Positions 1-35,676 of a stretch of 35,676 nucleotides of DNA are shown here, in pieces. The DNA comes from a virus. The notes beneath the pieces are model-generated. The model saw nothing but the letters and a program-made list of their open reading frames with translations, ran no database searches and was not told the origin of the DNA. A program made the translations under genes and the position numbers. Every line of letters begins with the position of its first letter. Position 1 is the first letter of the stretch. The DNA lies in the IMG/VR virus record IMGVR_UViG_3300024518_000016, positions 1 through 35,676 of that record; one strand, written 5' to 3'.

Positions 1-127
1 GGTGATTCATTTAACTTTGAGAATGATCCGCTTGAAGAGGGCGAGGAATTCAAAGTTTATAAAGCTGTAAACATGGTTATTGCAAGCAACGGTCAAAGCA
101 TTAACGAAGCAAGAGAGATGTTTAAAT
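1..127. repeat. Terminal direct repeat, left copy (circular overlap)
   Basis: These 127 bases are identical to 35550-35676. The repeat cuts through an open reading frame that becomes whole when the ends are joined. A repeat of exactly 127 bases is what a de Bruijn assembler using that k-mer length leaves on a circular contig. It is therefore most likely an assembly overlap on a circular or circularly permuted genome, not a packaged terminal repeat. The P22-type headful packaging genes fit that reading. Confidence 0.93.
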
Positions 128-129
128 AA
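1..129 (+). CDS. C-terminal part of wrap-around small protein
   Basis: Frame 1 runs from the first base to a TAA at 127-129 and has no start of its own here. It continues the ORF that begins at 35442, giving 78 residues across the junction. The visible 42 residues are acidic and then helical, ending in REMFK. No family is recognised. It is the first gene after the operator-like promoter at 35368-35396, so it is probably made early. The next gene follows 23 bases later with its own AGGGAG ribosome site. Confidence 0.8.
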   Translation, partial: GDSFNFENDPLEEGEEFKVYKAVNMVIASNGQSINEAREMFK

Positions 130-152
130 CTTATTAAACAAGGGAGTTTAAA

Positions 153-275
153 ATGATTGATTTGTTAATAGAAGTACAAATACATCTTGTTGCAACATTG
201 TCAGTAATGGGATACGTACTTTGCTGCATACAAGAGAAAGTTGAGAAGATAAACAAAATAAAAGAAACAAAATAA
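153..275 (+). CDS. Small single-pass membrane protein, 40 aa
   Basis: An ATG follows AGGGAG at 141-146 with suitable spacing. The 40-residue product has a hydrophobic stretch at about residues 8-26 (LVATLSVMGYVLCC) followed by a strongly basic tail rich in Lys and Ile. This is the pattern of a one-pass inner-membrane peptide with a cytoplasmic basic end. No family is recognised. It lies between the wrap-around gene and the acidic 92-residue protein, all in one direction, so it is likely co-transcribed with them. Function is unknown. Confidence 0.55.
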   Translation: MIDLLIEVQIHLVATLSVMGYVLCCIQEKVEKINKIKETK

Positions 276-317
276 AAGAAAACACACACAACGTAAAACA
301 AAATAAAGGAAATACAA

Positions 318-596
318 ATGGATATTGAAATGGATTTAGTAGCAACAACGGAAGATACAAAAAAAAATCTAACTGGCGGGGTTAAGCCTTGTGTAACTCA
401 TGACAACTGGTTTAAAGCTGTAGAGCATACACCTGTTGTTGGTGAATATGTATGGGTATATAGCAAAGAATACGGCTTGCTAGCAGCAATACAATGGAGG
501 CAAGAGGATGAGGACACAGCAGATAAAGAGGGCGTGCTGTGGCATCCTGTAGATGCTCCTAAGCTTCCTGAATTTGACGAGTTTTACAGCAAATAA
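318..596 (+). CDS. Small acidic phage protein, possibly DUF551-like
   Basis: This 92-residue acidic protein starts at an ATG behind AAAGGA (304-309). After a polar N-terminus, the segment DNWFKAVEHTPVVGEYVWVY and the later LWHPVDAPKLPEF recall the small DUF551-type phage proteins. Those have a Trp near the start, a P-x-x-G-E turn, a beta strand and a C-terminal W-x-P-x-x-x-P-x-P. The resemblance is by eye and the length is plausible for that family, whose role is unknown. Its stop is one base before the start of the HNH/Ref-like nuclease gene at 598. Confidence 0.6.
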   Translation: MDIEMDLVATTEDTKKNLTGGVKPCVTHDNWFKAVEHTPVVGEYVWVYSKEYGLLAAIQWRQEDEDTADKEGVLWHPVDAPKLPEFDEFYSK

Positions 597-597
597 T

Positions 598-939
598 ATG
601 AATCAAGCTAAAGAAAAAAAATGGTTAGGTATGGTCACTGAGTACGGTTGTGTTGTAACTGGGCGAAGTGACCTGCAGCGCCACCACGTTGTAGGTAGGT
701 CATATAAACACAATAAGGTACATATAGGTAGAGTGTTTGTGTTACCTCTTTGTGTTGATCTACACGACGTACACAGCAACAATCCTTTGAATGTTACGCA
801 TTTCAGACACAGGTTTACTGATGAATATGGTATGCAAAGAGATCTTTTCAAAAAAATGACAGATCAAATGATTGAGGACGGTTATATACTGCCATTCGAT
901 TTGAGTTTGATTGATGTAATTATGGATACTAAATACTAA
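598..939 (+). CDS. HNH/Ref-like recombination-associated nuclease
   Basis: This 113-residue protein contains QRHHVVGR at about residues 25-32 and VLPLCVDLHD at about 46-55. The His-His pair and the later Cys/His-bearing strand match the zinc-binding HNH-like core of small phage nucleases such as phage P1 Ref, a RecA-dependent nuclease. Basic residues between the two motifs fit DNA binding. I chose ATG 598, directly after the preceding stop; an in-frame start at 553 would overlap the upstream gene by 44 bases. The stop TAA shares its last base with the methyltransferase ATG, so the two are probably translationally coupled. Exact family (Ref or another HNH group) is not settled. Confidence 0.62.
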   Translation: MNQAKEKKWLGMVTEYGCVVTGRSDLQRHHVVGRSYKHNKVHIGRVFVLPLCVDLHDVHSNNPLNVTHFRHRFTDEYGMQRDLFKKMTDQMIEDGYILPFDLSLIDVIMDTKY

Positions 940-1775
940 TGAAAGTATTAGACTTGTTTAGCGGTATTGGCGGCTTTAGCTTAGGTCTTGAAAGGGCAGG
1001 AATGAAGACTGTAGCTTTCTGCGAATTTAATCCGAAGTGCCAAAAAGTATTATCTAAACATTGGCCGAATGTGCATATACATGATGATATTAGGGGGTTG
1101 GATGGAACACAGTACAGAGGAACAATTGATGTTGTTTGCGGGGGATTCCCTTGCCAAGACTTGTCACAAGCGGGGGGGCAGGCAGGATTTAAGGGTGAGC
1201 GATCCAGTCTATACAGGGAGATGCTTAGAGTTATTAGCGAGTGTGGACCACAGTACGCAATCTTTGAAAACGTCCCAGGTTTGCTTGCTGGAGAATCAGG
1301 GCGATGGTTTGCTAAGTTTCTCTATGACTTGGCCGAGATCGGGTATGATGCTCAATGGCACTGCATACCAGCTAGCTACGTTGGCGCACCTCACCAAAGG
1401 GACCGAGTGTGGATTATTGCCTACCCCAAGAGCATCAATGAGCTGCAAGATCACAAGAAACAGGCTGAGAGACAAAAACAGGAACCTGGAGAAAGCTTTA
1501 GCCGAGCTAGTGTATCAAGAGGGCGTGATTCTTCCGACCCCAACGGTAAGCGATGCGAGAGGATCGCCAAAATCGCGGAATGTATTAAACAACAAGTCGA
1601 ATTTATGCGAGGTTCTGAGAACGAAAAAAGAAGATTCAATTTATCCGAACCCATTCTTTGTGGAGCAGATGATGGGGTTTCCGGTAGGCTGGACAGACTT
1701 AGAGGATTAGGTAACGCAGTGGTACCACAAATACCCGAGGCGATTGGTAGAGCAATAATGAATATTAAGGATTAA
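939..1775 (+). CDS. DNA cytosine-C5 methyltransferase (Dcm-type)
   Basis: This 278-residue enzyme transfers a methyl group from S-adenosylmethionine to C5 of cytosine. Visible motifs are motif I DLFSGIGGFSLGLE (residues 5-18), motif IV GGFPCQDLS (68-76) with catalytic Cys72, motif VI ENV (110-112), motif VIII QRDRVW (153-158) and motif X GNAVVPQI (258-265). Residues about 163-245, where the target-recognition region should lie, are hydrophilic and low in complexity, which makes the recognised sequence impossible to infer. The start overlaps the upstream nuclease stop. The likely role is protection from host restriction. An alternative frame (1102-1710) also encodes a recognisable protein, which may explain the odd composition of this region. 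Confidence 0.93.
   Translation: MKVLDLFSGIGGFSLGLERAGMKTVAFCEFNPKCQKVLSKHWPNVHIHDDIRGLDGTQYRGTIDVVCGGFPCQDLSQAGGQAGFKGERSSLYREMLRVISECGPQYAIFENVPGLLAGESGRWFAKFLYDLAEIGYDAQWHCIPASYVGAPHQRDRVWIIAYPKSINELQDHKKQAERQKQEPGESFSRASVSRGRDSSDPNGKRCERIAKIAECIKQQVEFMRGSENEKRRFNLSEPILCGADDGVSGRLDRLRGLGNAVVPQIPEAIGRAIMNIKD
1102..1710 (+). CDS. Overprinted ORF inside the methyltransferase gene
   Basis: This 202-residue frame lies wholly inside the methyltransferase gene. It reads LFAGDSLAKT (residues 11-20), LKTSQ (55-59), WPRSGMMLNGTAYQL (77-91), GLLPTPRASM (104-113), LPTPTVSDARG (144-154) and NPFFVEQMMGFPVGWTDL (183-200). I recall these motifs from phage proteins usually annotated as hypothetical or as cytosine-methylase-associated. 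GDSLAKT is the shifted reading of the catalytic GGFPCQD motif, and TECGLLPTP is the shifted reading of DRVWIIAYP. The ATG at 1102 follows AGGGGG (1092-1097) by four bases; an upstream ATG at 1069 is possible. Expression is unproven, but both frames look protein-like. Function is unknown. Confidence 0.6.
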   Translation: MEHSTEEQLMLFAGDSLAKTCHKRGGRQDLRVSDPVYTGRCLELLASVDHSTQSLKTSQVCLLENQGDGLLSFSMTWPRSGMMLNGTAYQLATLAHLTKGTECGLLPTPRASMSCKITRNRLRDKNRNLEKALAELVYQEGVILPTPTVSDARGSPKSRNVLNNKSNLCEVLRTKKEDSIYPNPFFVEQMMGFPVGWTDLED

Positions 1776-1836
1776 ATATGGATAACGTGTAGGATTAACT
1801 CTAATGTAATATTAATAGCAATAAGGTATAATTAGC

Positions 1837-1944
1837 ATGGGAAACAACGGAAAGGCAATACAAAAACAGATCATAAACGCACTAAGGAAAATGAACGATG
1901 AATCAGCAAGAGATAAACCTTCACAGAGCCATGATAACAGCTAA
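1837..1944 (+). CDS. Small hypothetical protein, 35 aa
   Basis: A short polar ORF from ATG 1837 to TAA 1942-1944, with an amphipathic stretch KAIQKQIINALRKM followed by a charged tail. A possible ribosome site (AAGG, 1823-1826) lies 10 bases upstream. A TATAAT sits at 1827-1832, but the bases where a -35 should be are poor. The next ORF starts inside this one at 1898, in another frame, with an AAGGA site at 1884-1888. No family is recognised. It could also be leader sequence to the 56-residue ORF. Confidence 0.3.
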   Translation: MGNNGKAIQKQIINALRKMNDESARDKPSQSHDNS

Positions 1945-2068
1945 AGCAAATGGTTTTGGTTTTAGTTATGTATGGGACATATTTATGCGTAAGATTACAA
2001 CGCCGCAAAATATTGAGAAGTTAGAAGCGGAGCTAGATGCTGCACAGGCGGTAATAGATAACGCTTAA
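1898..2068 (+). CDS. Small hypothetical protein, 56 aa
   Basis: ATG 1898 follows AAGGA (1884-1888). The product is mostly helical: an N-terminal half with an aromatic patch (GFGFSYVWDIFM) and a C-terminal acidic helix with heptad-like spacing (IEKLEAELDAAQAVI), suggesting self-association or binding to a partner. No family is recognised. It overlaps the upstream 35-residue ORF by 47 bases and is followed 20 bases later by the 144-residue gene, so it belongs to the small-gene run leading to the terminase genes. Confidence 0.5.
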   Translation: MNQQEINLHRAMITAKANGFGFSYVWDIFMRKITTPQNIEKLEAELDAAQAVIDNA

Positions 2069-2088
2069 AGGGTAAGGGGCTAGGGGAA

Positions 2089-2523
2089 ATGAATAAGAAA
2101 TATATTATAGACGGTTTGGCTGAAATACAGTTAAAGCTTAAAGAGAAAAACACAGATATGGAATACAAGCATGGTTTCATTGATTGCAAGATAGCTTGCA
2201 TGCTGTCTTATCTTAGTGAATGTGATGGATACAATCCAGAAACAAGACCTATATCTACAGATGAACTATACAGAACTAGTGAATATTCCGCTGGTGTAAA
2301 TGCTGAAAATAAAGAACCTGAAACATCTATTCCGCATCTATTGTTTAAATGGGAGAAGGAAGAACTAGATTTCAGATGCGGAGAAGAGCTAACACTACTA
2401 AGGGAAGTTGCTAAAAATGTGGACGTGTATTTTGATACGCCCGAACTTAATAATAATTACCCTAATCTGTTCGATGCATTGTATGAGTTAGATGAATTCA
2501 AGAAGGAGCAAAGTAATGAGTGA
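2089..2523 (+). CDS. Hypothetical acidic protein, 144 aa
   Basis: A good ribosome site (AGGGG, 2081-2085) precedes ATG 2089. The protein is acidic and mixed alpha/beta by appearance, with four Cys (residues about 33, 37, 45 and 98) that are not spaced as a zinc finger. No signal peptide or membrane segment is visible. No family is recognised. Its last codons overlap the start of the next gene (ATG 2516), indicating translational coupling with that 91-residue protein. Confidence 0.7.
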   Translation: MNKKYIIDGLAEIQLKLKEKNTDMEYKHGFIDCKIACMLSYLSECDGYNPETRPISTDELYRTSEYSAGVNAENKEPETSIPHLLFKWEKEELDFRCGEELTLLREVAKNVDVYFDTPELNNNYPNLFDALYELDEFKKEQSNE

Positions 2524-2791
2524 TACTATAAATATTGAGCTTTCAGAGATGAGTAAAAAATTAGTAACGGGCTTTCCGGTAGACAGCGACAGGGCTTTAA
2601 AGCTTGGAGAAGCAGTGAACCTTAATGTATTTAGAGATCAAATTGTGGTGGTCTTGAAAAAGTCACATAAGCACGCAGGCGGTGATTTAAGCGTTGGAAC
2701 GTCAGAGATTCTTGATGATTTAATGAATGTTTTGTGTAACTTGATTGGGGATAAGGAGTTTTGTGAGTTCTTGGGTGTTGATAATGAGTAA
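2516..2791 (+). CDS. Hypothetical protein, 91 aa
   Basis: I chose ATG 2516 because AAGGAG (2503-2508) is correctly spaced to it. An in-frame start eight codons upstream (2492) would sit before that site and deepen the overlap. The protein begins MSDTINIELSEM, has a beta-strand-like segment FRDQIVVVLKK and ends in a helical region DDLMNVLCNLIG. No conserved family is recognised. It overlaps the upstream gene by eight bases. Confidence 0.65.
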   Translation: MSDTINIELSEMSKKLVTGFPVDSDRALKLGEAVNLNVFRDQIVVVLKKSHKHAGGDLSVGTSEILDDLMNVLCNLIGDKEFCEFLGVDNE

Positions 2792-2829
2792 GTTAATACA
2801 GTGTCTAACAAAGATAAAGGATATGAGTA

Positions 2830-3222
2830 ATGACAAAGCCAAAGACTGATAATAATACGGAGATGTTTAAAGGGTATGAGCTATCAGTCCACAAAGATCG
2901 TGAAATGATCACAGTAAGAGCGCCAGACAGCAGTAAATTACTGTACTTTATTTATGAGGGTGATGGAAAATTCCAGATATCAAGTAATATGGATGCCGGT
3001 GTTGTTTTTGGAATAAATCTAATAGATATGGCTGGAATGCTTGAGTACGTTAGTACTATGGCTGCACACTTATTTGATGGAGACACAGATAAATATGGTA
3101 ACTGTGTTAGATGTAAAGAAGAAAAAGCAACTAACGAAGAATACTGCTACGAATGTCACAGGATAGTAGAGGCATATTGCACAGGACTAAGCCCAAGATG
3201 GGGAGGAATTGACGATGACTAA
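2830..3222 (+). CDS. Hypothetical protein with C-terminal four-Cys zinc motif
   Basis: This 130-residue protein starts at an ATG behind AAAGGA (2816-2821). Its first 85 residues look like a small beta-rich domain (strands around ELSVHKDREMITVRA and LLYFIYEGDGKFQIS). The C-terminus has CVRCK at about residue 92 and CYEC at about 106, a C-x2-C-x11-C-x2-C arrangement typical of a zinc ribbon, with a further Cys nearby. The zinc site suggests nucleic-acid or protein binding. It overlaps the small terminase start by eight bases and immediately precedes the packaging genes, but I do not recognise it as a packaging factor. Confidence 0.68.
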   Translation: MTKPKTDNNTEMFKGYELSVHKDREMITVRAPDSSKLLYFIYEGDGKFQISSNMDAGVVFGINLIDMAGMLEYVSTMAAHLFDGDTDKYGNCVRCKEEKATNEEYCYECHRIVEAYCTGLSPRWGGIDDD

Positions 3223-3850
3223 ACCAAAAACCAAGGGTAAGGACTTAATAGGAGATGTTGAGAAAGCTATTAAGGAGATGACATGTGAGCTTACGCAAGA
3301 GCAAAAGGATTGCTGTGCAAGGCTTACTGAAAGAGAGCTTAAGTTTGCTAATTTGGTGCTAACAATACCCCTTCACGGGAAGACTAAACCCGAATGTTAT
3401 TTAGAGGCTGGTTATAATGCTAAGACTGGAAATTCTGCATCTGTAATGGCATCGACCTTGCTAAAAAAGACTCAAGTGTGGGAATATATGGACAGTATTA
3501 AGTGTGGAGACACCAAGACTACCATCTTAAGCCTCAGATACCTAGACTCAGAGATAAAAGATATAGTTGATAGCAATGTGGTGCTTGCCACATGTAAGCG
3601 CTTAGAGGACATCCCAGAGCATGTGAGAGGATCTATTCAATCCGTCAAATTAGATAAAGATGGTAACATTACAGATCTTCGGATGTATAACCGTGTGGAC
3701 GCAATGAAGTTAGCCATGCAAAGGCAGGGTGCATTAACTGACAAAAAAGAGATTACAGGGGCTAATGGTGGGCCTATTCAGGTTACTAATCTAAGTGATG
3801 CGGAATTAGACGCAAAGCTTGCTGCATTAAGTGTTGCCGATGAATCATAG
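3215..3850 (+). CDS. Terminase small subunit
   Basis: This 211-residue protein has the layout of Terminase_2-type small subunits. LTERELKFANLVLT (about residues 37-50) is followed by a helix-turn-helix-like stretch containing CYLEAGYNAKTGNSASVMAS and TQVWEYM. A coiled-coil-prone middle and an acidic, Asp/Ala-rich C-terminus (SDAELDAKLAAL) follow. The small subunit binds phage DNA and hands it to the large subunit to start packaging. ATG 3215 was chosen over a TTG at 3209 because GGGAGGA (3201-3207) is too close to the TTG. The gene overlaps the large terminase start. Confidence 0.85.
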   Translation: MTKPKTKGKDLIGDVEKAIKEMTCELTQEQKDCCARLTERELKFANLVLTIPLHGKTKPECYLEAGYNAKTGNSASVMASTLLKKTQVWEYMDSIKCGDTKTTILSLRYLDSEIKDIVDSNVVLATCKRLEDIPEHVRGSIQSVKLDKDGNITDLRMYNRVDAMKLAMQRQGALTDKKEITGANGGPIQVTNLSDAELDAKLAALSVADES

Positions 3851-5285
3851 TCATCTGACGCGAAAGCAGAAAGAGGAACTTGTATTACTTCTTATTGAGA
3901 AGGCTAGGCGCGATAAAAATAAGATTGCTCTTAAGGTCTATAAGTCTTTGTATGGTTGGCAGCTTGACTTCATTAATAAAACGTCAGACTTTTACGAAGT
4001 GTGCTTGTGTGCTGCTAATCAGATCGGTAAAACATATAGCGGTACTTATATAGACGCCACTCACCTTACTGGTGACTATCCCGACGGATGGGGCGGGCAT
4101 AGGTTTAACTTTGCTCCGCTGTGTTGGGGGTTGGGTTATTCAATGGAGAAAACCCGCGACTTACTGCAAACGGCTATTTTTGGCAAATATGTTAGCGGAG
4201 AGTTTGAGGGCGGCTTAGTTCCTAAAGATCGCATACTGTCGTGGGAAAGCGCCACGGGTACGCCCAACGCAATGAGGACGGTAAGGGTTAGACATTCATC
4301 TGGTGAAGTATCAAGTATTCAGTTCTGGTCATACAGTCAAGGTCAACACGCAATTATGGGTGATGTTGTCGATTGGTATCATATTGATGAAGAGCCACGG
4401 GACCAGGCAATAAGGCCGCAAGTTCTTACAAGAACCATTAACGGTGATAAAGGTGCGGGCGGTCGTGGTATATATACATTCACACCAGAAAACGGACGTA
4501 CTGAATTAGTCGTACAGTTCATGGACAACCCAAGTCCAGATCAATACTTCATTCAGAAGGGTTGGGCAGATGCGCCGCACATGACGCAAGAAAAGCAGGA
4601 CCGTATGCTTGAACAGTATCCCGCACACCAAAGGGGTATGAGAACCAAAGGTATACCGATGCTTGGTCACGGTCGTATCTATGATCTGTCTGAAGAGTTT
4701 ATAGTCTGTGATATGCCGGACATACAGGGCCACTGGTTTGTTATTGATGGTATGGACTTTGGTTATGATCATCCGCAGGCACACATTCAGTTAGTAGAAG
4801 ACCGTGATGCTGGCATGATCTATATTACACACGCATGGAAGCAGCGACTAACAAGCGCCAATGATGCATATGGGGCCACTAATGTGTGGTCTAAAGGTGT
4901 TCCCACTGCATGGCCGCATGATGGGCTGATGCATGAGAAGGGGCGTGACGCTTCAATGCAGCAAAAGGATCATTATGAAAATGCTGGCTTCACTTTATTG
5001 CATGAGCACGCAACATGGGAAGCGGGCGGAAACAGTGTTGAGTCTGGATTGTTTGAAATAAATGATCTAATGATTAAAGGCAAACTTAAAATATGCAGGG
5101 GTTTAAGACAGCTTCTCGATGAAATATTACAGTACCATCGGAAAGATAACGGGAAGATAGCAAAAGTTAACGATGATTTGTTGGATGCTGTAAGATACGC
5201 TTATATGATGCGCAGGTTCGCTAAACGTGTTGGCGATATTGGCGCGAAGAAAAAGAAGATAAAATTTAGCGGATGGAGCGGATAA
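3840..5285 (+). CDS. Terminase large subunit
   Basis: This 481-residue packaging motor and nuclease has an ATPase Walker A motif AANQIGKT (residues 58-65), a Walker B strand ending in HIDEE (181-185), and a C-terminal RNase H-fold nuclease. The nuclease shows IDGMDFGYD (302-310) and a late acidic cluster NDDLLDAVRYAY (about 456-467). Length and motifs fit the P22/HK97-side large terminases. It translocates DNA into the prohead through the portal encoded next and makes the cutting ends. ATG 3840 overlaps the small-subunit stop by 11 bases; a GTG at 3831 is the alternative. Confidence 0.95.
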   Translation: MNHSHLTRKQKEELVLLLIEKARRDKNKIALKVYKSLYGWQLDFINKTSDFYEVCLCAANQIGKTYSGTYIDATHLTGDYPDGWGGHRFNFAPLCWGLGYSMEKTRDLLQTAIFGKYVSGEFEGGLVPKDRILSWESATGTPNAMRTVRVRHSSGEVSSIQFWSYSQGQHAIMGDVVDWYHIDEEPRDQAIRPQVLTRTINGDKGAGGRGIYTFTPENGRTELVVQFMDNPSPDQYFIQKGWADAPHMTQEKQDRMLEQYPAHQRGMRTKGIPMLGHGRIYDLSEEFIVCDMPDIQGHWFVIDGMDFGYDHPQAHIQLVEDRDAGMIYITHAWKQRLTSANDAYGATNVWSKGVPTAWPHDGLMHEKGRDASMQQKDHYENAGFTLLHEHATWEAGGNSVESGLFEINDLMIKGKLKICRGLRQLLDEILQYHRKDNGKIAKVNDDLLDAVRYAYMMRRFAKRVGDIGAKKKKIKFSGWSG

Positions 5286-5286
5286 A

Positions 5287-7458
5287 ATGACGGACTTTAC
5301 TAATCACAAAGATGTTACAACTATATTGACTGAATCTCAGGATTCCGACAGCGATAATCGGGACGCTGCAAGGAAGGCCCAGTTGTTCTTGCACAAAAAA
5401 GACGGTCAGTGGGAACCTAGTGTTGTTAGCTCTAATAGCGGCAGACCTAAGTACACGTTTGACCTAACTAGTCCGGTTGTTGATCAGGTGAGCGGTGAGA
5501 TGGAGCAGGCTGACTTTGATATCACTATCAAGCCTGCCGGTGGTGACACTACTAAAGATGACGCTATGTTGTTAGATGGCCTAGTTCGCAATATTGAAAA
5601 CATATCTAGTGCAAAAGAAATATTCAATGAAGCTGGGCGAAATATGGTTACGTGTGGAATTAGTGGCTGGCAAATTAAGCAGGAATATGTTGATGATGAT
5701 AGCTTTGATCAAGACTTGGTTATTAAGCGCATAGCTAACTTTGTTGATAGTGTGTGGTTTGGTCCTTACAAAGAGCCAGACGGATCTGACGCTAAATGGT
5801 GCGTTGTTCTGGAGGCGATAGATAGGCGCACTTATGATGATAAGTATCCCAAAGGAAAAGGGCAGTCAGTCAGTGAGGCTAGACTAAGCGAGTCTTACTG
5901 TAAAAAGGGCGATCAAATAATAATTGGTAACATTTATTATATTGAAGAGAGGATGCGTACATTGCTGCTTATGTCGGACGGGCAAGTGCTTGAGGAAGAA
6001 AAAGCATTACCTGTTCTTGACGAGTTAGCGCAAGCTGGGATCACTGTGAAGCAAACAAGAAAGCGAGCAAAGAACATTGTTAAGTCTAGATTGTTTGACG
6101 GTGGCGGATGGCTAAACGAAGACCAAGAAACAGTATTTAATCAAATACCTGTTATTCCGACTATTGGCAACTTCAATATTATGGAAAACAAAGTTATATA
6201 CAGCGGTGTTGTTGAGAAGCTAATGGATGCTCAGAGAGTATTTAATTATGCGAAGAGTCGAGAGATTGAGGAAGGAGCCTTAGCGCCAAGGGCTAAGTAC
6301 TGGATGACAGCAGAACAAGCGGAAGGCCATGAGGAAGAGTTAGGAACATTAAACACTAATGCGCATCCAGTGCAGTTTTATAACTCAGATTCTCGCGCCC
6401 CAGTACCGCAACAACAAGGCGGCGCGGTTATCAATCAAGGACTAAAGGTTGTTAGTGATGATATGCGGCAGATCGTAAGCCAATCTGCAGGGCTGTTTGC
6501 GGCAAATATGGGCGATAATCCGAATGCTCAATCGGGAATAGCTATAAGGCAGCTACAACAGAAGGGTGATACTGGAACAATTAAATACTTTAAGGCTCAA
6601 GAACGTGCTATCTCGAGGACTGCACGAATACTTGTTGATGCTATCCCTGTTGTTTATAGCTCAGAACGTCAAGCTAGAATATTAAAAGAGGACGGGACAT
6701 TTAGCCTTAAGACTTTAAACCAACCAGTATTTGATCAGCAAACACAAAGACTTATTACTGTTAATGATATGAGCAAAGGCAAGTATGATGTTGCTTGCTC
6801 CAGCGGTCCGTCTTTCCAGAACAGACAGCAGGAGACTGTGGCGGCAATCACAGAGATAGCAGCAATTGATCCAAGCGTAGTCGAGATAGGAAGCGATATA
6901 TTATTAAGCAGTATCCCGACTCCTGGCATGAACCTACTTGCTGAACGAAAGAGACAGCAGTTATTACAGTCAGGGGCAATACCGCAAGACCAGCTTACTG
7001 AAGAGGAACAGCAGCAGATAGCATTAGCTCAACAGCAGGCAGAGCAAAACCCTCAACAAGACCCAAACATGTTAATAGCTCAGGCTGAAATGCAGAAAGC
7101 AGAGGCAGATATAAACGCTGTTAATGTCAAAGCGCAAATTGCAAAAAGTCAAGAACAGAGAGCGAACTTTGAGGCTGAAAACAAAGCTGAAAACGACAAA
7201 ATTAAGCTTCAATTAGAGCAGGCTAAGATTGATCAAGGTCAGCAGCAAGTAGATCTCAAACAAATGATGGCGTTATTCTCTCAGCAAATGGAGCAGAATA
7301 CAGCGCTTCTCGAAGAGCAAAAACTTATAGCCGAAACCTTAAAAACAACACGCGAAGCTATGGGCGTTGATGCTATTACTGGTCCAGATAGTACAAGTGC
7401 ATACATCAAGCAAGCGACACAATTGGACAGTGTTTCAGATGAATTATTGATCGAATAA
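5287..7458 (+). CDS. Portal protein (P22 gp1-like)
   Basis: At 723 residues it matches the unusual length of P22-type portals (about 725). The N-terminal half carries the typical FDLTSPVVDQVSGE segment, and near residue 415 SGIAIRQLQQKGD is characteristic of this family. The C-terminal 150 residues are a Gln/Glu/Ala-rich helix (EMQKAEADINAVN and onward), matching the long helical barrel of the P22 portal. The dodecameric portal sits at one capsid vertex, carries the terminase during packaging and later the gp4-type adaptor. It starts one base after the terminase stop. A promoter-like site and a hairpin follow before the scaffold gene. Confidence 0.93.
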   Translation: MTDFTNHKDVTTILTESQDSDSDNRDAARKAQLFLHKKDGQWEPSVVSSNSGRPKYTFDLTSPVVDQVSGEMEQADFDITIKPAGGDTTKDDAMLLDGLVRNIENISSAKEIFNEAGRNMVTCGISGWQIKQEYVDDDSFDQDLVIKRIANFVDSVWFGPYKEPDGSDAKWCVVLEAIDRRTYDDKYPKGKGQSVSEARLSESYCKKGDQIIIGNIYYIEERMRTLLLMSDGQVLEEEKALPVLDELAQAGITVKQTRKRAKNIVKSRLFDGGGWLNEDQETVFNQIPVIPTIGNFNIMENKVIYSGVVEKLMDAQRVFNYAKSREIEEGALAPRAKYWMTAEQAEGHEEELGTLNTNAHPVQFYNSDSRAPVPQQQGGAVINQGLKVVSDDMRQIVSQSAGLFAANMGDNPNAQSGIAIRQLQQKGDTGTIKYFKAQERAISRTARILVDAIPVVYSSERQARILKEDGTFSLKTLNQPVFDQQTQRLITVNDMSKGKYDVACSSGPSFQNRQQETVAAITEIAAIDPSVVEIGSDILLSSIPTPGMNLLAERKRQQLLQSGAIPQDQLTEEEQQQIALAQQQAEQNPQQDPNMLIAQAEMQKAEADINAVNVKAQIAKSQEQRANFEAENKAENDKIKLQLEQAKIDQGQQQVDLKQMMALFSQQMEQNTALLEEQKLIAETLKTTREAMGVDAITGPDSTSAYIKQATQLDSVSDELLIE

Positions 7459-7475
7459 AGTAATGCTAAGTAGGC

Positions 7476-7504
7476 TTGAATCAAATTTAGCAGGATGGTA
7501 TAAG
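7476..7504 (+). promoter_or_regulatory. Candidate sigma70-type promoter for scaffold and coat genes
   Basis: TTGAAT (7476-7481), a 17-base spacer and TATAAG (7499-7504) lie in the 106-base gap between the portal and scaffold genes. The match is good on both boxes and the spacing is ideal. It would give extra transcription of scaffold and coat, the proteins needed in highest copy. No start-site data are available from sequence alone. Confidence 0.5.
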
Positions 7505-7524
7505 TAATATCATGTTGTACAGTA

Positions 7525-7551
7525 CGTGACTGATTTCACGGCTCCTTTTTT
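7525..7551 (+). terminator. Hairpin with T-run before scaffold gene (weak terminator or leader)
   Basis: CGTGA (7525-7529) and TCACG (7536-7540) form a five-pair hairpin with a six-base loop, followed after five bases by six Ts (7546-7551). The stem is short and the T-run offset, so at most it is a leaky terminator for the portal transcript or a 5' leader hairpin for the scaffold message. It lies just downstream of the promoter-like site at 7476-7504. Confidence 0.35.
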
Positions 7552-7564
7552 AAAAGGCTATATT

Positions 7565-8353
7565 ATGAGTAATGAAGAGCTGCAAACTGGATTAGCTCCA
7601 GAACCCACAAATGTGGACGCTGTGTCAGATACAGCTATGGGTGAGAACCAAGAACAAAACATTGGCGCTGTTAACAATGATGTTGCTCAAACGCAAAGTA
7701 ATGACCCGCAGGGTTTTACTAAGCGAATGAATAAGAAGCATCATGAGTTAATGGAAGAGCGAAGGGAAAAGGAAGCATTGCAAGCTCAGCTTAGTGAGAT
7801 GCAAAGCCAAATTCCTACAGCTCAAAGACCAGATGTTCCTGATATGCCGGACGTTTACGATGATAACTTTGACGAACAGGTCAGGTTGCGAGATAAGGCT
7901 ATTCAGGATGCAGCAATGTTTGATGCTCAACAGCGTTTAGTTGATGAACAGAGAGCGCGGCAGGATCTGGAGTTGCAAGAAGAACAACAGAGGGCGCACT
8001 TGAAAATCGTTCAAGATTATTCATCAAGAGCGGCAAAGCAAAACATTAGCAAGCAAGAGCTGGAAGTAGCTGGGCAAACAGTTATGGCTTACGGTATTGG
8101 TGATGAATTAACGGGGTTCATTTTAAATGATGAACACGGTCCATTAATCACTAAGTATCTGGCTCAGAATCCTGAAGAGATTGAATCTATGCGTGGCATG
8201 GGTACGATGAATGCAGCGATTCACATTGCAAATAATGTTAAGCCTAAAGCGGTTTCTAACTTAACAAATAACGTCCCTAGTCCGGCAGATACGCTAGGCG
8301 GTGGCGGTGCTCCAAAAAGAGAGCGCGGTCCAACTGGGGCTACATATACATAA
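7565..8353 (+). CDS. Scaffolding protein (P22 gp8-like)
   Basis: This 262-residue, Gln/Asp/Glu-rich, largely helical protein lies between portal and coat, the standard position of the internal scaffold. Residues about 60-80 begin a coiled coil (NKKHHELMEERREKEALQAQ). The C-terminus ends in a Gly-rich linker and basic residues (APKRERG), in keeping with the positively charged coat-binding end of P22 scaffold. It would direct coat assembly into proheads and then leave. I chose ATG 7565 behind AAAGG; an in-frame start 13 codons upstream falls inside the hairpin region. Confidence 0.85.
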   Translation: MSNEELQTGLAPEPTNVDAVSDTAMGENQEQNIGAVNNDVAQTQSNDPQGFTKRMNKKHHELMEERREKEALQAQLSEMQSQIPTAQRPDVPDMPDVYDDNFDEQVRLRDKAIQDAAMFDAQQRLVDEQRARQDLELQEEQQRAHLKIVQDYSSRAAKQNISKQELEVAGQTVMAYGIGDELTGFILNDEHGPLITKYLAQNPEEIESMRGMGTMNAAIHIANNVKPKAVSNLTNNVPSPADTLGGGGAPKRERGPTGATYT

Positions 8354-8370
8354 AATGGAGCTAAATAATC

Positions 8371-9654
8371 ATGGCTAATAATACAGCAAGTAACATCACA
8401 CAACCATTAGCGCGGGTTTTTCTTGAGAAGTTCGAGAATAAGCGGGTTTTATCTAAAAATGTTGACACTCAAATGGCAGAAGGCAAGTTTAATGCCTCTA
8501 CTGGTTCAAGTGTTAGTGTAAAGCGTCCTACTGATTACACTTCGTACCGGAATGCCACAGGTGATTTAACCTCGTCTACTGCTAGCGATATCATTACCGG
8601 TAAAGCAACAGCTACAGTGCAAGACTATTTCACAGTTCACGTTGATTACGCTGAGGCAATCGAAGCTTTAGAGCTAGATCAATTGGACCAATTGCTAGAA
8701 CCTATGGCGGCTCGAATCGTTACCGATTTAGAGAAGGATTACGCTGGGTTTATGATGAAAAACTCAGGTCTGTTAGCTGGTACTGTTGGTACTGCTGCTG
8801 ATACGTGGGATGATATTGCAGAAGCTGGCGCGATTATGCAGGCATCTGGTGTACCTATGGACGGTGATTGGAATTATGCAGTTAACCCACATACACAGCG
8901 TAAACTTGCGAGCACTAATGTGAGCTTAGGTGCTGGTGGTGCTGCTGGTGACAGAGTTAGGACTTCTCTTGATAAAGCTATCATTCAAGAGGACTTTGCA
9001 GGAATGCGAGTTCTTACTGCTGCATCACTAGGTCGTTACACTACAGGTACTGGCGGCGATAGAGCGGGAACTATTGTTACTGCTAATCCAGATGTAACTT
9101 ATGTCGCTGCTAAAGATAGTATGACTCAGTCAATCCAAGTTACTGGCTTCCAAGCTAACTTAGTTGTTGCTGCTGGTGAGACTTTAACAATTGCAGGCCG
9201 TAATCGTCTTAACTTGTCTACCCGTCAGACTATCCTTGATGAAGCAGGTGCTGTAGTAGTGTTCTCAGGAACGGTTACGGAGTCCGTCACGTTGAATGCC
9301 TCAGGTGCTGGGACTTTGGTTATTACTGGTCCTGCTGTGTATGAGGCTGGCGGTGCTTATAACACTGTAGATAGCGCTCCTATCATTGGAGATGTTGTTA
9401 CTTTGGGTGGTGCAGCTAGCACTATCATCCAGCCTAACATGTTCTGGCACAAACAAGCATTTACAATTGCTAGTGTTCCAATGCATAAGCTTAACTCGAC
9501 TGATACGCTTGCGAAGACTGCTGATAACTTGCAGATTCGAGTATCTAAAGGTAGTGACTTTACTAAGAACACTCAGCAAATTCGTTTCGATTTACGTCCA
9601 GCGTATGGCGTATTGAATCCGTTCTTTGCTGGTCAAGGTTTTGGCGCTCCATAG
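8371..9654 (+). CDS. Major capsid (coat) protein, P22 gp5-like
   Basis: At 427 residues it is close to the P22 coat protein (430). The N-terminal arm (MANNTASNITQPLARVFLEK), a DYFTVHVDYAEAIEALELD segment, the inserted domain around VTYVAAKDSMTQSIQV and the C-terminal RFDLRPAYGVL follow that HK97-fold family. It assembles into the icosahedral shell around the scaffold protein encoded 17 bases upstream. The sequence is Ala/Gly/Thr-rich. A long hairpin just after its stop (9669-9701) may end or reduce transcription. Confidence 0.92.
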   Translation: MANNTASNITQPLARVFLEKFENKRVLSKNVDTQMAEGKFNASTGSSVSVKRPTDYTSYRNATGDLTSSTASDIITGKATATVQDYFTVHVDYAEAIEALELDQLDQLLEPMAARIVTDLEKDYAGFMMKNSGLLAGTVGTAADTWDDIAEAGAIMQASGVPMDGDWNYAVNPHTQRKLASTNVSLGAGGAAGDRVRTSLDKAIIQEDFAGMRVLTAASLGRYTTGTGGDRAGTIVTANPDVTYVAAKDSMTQSIQVTGFQANLVVAAGETLTIAGRNRLNLSTRQTILDEAGAVVVFSGTVTESVTLNASGAGTLVITGPAVYEAGGAYNTVDSAPIIGDVVTLGGAASTIIQPNMFWHKQAFTIASVPMHKLNSTDTLAKTADNLQIRVSKGSDFTKNTQQIRFDLRPAYGVLNPFFAGQGFGAP

Positions 9655-9668
9655 TAGTATTTCCCTTT

Positions 9669-9701
9669 CGCCTCATTACTTTATGCAGTAGTAATGGGGC
9701 G
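9669..9701 (+). terminator. Twelve-pair hairpin after the coat gene
   Basis: CGCCTCATTACT (9669-9680) and AGTAATGGGGCG (9690-9701) form a 12-pair stem with one G-T pair and a nine-base loop. It begins 14 bases after the coat stop. The following bases are ACCCCCCTTTC, not a clean T-run, so it may attenuate transcription or protect the 3' end of the coat message from nucleases instead of terminating fully. Confidence 0.6.
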
Positions 9702-9730
9702 ACCCCCCTTTCAAACAAGCAGGATTAATT

Positions 9731-9877
9731 ATGATCAAATGGATTAAGACAAACGGCGCAGAGATTGAGACGAATGACAGCAAGGCATCTATTGAGATGG
9801 CTTTAAAGTTGGGCTGGAAAGAAAAAGGCGCAGAAGAATCTAAGCTGGTTAAAAAAGCGGCCAACAAAAAGAAATAA
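9731..9877 (+). CDS. Small basic protein downstream of coat, 48 aa
   Basis: ATG 9731 follows AGGA (9721-9724). The product has a small beta-like N-terminal half (MIKWIKTNGAEIETND), a helix ending in ALKLGWK and a Lys-rich tail. Many tailed phages carry a small protein of this pattern (a beta pair, then ...LGWK) right after the capsid gene; their function is mostly unknown. It follows the post-coat hairpin and precedes the gp4-like gene by 12 bases. Confidence 0.65.
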   Translation: MIKWIKTNGAEIETNDSKASIEMALKLGWKEKGAEESKLVKKAANKKK

Positions 9878-9889
9878 GGGGTATTTACT

Positions 9890-10375
9890 GTGGCTACAGT
9901 TGCTCAAGTTGCTAAGGCGTCATTACAAAGAATACTTGTTCAAAACTCTGAAGCAGATTTAGAGGCTGACGAGTATCAAGACTTCATTTTTTCAATGAAT
10001 AACTACATGCTAGCTTTAGATGCTCAGGGTATTGCGCTAGGTTACACAGAGGTATCAAGTCTAGGTGATGACGTAACAGTGCCTACGGGTGCATTGCGTG
10101 GGATTATAGCTAACATGGCTATAGAAGTTGCACCGGATTATAACGGTGTAATCAGTGCAGGACTGCAGGTGGCGGCTCAAGACGGGCTTAGAGCAATGCG
10201 TAGACTAGGCCAAAGTATGCCGTCATCCCAATACCCTGATACTCTACCTGTAGGCTCAGGCAATGAAGGTTGTGACAATAGTTATGTTAGTCATTTTTAC
10301 CCTGATTTAGAAGCTGAAATACTGGCAGAAACGACTGGATCAATAGGTTTAGAGGCAAGTACAACAACAGTTTAA
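9890..10375 (+). CDS. Head-to-tail adaptor, P22 gp4-like
   Basis: This 161-residue protein matches P22 gp4 in size, position and pattern. An N-terminal helix (VAQVAKASLQRILV) is followed by DFIFSMNNYMLALDAQGIALGY, then a run with IANMAIEVAPDY, then RRLGQSMPSSQYPDTLPVGSGN and a C-terminal aromatic segment. The P22 protein binds the portal ring after packaging and seals the vertex for the gp10 proteins. It starts with GTG at 9890. Confidence 0.85.
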   Translation: MATVAQVAKASLQRILVQNSEADLEADEYQDFIFSMNNYMLALDAQGIALGYTEVSSLGDDVTVPTGALRGIIANMAIEVAPDYNGVISAGLQVAAQDGLRAMRRLGQSMPSSQYPDTLPVGSGNEGCDNSYVSHFYPDLEAEILAETTGSIGLEASTTTV

Positions 10376-10384
10376 GGAAAGGCA

Positions 10385-11947
10385 ATGGCTAACAGGTCAA
10401 GTGATCGTAAAATAAGCGAGTTTCCAGCACTAACATCTATCCCGTCTAGCTCCATAATGAGCTTTGTATCAGGCGGGGCTAACTATAAAATAACATACGC
10501 AAACTTTACAAGCTCCCTAGGTGTTACTGGATCAATTGTGCAGTCCGGCAATATTGCGGGAACTCCAGTACTTGACGTTCAAGGCGCTGTAAATAATATT
10601 CGAACTCTTGAAAATGGTTCGGGTGTAAAAGCATCTGTTAGTGCTGAGAATGGAATCACTTTAGAGCATAACTTCACATTTGACTCAACAGGTGTACCGA
10701 TATCTGTTGATCCGTCAGCATTCAATCCAACGGTAAGGAGCTTAATAGCTGGGTCAGGTATTACTGTTTCAGGAAGTGGCGACACTATACAGATTAGTTC
10801 AACAGGCATACCGGCATCCACAAAGACTGTGATTGTTAATCAATTGTCTGACTTTCCGGCAGCGTCGGGCGGCATTATAACTTTGGCGGATAACACGGAG
10901 TACTTAGTTAGGAATGATATTAGTATAGGAACTGATGTTTTCCTTGTTGGCGATAATTGCGTTATTCGTGGCGCTGATATCCTTGTGACGACTATAACTT
11001 ATACTGGCGCTGCATACATGTTCACTGGTATTGATTCTGGATTTACGATGTCGTCAATAAATCTTGATTGCTCAACTACAGGGAGCTGCTTTAATTTTAG
11101 CAATGCGGCTTCTAATAAAAGGCTAACATTCAATGATATTTCGGTTCGAGACTGCTTAACAGCCTTAAATATCAATGGATCGTCTATTGTCGATTTAGAT
11201 CATTGCCTGTTTGAGTTCTCTGTAATGGGTATTAATCTTGCGGGCGCTATATCATCTTTTAATATGAAACAGACGGTTGGTATAGGGTCGGCAGGAGTGG
11301 CTGTCGATGTTTCTGGGTCCGTTCTTGGGTCTTACACCGATACTGACTCGCTGTATAATTTGTCAGGTGCAACGCTGTTTATGGTCGGTGATGTTGCAAG
11401 CGCGAACATAACCAGTTTAGCTACAGTTTTAAACACAAGGCTAATACCTGCCGGTGCTATTCTTACTGGCATCACAGAAACGGATACTAAGTGGCAATTC
11501 TTTTTTAATGATGAAATACATGATACGCGAACTGATGCGCTTTTATCAATGCAGGCCAACGCAACTAACACGGTTATAGCTATTACAGGCACTCCAGTTA
11601 AAGTCGCTGGTACTTGGGTTGTTGAGGAAGTTTCACAAATGTCAGGGAGCACTGGCGGAACCGTTACTCTTGATACAACAAAGGATTCAAAGCTTCCTAT
11701 TAGCGTATCTGTTACCGTAGCAGCTATATCTGGCGGTACAAAGTTGATGGCTGCATATGTTGCTATTAACGGTGTTGTTGTTGCTAATTCTAAAAGAACG
11801 GCTTCTGCTGCATCTAGTCAGCCAGCACTTATTGCAATACCTTGGCAAGCAACATTGAATCCATCGGACACAATAGAAGTGTGGGTCGCTAATGACAGTG
11901 ATACGATTGATGTCCTTGTCAGCAGTGCAGTTTTGAGGATTAACTAA
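10385..11947 (+). CDS. Beta-rich virion surface or fibre protein
   Basis: This 520-residue protein lies between the gp4- and gp10-like genes, where P22 has nothing comparable. Residues about 8-40 (KISEFPALTSI then YKITYANF) resemble the short N-terminal module of many phage fibres and decoration proteins. Residues about 160-310 have short repeated strands with Asn/Asp ladders (CVIRGADILVTTITYTG, LTFNDISVRDC), suggesting a right-handed beta-helix. The last 130 residues look like a jelly-roll C-terminal domain. It is probably a vertex or tail appendage. Carbohydrate binding or cleavage is possible, but no catalytic site is visible. Confidence 0.6.
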   Translation: MANRSSDRKISEFPALTSIPSSSIMSFVSGGANYKITYANFTSSLGVTGSIVQSGNIAGTPVLDVQGAVNNIRTLENGSGVKASVSAENGITLEHNFTFDSTGVPISVDPSAFNPTVRSLIAGSGITVSGSGDTIQISSTGIPASTKTVIVNQLSDFPAASGGIITLADNTEYLVRNDISIGTDVFLVGDNCVIRGADILVTTITYTGAAYMFTGIDSGFTMSSINLDCSTTGSCFNFSNAASNKRLTFNDISVRDCLTALNINGSSIVDLDHCLFEFSVMGINLAGAISSFNMKQTVGIGSAGVAVDVSGSVLGSYTDTDSLYNLSGATLFMVGDVASANITSLATVLNTRLIPAGAILTGITETDTKWQFFFNDEIHDTRTDALLSMQANATNTVIAITGTPVKVAGTWVVEEVSQMSGSTGGTVTLDTTKDSKLPISVSVTVAAISGGTKLMAAYVAINGVVVANSKRTASAASSQPALIAIPWQATLNPSDTIEVWVANDSDTIDVLVSSAVLRIN

Positions 11948-11948
11948 T

Positions 11949-13403
11949 ATGACAGTAACAGTACTACCTATTGCTAATGGTTTTTATAAGGCTGATTCGT
12001 TGCCGATATCAGCGCAAGAGTGCGTTAACTGGTATCCGTACATTCTAGATACTCCTGCATTGAGCCAAGAGACTTTACTAGGTACATCTGGAACATCTCA
12101 GCTGGTTAGCACTGGCTCTGTTTCAGAGATTAATAGAGGTAGTTGGACTCTAGACGGCATTGCATACTTTGTTAACGGTACAACACTGTATAGATTGGTC
12201 CTTGATATTGTTGGCGGGGACTCGTTTACTGCTGTATCAATGGGAACTATAGAGGGTACTGGCCGTGTATCAATGGCTGATAATGGAACACAGCTTTGTA
12301 TTCTGGTTCCTAATGGCAAAGGGTATATATTCACTGCCTCGCCCGATACTCTCACAGAAATAACTGATTTAGACTTCACTGCAAACGGTCAGCCCCAGCA
12401 CGTAGTGTTTATTGATGGCTACTTTGTTTGTACGACGGACTCTAAAAAGTTTATCACGTCTGCATTAAATGACGGTCTTGCTTACAATGCTTTGGACTTT
12501 GGTACAGCAGAAGCTGATCCTGATGACATTGTTGCCCCCATCGTATTCAGGAACCAGCTTTTCATCGGGGGGTCACAAACACTTGAAGCCTTTCAAAACA
12601 TAGGTGGCGCGGACTTCCCTTTTCAAAGAACAGGGTTATTTATACAGAAAGGAATATCATCTGCATTCTCTATTGTTGAATCAAATAATACATTCATGTT
12701 TATTGGAAGCGGCAAGAATGAATCACCAGCAATCTGGGCGTTAGCTGGTAACGATGTTCAAAAAGTATCGACTGTTGCTATTGAATCTATCTTGCTACGA
12801 TTCACCCAAGCAGAGATACAGGCATCATTCTCTTGGTCATATGCGCAGAAAGGAGCTTACTTTGTAGGCTTTGCCCTACCTACAAGTACTCTTGTGTTTG
12901 ATACAATATCGGGGCGATGGCATGAGCGTAAATCCAGAATAGCTAATGCAAGCGGTGAGATGATTGAGGTTAGGAGTCGCATAAATTCACTTGTTAGCGC
13001 TTACGGTCGTATTATTGTAGGCGATAGTCAAGACGGGAGAATTGGTTCTTTGGATGTTGATTTGTACACTGAGTACGGAGATACAATCATAAGGCGCATA
13101 GCAACACAGCCGTTCCAGAATAATATGCAGGCTCTAATGATACCGATGATTGAGCTTACAATGGAAGCAGGCGTAGGTAATGGTGATGTGGTTGATCCTA
13201 AAATCAGAATGGATATTAGCGACGATGGCGGCAAAACTTTCAAGGATGACAGAACGCGAAGTATGGGCAAGATTGGAGACTTTAAGCGTCGCACAATCTG
13301 GAGAAGGAACGGAAGATATTCACGTTTTGTCGTAATGCGCTTTACTTTGAGTGATGCAGTTAAGCCAGTTATTATACAACTAACAGCGGATATAATGGGA
13401 TAA
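11949..13403 (+). CDS. Tail hub / packaged-DNA stabilisation protein, P22 gp10-like
   Basis: At 484 residues it is close to P22 gp10 (472) and carries the same landmarks: an N-terminal VLPIANGFYKADSLP, GRVSMADNG near residue 101, an internal FRNQLFIGGSQTLEAF, QKGISSAF, SPAIWALAG and a C-terminal RRTIWRRNGRYSRF. In P22 this beta-propeller-like hexameric protein binds gp4 and closes the channel after packaging. It starts one base after the preceding stop. The next gene begins after a single base. Confidence 0.88.
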   Translation: MTVTVLPIANGFYKADSLPISAQECVNWYPYILDTPALSQETLLGTSGTSQLVSTGSVSEINRGSWTLDGIAYFVNGTTLYRLVLDIVGGDSFTAVSMGTIEGTGRVSMADNGTQLCILVPNGKGYIFTASPDTLTEITDLDFTANGQPQHVVFIDGYFVCTTDSKKFITSALNDGLAYNALDFGTAEADPDDIVAPIVFRNQLFIGGSQTLEAFQNIGGADFPFQRTGLFIQKGISSAFSIVESNNTFMFIGSGKNESPAIWALAGNDVQKVSTVAIESILLRFTQAEIQASFSWSYAQKGAYFVGFALPTSTLVFDTISGRWHERKSRIANASGEMIEVRSRINSLVSAYGRIIVGDSQDGRIGSLDVDLYTEYGDTIIRRIATQPFQNNMQALMIPMIELTMEAGVGNGDVVDPKIRMDISDDGGKTFKDDRTRSMGKIGDFKRRTIWRRNGRYSRFVVMRFTLSDAVKPVIIQLTADIMG

Positions 13404-13404
13404 T

Positions 13405-13665
13405 ATGCCACAAAATCCAATTAAACTAGTGAGTTCTAACAGTATAGTTGATGCTGATGGAACCGCTTCTCAAGTGTTTAGAACGTGGGCAATACAAGCG
13501 TCTAACAATGTTCCTATTGTTGGAACCGGCTCACCAGAGGGTGTTGTTGAGGCTCCACAATATTCACTTTATATTGATGAATCTGTGCCGTTAACACCTG
13601 TTCAATATCGTAAAATGTTACCGCAAATTGCTAATGACCGTACACAAGGGTGGGCAATAATTTGA
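13405..13665 (+). CDS. Small fibre-domain-like virion protein, 86 aa
   Basis: Residues about 22-55 (FRTWAIQASNNVPIVGTGSP then GVVEAPQYSLYID) followed by GWAII at the end follow a short domain common in phage fibre and decoration proteins, where G-S-P-E-G-x-V precedes a strand with a Y-x-D and the unit ends in G-W. It therefore looks like a free-standing copy of that domain. It occupies the place where P22 carries the tail needle gene gp26, but it has no long coiled coil and cannot be called a needle. The stop overlaps the TTG start of the acetyltransferase. Confidence 0.6.
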   Translation: MPQNPIKLVSSNSIVDADGTASQVFRTWAIQASNNVPIVGTGSPEGVVEAPQYSLYIDESVPLTPVQYRKMLPQIANDRTQGWAII

Positions 13666-14108
13666 TTAGATCAGGCACAGAGGCAGACTTTGAAAGCATT
13701 ATAGATATGGCTTCCAACTTTTGGGAGAGAACAATCTATAATGAGGACTTTTGTGAAGACACAGTTCAGGGAATGCTGTCTGTTTGTCTTGATCAAGAGT
13801 TGCTTTCTGTTGTAGAGAATGACGGTGTTTTGGTTGGTTTTGCGTGCGCGTTTAAAGGCGGGCTTCTTGGTAATAGCGCTATAGCTACAGGCACTGAATT
13901 AGCGTGGTGGGTTGAGCCGGATCATAGAGGCGGCAAGAACGGGATTTCATTACTTAAACATCTTGAGGATCTAGCAGCCAAGGCAGGTATTAAATATTGG
14001 AATATGGCTTTTATGTGCTCATGTATGCCTGACATTGTAGAAGACATCTATAAGAAGATGGGATATGTAAAGAGTGAAGTAATTTATACGAAAGTATTAG
14101 GAGATTAA
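13662..14108 (+). CDS. GNAT-family acetyltransferase
   Basis: The 148-residue product starts MIRSGTEADFESIIDMA, the usual beginning of GNAT N-acetyltransferases. It continues with VVENDGVLVGFACAF (strand pair), LAWWVEPDHRGGKNGISLLKHL (the acetyl-CoA-binding strand and pyrophosphate loop R-x-x-G-x-x-G/A-like motif) and a C-terminal IYKKMGYVKSEVIYTKVL. GNAT proteins move acetyl from acetyl-CoA to an amine. I prefer TTG 13662, overlapping the upstream TGA, because an AAGGG site is spaced to it; GTG 13650 is the alternative. It sits inside the virion operon, so a virion protein or a host factor could be its target; this is inference. Confidence 0.82.
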   Translation: MIRSGTEADFESIIDMASNFWERTIYNEDFCEDTVQGMLSVCLDQELLSVVENDGVLVGFACAFKGGLLGNSAIATGTELAWWVEPDHRGGKNGISLLKHLEDLAAKAGIKYWNMAFMCSCMPDIVEDIYKKMGYVKSEVIYTKVLGD

Positions 14109-14109
14109 A

Positions 14110-14874
14110 ATGGCAGCAGCAGCAGCAGCAGCAGTAATAGGTGGCGCATTTGCGGCGAATGCAGCAAGCAAGGACCGCAAAGCAGCACGTAAAGCGCAAG
14201 AGGCCCAGGCTGATAATAATGCGCAAAATATAGCATTCATTAAAGCTCAGGCAGCCAAGGCAGAAGCTAAAGCGGTCCCATTATTTGCTCAGGGTCAAGA
14301 AGCTAGGGAAAAGGGGACTCAGAGCGCTATTGATGTTTTTAGAAAGTCGATGTCTCAGCAGCAAGGGCAATTCACTCAAGGCAATCAGCAAGCACAAGCG
14401 GCTTTACTAGCAGGGTTGCCGCAGGTGCATAATGCTATTATGGGAATGCCTGTTGATCTATCTGGGCTATCTGGGATACCTGCCCAAAGTGGCGGCGGCG
14501 CAGCTCCTGCAGGCGGTTTAGCTGGCGACTTTATCCCTGACTCTATACCAGACTTTAATACTGGCGTTCCTCAAGTTCAAAAACAGCAGTCAGGATCAAG
14601 AGTTATCGATAATGTTTTGACTAATCAAGACTTGTTTAGAGCGGCAAGTCAGGGAAGCATCCCTAATATTTCTAAAGATGATCAAGCTTTTTTTGCTAAT
14701 CACTTAAAGAACATCCAGGGAATGCAGGGTGTTAGCGCTAATGATTCATCCTTTATATCAGACCCGTCTGGCAGCATTCAAAGCATTATGAATCAAGCTC
14801 AAGGCACTGGGTTTAATCAAGAGAACAGAAACCGCTTAGCTAATTTAATAACGCAGTTCCAAGGAGGCCGTTAA
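14110..14874 (+). CDS. Ejection (DNA-transfer) protein candidate, P22 gp7 position
   Basis: This 254-residue protein is Ala/Gln/Gly-rich. It begins with seven Ala residues encoded by seven GCA codons (14113-14133), a microsatellite, then VIGGAFAANAASKDRK. A helical Ala/Gln region follows (about residues 25-105), then a Gly/Pro-rich linker and a helical C-terminus. The place before two larger Gln-rich proteins is that of P22 gp7/gp14. Such proteins travel in the capsid and are ejected ahead of the DNA. Sequence identity to gp7 is not evident, so the call rests on composition and order. Confidence 0.6.
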   Translation: MAAAAAAAVIGGAFAANAASKDRKAARKAQEAQADNNAQNIAFIKAQAAKAEAKAVPLFAQGQEAREKGTQSAIDVFRKSMSQQQGQFTQGNQQAQAALLAGLPQVHNAIMGMPVDLSGLSGIPAQSGGGAAPAGGLAGDFIPDSIPDFNTGVPQVQKQQSGSRVIDNVLTNQDLFRAASQGSIPNISKDDQAFFANHLKNIQGMQGVSANDSSFISDPSGSIQSIMNQAQGTGFNQENRNRLANLITQFQGGR

Positions 14875-16796
14875 TGCCATTAACTGGAGTAAGACCACAG
14901 AATTTCCAAGGTGCGCAGCCACTAAACCGGCTTCCAAGTCTGGGTGGTAATCAGCTTTTGCAACAGCAGCAAAACTTCCAAGTATTGCCGCAAAATAACC
15001 AGCAAGGCAACCTAGGATTGCCCCCCACTGGATTAATTGGGGCAGAGGCGGCTTTAGGTACTGGCTTTCAGTCTGCCGCTGGCAGTCTTGCGCAAAGAAA
15101 CCAGCAAGCAAGAGCCGACTTGTTCAACCAAAGTAACTTAGGCTTAGGCGCGCTGCAGCAAGGGTTGGAGCGTTCAGGCCAGTTTAGTGAGCAAGCAATT
15201 AGTGGTCTTGGCCTGAATATGCAATCTGTGCTTAAGCAGATGGGCATAGCTGGCAACACACTTACAGGTACACAGCGCGATGTATTAGGGCAATTAAGTT
15301 CTGGGCAAGAACGATTAAATCTAAATCAGAGAGGAGGTTTAAATCAATTACAACAAGGAGCTGGCGCATTACAAGGAGCTAGGCAGCAAGGCTTTGATCA
15401 GTTAGGGCAGGGTATAGGAGCCTTACAGGGTGCTCAGCAGCAAGGGTTAGGGCATTTAGGTCAAGGCATTGGTGCGCTAGATCAAACTCAGCAGCAAGCA
15501 CTACAGCAGTTAGGGTTAGGTGTAACTGGATTGCAAACAGGTCAGCGGCAAGGTCTTGAGGCCATAGGGCAGGCGATAAGTGCAGGTGCTGGCGGGTTGC
15601 AAGAGTTTATCCCAGCGGGACAGCAAGCACAGCAACAGCAAGCGGCAATGTCAGGCGCTTTAGGTGCAGAAGCTCAGGCTCAGGCAATAGCAGACTTTCA
15701 AGCATCACCGGCTCAGGCATTTTTGCAAGAGCACGGCGAAAGGGCAATTACAAGGAATGCAGCGGCAACTGGCGGATTAGGTGGTGCAAGAGTATTGCAG
15801 GAGCTTCAACGGCATGGTGTAGGTTTAGCAGCTCAAGACTTCGACAATCAATTTAACAGATTGGGTGCTGTTACTGGAAGTGGTTTACAGGCAGCTGGGC
15901 AGGTTGGTCAATTAAGAGGGCAGCAAGCCGGATTGTCTAGCAACTTGATTGGAAACATGGCGCAAGCTCAAGGTCAGCTGCAGGGTCAGGGTGCAAACCT
16001 TGTAAGCAATATTGGTCAGGCTCAAGGTCAGTTAACGGGTCAAGGCGCTAATATGATTGGGCAGTTAGGGCAGGCTGAAAGTCAGTTAAGAGGGCAAGGC
16101 GCAAGCTTGGCTAGCAATCTAGGTCAAGCGGAGGGTCAGTTGCATGGGCAAGGCGCTAATTTAATGTCTCAATTAGGTCAGGCAGGTGCTCAGCTAAGTA
16201 GTCAGGGTGCTAATGTTATTGGTCAACTTGGACAAGCAAGAAGTGGAGTTGAACAGCAGCGAGCTAACTTGATAAACCAGTTTGGTTCACAGCAAGCGAA
16301 CATCCAGCAGCAGCAGGGCATTACTGAATTACAAGCGGCTCAAAACCAGTTAGCAGCACAGCAGCAACTCGGGTCACAACTTGGTCAGCTTAGTTCTCAG
16401 CTAGGCGGTAGAGAGGCAGACTTAGCGCAACGTACTGGTGAGATATCAGCGGCAGGTAGGACAAGAGCTGGCGAGCAAATAGCTCAATCAATTAGCAGTA
16501 CAACTAGCTCACTGGCTAGCTTGGCTCAACAACAAGGCGCGGGACTAAGTGATATCACTGGGCAAGGTGCGGGCAATATAGCACAATTGTTAGCAGGACT
16601 AGGGCAGCAAACAGGAGCAAGCCAGGAGCAGCTAGCTCAATTACTGTCTAACTTGGCCGTGGGTCAGTCAGGGCAAATAGCATCACTGCCTCAAGTTCAG
16701 TTTAACGCAGGTCCGAGCCATTTAGGTCAGTTGGGTAGTATTGCTGGCGGCATGGGTGGAATTTTAACGGCAGTCGATGACTTCCAAAGGAGTTAA
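14874..16796 (+). CDS. Gln/Gly-rich repeat ejection protein, P22 gp20 position
   Basis: This 640-residue, very Gln/Gly/Leu-rich protein lies where P22 has gp20, an ejected pilot protein. It holds two arrays of 18-residue repeats: residues 155-226 (units like GFDQLGQGIGALQGAQQQ) and 367-456 (units like GQLTGQGANMIGQLGQAE). A more conserved core around FQASPAQAFLQEHGERAITR lies between them. Eighteen residues equal five alpha-helical turns, so each array should form one helix with a constant face. The start overlaps the preceding stop by one base. It probably helps form a conduit across the cell envelope; this is inference from position. Confidence 0.7.
   Translation: MPLTGVRPQNFQGAQPLNRLPSLGGNQLLQQQQNFQVLPQNNQQGNLGLPPTGLIGAEAALGTGFQSAAGSLAQRNQQARADLFNQSNLGLGALQQGLERSGQFSEQAISGLGLNMQSVLKQMGIAGNTLTGTQRDVLGQLSSGQERLNLNQRGGLNQLQQGAGALQGARQQGFDQLGQGIGALQGAQQQGLGHLGQGIGALDQTQQQALQQLGLGVTGLQTGQRQGLEAIGQAISAGAGGLQEFIPAGQQAQQQQAAMSGALGAEAQAQAIADFQASPAQAFLQEHGERAITRNAAATGGLGGARVLQELQRHGVGLAAQDFDNQFNRLGAVTGSGLQAAGQVGQLRGQQAGLSSNLIGNMAQAQGQLQGQGANLVSNIGQAQGQLTGQGANMIGQLGQAESQLRGQGASLASNLGQAEGQLHGQGANLMSQLGQAGAQLSSQGANVIGQLGQARSGVEQQRANLINQFGSQQANIQQQQGITELQAAQNQLAAQQQLGSQLGQLSSQLGGREADLAQRTGEISAAGRTRAGEQIAQSISSTTSSLASLAQQQGAGLSDITGQGAGNIAQLLAGLGQQTGASQEQLAQLLSNLAVGQSGQIASLPQVQFNAGPSHLGQLGSIAGGMGGILTAVDDFQRS
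15336..15551 (+). repeat. Tandem 54-bp repeats, array 1 (18-residue units)
   Basis: Four in-frame units of 54 bases encode residues 155-226 of the gp20-position protein, each beginning with Gly or Ala and ending in Gln. A fifth, degraded unit follows from 15552. The copies differ at the DNA level, so the array is old or maintained by selection on the protein. Confidence 0.8.
15972..16241 (+). repeat. Tandem 54-bp repeats, array 2 (18-residue units)
   Basis: Five in-frame units of 54 bases encode residues 367-456 with the pattern (G/S/A)QL-x2-QGA(N/S)-x4-(L/I)GQA-x. Degenerate copies flank the array on both sides. The pattern differs from array 1 but has the same 18-residue period. Confidence 0.85.
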
Positions 16797-16799
16797 ATA

Positions 16800-17972
16800 A
16801 TGACTAATGGATTAGGTGGTATAGGTTTAGCGTTATCAGGTTTTGCGGCTGGCTTATCAGGGCAAGGAGCGCAGTTTGCAGCAAGACAGCAGCAAGTAAG
16901 AGCTATTGATAACAAGAGAGTTCAGGAACAAATAAAAAAGAATAAGGCTTTAGAAGTTGAGCGGCAGAAGACTGTTTTTACAGATAGTGCAGCGGCTTTA
17001 GATCTGGCTAAGCAAGGACGTTTTGAAGATGTTGTTAGACTTGGCCAAACAAGAATGGAGGCATCAAAGGCGTTTCCAGACGCCGACTTCAAAGACACTG
17101 AAGTGCTTTTAGACTTATCAACTTTAGCAGCTCAAGGGAATAAGGAGGCAGCTGACCGGCTTATTAAGTCTCTTGAGAGTAACGTTACTTTAGGCCAAAG
17201 TATTGGTGTTCTCGAAAAGCCAAAAGAGCGTAAAACGGAACATAAGATTGTTGATGGGCAAGTGGTGTCAATTGATCCAGTAACGGGCCAGGGTACAGCG
17301 TCGCCAATACAAAATTTACAGCAAGATGCTGGAAAAGATGCCGATAGAGCATTGCGAGAGAGAGAGCTTACGCTTAAAGAGGGTGCAGAGAGAAGACAGA
17401 ATCTAAAACTTTCTTCCGGTCTTGAAAAGCGCTTAGGCGAAGCTCAAGACTTAGCTATACAGGCGCAAAGAGATGCGAATGGATTTGACAATTTAGCTGA
17501 TGACTTTGAGCGTTTGAATCTCGAGGGCGGCTTAGCGTCTACTGTTTCGGAAACATTCAAAAGCCTGTTAGGTTCTCAGGATGCGGTGACAGAATTTAGG
17601 CGCAGATTTAATACTGTTAGATTGTCGGAGGGGATGAAAAATCTACCCATTGGTCCTGCTTCTGATAAAGATGTTGAGCTAGCATTCAAGGGTGTTCCAA
17701 AAGAGAACGCAAGTGCAGAACAGGTTTCTTCATTCTTGAGGGGCGCTGCTAAAATCGCTAGATTCCAAGCGGGATTCAATCAGTTTAAGTCCGACTTTAT
17801 TTCCAGCAAGAGCACAGGAAAGGGATTGAATCAGTCTTGGCGTAAAAAGTTCAAATCACCAAAATTAAAGCGAAAAGTTACAACGGCAGAGATTTATGCA
17901 ACAGCTCAGAATAGAAACATGGCACCTTCTGAAGTAGCAGAACGCTTAGGCGTATCATTAGGGGACTTATAA
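16800..17972 (+). CDS. Third ejection-type virion protein, 390 aa
   Basis: The N-terminus (LGGIGLALSGFAAGLSGQGAQF) is a Gly/Ala-rich hydrophobic segment like those of internal virion proteins. It is followed by a basic coiled coil (QQQVRAIDNKRVQEQIKKNK) and a helical charged region to about residue 210. The C-terminal third contains FRRRFNTVRLSEGMKNLP, PASDKDVELAFKGVPKENAS and FKSDFI, a pattern I recall from podoviral structural proteins placed next to gp20-type genes. The role is probably DNA delivery across the envelope; the exact family is unassigned. Start ATG 16800 overlaps no gene; the stop overlaps the next ATG. Confidence 0.6.
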   Translation: MTNGLGGIGLALSGFAAGLSGQGAQFAARQQQVRAIDNKRVQEQIKKNKALEVERQKTVFTDSAAALDLAKQGRFEDVVRLGQTRMEASKAFPDADFKDTEVLLDLSTLAAQGNKEAADRLIKSLESNVTLGQSIGVLEKPKERKTEHKIVDGQVVSIDPVTGQGTASPIQNLQQDAGKDADRALRERELTLKEGAERRQNLKLSSGLEKRLGEAQDLAIQAQRDANGFDNLADDFERLNLEGGLASTVSETFKSLLGSQDAVTEFRRRFNTVRLSEGMKNLPIGPASDKDVELAFKGVPKENASAEQVSSFLRGAAKIARFQAGFNQFKSDFISSKSTGKGLNQSWRKKFKSPKLKRKVTTAEIYATAQNRNMAPSEVAERLGVSLGDL

Positions 17973-20119
17973 TGACGGATCTTTTTGACGAGCTGCAAGA
18001 TAAGGACTTTAGTTCTGCTATAAAAGCCACTAGAAAGCAAGGTGGTGATTTACTGGATGAACTAACGGCAGGAGAGGCAACTTTAGAAGACCAGCGAGTT
18101 GAGCAAGCAACAATGGATGCTCAGCAAAGGAGAGAGTTTGAAGAGGAAGGAAGGCGGCAACAAGAGATAGACCGGCTTAATCCCTTTGAGCGTTTTGCAG
18201 TCGGTGCAGGTCGTGGCTTAACTACTTTAGGCCGTGGCGTTGGTCTTGTTGATCAAGAAGATCCTGCAACTAAGGAAGCATTCCAGCGTCTTGAGAAAGA
18301 AAGCTTAGCCGCTACTGTTGGAGAGATAACGGGGGAGGCCGCGCCATTCATTGCGGCAGCTCCATTAGCTGGGTTAGGTGCAGGTGCTGGCGCTCTTACA
18401 TCAACTGGCGCAAGGGTTGCGGCGGCAACTGGATTGGGCGCTTTAGAAGGTGGTGTTATTGCTAAAGGCAAGGGCGGCAGTTTAGGACAAATAATAACAG
18501 GAAGCGGTACAGGTGCTGTGATAAGTGGTGCTGCAGAGGCTGTAATGCCAAGTATTTTAAGAGGCGCTGGCAAACTGTTTAATAAATTGCGTAGGCAGCC
18601 AAAAGGACCGCTACTCACTCCAGATGGAACGCCTACACCTGAATTGCAGAAAGCACTTGATGACACTGGAACTAGCTTTGATGATCTAACCAGCAAGGCT
18701 TTTGCTGATACTAATATTGAAGGAGTAAATCCAGAACACGCGGCAAGAGAGGCTAGATTTAAAGAGCAAGGAATACCGGCGTCAATGGGGGATATTACTC
18801 AGGACTCAGCACAGCAAGCAACAGAGCAAAGGCTAATTAGTCAGGCGTCAGGAGATGGCACGGAGCCTCTAAGGCAGTTTAAAAAGGATCAAAGTGAATC
18901 GTTTAAAAATAAGATAGAGGGCTTTATTGATGAACTAGGTGTTCCCGACGAAACAGGCGATGCTATCAAGGATGCTATATCTGGGCGTAAGTCACTTCTC
19001 ACGAAAGAGAAGAATGCACTATATAAAGAAGTTTCAGAAGCAACAGCTAGCACTGGTCAAATACCTATACTCACTGATTCAATCATAGATGCTGTTCCTG
19101 ATAAGCTAACAATGGAACAAGTAGGAGAGATTACAGGAACTCAAGTCGGAGCAATAGAGAATGCTTTAGTTAGATTTGGTATTAATAGTGATCCTAGGGC
19201 AGTTGCCAAATTTGAGGGCGCAGGAAAAACATTCTCGCCGTTAACGCTGGGTAATTTTGATGACTTCAGGAAAGTTTTAAATGCTGCAATGCGTGGTGAT
19301 CCAAGCGGACAGACAACTGTTATAGCTAAGCCAATTTTAGACGCATTAGATAGTGAAGCTGATATTATTGCAAAGTCTCTTGAGAAGTCTGGCGCTAGTA
19401 TGGGCGAGGATGTTCTATCGACTCTTAAAAACGCAAGGCAGCGAGTAAGAGAATTAAAGACTGAATTCTCCCCTCAATCAATAACGGGTAGATTGATTGA
19501 CGTTAAAAAGGACGGTGTTAGTCCGGTGATTGAAGCCTCAAAAATCAGCAATGAATTATTGAAAAAATCAGCACCGATAGAAAACCTACAGCGCACACTG
19601 TCAACGCTCCACAAGTCAGGCAAGGAAGGAATAAAAGCTATTAAAAACCTTCAGGCATCTGTGGTGTTAAATGCTTTGGAAGCATCACTTAAAGCTCCAT
19701 CAAGGAAGACTGACGGTGTAGAGTTGGTAGGCGGCATCCCATTTGCAAAAGTACTATCTGACTTGGGTGATGATAAGTTAAAGCTTTTGTTTAAGGGTAA
19801 TGAGAAAGCATTAAACCGCTTACTTAACTTTAAGCAAACAGCTCTTGATATGAGTCCAAGAGCTGACGCAATTCCAAAAGGTTCCGCATCTGTTATACTG
19901 GACGTGGTTAACTCGCTAGGCCGTTCTCCAGTGCTGGCCCCTTTTAGAGATGGGGTAAGGTTTGTTGTGAATGCAGGAAAGGACGAACGTGCAGCAATAA
20001 AAGCAATAAACGCAAAGCCAGAAGTTAAAAGAGCAATGAGCTTATTGGAGAGAAATTTTCCAAACATCGCTAGTTCGTTAAGTATAGCGGGAACTGTTCC
20101 ACTAGAGGGAGAAAAGTAA
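17972..20119 (+). CDS. Large ejection protein, P22 gp16 position
   Basis: This 715-residue protein starts with an acidic polar region. NPFERFAVGAGRGLTTLGRG (about residues 70-89) follows, then a long Gly/Ala-rich hydrophobic stretch from about 110 to 200 (GEITGEAAPFIAAAPLAGLG) able to enter a membrane. The remainder is helical and soluble. Internal virion proteins of P22-like and related podoviruses share this order: hydrophobic Gly/Ala segment, then a long helical domain. In P22, gp16 acts in DNA entry. No lytic transglycosylase motif is visible. It is the last gene before the tail proteins and starts on the last base of the preceding gene. Confidence 0.68.
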   Translation: MTDLFDELQDKDFSSAIKATRKQGGDLLDELTAGEATLEDQRVEQATMDAQQRREFEEEGRRQQEIDRLNPFERFAVGAGRGLTTLGRGVGLVDQEDPATKEAFQRLEKESLAATVGEITGEAAPFIAAAPLAGLGAGAGALTSTGARVAAATGLGALEGGVIAKGKGGSLGQIITGSGTGAVISGAAEAVMPSILRGAGKLFNKLRRQPKGPLLTPDGTPTPELQKALDDTGTSFDDLTSKAFADTNIEGVNPEHAAREARFKEQGIPASMGDITQDSAQQATEQRLISQASGDGTEPLRQFKKDQSESFKNKIEGFIDELGVPDETGDAIKDAISGRKSLLTKEKNALYKEVSEATASTGQIPILTDSIIDAVPDKLTMEQVGEITGTQVGAIENALVRFGINSDPRAVAKFEGAGKTFSPLTLGNFDDFRKVLNAAMRGDPSGQTTVIAKPILDALDSEADIIAKSLEKSGASMGEDVLSTLKNARQRVRELKTEFSPQSITGRLIDVKKDGVSPVIEASKISNELLKKSAPIENLQRTLSTLHKSGKEGIKAIKNLQASVVLNALEASLKAPSRKTDGVELVGGIPFAKVLSDLGDDKLKLLFKGNEKALNRLLNFKQTALDMSPRADAIPKGSASVILDVVNSLGRSPVLAPFRDGVRFVVNAGKDERAAIKAINAKPEVKRAMSLLERNFPNIASSLSIAGTVPLEGEK

Positions 20120-20120
20120 G

Positions 20121-21314
20121 ATGGCTAGATTTGGCACTATAGGGGACCAGTTCTCAGATGATAGCGGTAATCCGTTAGTAAATGGCAAGCTTGAGTTTTT
20201 TGAATCTGGTACTACTACTCAAAAAAATACTTATGCTGATATTAATTTAACAATACCTAACACTAACCCTGTTATCTTGACAGGAGCAGGAAGGCAGCCG
20301 AATATCTTCTTTGATGGTTCTGCAAGAGTTGTTTTATCAAAAAATGATGATACGCAGATTGAAGTCAGAGATCCAATAGGCAGTAGTGATAGTGATGGCG
20401 TGTTTAGCTCATGGAACGCACTAACAACTTACAATACATCAAATATAGTTGAGGCAAGTGATGGTCTTTTTTATATTTCTATAACTGACGGCAATCAAGG
20501 GAATGATCCCACGTCATCGCCTGCAAATTGGACAGAGATTAGATTTACTCGTCAATGGAATGTCAACGAGAGCTATTCCATTGAGAGAATTGTAGCGGCT
20601 AGCAATGGGCTATTGTATAAATCTGTAGTGAATAATAATCTAGGCAATGATCCGATACTTGATACCACTAATACTAATTGGGAGCCTGCTGTAAATCAGT
20701 TTTTATCTCCATCAATTGTAGATGCAAAGTTAACTCTAAAGGATGATAAGACTTTTTATTTTGGTGACGATGAAGACTTTGTTATGTACATAGACTCAGC
20801 CACTGACATCGTTAATTATCAGCTTCTCACAGCTAACGGGATTTTTTGGAAAAATGCAGCAGGCCAAGATTTATTTGCTGCCGATCAAAGCAGCGGCTAT
20901 TTCTTTTATGAAGGTGCTCTTAAGCTTTTCTCTACCGCATCAGGCGCTAATGTTAACGGTCTTCTTTTTGCAACTGGTGATCTTTATGAGAATAGTGCAA
21001 GCCTTGTAACTAGATATGTAAGGATGGATGCTCAGGCAGACAAAACAAACTTAAACAACGGAGACACTCTTGTAGCTGGCAATAACTCAAATTGTGACAC
21101 AACAACAGCAGCCTTCACGCTTAACTTGCCAGCATCGCCAAGCGTTGACGACAAGTTATGGTTTAGGGATGTTCAAGGGAACTGGGCAACGAATAATTTA
21201 ACTGTAGGCCGTAATGGTCAGTTGATTCTAAATTCAGCTACGGATTTAGTTCTTAATGTGGACTTCCTAGCGATAGGGTTAATATTTACTAGCGGCGGTT
21301 GGGCTTATATATGA
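20121..21314 (+). CDS. Modular tail fibre or spike protein
   Basis: This 397-residue protein has three parts. Residues 1-87 (DDSGNPLVNGKLEFFESGTT then NPVILTGAGRQPNIFFDGSA) match the N-terminal virion-attachment domain common in podoviral tailspikes. Residues about 95-190 hold two copies of a roughly 48-residue unit, each with W-N-x4-Y, a strand, a Y-x-S strand, GNDP and a closing N-W. These resemble small CBM5/12-type carbohydrate-binding modules. The C-terminal 100 residues (GDTLVAGNNSNCDTTTAAFTLNL to GGWAYI) match a cap domain found at fibre ends. No enzyme domain is visible, so it probably binds surface polysaccharide. Its stop overlaps the next gene's ATG. Confidence 0.75.
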   Translation: MARFGTIGDQFSDDSGNPLVNGKLEFFESGTTTQKNTYADINLTIPNTNPVILTGAGRQPNIFFDGSARVVLSKNDDTQIEVRDPIGSSDSDGVFSSWNALTTYNTSNIVEASDGLFYISITDGNQGNDPTSSPANWTEIRFTRQWNVNESYSIERIVAASNGLLYKSVVNNNLGNDPILDTTNTNWEPAVNQFLSPSIVDAKLTLKDDKTFYFGDDEDFVMYIDSATDIVNYQLLTANGIFWKNAAGQDLFAADQSSGYFFYEGALKLFSTASGANVNGLLFATGDLYENSASLVTRYVRMDAQADKTNLNNGDTLVAGNNSNCDTTTAAFTLNLPASPSVDDKLWFRDVQGNWATNNLTVGRNGQLILNSATDLVLNVDFLAIGLIFTSGGWAYI

Positions 21315-21790
21315 GTTTATTATCGAACTTGTTAGGAGGCGATTCGGGTGGCGGTAGTGCATACTTCCCTTCATCTATAACGCCATCGCTTTCAAATATA
21401 GGAACCTCTACAGGAGCATATGCTGATTGGTTTAATAGTATAAGTGTTGTCGCCGACAATACTTTTCAAGTCGCTTTTACTTCATCTCAAAAAGGAATCA
21501 TTCAGGCTTTATCTATATACAATAACGGCAATACTACTGCTGTTTTTGATGTAAAGGTGACTCTTGACGGAACAGTATTTAACTTATCTGAAACATTAAA
21601 TGGTTATGCTTCTTCTTCTGTTTTTATGTCTATATTTGGGGTATGGGGAAGTAATAGTAACTCTACACCATCTATAGACTTGCTTGGACTTGAATCGATA
21701 CCTTTTGAGACTGATATGAAAGTTGAGATTAAAGCTCCTATAGCTTCAGGAACTTATAAAATGGCTATTAAATATGTGGAGGTGGATTGA
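21311..21790 (+). CDS. Beta-rich repeat-domain protein, A type
   Basis: This 159-residue protein starts at ATG 21311, overlapping the tail-protein TGA; the in-frame TTG at 21299 is less likely. It carries one copy of a beta-rich domain seen four times in 21311-23156. Landmarks are SAYFPSSI, SQKGIIQALSIYN, VKVTLDGTVFN, FMSIFGVWG, LESIPFETDMKVEIKAP and KYVEV at the end. This A-type copy is closest to the C-terminal half of the next protein. Placement after the tail fibre suggests a receptor-binding or fibre-tip role; no known family is recognised. Confidence 0.65.
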   Translation: MSLLSNLLGGDSGGGSAYFPSSITPSLSNIGTSTGAYADWFNSISVVADNTFQVAFTSSQKGIIQALSIYNNGNTTAVFDVKVTLDGTVFNLSETLNGYASSSVFMSIFGVWGSNSNSTPSIDLLGLESIPFETDMKVEIKAPIASGTYKMAIKYVEVD

Positions 21791-22701
21791 TGACATTATT
21801 TACTGATTTATTAAATACTGGTCCTGGAACTGACTATTTCCCGTCAACTATTTTTCAGCAAAATATGGACTGTGACTTTGCGGCAGATAACGGGGGTTCA
21901 GGAGTAAAGTTTAATGGCACTACCACAACATCATACCAGACTATATTTAGCTATACTGGCAAAGGAATACTGCAAGCTTTGGCTTATGTTGAAAGCTCAG
22001 GTTCTACTACTGGTTGCACAACTAGAATAACTATAGATGGGTCCGTCTTTACTCTTGTAAGAGCTGGGACTGATCATGGTATAAGGTATGTCGGGCAATG
22101 GGCTAGCGAAATTAAAACAGCTACAGCTCCCCCGTCGATAGTTCTTGTCGGGTTAGAAGCTATACCGTTTAATACATCAATTCTAGTTGAACATATAGCG
22201 TCTAACGCTGGGCGGAATTTTGACTTTGTTTACAAATATATTGAGGCTGACTCAAGCAAGGGTAGCTCTTATTTCCCCTCAACATTAAGCAATACATTAT
22301 CTACGCTTGGGGAAGATAATCTATACATGGATTCTGTAGAGGTTGGCACAACAACTGGTGATGGAACATTTAACACTGTTACAAATATTACAAAAAAAGG
22401 AATAATTCAGTCGTTATCGATTCGCAATACTGGCGCAACTACAAACACTATCGATGTAAGAATAACAATAGATGGTACAGTGTTTAATATATCAGAGACA
22501 ATGACCAATGCAGCGGGCGGATCATCGTTTATGTCTATATTTGGTGTGTGGGGGCAGGCGGGAACAGCATCGCCATTTTTCAGAGCTGAAAACGTAGGAT
22601 ATGAGTCAATACCATTTGATACTGAATACAAGGTTGAAATAAAAGCTCCTATAGCTGCTGGTGTTATCTCCTTTGGCCAAAGATATGTGGAGGTTCAATA
22701 A
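21790..22701 (+). CDS. Two-domain beta-rich protein (B-A type)
   Basis: This 303-residue protein is a fusion of two related domains. Residues about 1-152 (FTDLLNTGPGTDYFPSTI, TTSYQTIFSYTGKGILQAL, RITIDGSVF, LEAIPFNTSI, YKYIEA) match the protein at 22701. Residues about 155-303 (GSSYFPSTL, KKGIIQSLSIRN, VRITIDGTVFN, FMSIFGVWG, YESIPFDTEYKVEIKAP) match the protein at 21311. ATG 21790 overlaps the preceding TGA. The order A, B-A, B over three genes suggests duplication followed by fusion. The role is probably as for its neighbours: a tail-associated binding protein. Confidence 0.65.
   Translation: MTLFTDLLNTGPGTDYFPSTIFQQNMDCDFAADNGGSGVKFNGTTTTSYQTIFSYTGKGILQALAYVESSGSTTGCTTRITIDGSVFTLVRAGTDHGIRYVGQWASEIKTATAPPSIVLVGLEAIPFNTSILVEHIASNAGRNFDFVYKYIEADSSKGSSYFPSTLSNTLSTLGEDNLYMDSVEVGTTTGDGTFNTVTNITKKGIIQSLSIRNTGATTNTIDVRITIDGTVFNISETMTNAAGGSSFMSIFGVWGQAGTASPFFRAENVGYESIPFDTEYKVEIKAPIAAGVISFGQRYVEVQ
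21925..21965 (+). repeat. 41-bp exact repeat, copy 1
   Basis: Identical to 22842-22882. It encodes TTSYQTIFSYTGKG in both B-type domains. Exact DNA identity over 41 bases between domains that otherwise differ by many residues points to recent gene conversion or recombination at this segment. Confidence 0.9.
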
Positions 22702-23156
22702 TGACGTTATTTACAGATATTTTTAGCAATAGCGGTGGAGGCGCTGCATACACTCCCGATGTATTCATCCCGAGAAACACTACAGGATATACATTTGCTG
22801 GTAATTTTGGAGGTTCAGCAGTTCAATGGGTTGGTGGCCTAACAACATCATACCAGACTATATTTAGCTATACTGGCAAAGGTATTCTTCAGGGTTTAGC
22901 TATGACTGAGTTTTTATCTCTTGGGGCGATTTCTACAACTAAAATAACAATAGATGGGACGGCTTATATTTATTCTAGCACTGCAGGAAAAGAGTTAATG
23001 CTATTCGCTGGAGTTTGGAAGACAGAGCCTGGAGTGTTTAGCTTTATGCTTACGGGTGTAGAATCGATACCTTTTGAAACTGATATAAAAGTTGAAGCCC
23101 TTATGGATTCAGCTAAAAGTGCAATATTTATATACAAATATGTAAAGGTGGTTTAA
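22701..23156 (+). CDS. Beta-rich repeat-domain protein, B type
   Basis: This 151-residue protein holds one B-type copy: FTDIFSNSGGGAAYTPDVF, TTSYQTIFSYTGKGILQGL, KITIDGTAY, GVESIPFETDIKVEA and a closing YKYVKVV. It is closest to the N-terminal half of the 303-residue protein, with which it shares an exact 41-base DNA segment. The ATG shares its first base with the upstream stop. It is followed with no gap by the holin-like gene. Function is unknown; a tail-tip or receptor-binding role fits the position. Confidence 0.65.
   Translation: MTLFTDIFSNSGGGAAYTPDVFIPRNTTGYTFAGNFGGSAVQWVGGLTTSYQTIFSYTGKGILQGLAMTEFLSLGAISTTKITIDGTAYIYSSTAGKELMLFAGVWKTEPGVFSFMLTGVESIPFETDIKVEALMDSAKSAIFIYKYVKVV
22842..22882 (+). 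repeat. 41-bp exact repeat, copy 2
   Basis: Second copy of the segment at 21925-21965, in the same place of a paralogous domain 917 bases downstream. Confidence 0.9.
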
Positions 23157-23561
23157 ATGGGATTCTTTAGCTTAATGGGTGACGTACTCGGGACTGATAA
23201 AGGTCTTGATAGAACCTTTGATACTGCTAACCGTGTTGGTGGTTGGATTGATCGGCAGCAATACACAGATGAAGAGAAGGCAGAAGCTGGGCAGCTAAAA
23301 AGAGAATGGGGCTTAAGGCATTTTGAGGCGCTGTCAAAATTCAAAATAGCTCAGCGTATACTTGTTTTCAGTATCATGTTTTTTGTTGGATTCCTTCTTT
23401 TAAATCTGGTTGGCGCTATCTGGTTCGGGTCAAAAGAAACAATACTTCATTTTAAGGAGCTTCTTTTTAGTGACATAATTGCTTGGTCATTTGTTAGTGT
23501 TGTGAGTCTGTATACTGGAGGTGGCACAATTGAATCATTCAGGAAGAAAGTAAAAGCTTAG
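23157..23561 (+). CDS. Holin-like membrane protein (3TM holin type)
   Basis: This 134-residue protein has a soluble N-terminal half (GLDRTFDTANRVGGWIDRQQY, then EEKAEAGQLKREWGLRHFEAL). Two clear hydrophobic segments follow at about residues 66-90 (RILVFSIMFFVGFLLLNLVGAIWF) and 106-122 (IIAWSFVSVVSLYTGGG), with a basic C-terminus. Order and motifs fit the 3TM/GTA-type holin family, in which the amphipathic N-terminal part precedes the membrane hairpin. It would permeabilise the inner membrane at lysis. It follows the tail genes without a gap and its 3' end overlaps the convergent gene by four bases. Confidence 0.7.
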   Translation: MGFFSLMGDVLGTDKGLDRTFDTANRVGGWIDRQQYTDEEKAEAGQLKREWGLRHFEALSKFKIAQRILVFSIMFFVGFLLLNLVGAIWFGSKETILHFKELLFSDIIAWSFVSVVSLYTGGGTIESFRKKVKA

Positions 23562-23848
23562 CGGGATGCTTTATGCTCCAAACTATTGACCCTAGCTTTT
23601 AAGTCTGCTGTTGTTACTTTTTGTGTGGTAATGTCCTCAACCAAGGTTTTGATTGAGGCAGCATTAGATTCAACAACTTTTTCCATATTTTTAAACGATA
23701 TATCTTGGCTTTCTCTTATCGACGATATGTTGGAGCTTATAAGCTGTAGCAAGCCAGCGCACGTTGCAAGCAATAAAGCAAAAGCCATATTGTATCGTTG
23801 TGTTCTAGTTTGCAATTCAAGTTCACTGTAAACCTTTTTTTCAGCCAT
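23558..23848 (-). CDS. Membrane-anchored coiled-coil protein (spanin-like?)
   Basis: This 96-residue protein has a polar N-terminus, one membrane segment at about residues 21-38 (MAFALLLATCAGLLQLIS) and a coiled-coil tail ending in ADLKARVNSLEHKASR. AAGGAGG sits just upstream of the ATG, a very strong ribosome site. One N-terminal membrane segment plus a coiled coil is the layout of an i-spanin, and the gene faces a holin-like gene, but no o-spanin partner is evident. It overlaps the holin gene by four bases, tail to tail, which is unusual and leaves no room for a terminator. Confidence 0.6.
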   Translation of the reverse strand: MAEKKVYSELELQTRTQRYNMAFALLLATCAGLLQLISSNISSIRESQDISFKNMEKVVESNAASIKTLVEDITTQKVTTADLKARVNSLEHKASR

Positions 23849-23879
23849 ATAAGCACCTCCTTTTTGTGAGCCATATCAA

Positions 23880-24248
23880 TTAGATATCACTCATGGTATC
23901 GGATTTTAATGGTACTTTCCAGAGCTGATATATTGTACAAATGCAACCTATGATTATGATCGCTGTTGTAAAATATAATTGTCCTTTTGAGTCATTCCAT
24001 AGCGCATTCGTTGCGCCATTTATCAAAACTGCAATGTTAATGCCTATGTATATTAATATTATTGAGCTTAATGTGGTTTTCTTCTCAACCTTCAAATATA
24101 GGCTTCCCATTGCTATAAGCGTGCTGATAGTGTTGCCGCCGGTAAAAGAAAACAAATACCAGTTTTCTGGGTTGTCAGGATAGAGCCACAGAGGGGCTAT
24201 AATCATACAAATGATTATCCCCCACATTATTTTTAGATCGGTACTCAT
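23880..24248 (-). CDS. Four-pass membrane protein, 122 aa
   Basis: Hydrophobic segments lie at about residues 7-23 (IMWGIIICMIIAPLWLY), 35-52, 60-80 (LSSIILIYIGINIAVLING) and 92-108 (YFTTAIIIIGCICTIYQLW). Little soluble sequence remains. It is the middle gene of a three-gene minus-strand cassette, overlapping the upstream proline-rich gene by four bases. Candidates are a holin-type protein or a superinfection-exclusion membrane protein; sequence does not decide. I recognise no family. Confidence 0.6.
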   Translation of the reverse strand: MSTDLKIMWGIIICMIIAPLWLYPDNPENWYLFSFTGGNTISTLIAMGSLYLKVEKKTTLSSIILIYIGINIAVLINGATNALWNDSKGQLYFTTAIIIIGCICTIYQLWKVPLKSDTMSDI

Positions 24249-24445
24249 TGAACCACCGCCGAAGCCGAAGCATAATAATCAACGCCACCGTCTGAAGTTC
24301 TATGAGGGATTGTGTCCGGCTGTTGAGGCTGATAGCTATCTATTACCATAGAGCTTTGAATTGACGGCTTAGGTGGTGGTGGTGGCGGTGGTGCGGGTGG
24401 TGGTGGTGGGTTTCCGTCTATTGGACCGCCAAAATTAATATTCAT
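24245..24445 (-). CDS. Proline-rich small protein, 66 aa
   Basis: I chose the internal ATG at 24445, which has AAAGGAG eight bases upstream, over the frame's first ATG at 24508. Residues 14-27 are almost all proline (PPPPPAPPPPPPPK), followed by a Ser/Gln/Pro region and a small C-terminus ending in ASAVVQ. There is no signal peptide or lipobox. A polyproline segment is either a rigid spacer or a ligand for a partner, and could slow translation unless EF-P acts. Its stop overlaps the start of the membrane gene, so they are probably made together. Confidence 0.55.
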   Translation of the reverse strand: MNINFGGPIDGNPPPPPAPPPPPPPKPSIQSSMVIDSYQPQQPDTIPHRTSDGGVDYYASASAVVQ

Positions 24446-24495
24446 ACGATTCTCCTTTATGGAATTATTATTACACCCAAAATTGTATTGATAGT

Positions 24496-24550
24496 GCTTA
24501 GTAAGCAATAGGTATAATACTAACTATTTTTTATTTTGCATACTACTAAC
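24496..24550 (-). promoter_or_regulatory. Promoter/operator region of the minus-strand cassette
   Basis: Between the recombination operon and the proline-rich gene lie two 13-base direct repeats (24512-24524 and 24538-24550, ten matches) read on the plus strand as GTATAATACTAAC and GCATACTACTAAC. A perfect 11-base palindrome GCTTAGTAAGC lies at 24496-24506. On the minus strand a TATTAT could act as a -10, but the -35 is poor. The repeats suggest a regulated start for 24445-23558; the call is tentative. Confidence 0.3.
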
Positions 24551-24553
24551 TTT

Positions 24554-24730
24554 TTATAGCCCGCCACCTCGCCAAGGCGTCTGTGTCGGCATAGTCCATT
24601 TTAGCGCCTCGTTTAGCTTACTTATTGCAACTAGGCGCCTATGGTCGTATTTAATGTCCTGTAATAGTTCTAGGTTTACTATTGAGTTTTTTATTAACTT
24701 TTCGGTTCTATCAATAATTAATTGTGACAT
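24554..24730 (-). CDS. Small helical protein, 58 aa
   Basis: The ATG at 24730 lies inside the end of the upstream gene (20-base overlap) with GGGAG a suitable distance before it. The product is helical and basic: DRTEKLIKNSIVNLELLQDI, then HRRLVAISKLNEALKWTMPT and a Gly-rich end. The segment RRLVAISKLNEALKW recalls the conserved C-terminal helix of several small phage proteins, including nucleotide-sequestering anti-CBASS proteins. The match is short, so I do not assign that role. It is the last gene of the recombination operon. Confidence 0.5.
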   Translation of the reverse strand: MSQLIIDRTEKLIKNSIVNLELLQDIKYDHRRLVAISKLNEALKWTMPTQTPWRGGGL

Positions 24731-25622
24731 TCTTAATTGCTCCCTTAATTATTAGTTTAATTATGTGCTTAGCTTCTGACTCTGAATATCCGTTAGCAAG
24801 AAAACTTGAAAGCGCTTCATTGTTAACCTGCCTTTTGTTTTCTGTGTCTGCCTGCCGTAAAGCATCCTTCTTGCCCTTTTCGATCTCTTCGCTGTATATT
24901 CTGTCTCGCTCCTTTTTTATTGCTTGCTGCTTCTCTTGCTCAGCAGTAATAGCTGCATCCTTCTTTGCTTCTGCAACTAAGTGTTGCTCTCTAAGCAATT
25001 GAGCTTGTTCTTGTTCAACCCTTTTCAGTCGCTCAACCTCTTCCTCTTTCGCATTAGCCGCACAAACTTTTTCAATGTGTTTTATTAATCTTCTGTTCCA
25101 TCTCTCACGCTTATCAGTAGCCAGCTTTTGGAATTCTTGCCAAGTTCGATCTATAGCAATGCCTTGAAGTTGTATCAAGTTGGCGTTTAATTGATCAATA
25201 CCAAGCGGCTTTGTCTCGTTCTCGTCAATTGTTCTAGCTAAATATTCAAACATTGATAGCCTATCGTCTAAGTCTTGAATTCTCTGTTTCTCAGCATCCT
25301 CAAACTCTGTCAGCGGCTTTCTAAATTCATTCTTAATGCTATCAACTTCGTTAACAAACTTCCTTAGCTCAGCGTCAACAATTTTTGGCAGCTCCTTTAG
25401 AGTCTTATTGTATGCGCGGCCTCGGTTCTCAATTGCCTTTTTACTCTTGGCTATTTGGTTAGCAACTGCCTTGATTCTCTTACGCCCTTCGGTTGTAGTT
25501 GCGTCAGGAACCTCTGTAATGCTTTCTCGAATCTTCTCAATAAATTGATCTAGCCCACCCGTAGTAAACATTTGTGGGTATTGTTGCTCATCTATGTCAA
25601 ATTCAACTAGTTCAGTGCTCAT
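24711..25622 (-). CDS. Coiled-coil recombination-associated protein, 303 aa
   Basis: The N-terminal 60 residues (FTTGGLDQFIEKIRESI, then DATTTEGRKRIKAVANQIAK) and RKPLTEFEDAEKQRI near residue 100 follow a phage protein family I recall beside Erf/Bet annealing proteins. The rest is helical and highly charged (EEEVERLKRVEQEQAQLLRE; QAIKKERDRIYSEEIEKGKK), a long coiled coil. The family has no settled activity; the gene neighbourhood (RusA, SSB and Erf on the other strand) supports a role in DNA recombination. It is read between the 58-residue membrane protein and the 58-residue helical protein. Confidence 0.72.
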   Translation of the reverse strand: MSTELVEFDIDEQQYPQMFTTGGLDQFIEKIRESITEVPDATTTEGRKRIKAVANQIAKSKKAIENRGRAYNKTLKELPKIVDAELRKFVNEVDSIKNEFRKPLTEFEDAEKQRIQDLDDRLSMFEYLARTIDENETKPLGIDQLNANLIQLQGIAIDRTWQEFQKLATDKRERWNRRLIKHIEKVCAANAKEEEVERLKRVEQEQAQLLREQHLVAEAKKDAAITAEQEKQQAIKKERDRIYSEEIEKGKKDALRQADTENKRQVNNEALSSFLANGYSESEAKHIIKLIIKGAIKNVTINY

Positions 25623-25632
25623 TAACTAATCC

Positions 25633-25809
25633 CTACCTGTTTAATATTAAATCTATTTTGTTTGCTATCCACTGACTTCTTTTTTCCTGAATACCGTTTT
25701 GTTTTATGATGATTGTTTGAAATGCCATTATTGAGCTGTAACAACCATAGTCAATATACTCAAAGTAAAAACAGTATGCTGCTAACACTACAAAACCTAC
25801 AATAAACAT
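25633..25809 (-). CDS. Small membrane protein, 58 aa
   Basis: ATG 25809 follows AAGGA by seven bases and comes right after the RusA stop. Residues about 2-16 (FIVGFVVLAAYCFYF) form one membrane segment; the rest is polar with Lys/Ile-rich stretches. It fills the 190-base interval between two clear genes with no other frame open. No family is recognised. Confidence 0.5.
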   Translation of the reverse strand: MFIVGFVVLAAYCFYFEYIDYGCYSSIMAFQTIIIKQNGIQEKRSQWIANKIDLILNR

Positions 25810-25811
25810 AA

Positions 25812-26210
25812 TTAATCCTTAGTACATAATCCGATATATGGAGTTAAATCAATAGGGGGGCGGTCTTCAATGACAATCATTCCCACATCTCCCCACAGTT
25901 TAAGAACTTCAGTGTGCCATAACTTGCAATCTTGCTTTAGTACTGAATCCCAAAGCGCTTTTAACATATTGTCAGTGTCTGGCGTTTGGTGGTGTGGAGT
26001 CCCCCTCCTTTCTGTCTTTTTCTTTTTTGACCACGACTTGGGCATGGGCATAATAAAGACAACCCGTTGACCACTCTCAGCAAGCTTAACTGCTAGCTCC
26101 TTTAGTTTGTCTGAATAATCCCAATAAGGTTTATACTTTGCAAACTTTGCAGTCTTCCACGTCATGCGCGGCTTTGGCTTGGGGTCGATCTTTATTATTT
26201 GAGCTTCCAT
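25812..26210 (-). CDS. rusA: Holliday-junction resolvase, RusA type
   Basis: This 132-residue protein matches RusA (about 120). PKPKPRMT (residues 10-17) is the DNA-contacting start, MPMPKSWSKKKK (54-65) the conserved basic strand, and PDTDNMLKALWDSVL (about 76-90) carries the acidic metal-binding residues. The end (GDVGMIVIE) gives the last strand of the fold. RusA dimers cut Holliday junctions symmetrically, resolving recombination intermediates and branched concatemers before packaging. It follows SSB by 15 bases in the minus-strand operon. Confidence 0.88.
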   Translation of the reverse strand: MEAQIIKIDPKPKPRMTWKTAKFAKYKPYWDYSDKLKELAVKLAESGQRVVFIMPMPKSWSKKKKTERRGTPHHQTPDTDNMLKALWDSVLKQDCKLWHTEVLKLWGDVGMIVIEDRPPIDLTPYIGLCTKD

Positions 26211-26225
26211 GCTTAGTCCTTGCCT

Positions 26226-26729
26226 CTAAAAAGGCACGTCATCATCAAAGTCATCAACTTGAGGTACTGGCTGCTGAGGATATTGCTGCTGCTGTTGTTG
26301 CGGGTACTGCTGCTGCTGGAACACTTGACCTTGTTGCTGTTGCTGTTGTGGTCGTTGTTGCTGCTGCTGTTGCTGTTGACCGCCTTGGTTATCACCTTTA
26401 CTGTCTAGCATTTGCATTACGCTAGCTTTAATATCTGTTGAATACCGCTTAATACCGTCCTTTTCCCATGATGATGTCTGAAGACTTCCTTCTAAATATA
26501 TCTTAGAACCTCTTTTCACATATTGCCCTACAATCTCAGCTAATCGACCGTAAAACACAACTCTATGCCACTCTGTTTTTTCTTGCTGCTGACCCGTGTT
26601 TTTATCCTTCCATGATTCACTGGTTGCAACGGTAATATTAGCTACCGCTCCACCATTTGGCATGTATTTAATTTCTGGATCACTTCCACAATTGCCCACA
26701 ATAATTACTTTATTAACACCTCTAGCCAT
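26226..26729 (-). CDS. ssb: Single-stranded DNA-binding protein
   Basis: This 167-residue SSB has the OB-fold with landmarks [44 protein letters not shown] and [14 protein letters not shown] long Gln-rich linker (residues about 117-157, encoded by CAG/CAA runs at about 26265-26385) follows, and it ends in DDDVPF, the acidic tip that recruits partner proteins. It coats ssDNA in replication and Erf-type annealing. I chose ATG 26729 (GAGGA eight bases upstream) over an ATG nine bases earlier. It overlaps the upstream gene by eight bases. Confidence 0.93.
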
Positions 26730-27036
26730 TTTTAACATCCTCGATCATGTGATTAATAATTGTTGTCATCTCTTTTCTTACTGATTGAAAGAAAACCGCT
26801 CCACAGTATACAAAGCTTTTACCCTCTCCAAACATGGATTTTTTAAGCTTATCCTCGTTTGCTGCAAGCTCCACTCCTTCGATAACGCTATCCCAGTTAA
26901 TGCCGTCTTTGCAGTCCTCTTCCCATAACATATGCAATATAGTGTCATCGTGTAGCACAATGTCAGGAACACTGTTTTCTATTAACGTCTTAATATGTCC
27001 ATATGTCTTTGGGTAAGTGCTGCTGGGATATGTCAT
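26722..27036 (-). CDS. Hypothetical protein, 104 aa, first gene of SSB operon
   Basis: AAGGAG stands nine bases before ATG 27036. The protein is acidic and looks mostly helical, with an aromatic strand-like segment ([13 protein letters not shown]) near residues 74-86. It is the first gene downstream of the TTGACA-containing promoter region at about 27061-27089 and overlaps ssb by eight bases, so it is co-expressed with the recombination genes. No family is recognised. Confidence 0.7.
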
Positions 27037-27060
27037 CGTTTTCTCTCCTTAGTTTCAGTA

Positions 27061-27089
27061 AGATTAAATTATATTTAATGCTGTGTCAA
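27061..27089 (-). promoter_or_regulatory. Promoter and operator of the recombination operon
   Basis: On the minus strand TTGACA (27084-27089) is a perfect -35 box; TAATCT lies 17 bases downstream and could be a weak -10. Overlapping it, 27061-27080 read on the minus strand is CATTAAATATAATTTAATCT, which differs by one base from 35372-35391 upstream of another early gene. The shared 20-mer suggests a common regulator. Confidence 0.55.
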
Positions 27090-27133
27090 CTTAATTAGTA
27101 TCTATATTATATTTGCTTTAATCCTAACTATAG

Positions 27134-27174
27134 ATTAAGCTTAATTTAACTTAACTAAGTTACATTAAATCTAA
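27134..27174. promoter_or_regulatory. Cluster of palindromes upstream of gene 27188
   Basis: Three symmetrical elements lie side by side: ATTAAGCTTAAT (27134-27145, perfect 12-base palindrome), TAACTTA-AC-TAAGTTA (27147-27162, seven-base arms) and TTACATTAAATCTAA (27160-27174). The last differs by one base from the perfect palindrome at 35369-35383. They sit between divergent operons, just before the ribosome site of the gene at 27188. This is a typical arrangement for an autoregulated repressor. Confidence 0.5.
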
Positions 27175-27187
27175 CAGGAGTAATAAA

Positions 27188-27559
27188 ATGGCTTTGCCGA
27201 TACTTGTATCAAGGGAACTACATTCGCGGATTGTTGAGCATAAAAAGAAGCTTAATGATAGTAATTTAGGCTTAAGAGTTACCATCAATGACCTTTGCAG
27301 CAACTGGGTTATAAAGGGTATAAAAAAGAACCGCTTTAAGTTGAATTTAGTTGTAAAGGTCGAAGAGCAGGCGACTAAAAAAGAAACTTACGGGACTATT
27401 ATAATTAATGAGAGTGCAGCTGAAATGCTCATGCCTGCTGTTGAGAAGGCGCGTAAGAAGCTAAAAGTTAAACGCTTATCAATATGCGATTATGTTAGCG
27501 TTATGATTAGACTTGGATTGAGTGAAGGCACAACATTAAAAACTAAAGTATTAGCATAA
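27188..27559 (+). CDS. Putative DNA-binding regulator (RHH-like repeats)
   Basis: AGGAG (27176-27180) precedes ATG 27188 by seven bases. The 123-residue basic protein contains two segments of similar shape: GLRVTINDLCSNWVIKGIKK (about residues 27-46) and KRLSICDYVSVMIRLGLSEG (about 96-115). Each has a short strand, a helix and a Gly-Ile/Leu ending, as in ribbon-helix-helix DNA-binding units. It is the first gene of the rightward operon and lies at the palindrome cluster, so it could control both divergent transcripts. The family is not recognised and the call is inference. Confidence 0.45.
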   Translation: MALPILVSRELHSRIVEHKKKLNDSNLGLRVTINDLCSNWVIKGIKKNRFKLNLVVKVEEQATKKETYGTIIINESAAEMLMPAVEKARKKLKVKRLSICDYVSVMIRLGLSEGTTLKTKVLA

Positions 27560-27569
27560 GGGGAGTGAT

Positions 27570-27710
27570 ATGAAAGCGGTATTTGAGGGCGGTCAAGCGT
27601 TTAATGAGGGCTTTTGTAGGGATGCATGTCCGTATTCTAGCGGTATGGATAGAGTTAACTGGCTGAGTGGTTGGGACTATCGAGCTGAGCAAGATAGGGA
27701 GGCTATATGA
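27570..27710 (+). CDS. Rmf-like small protein (ribosome modulation factor family)
   Basis: This 46-residue protein has the spaced motif of ribosome modulation factor: G-x-x-A-F-x-x-G-F near the start, DACPYSSG in the middle and NWLSGWDYRAEQ at the end. E. coli Rmf and the CrpP-like phage/plasmid proteins share the C-P-Y and W-L-x-G-W residues. Rmf dimerises 70S ribosomes in slow growth; phage copies have no settled role. GGGAG lies upstream. Its stop overlaps the Erf gene start by four bases, so the two are coupled. Confidence 0.72.
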   Translation: MKAVFEGGQAFNEGFCRDACPYSSGMDRVNWLSGWDYRAEQDREAI

Positions 27711-28282
27711 ATAAGTCAGAGACAATTACTGAATTAGCGAAAGCAATGTGTAAAGCCCAGGCTCAAATGGGTGGCGCTGTGAAGGATTCAAACAACCCGT
27801 TTTTTAAGAGCAAGTATGCAGATTTAGGCGCAGTAATCAAAGTAGTTAAAGAGCCGTTTGCTAATAACGGCTTAAGTTATGTTCAGTTTCCTATCGAATC
27901 TAATGGACGCATAGGAATTGAGACAATGCTAATGCATGAGTCAGGAGAATGGATATCTAATGAATTTACAGTTCAATTGACTAAGCAAGATGCACAGGGG
28001 GCCGGTAGCGCTATTTCTTATTGTAGACGTTATGGCTTGCAGTCGATGGCAGGAATCCCAACGGCAGACGATGACGGCAACGCTGCACAGTTTATCGCGC
28101 CTAAAATGATTAGTGAGAAGCAAGCGGATGCTATAACGGATCTGTGCATTCAAAAAGGAACTAAAGTATCTGACATATTAATTGCTTATAATGTTGATTA
28201 TTTGTGTGAAATACCGTTCGATAAATTTAATAAAATATTTAACCGCTTAAATGATAAAGCAGATGTAACTACTAACGCATAA
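27707..28282 (+). CDS. erf: Erf-family single-strand annealing protein
   Basis: This 191-residue protein matches P22 Erf. The N-terminal domain includes NPFFKSKYADLGAVIKVVKE (residues 26-45), NGLSYVQFP, a beta strand MLMHESGEWISNEF and the conserved GAGSAISYCRRYGLQSMAGI (about 97-116), then DDDGN. Erf rings anneal complementary strands and can circularise incoming phage DNA. The C-terminal 60 residues are helical and variable. It is coupled to the Rmf-like gene upstream and works with SSB, encoded on the opposite strand. Confidence 0.92.
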   Translation: MNKSETITELAKAMCKAQAQMGGAVKDSNNPFFKSKYADLGAVIKVVKEPFANNGLSYVQFPIESNGRIGIETMLMHESGEWISNEFTVQLTKQDAQGAGSAISYCRRYGLQSMAGIPTADDDGNAAQFIAPKMISEKQADAITDLCIQKGTKVSDILIAYNVDYLCEIPFDKFNKIFNRLNDKADVTTNA

Positions 28283-28296
28283 TGGAGATGGCTTCT

Positions 28297-28467
28297 ATGG
28301 CTGTATTAGATTTGATTGATTTAAAACAGGATATGCAATTCATACTTGATTCCGTTACGAATATGGAGTCAACAAGTAATAGTGGCGACTTATTACTGAC
28401 TGAAGTTTATCAGCGTGTAGAAGCCATAAACGACAAATTAAATGAAATGGGAATAGGTGACGAGTAA
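28297..28467 (+). CDS. Small acidic helical protein, 56 aa
   Basis: GGAG (28284-28287) is spaced correctly for ATG 28297; in-frame ATGs at 28282 and 28288 lie too close to or before it. The product is a single acidic helical unit (LIDLKQDMQFILDSV; VYQRVEAINDKLNEM) able to form a coiled coil. The last base is shared with the next ATG. No family is recognised. Confidence 0.55.
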   Translation: MAVLDLIDLKQDMQFILDSVTNMESTSNSGDLLLTEVYQRVEAINDKLNEMGIGDE

Positions 28468-28643
28468 TGAGAGCTAATAAAATTGTGGGTTTATATTGTG
28501 CTGTATCAATGTTGTTGCTTGTTCATTGCGCCTATTTAGTTGTTTTTACTAACTCGCTAGTTGAGGGCTTTTTAGTTTTGGAGCTGGTTTGTGCAGTAGG
28601 TTTTCAATGCTTAGCCCTGTATGTGTGGGGATTTAAGAAATGA
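28467..28643 (+). CDS. Two-pass small membrane protein, 58 aa
   Basis: The ATG overlaps the upstream TAA. Two hydrophobic segments at about residues 6-27 (VGLYCAVSMLLLVHCAYLVVF) and 33-53 (EGFLVLELVCAVGFQCLALYV) are joined by a short turn, with basic residues at both ends, so both termini probably face the cytoplasm. Four Cys lie in the segments. A small two-helix hairpin could disturb or modify the membrane, but no holin family is evident. The stop overlaps the next ATG. Confidence 0.55.
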   Translation: MRANKIVGLYCAVSMLLLVHCAYLVVFTNSLVEGFLVLELVCAVGFQCLALYVWGFKK

Positions 28644-28891
28644 TATTAACTAAGCAAGAGAGCAAGATTATGATGTCGTTCGATCCAGTAATGTTAACTG
28701 CTTATTTAAATATAAATACTGAAGTTAATGCAATCGGTGGGCTTATAAGTAAAGGGTTAATTGTCTGTGGAGAGCCGTTAGATGGTAATCAGTCCTTTGC
28801 TAGTTTTTATTTAACTGGCGAAGGTATTATGTATTTTGATGGAAGAATTCCGTATAAAATAGAGGGAGAGGGTAATGAGCAAACTAAATGA
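28640..28891 (+). CDS. Small winged-helix-like protein, 83 aa
   Basis: Residues about 32-56 (AIGGLISKGLIVCGEP, then FYLTGEG) have the pattern of a winged helix: the end of a recognition helix, a strand K-G-L-I-V, a turn and a strand ending L-T-x-x-G. The following gene has the same pattern, so the two may be distant paralogues. A DNA-binding role is a guess. It overlaps the genes on both sides (four bases upstream, 17 downstream). Confidence 0.5.
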   Translation: MILTKQESKIMMSFDPVMLTAYLNINTEVNAIGGLISKGLIVCGEPLDGNQSFASFYLTGEGIMYFDGRIPYKIEGEGNEQTK

Positions 28892-29276
28892 AATTATAGA
28901 CCTGGATAATGATTTAGTTCGATTAAACAAAAAAGAAAAGAAGTTATTTAAACAATTTAAAATTGGTAATGTTGCAATAATAAATGATTTGGACGCGCAA
29001 GAATTAGGAACGTTAAATAATAAAGGTCTTATCGTTCGGTTTCTTCCCGACAATGAAAACCTATACACACTAACAAGTGCAGGTACGTTGCAAAAAGAAA
29101 TGATGCTGGGTAAACGAAGAATGTTAAATGGTCTTGATAGTATTGATTCGAACGAGCACGAACACATAAAAGAGTTATCGTTTAATTCCGAGGGAATTCC
29201 AAGACGTATGACTGATATCGTAGACACTATTAATGAGTTAGTAAGACGAGAGAATTCAAGGACTGGAAATGAATGA
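28875..29276 (+). CDS. Small winged-helix-like protein, 133 aa
   Basis: GGGAGAGGG precedes ATG 28875. Residues about 20-70 (KKEKKLFKQFKIGNVAIIND, then LGTLNNKGLIVRFL and YTLTSAG) read as a winged-helix domain similar in outline to the preceding gene. A charged helical C-terminus (MTDIVDTINELVRRENSR) follows. It may bind DNA or a partner in replication, but no family is recognised. It overlaps the next gene by eight bases. Confidence 0.5.
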   Translation: MSKLNEIIDLDNDLVRLNKKEKKLFKQFKIGNVAIINDLDAQELGTLNNKGLIVRFLPDNENLYTLTSAGTLQKEMMLGKRRMLNGLDSIDSNEHEHIKELSFNSEGIPRRMTDIVDTINELVRRENSRTGNE

Positions 29277-29862
29277 TCTAAGACAATATCCAAGGCAAGG
29301 AAGAATAATCTCAGGCGGCTTAGGTGATCCAAGACAATCATCATTAGGAGAGTTATGCATTAATCGAGGCCAGCCTTTCGGTAACTATAGGGGAATGTTT
29401 GGCGGCTTAGGTGTTCAAGGTTGTGGTCAGCAAGCATTACAATCTAATATGCAGAATCAAGCAATGCAGGCCCAGGATAATCTTCAGGATCATTTACTTG
29501 GTGCGAGAATTTCAGGGTTGCTTGGTGTTCCTTATACTCCGAAGCCTGAACTGCCCAAAGATTACAATGATATGGATTATAAGCAATTCAATACATTGTA
29601 TGGTTATGATCATGAATTCTTTGTAAAGATCGCAATAAAATGTCATATAGCTAATCTGAATATGAAGGTATCCGATTACATGCGACAGAACCACCCAATG
29701 ACTCATGAGCCTAAGCATGTAGATAATGCTGAATATATTGTGAGTAAGATACAGCTTAAGAATGAGTACATACCTGTTAAATATGATAAGTATAGATCCT
29801 TCTTTGGGCTAGATATCAGCTACAGACTATGCATGTTAATCATAAAATGGAGTAATAAATAA
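29269..29862 (+). CDS. Hypothetical protein, 197 aa
   Basis: The N-terminal 80 residues are Gly/Gln-rich and probably disordered (GRIISGGLGDPRQSSLGELC; QSNMQNQAMQAQDNLQDHLL). From about residue 85 the protein becomes ordered with many Tyr, His and Lys residues (KQFNTLYGYDHEFFVKIAIK; KYRSFFGLDISYRLCMLII). No motif identifies an activity. The ATG lies within the upstream gene's last codons, and its stop overlaps the next ATG. Confidence 0.62.
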   Translation: MNDLRQYPRQGRIISGGLGDPRQSSLGELCINRGQPFGNYRGMFGGLGVQGCGQQALQSNMQNQAMQAQDNLQDHLLGARISGLLGVPYTPKPELPKDYNDMDYKQFNTLYGYDHEFFVKIAIKCHIANLNMKVSDYMRQNHPMTHEPKHVDNAEYIVSKIQLKNEYIPVKYDKYRSFFGLDISYRLCMLIIKWSNK

Positions 29863-30020
29863 TGAAAAAGTTTCTGTTAGAAATTAGTGAAGAGGTGGCG
29901 AAAGGCCTTATAGATTGCATAGATGTTGCTGAATGTGAGTATCAAGCTACTGATAAAGACCATGAGTTTAAGAGAAAGCTGATTGAAGCTTTTGATATAG
30001 AATATGATTTTGATGATTGA
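29862..30020 (+). CDS. Small acidic protein, 52 aa
   Basis: The ATG overlaps the upstream TAA. The product has an N-terminal helix (KKFLLEISEEVAKGLIDCI) and ends in an acidic tail EAFDIEYDFDD. It is the last gene before the long noncoding region, and its stop codon lies inside the TTGACA of the promoter at 30017. No family is recognised. Confidence 0.5.
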   Translation: MKKFLLEISEEVAKGLIDCIDVAECEYQATDKDHEFKRKLIEAFDIEYDFDD

Positions 30021-30044
30021 CAAATAAAAACTTTATGTTACTAT
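30017..30044 (+). promoter_or_regulatory. Strong promoter candidate for a noncoding transcript
   Basis: A perfect -35 box TTGACA (30017-30022), a 16-base AT-rich spacer and TACTAT (30039-30044) lie at the end of the 52-residue gene. The predicted start is near 30051. No ORF with a ribosome site follows for over 400 bases, so the product would be RNA. Confidence 0.6.
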
Positions 30045-30050
30045 CCAGCC

Positions 30051-30125
30051 TATGCGGAATAGGAAACTTTTCCGACAAGAAGGTTCCTAGGCTACCTATA
30101 GCCGACCAGTCCACCTTCTTTCCGC
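30051..30125 (+). ncRNA. Candidate structured noncoding RNA
   Basis: From the predicted start the sequence folds into a three-way junction. P1 is GCGGAA (30054-30059) with TTCCGC (30120-30125). P2 is a hairpin GGAA (30062-30065) with TTCC (30070-30073). P3 is AGAAGGT (30078-30084) with ACCTTCT (30113-30119). P4, inside P3, is GGCTA (30090-30094) with TAGCC (30099-30103) and loop CCTA. All pairs are Watson-Crick. It is not a tRNA: no T-loop sequence and no cloverleaf. No known RNA family is recognised. The 3' end is unclear; a TTATCG/CGATAA pair may extend it to about 30165. Confidence 0.5.
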
Positions 30126-30498
30126 TTATCGATTTAAAGGTGAATGGTCAAAAATAGGCGATAAAAAAGAGATTGGATATTGAACAAAACAAAATAGATA
30201 TATCCTAAAAGTTTATGCCCTTTCTTGTAGTGTGACGGGTCAACAACGGCAACACTTTAAAATTGCGTGTACGAATTAGGGCTATCTTTGGATGATTACC
30301 GCTTAAGACGGCGGCAAAACAGCAGAATGGTAAGACAAATCAAGGCTTGAAACATGCCTGCACTATGCCCCTTTAATCCGTGCTTAAATGTTTAGCTGAT
30401 AATCATATTGTTTAAAGTAAAAGTATTACCCCCGAGAATGGTTAACCTTACCCCCCGTCTATATGATTTCTATTATATAAAATTAATAAGGTTATTAT
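30126..30498. other. Noncoding interval, possible origin or RNA tail
   Basis: I find no ORF with a ribosome site in this 373-base stretch. It contains short hairpins, for example CCGC (30299-30302) with GCGG (30311-30314), and AGGC (30343-30346) with GCCT (30355-30358). An AGTGT/ACACT pair lies at 30229-30256. Near the right end TTACCCCCG (30426-30434) and TTACCCCCCG (30448-30457) are direct repeats two helical turns apart, flanking the palindrome GGTTAACC. An AT-rich block (about 30458-30498) follows and leads into the gene at 30499. Repeats next to an AT-rich block are what a replication origin or a regulated promoter can look like. Confidence 0.4.
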
Positions 30499-30696
30499 AT
30501 GGCTAGGAAAAAGAATAAATATAAACCTACTCAAGAAGAGAGTTTATTGATTGAATTGAAGAATATTATTGTCAAGAAATCATCATCCAATGATCAAAAG
30601 GAAAAAGCTCAATCATTGGTTAGATGGTATATTGCAAACCATTTTTTTACTCCTTCACAAATAAGGCTAGGTAAAGCGTTAACAGTAAAAGTATAG
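30499..30696 (+). CDS. Small basic protein, 65 aa
   Basis: The ATG follows AAGG (30489-30492). The N-terminus is strongly basic (ARKKNKYKPTQEE), followed by helices LLIELKNIIVKK and EKAQSLVRWYIANHFFT, then SQIRLGKALTVKV. Charge and size fit a nucleic-acid-binding protein. No family is recognised. It stands alone between the noncoding region with TTACCCCC repeats and a two-way terminator, so it is a single-gene transcript. Confidence 0.6.
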   Translation: MARKKNKYKPTQEESLLIELKNIIVKKSSSNDQKEKAQSLVRWYIANHFFTPSQIRLGKALTVKV

Positions 30697-30812
30697 TAAA
30701 TATACTACATAACAATAAATACACTGTGATAATATAATTGCCTACAGTCTAATAACTAAGACATTTTTAAATATGGGCAATGCCTGTAAACTTATCCCAG
30801 TGTGAACCAAAC

Positions 30813-30839
30813 AAAACCCGCCTTAAACCAGCGGGTTTT
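30813..30839. terminator. Bidirectional intrinsic terminator
   Basis: AAAACCCGC (30813-30821) and GCGGGTTTT (30831-30839) form a nine-pair stem with a nine-base loop, with Ts following on the plus strand and matching As before it. It lies between two convergent genes (30499, plus; 30847, minus) and can end transcription from both sides. Confidence 0.9.
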
Positions 30840-30846
30840 TTATTGT

Positions 30847-31203
30847 CTAAATGTCTTGTAATGTTGGGAGATTAATACCAAGCTCACTAGCTGCGTGAAT
30901 TTGTATTTTATCTAAATAATCAGTAAACGTCTTTGTATTACAATCCCTGGTACTTCCTGCAATTGTTCTACCCATCACCTCCTTTCTGATTAAAAACATA
31001 TCTTTGTATATTTCGTGTACATCCTCCCTATGATAGCCCAGCTCATTCCCTATAACGTCCAGCCATCTCCAGTACAGCTTGTTTTGACTAAGTGACCTCT
31101 TAGTACTAACTTTCTTTATTTCGACCGTGTACCCGTTCTCAAGCCCCTGTATTGCATCAATCGCTTTGCCTCGGTCAATGCAGTTGAAAATATATAGTTT
31201 CAT
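30847..31203 (-). CDS. NinB-like recombination protein (lambda Orf family)
   Basis: This 118-residue protein has KRSLSQNKLYWRWLDVIGNE (about residues 35-54), REDVHEIYKDMFL (59-71), a CNTKTFTDYLDKIQ segment (88-101) and a closing ELGINLP. This order (RS-x2-QN-x-LYW, a D-x-H-E helix, then F-x-x-YL-x-x-I) is what I recall from phage NinB proteins. Lambda NinB/Orf helps load recombinase on SSB-coated ssDNA, in line with the phage's own SSB and Erf. It is the last gene of the minus-strand replication operon and ends at the shared terminator. Confidence 0.65.
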   Translation of the reverse strand: MKLYIFNCIDRGKAIDAIQGLENGYTVEIKKVSTKRSLSQNKLYWRWLDVIGNELGYHREDVHEIYKDMFLIRKEVMGRTIAGSTRDCNTKTFTDYLDKIQIHAASELGINLPTLQDI

Positions 31204-31210
31204 TGTTTAA

Positions 31211-32137
31211 TCACCAGTCATAATCATTAATATCACCACAGCGTACAGCGGCTCGCTTCTTTTCTGTCATGACAGGTGCGTATCCTGCCTGCTGTTGCAT
31301 AGGTTTGTGGTCAGGAACTAACCATTCGTCTTGAAAGTGCAGGTTAGGGCCAAGGAATGAGCTTAGTTGTTTGACGTATGGGCCGCCTGTGGAGCCTGTA
31401 GCGTCGCAATATGCGTTATAAGCAATTAAGCCATTAACTATATCAAGTCTGCAATGATTATCCTTTAGACGAGCTGTGAGAGCCTTTCTAGCCTGTTGTT
31501 TGTTGTTTCCACCGGATCTGGTTGGTTTACAAAGCCACAACCCTTCGAAGTAGTCATCAAAGCTCATGCTGTCTAAATTGTCTTTTGTTAGTTCATCACT
31601 TCGCTCTGTTTGATCGGTGGGGGAAATGGGAATAATTACAGATATTTCATTTTTTATATTATTTTTTATATTTATATCTGTGTTTGTATCTGTGTTTATA
31701 TCTGGTATAGGTGGGACAGTTTTGTCTAATGCATTGGACGGTTTTGTCCTTTGCATTGGACAGTTTTGACTAATGGCCTGATTCGCGGCATTCTGGGTAA
31801 GGGATTGCTCACATTCGACTACTTCGTGGGCAATTGCGTACTCAGGCATAGAATACCAGCGTGTCCGGTCATAGCCAGCTTTATTGTAATTAGCGACCAT
31901 TAAATGCTCGTCTTTTACCATCTCTGTTAGCAGTCTTTGAATCTTTTTTTCGCTAAAATAAGGGAACAGTTTTTTGAATGCTGATGCACTGTTAAACGTC
32001 CACACATAACCGTCATGTATATTCTTTTTGTTGGCCAAATTATGGTCAAGCCAATGTCTGATATTATGTAAAACAATTGCTTTATATACGCCCTTGTCTT
32101 TTGCTTCATTCACACAAAAGCTGTGGAATTTACTCAT
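31211..32137 (-). CDS. Replication initiation protein candidate (winged-helix)
   Basis: GGAGGTGG stands before ATG 32137, which I chose over an in-frame start 22 codons upstream. The 308-residue protein has an N-terminal winged-helix-like domain (VYKAIVLHNIRHWLDHN; GYVWTFNSASAFKKLFPYFS; RWYSMPEYA). A Ser/Thr/Asn/Ile-rich linker (about 125-180) with TDTNTDINIKNNIKN follows. The C-terminal domain includes FEGLWLCKPTRSGGNNKQQA and SFLGPNLHFQDEWL, as in lambda O/DnaT-like phage initiators. It would bind the origin and recruit host replication proteins. It overlaps the upstream paralogue by eight bases. Confidence 0.68.
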   Translation of the reverse strand: MSKFHSFCVNEAKDKGVYKAIVLHNIRHWLDHNLANKKNIHDGYVWTFNSASAFKKLFPYFSEKKIQRLLTEMVKDEHLMVANYNKAGYDRTRWYSMPEYAIAHEVVECEQSLTQNAANQAISQNCPMQRTKPSNALDKTVPPIPDINTDTNTDINIKNNIKNEISVIIPISPTDQTERSDELTKDNLDSMSFDDYFEGLWLCKPTRSGGNNKQQARKALTARLKDNHCRLDIVNGLIAYNAYCDATGSTGGPYVKQLSSFLGPNLHFQDEWLVPDHKPMQQQAGYAPVMTEKKRAAVRCGDINDYDW

Positions 32138-32474
32138 AATTCCACCTCCAGTTTTGTGTAGTTCGTACATGTTTGAATTCTGGCATTGTGTACCAATTTT
32201 CAAGCTCCCAAAGCTCTATCTGATAATTGCCAACAATTAATAATTCGTCGTCAACTAGCTCTCCAACTGTGTTTCTTAGTTCCTCAAGTGACATATACTT
32301 AAATGATCTGTGTAGGTGCTTTTCTTGAATGGGGTGCCAGTAATATCCATCTGCAAAAAACATCTGGCCCCGCTTACTTGCATCTAACCACGTCCTAAAC
32401 TGACACAGTATTGCCGACTTATTGATTCCTAGCAGCTTTGCTTCGCTAGGCTTTACACGTCCAACCATCTCCAT
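32130..32474 (-). CDS. Stand-alone winged-helix protein, paralogue of the initiator
   Basis: This 114-residue protein aligns by eye with the N-terminal domain of the next gene: SAILCQFRTWLDASK with IVLHNIRHWLDHN, GYYWHPIQEKHLHRSFKYMS with GYVWTFNSASAFKKLFPYFS, and NWYTMPEFK with RWYSMPEYA. It is therefore a single-domain tandem paralogue, perhaps an origin-binding partner or an antagonist of the initiator. AAAGGA lies eight bases before ATG 32474. Its end overlaps the initiator start in the sequence ATGAGTAA. Confidence 0.68.
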   Translation of the reverse strand: MEMVGRVKPSEAKLLGINKSAILCQFRTWLDASKRGQMFFADGYYWHPIQEKHLHRSFKYMSLEELRNTVGELVDDELLIVGNYQIELWELENWYTMPEFKHVRTTQNWRWNYE

Positions 32475-32562
32475 AATAAATTCCTTTTAACATAAACGTT
32501 GTGTGTATATTTATACTTGGATGTATTTATTTTTTTATAAGTTGTTCTGGTTTTCTTATGTA

Positions 32563-32592
32563 TTGCATTTAGATTAAATCGTTGTTAATCTA
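32563..32592 (+). promoter_or_regulatory. Promoter and operator upstream of gene 32641
   Basis: TTGCAT (32563-32568), a 17-base spacer and TAATCT (32586-32591) form a promoter-like pair. TAGATTAA (32570-32577) and TTAATCTA (32585-32592) are perfect eight-base inverted arms with a seven-base spacer covering the -10. The arm resembles the ends of the motif at 27061 and 35372. A direct repeat CATAACG (32605-32611, 32616-32622) follows. The region separates divergent operons. Confidence 0.5.
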
Positions 32593-32640
32593 GGTTTATC
32601 GTAGCATAACGATATCATAACGGAATGTAGGAGATTGGCT

Positions 32641-32838
32641 ATGGAATTGTTAAAAGTTGAAAAAAAATTAATAAAAATTATAAAAAGCTGTTCTACTAAT
32701 AATCATATAGATTGCGCAAGGGTTTGTGTTGATAACGCAAAAAGAGGTAATTATCTTACAAAAGAGATGGAGCATAGAGTTGAGGTTAATTTTCATCATA
32801 GAAAAATTAAAATAATGGGGGAGTGTTATGCATTTTAA
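32641..32838 (+). CDS. Small basic protein, 65 aa
   Basis: AGGAG (32628-32632) points to ATG 32641 instead of the in-frame TTG 32635. The product is Lys/Ile-rich (KVEKKLIKIIKS), has four Cys without a metal-site spacing and ends in HHRKIKIMGECYAF. It is the first gene to the right of the operator at 32570-32592 and overlaps the next gene by 11 bases. No family is recognised. Confidence 0.55.
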   Translation: MELLKVEKKLIKIIKSCSTNNHIDCARVCVDNAKRGNYLTKEMEHRVEVNFHHRKIKIMGECYAF

Positions 32839-33049
32839 AAGCGAGGACTTGGCAGATATGTCTTTAGTTGATTTGGGGGCACTGTTACACGAATTAAAAA
32901 ACGGAGTAATTAAAAGCGGCTCTGTTGTTGTTGAGCACGCTATAGACAAGCGCATAAGAGAGCTTCAATCTGAAAGTAACTTAGACGCTCAAACGAATAT
33001 TGATTATTTATTTAATTCCATTAAATTAAATACAATTCCCTTGAATTAA
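32828..33049 (+). CDS. Small hypothetical protein, 73 aa
   Basis: ATG 32828 lies within the upstream gene and follows GGGGGAG. The product is helical: DLADMSLVDLGALLHELKNG, then VVVEHAIDKRIRELQSE. The C-terminus overlaps the AT-rich motif at 33045. No family is recognised. Confidence 0.55.
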   Translation: MHFKSEDLADMSLVDLGALLHELKNGVIKSGSVVVEHAIDKRIRELQSESNLDAQTNIDYLFNSIKLNTIPLN

Positions 33050-33062
33050 ATTTAATTTAATG
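33045..33062. promoter_or_regulatory. AT-rich operator-like motif, related copy
   Basis: Read on the minus strand, the sequence is CATTAAATTAAATTTAAT. It matches the first 18 bases of the 27061 element at 16 positions. It lies at the end of the 73-residue gene and just before the large inverted repeat and the lysozyme gene, so it may regulate the lysis transcript. AT-richness makes chance similarity possible. Confidence 0.35.
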
Positions 33063-33073
33063 CTACATTTTAA

Positions 33074-33154
33074 ATATAGTCACCGAGGGGATGCATAAAG
33101 TATGACAGATTCGAGCGCATCTTTTAAGGGGCTTATTAACCTCGGTGACTATAT
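33074..33154 (+). promoter_or_regulatory. Large inverted repeat in the lysozyme leader
   Basis: ATATAGTCACCGAGG (33074-33088) and CCTCGGTGACTATAT (33140-33154) are perfect 15-base inverted arms separated by 51 bases. Inside, GATGC (33090-33094) pairs with GCATC (33117-33121). As RNA this is a long stem with an inner hairpin, ending 24 bases before the lysozyme ATG. No T-run follows, so a terminator is unlikely. It could be a riboregulator, an RNA processing site or a small RNA. Confidence 0.6.
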
Positions 33155-33178
33155 CTATTAAAAAAAGGGGAATGGGTG

Positions 33179-33661
33179 ATGATTGACTTTGATGAATTAA
33201 AAAAACAATTAATTATTGACGAAGGGTGCAGCTATAAAGTTTATGAGGATAGTATGGGGTATAGCACGATAGGAATAGGGCATATTGTAGTTCCTTCTGA
33301 CGGCATCCCTCTTGATGCGGTTGTTACTCCTGTGTTTGTCGAAGCGCTTTACAATGAAGATATTGTTCAAGCTGAGGATGATTGTGAAGCAATATTTAAT
33401 AACTGGGATTATCTTCCGAAAAGAGTTAAGCATGTTTTAATAAACATGGCATTTAATCTAGGTCGAACTAGATTGAGTAAATTTAAAAGAATGATTGCGG
33501 CAGTTCACACTTGCAATTTCAGGCGTGCGGCTATGGAAATGCTTCTATCAAAATGGTATAGACAGACAGGTAAGAGAGCGGCTAGGCTTGCTACTGAGAT
33601 GTTTGCAGAAGGTGAGGCGACAGTACACGGTATTTTTGAAAACAAACTTCATTCAGTTTAG
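33179..33661 (+). CDS. Endolysin, T4-type lysozyme (muramidase, GH24)
   Basis: This 160-residue enzyme has IIDEGCSYKVYEDSMGYSTI (residues 12-31) followed by GIGH. The catalytic Glu of DEG, the Asp of YED and the Thr of YSTIGIGH have the spacing of T4 lysozyme Glu11/Asp20/Thr26. Later motifs include LINMAFNLGRTRLSKFKRMI and WYRQTGKRAARLATEMF. It cuts the glycan strands of peptidoglycan. There is no signal peptide, so it needs the holin to reach the wall. ATG 33179 fits the AGGGG site better than GTG 33176. It lies far from the holin-like gene at 23157. Confidence 0.93.
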   Translation: MIDFDELKKQLIIDEGCSYKVYEDSMGYSTIGIGHIVVPSDGIPLDAVVTPVFVEALYNEDIVQAEDDCEAIFNNWDYLPKRVKHVLINMAFNLGRTRLSKFKRMIAAVHTCNFRRAAMEMLLSKWYRQTGKRAARLATEMFAEGEATVHGIFENKLHSV

Positions 33662-33670
33662 GTGAATAAA

Positions 33671-33856
33671 ATGGATAAGCCGGAAATGCAAGCAAGGATA
33701 GAGCAGTTGGAAGCAGAGCTTAAGTGTGTAGAGGACTTAAACGCTTTACAGTTTGAAACAATCATTGATCTGAATATAGAGAACATAACTTTGAATGATA
33801 AAGTTGTTGACCTGCAAAACTCATTGTTTTTAGGAACTCAAGAACAGGTAAGCTAA
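33671..33856 (+). CDS. Small coiled-coil protein, 61 aa
   Basis: AGGTG is spaced to ATG 33671; an in-frame GTG at 33662 is possible. Nearly the entire product is a coiled coil (MQARIEQLEAELKCVEDLNA; LNDKVVDLQNSLFLG) with no membrane segment. It follows the lysozyme by nine bases. No family is recognised. It could be an accessory of the lysis group or unrelated. Confidence 0.5.
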   Translation: MDKPEMQARIEQLEAELKCVEDLNALQFETIIDLNIENITLNDKVVDLQNSLFLGTQEQVS

Positions 33857-33867
33857 AGGGATTGATT

Positions 33868-34092
33868 ATGAAAGAATTTCCGAGGGAATTGCAGGCAGAA
33901 TTAAATGGGTTGATTATGCGTGCAGGTAGTGATTATCAAGCTGAGAAGGTTTTAGGGACAATACTTTTCGGCAACTCTCCAACGAGAGAGACAATAGGAC
34001 GCTATAGAAGAGGCGAGGGCAATATTACTTCCGCTGCAATGATATGTTGCATACTGAGAACTCATTATAAAGAAAAGGATGCTATGCAATGA
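33868..34092 (+). CDS. Putative small XRE/Cro-like DNA-binding protein, 74 aa
   Basis: AAAGGG (33855-33860) precedes ATG 33868. Residues about 20-65 (SDYQAEKVLG, then TRETIGRYRRGEGNITSA and ILRTHY) follow an XRE helix-turn-helix outline: Q-A-x2-x-L-G, a turn, a recognition helix ending I-x-R-Y-R-x-G and a following helix. An insert (TILFGNSP) lies in the turn. It is a candidate binder of the repeated AT-rich motif, along with the protein at 27188. The stop overlaps the next ATG. Confidence 0.45.
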   Translation: MKEFPRELQAELNGLIMRAGSDYQAEKVLGTILFGNSPTRETIGRYRRGEGNITSAAMICCILRTHYKEKDAMQ

Positions 34093-34316
34093 GTGACATA
34101 CAATTAGTTTATGCAGTTATGGCTGTTTGTGTTGGTGGTGTACTTTGGATAATGCTTTGTATTGCAGCTTCGTTTGATAAGTTAAGTGAAGAGTGTAATA
34201 GATTGAGCCGAGAGATTACGCGAATCAATAAGTATAATAGCGTTCAATATGAGCGACGTTATGAAATGGAGCAAGTTCTAAAAGACTTAAAGGAGGTGAT
34301 TATTGAAGATGCTTAA
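34089..34316 (+). CDS. Membrane-anchored coiled-coil protein, i-spanin candidate
   Basis: This 75-residue protein has one membrane segment at about residues 6-28 (LVYAVMAVCVGGVLWIMLCI) followed by a coiled coil (DKLSEECNRLSREITRINKY; MEQVLKDLKEVIIED). It is a short version of the Rz/i-spanin layout and lies three small genes from the lysozyme. A second short membrane ORF starts inside its end in another frame, as Rz1 does in Rz, but that ORF has no lipobox. The spanin role is a hypothesis. Confidence 0.5.
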   Translation: MSDIQLVYAVMAVCVGGVLWIMLCIAASFDKLSEECNRLSREITRINKYNSVQYERRYEMEQVLKDLKEVIIEDA

Positions 34317-34368
34317 GGCGATTGCTTTAGCTGTCGTGGTATCAGTAATAATATTGTTTTTTAAATAG
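34303..34368 (+). CDS. Very small membrane peptide, 19-21 aa
   Basis: AGGAGGT (about 34290-34296) is spaced for TTG 34303, and an in-frame ATG follows at 34309. The peptide reads MLKAIALAVVVSVIILFFK from the ATG: a Lys, one membrane helix and a final Lys. The near-perfect ribosome site is the main evidence that it is translated. It overlaps the end of the i-spanin candidate in another frame. Peptides of this kind can tune membrane proteins; nothing more can be said. Confidence 0.4.
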   Translation: MKMLKAIALAVVVSVIILFFK

Positions 34369-34403
34369 TAAATTTTGTTTAACTAAAAAGGATAGAGGGA
34401 CGT

Positions 34404-34586
34404 ATGATGATTAAAACAATAGTAATGGCAGTAACAATAATAGCGGCATCACAGCTACCAAAGCAATGCGATTGGAAAAAGTTTCCAATTAAAAAGGCAT
34501 CTGCTGCCGGTGTTGAAAGCGTTGAGGCGGTTGCTAAAGTTGAAGAGAAGCTTATTAAGTATAAGCATACTGAAGAAAAGGTTTAG
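34404..34586 (+). CDS. Small protein with N-terminal signal-like segment, 60 aa
   Basis: The first 16 residues (MMIKTIVMAVTIIAAS) form a Lys-preceded hydrophobic segment like a signal peptide or anchor. A Cys follows in LPKQCDW, but the residues before it do not make a good lipobox. The rest is basic, Ala/Val/Glu/Lys-rich and helical (EAVAKVEEKLIKY). AGAGGGA lies upstream of the ATG. It may be exported to the periplasm; an o-spanin role would need a lipidated Cys, which is doubtful. Confidence 0.45.
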   Translation: MMIKTIVMAVTIIAASQLPKQCDWKKFPIKKASAAGVESVEAVAKVEEKLIKYKHTEEKV

Positions 34587-34662
34587 TTTATGCGAGTCAT
34601 AAAAAAACTAAGAATAGGCTGTGCAAAGCCCATTCATAGGTAAGCAGTACTTCAAATAAAAC

Positions 34663-34683
34663 GGGCCTTAATTGGCCCTTTTC
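34663..34683 (+). terminator. Intrinsic terminator
   Basis: GGGCC (34663-34667) and GGCCC (34674-34678) form a stem with loop TTAATT, followed by TTTTC. It ends the rightward transcript that contains the lysozyme gene and precedes the separate coiled-coil gene at 34719. Confidence 0.8.
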
Positions 34684-34718
34684 ATTATTGTGATAAATAT
34701 AATATAGGATAATTTGGT

Positions 34719-35342
34719 ATGAGTACAGACAAAGAGTTTTTGCAAGAGGTTTTAGATTGCTGGGTTTTAAATAATGAGGATGAATCTATTAATAGACTTG
34801 AATCTATTATAGCTATTATGCCTGGTTATATTGCTGATGCCGTCGTATTAAATAAAAAAATAGAGGGCTTAGAGTGCGGAATCTCAAAGAATCTTGAGAT
34901 TATAAAATTAAAGAATAGGCATATACAAGAGCTGAATCAATACATTGATTCAGGTGAGGGTGTTAATGTAATTGATCAAAACTTGATTGATTGTGAGCGC
35001 TCTATAAGTCTGCTTAAAGAAGGGATACAGTCAAGAGACAATAAAATATCAATTCTTGAAAAGAAAGTTGAGGAACTTGAAGACGAGTTGCAATTTAAAC
35101 GCATAGCGCTACATGAATCAAATAGAGACTACAGAGAGTATTTTAGAGCAATAAAGCACAATATAGAAGAGCCTGAGCCGGTAGAGACTGCGCTAACTGT
35201 AGAGCGTATAAGAGACTGTTTACAAGAAAGGCTACTTGAGGAAGTGGAGCATACCGAGGATGATCACTTGATGTCTCAACTTGCCTGTAATTTACTTAAA
35301 TTGAGCGATTTAGTCAAAGACTATCAGGACCACAATACATAA
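34719..35342 (+). CDS. Acidic coiled-coil protein, 207 aa
   Basis: Residues about 40-145 are coiled coil with several heptad stretches (LNKKIEGLECGISKNLEIIK; ISILEKKVEELEDELQFKRI). A C-terminal helical region follows (VERIRDCLQERLLEEVE). No motif or membrane segment is visible. It stands between the terminator at 34663 and the operator at 35369. The ribosome site is weak (ATAGGA, about 34704-34709). No family is recognised. Confidence 0.6.
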   Translation: MSTDKEFLQEVLDCWVLNNEDESINRLESIIAIMPGYIADAVVLNKKIEGLECGISKNLEIIKLKNRHIQELNQYIDSGEGVNVIDQNLIDCERSISLLKEGIQSRDNKISILEKKVEELEDELQFKRIALHESNRDYREYFRAIKHNIEEPEPVETALTVERIRDCLQERLLEEVEHTEDDHLMSQLACNLLKLSDLVKDYQDHNT

Positions 35343-35367
35343 ATAATAAGCTATCTCACTAATCAGC

Positions 35368-35396
35368 TTTACATTAAATGTAATTTAATCTATATT
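35368..35396 (+). promoter_or_regulatory. Promoter with 15-bp palindromic operator
   Basis: TTTACA (35368-35373), a 17-base spacer and TATATT (35391-35396) form a good promoter. The perfect palindrome TTACATT-A-AATGTAA (35369-35383) covers the -35 box. The stretch 35372-35391 (CATTAAATGTAATTTAATCT) differs by one base from the minus-strand element at 27061-27080. The arrangement suggests repression of the wrap-around gene and the genes after it. Confidence 0.6.
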
Positions 35397-35441
35397 ATTA
35401 ATATGTGAACTGCATCACATTATTAAAAAAGGAAATATGAT

Positions 35442-35676
35442 ATGAGTAAGTTTTTTGAGCATATTTTGGGTGGTATGACTGACAATAATAGCTTGAATGG
35501 GGCTAAATATTCAGATTGGCTTGATGCATCTGACGCTCTTGAGTTTTATGGTGATTCATTTAACTTTGAGAATGATCCGCTTGAAGAGGGCGAGGAATTC
35601 AAAGTTTATAAAGCTGTAAACATGGTTATTGCAAGCAACGGTCAAAGCATTAACGAAGCAAGAGAGATGTTTAAAT
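35442..35676 (+). CDS. N-terminal part of wrap-around small protein, 78 aa in full
   Basis: AAAGGAAA precedes ATG 35442. The frame stays open to the end of the window and continues at base 1 to the stop at 127-129, giving 78 residues on the circle. The product is acidic (SDWLDASDALEFYGDSFNFE) with a helical end containing VYKAVNMVIASNGQSINEAR. It is the first gene of the operator-controlled transcript. No family is recognised. Confidence 0.78.
   Translation, partial: MSKFFEHILGGMTDNNSLNGAKYSDWLDASDALEFYGDSFNFENDPLEEGEEFKVYKAVNMVIASNGQSINEAREMFK
35550..35676. repeat. Terminal direct repeat, right copy
   Basis: Identical to bases 1-127; one copy should be removed when the sequence is circularised, leaving about 35,549 bp. 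Confidence 0.93.

Follow-up and report, generated by a model that had tools for sequence, protein, structure and literature searches.

An enzyme of the nested two-chain kind was reportedly purified from Escherichia coli decades ago. We take the published M.EcoHK31I genes to be nested, also going by the sequence of E. coli S43, and their products to be of 309 and 176 aa, the sizes encoded by a gene pair of that strain. The S43 chromosome carries a 309-aa methyltransferase alpha with a nested +1 ORF of 176 aa, which ends in RRMLPSEYERLQGFPENWT / RRMLPSEYERLQGFPENWTLIDSEQ, and a convergent gene of no recognised identity beside the methyltransferase; we infer that this pair is M.EcoHK31I or a close copy of it. 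M.EcoHK31I and M.AquI have been described as two-polypeptide C5 methyltransferases; in M.EcoHK31I alpha has motifs I-VIII and X, the smaller chain carries motif IX only, and the predicted target-recognition domain has been placed in the large subunit (PMC3404938). In addition, an island of E. coli is reported to carry a near-identical copy of the EcoHK31I restriction-modification system (PMC6174562).

The window analyzed here (the whole stretch of a viral record, 35,676 bases) encodes a DUF968/Ref-like nuclease, a methyltransferase gene with a second gene nested in it (alpha and beta), terminase subunits and a P22-like portal; all the window features located below are on the + strand. Alpha, the gene for the predicted large subunit of a C5-cytosine methyltransferase (939-1775), is an ORF of 278 aa in which motifs I (948-974), IV (GGFPCQD, with PCQ; 1140-1160), VI (ENV, 1266-1274), VIII (1386-1409) and X (1704-1730) are all present and in order, as a preliminary description of the sequence had reported. 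Its match to Pfam DNA_methylase (PF00145; 1.6e-53) covers residues 1-182 only, ending at motif VIII, and neither motif IX nor a target-recognition domain was found in the alpha chain. An alignment of 52 relatives presented conserved blocks I-VIII, then about 80 unconserved residues and finally motif X, with the consensus GRVAxGVPxRVDRLKxLGNAVVPQ. The AlphaFold model of alpha matched M.HhaI and M.HaeIII, and identities to the window among 75 loci retrieved with alpha were mostly 41-66%. Upstream of alpha, the TAA of the DUF968/Ref-like nuclease gene (598-939; Pfam DUF968, 1.7e-8) overlaps the alpha ATG (TAATG, 937-941), which suggests translational coupling, so that three proteins might be made from one mRNA.

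Beta (1102-1710) is read in the +1 frame, with 202 codons open from the ATG at 1102 to the stop codon at 1708-1710, and would encode a second subunit of 202 aa. A ribosome-binding-like site, AGGGGG (1092-1097), lies 4 nt 5' of this ATG. The longest ORF in the frame runs from ATG 1069 (213 aa), but this candidate start was rejected, as relatives with ATG 1102 mostly have stops before 1102; so was the idea of 1102 as a chance ATG, since close relatives retain it directly after an in-frame TAG. In 15 relatives an ATG stands at the corresponding position, and in most of these a TAG in the same frame immediately precedes it, a second beta-frame stop lies a few codons upstream and a GAGG-like site is present; for these reasons 1102 is a better start than 1069. 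The start is not uniform over the rest of the family: in seven loci (L045, L067, L069, L076, L102, L107 and L108) a beta-frame stop is found shortly after motif IV and the frame is open beyond, so beta would start later there and the GDSLAKT segment would be left untranslated.

Three parts can be distinguished in beta. The N-terminal half (1141-1404; GDSLAKT, LLASVDHSTQSLKTSQ, TWPRSGMMLNG) overprints alpha motifs IV-VIII, GDSLAKT (1141-1161) being the +1 reading of alpha GGFPCQD (1140-1160). The LPTP region (1405-1644; GLLPTPRAS near 1411 and ILPTPTVSD at 1528-1554), a putative target-recognition region, is a poorly conserved linker when read in the alpha frame, and here GLLPTP corresponds to alpha WIIAYP (1410-1427) read in the +1 frame. 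Motif IX (PNPFFVEQMMGFPVGWTDL, 1645-1701) overlaps the alpha stretch just 5' of motif X. The second frame with its 202 codons, its nearby AGGGGG and its start, as well as both pairs of shifted readings, had been pointed out in the preliminary description, and the sequence, the coordinates and the start context kept in relatives (ATG, preceding TAG and GAGG-like site) agree with it.

The closest likeness is to M.EcoHK31I, the heterodimeric methyltransferase of an E. coli type II restriction-modification system (YGGCCR): the chains are split in the same way, the large one carrying motifs I-VIII and X and the small one motif IX, with the small chain of the window nested in another frame. There are also differences. 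The M.EcoHK31I alpha belongs to another part of the tree than the window class, the S43 alpha grouping with Dcm and a Clostridioides enzyme in a catalytic-domain tree; the EcoHK31I-type beta lacks the LPTP region of the window beta; and EcoHK31I includes a restriction enzyme, whereas a scan of the eight neighbouring proteins in the window recognised none. Direct profile matches between window-class and EcoHK31I-type betas were modest (z 1.8-3.6 over shuffles), and the S43 beta matched PHROG 16143 at 7e-6 and the nested protein of a class from Firmicutes phages, described below, with a z of 5.0. As this nested protein also resembles the window-class beta, it may indirectly support homology of the two kinds of beta. 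Because the alpha groups elsewhere in the tree and direct beta similarity is modest, the view that the window enzyme works like M.EcoHK31I is firmer than that of a same lineage. M.AquI is also a natural C5 methyltransferase split into two chains, as in the window (PMC3404938). However, motif X too is in its small subunit, while in the window beta is nested and stops at 1710, and motif X is in alpha; the split forms of RedFox, Empress and L149 mentioned below look more like M.AquI than the window does.

Some similarity passes from a main frame to any alternative one; the second frame was therefore compared with a null model made by shuffling synonymous codons while holding the alpha protein sequence and codon usage constant. 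None of 2000 shuffles left 1102-1707 open. Against a beta profile built without the window sequence and its near relatives, the second frame of the window scored 215 bits, versus 84 +/- 12 for the shuffles (maximum 133); hence about 84 bits of the apparent beta family resemblance stem from alpha's own constraint, and the remainder does not. In the 75 methyltransferase loci, collected by the alpha frame alone and sharing ancestry, so that stop and openness counts are non-independent trials, synonymous shuffles predicted a beta frame open over motifs IV-X in 2.2 cases and 254 stops in the +1 frame, and the counts observed were 64 and 14. The +2 control frame behaved as expected (732 stops versus 684). 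This depletion was seen in the +1 frame only and only from the start of beta onward: 81 stops versus 62 expected upstream of beta, none versus 120.6 within motifs IV-VIII and 9 versus 90 within motifs VIII-X. Dcm-type control methyltransferases showed no depletion from motif VI on (14 stops in the +1 frame versus 18.6 in motifs VI-VIII) and no beta-profile excess over shuffles. Beta was open over >90% of motifs IV-X in 180 of 192 related loci, and coexistence of the frames is thus not peculiar to the window. These results indicate that beta is a real, selected gene and that both frames are under selection. Two overprinted proteins coexisting in the gene had been proposed from the window sequence, and the data are in line with this; stops scattered through the second frame in relatives, named at the time as evidence to the contrary, were not encountered (64/75 and 180/192 loci open).

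Codon variability gave an idea of which frame leads in each part of the overlap. Before it, position 3 of alpha codons was the most variable (0.589 versus 0.228 and 0.157), and within motifs IV-VIII it still led, reduced to 0.399, but in the motif IX region alpha position 1, which is beta position 3, took the lead (0.362 versus 0.212 and 0.283). In the beta alignment, position 3 was the most variable in both the LPTP region (0.475) and the motif IX region (0.217). Four-fold wobble differences at identical residues were 0.66 upstream of the overlap and fell to 0.42 within it. Dominance thus switches, with alpha leading up to motif VIII and beta after it, and because of this switch the overprinting is reciprocal; the N-terminal half of beta (1141-1404) is alpha-dominated, with beta also constrained. 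The proposal in the preliminary description that the beta family arose by overprinting a methyltransferase stands in part. It fits the N-terminal half, and this half only, of beta; the C-terminal half carries motif IX, is more conserved in the beta frame and has an in-line counterpart in one-chain relatives, and past the N-terminal half it is more likely that the linker of alpha is the overprinted partner.

The C-terminal end of beta (NPFFVEQMMGFPVGWTD) corresponds to C5-methyltransferase motif IX, missing from alpha: its signature, LNPxWVEWLMGFPxGWTD, behaves as motif IX, and the beta profile aligns weakly to Dcm at RRLTPRECARLMGF. In agreement with the earlier expectation of a second-frame protein family, database searches matched the window beta to PHROG 1008 (4.4e-25), which was also matched by 9/9 first-collected relatives; the annotation of this family, 'DNA methyltransferase', is silent on a second frame or a motif-IX subunit role. 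With tblastn, beta found matches in 86 phage records. PDB sequence searches with beta or an early beta alignment gave no match and Pfam searches no family for beta; AlphaFold of beta alone was poor (pLDDT 57, pTM 0.27), and a BFVD search with this model returned as top results a phage methyltransferase and an unnamed protein at TM ~0.2, i.e. no usable fold match.

Relatives made of one chain show where beta would fit. Gordonia phage Jabberwocky gp4 and Mycobacterium phage Aggie gp53, matched by PHROG 1008 at 3e-67 and 4e-71, run from an alpha-like part through a beta-like part (LPTP to IX) to motif X, and in both the beta profile aligns from LPTP through IX exactly between the alpha-like part (1-195 in Jabberwocky gp4) and motif X (404-438). 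These proteins hold the same pieces as the window (I-VIII, LPTP region, IX and X), but in one reading frame and with no in-line equivalent of the N-terminal half of the window beta. Tandem-split forms also exist (RedFox 42/43, Empress 68/69, Samy and L149); in Samy and L149, read through, the second ORF carries motifs IX and X. In the catalytic-domain tree, one-chain and tandem forms made up one supported group (97/85), which lies inside the nested ones if the tree is rooted on the Dcm side. This suggests, with few outgroups and some long branches, that the nested arrangement came first and the one-chain form later.

As judged by sequence analysis, both frames are selected, motif IX is in beta and not in alpha, and the same segment is in line in one-chain relatives. 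Since motif IX is so placed in the three kinds of chain, beta is most likely a second subunit, and we give a probability of roughly 0.77 to the reading that alpha and beta form a two-subunit C5-cytosine DNA methyltransferase encoded in one DNA stretch, with beta as the nested second subunit. Alpha (939-1775) would be the catalytic part, with cofactor-binding motifs I-VIII plus motif X, while beta (1102-1710), started at its own internal ATG, would supply motif IX and possibly the target-recognition region between motifs VIII and IX; this last role is suggested by codon dominance, whereas the published M.EcoHK31I assignment is to the large subunit (PMC3404938). By analogy with M.EcoHK31I the alpha and beta chains would assemble into one enzyme, which would probably methylate phage DNA against host restriction. 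Translation of beta, its assembly with alpha, activity and specificity are what we infer from these comparisons.

A second class of genes bears on this reading. In Clostridioides, Streptococcus and Lactobacillus phages, methyltransferases that are complete in one chain, their motif IX lying in the main frame, likewise retain a +1 ORF (loci L322-L401), which extends from motif IV to ~30 codons past motif VIII (..NWMKSGMMQ.GK..TLKTSE...EKECSLSDILEDEVDEKYFLSEE..) and in which no motif IX was found. Its product matched PHROG 16143, with tblastn matches in 217 phage records. The 24 distinct loci of this class had no +1 stops versus 133 expected from motif IV to VIII, and their four-fold wobble difference was 0.155 over the 30 codons that follow motif VIII versus 0.67 before and after the overlap. 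The nested protein resembles the window-class beta beyond shuffles, with a median z of 3.1 (Dcm controls, z <=0). The presence of a related nested protein devoid of motif IX in complete enzymes counts against a split enzyme: the N-terminal module might act independently, and the role of this half of beta may go beyond completing such an enzyme. Beta could even be a genuine nested gene product that has its own function, e.g. as a regulator or partner of the methyltransferase, its motif-IX-like end being unneeded by alpha; the stop depletion, the wobble and the resemblance just mentioned speak for this. Nevertheless, we consider it unlikely, given that motif IX is present in beta and absent from alpha, that one-chain relatives hold the same segment in line, and that M.EcoHK31I is made up of both chains (PMC3404938). 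A broader scenario, which we put forward tentatively, is that the nested N-terminal module could be an ancient overprinted protein with its own function, kept in C5 methyltransferase genes across phages of many bacterial phyla and also in complete one-chain enzymes. The window lineage would additionally hold the target-recognition region and motif IX in that frame, each frame being informative for half of the gene, and the one-chain and tandem-split actinophage enzymes would be later escapes from the overlap, in keeping with the tree when rooted on the Dcm side.

Programmed ribosomal frameshifting from alpha into beta, which would give a fused one-chain enzyme, might be invoked in view of the in-frame one-chain versions, an overlap that is always +1 and start codons that are not uniform across the whole family. 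It is nonetheless very improbable: constraint on the beta codons begins at motif IV, well before any useful shift point, close relatives show beta-frame stops and then TAG-ATG at the start with a GAGG-like site, and motif X would be missing from the product of a single shift after motif VIII. Least probable of all, although alpha constraint alone yields the ~84 bits of match to the beta profile, is a non-coding second frame whose motifs echo alpha amino acids and codon usage, a reading rejected by the shuffles (0/2000 open; 215 bits versus a maximum of 133), by the family-wide stop depletion from the start of beta in the +1 frame but not in the +2 control, and by the Dcm-type controls without depletion from motif VI on.

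Matches occur in 15 of 369 sampled gammaproteobacterial genomes and also in phages or plasmids of Bacteroides, Leptospira, Acinetobacter, cyanobacteria, Paenibacillus and actinobacteria. Four loci (L020, L033, L037 and L087) have an insertion immediately behind the beta stop, an HNH-endonuclease-like ORF that seems to lie within the frame of alpha, and an HNH gene is annotated inside the methyltransferase of Gordonia phage Bibwit (L306). The prophage copy of E. coli PCP07014 (L302, 2374-3135) has a stop at the same spot in both frames, being a dual-frame pseudogene. Both frames are already annotated in two phage records, as LILY_63 of Paenibacillus phage Lily, 'g62 internal gene' (L008, 1809-2300), and as genes 5 and 6 of mycobacteriophage Catdawg, each annotated as DNA methyltransferase (L006, 732-1683). 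Most related phage records have one frame annotated, or both called 'DNA methyltransferase'; gene callers usually dismiss long same-strand overlaps. A literature search found no description of the nested frame as widespread. The nested kind is known from M.EcoHK31I and, according to the literature found, is not recognised as widespread in phages, where it is common and largely unannotated.

Many phage 'Dcm' genes would thus be half-annotated enzymes, of which alpha cloned alone would look dead, and their target specificity may need to be read from the hidden frame. Besides, the family represents a well-sampled case of the dominant frame switching within one gene, which would be useful for understanding how overlapping genes arise and are undone.
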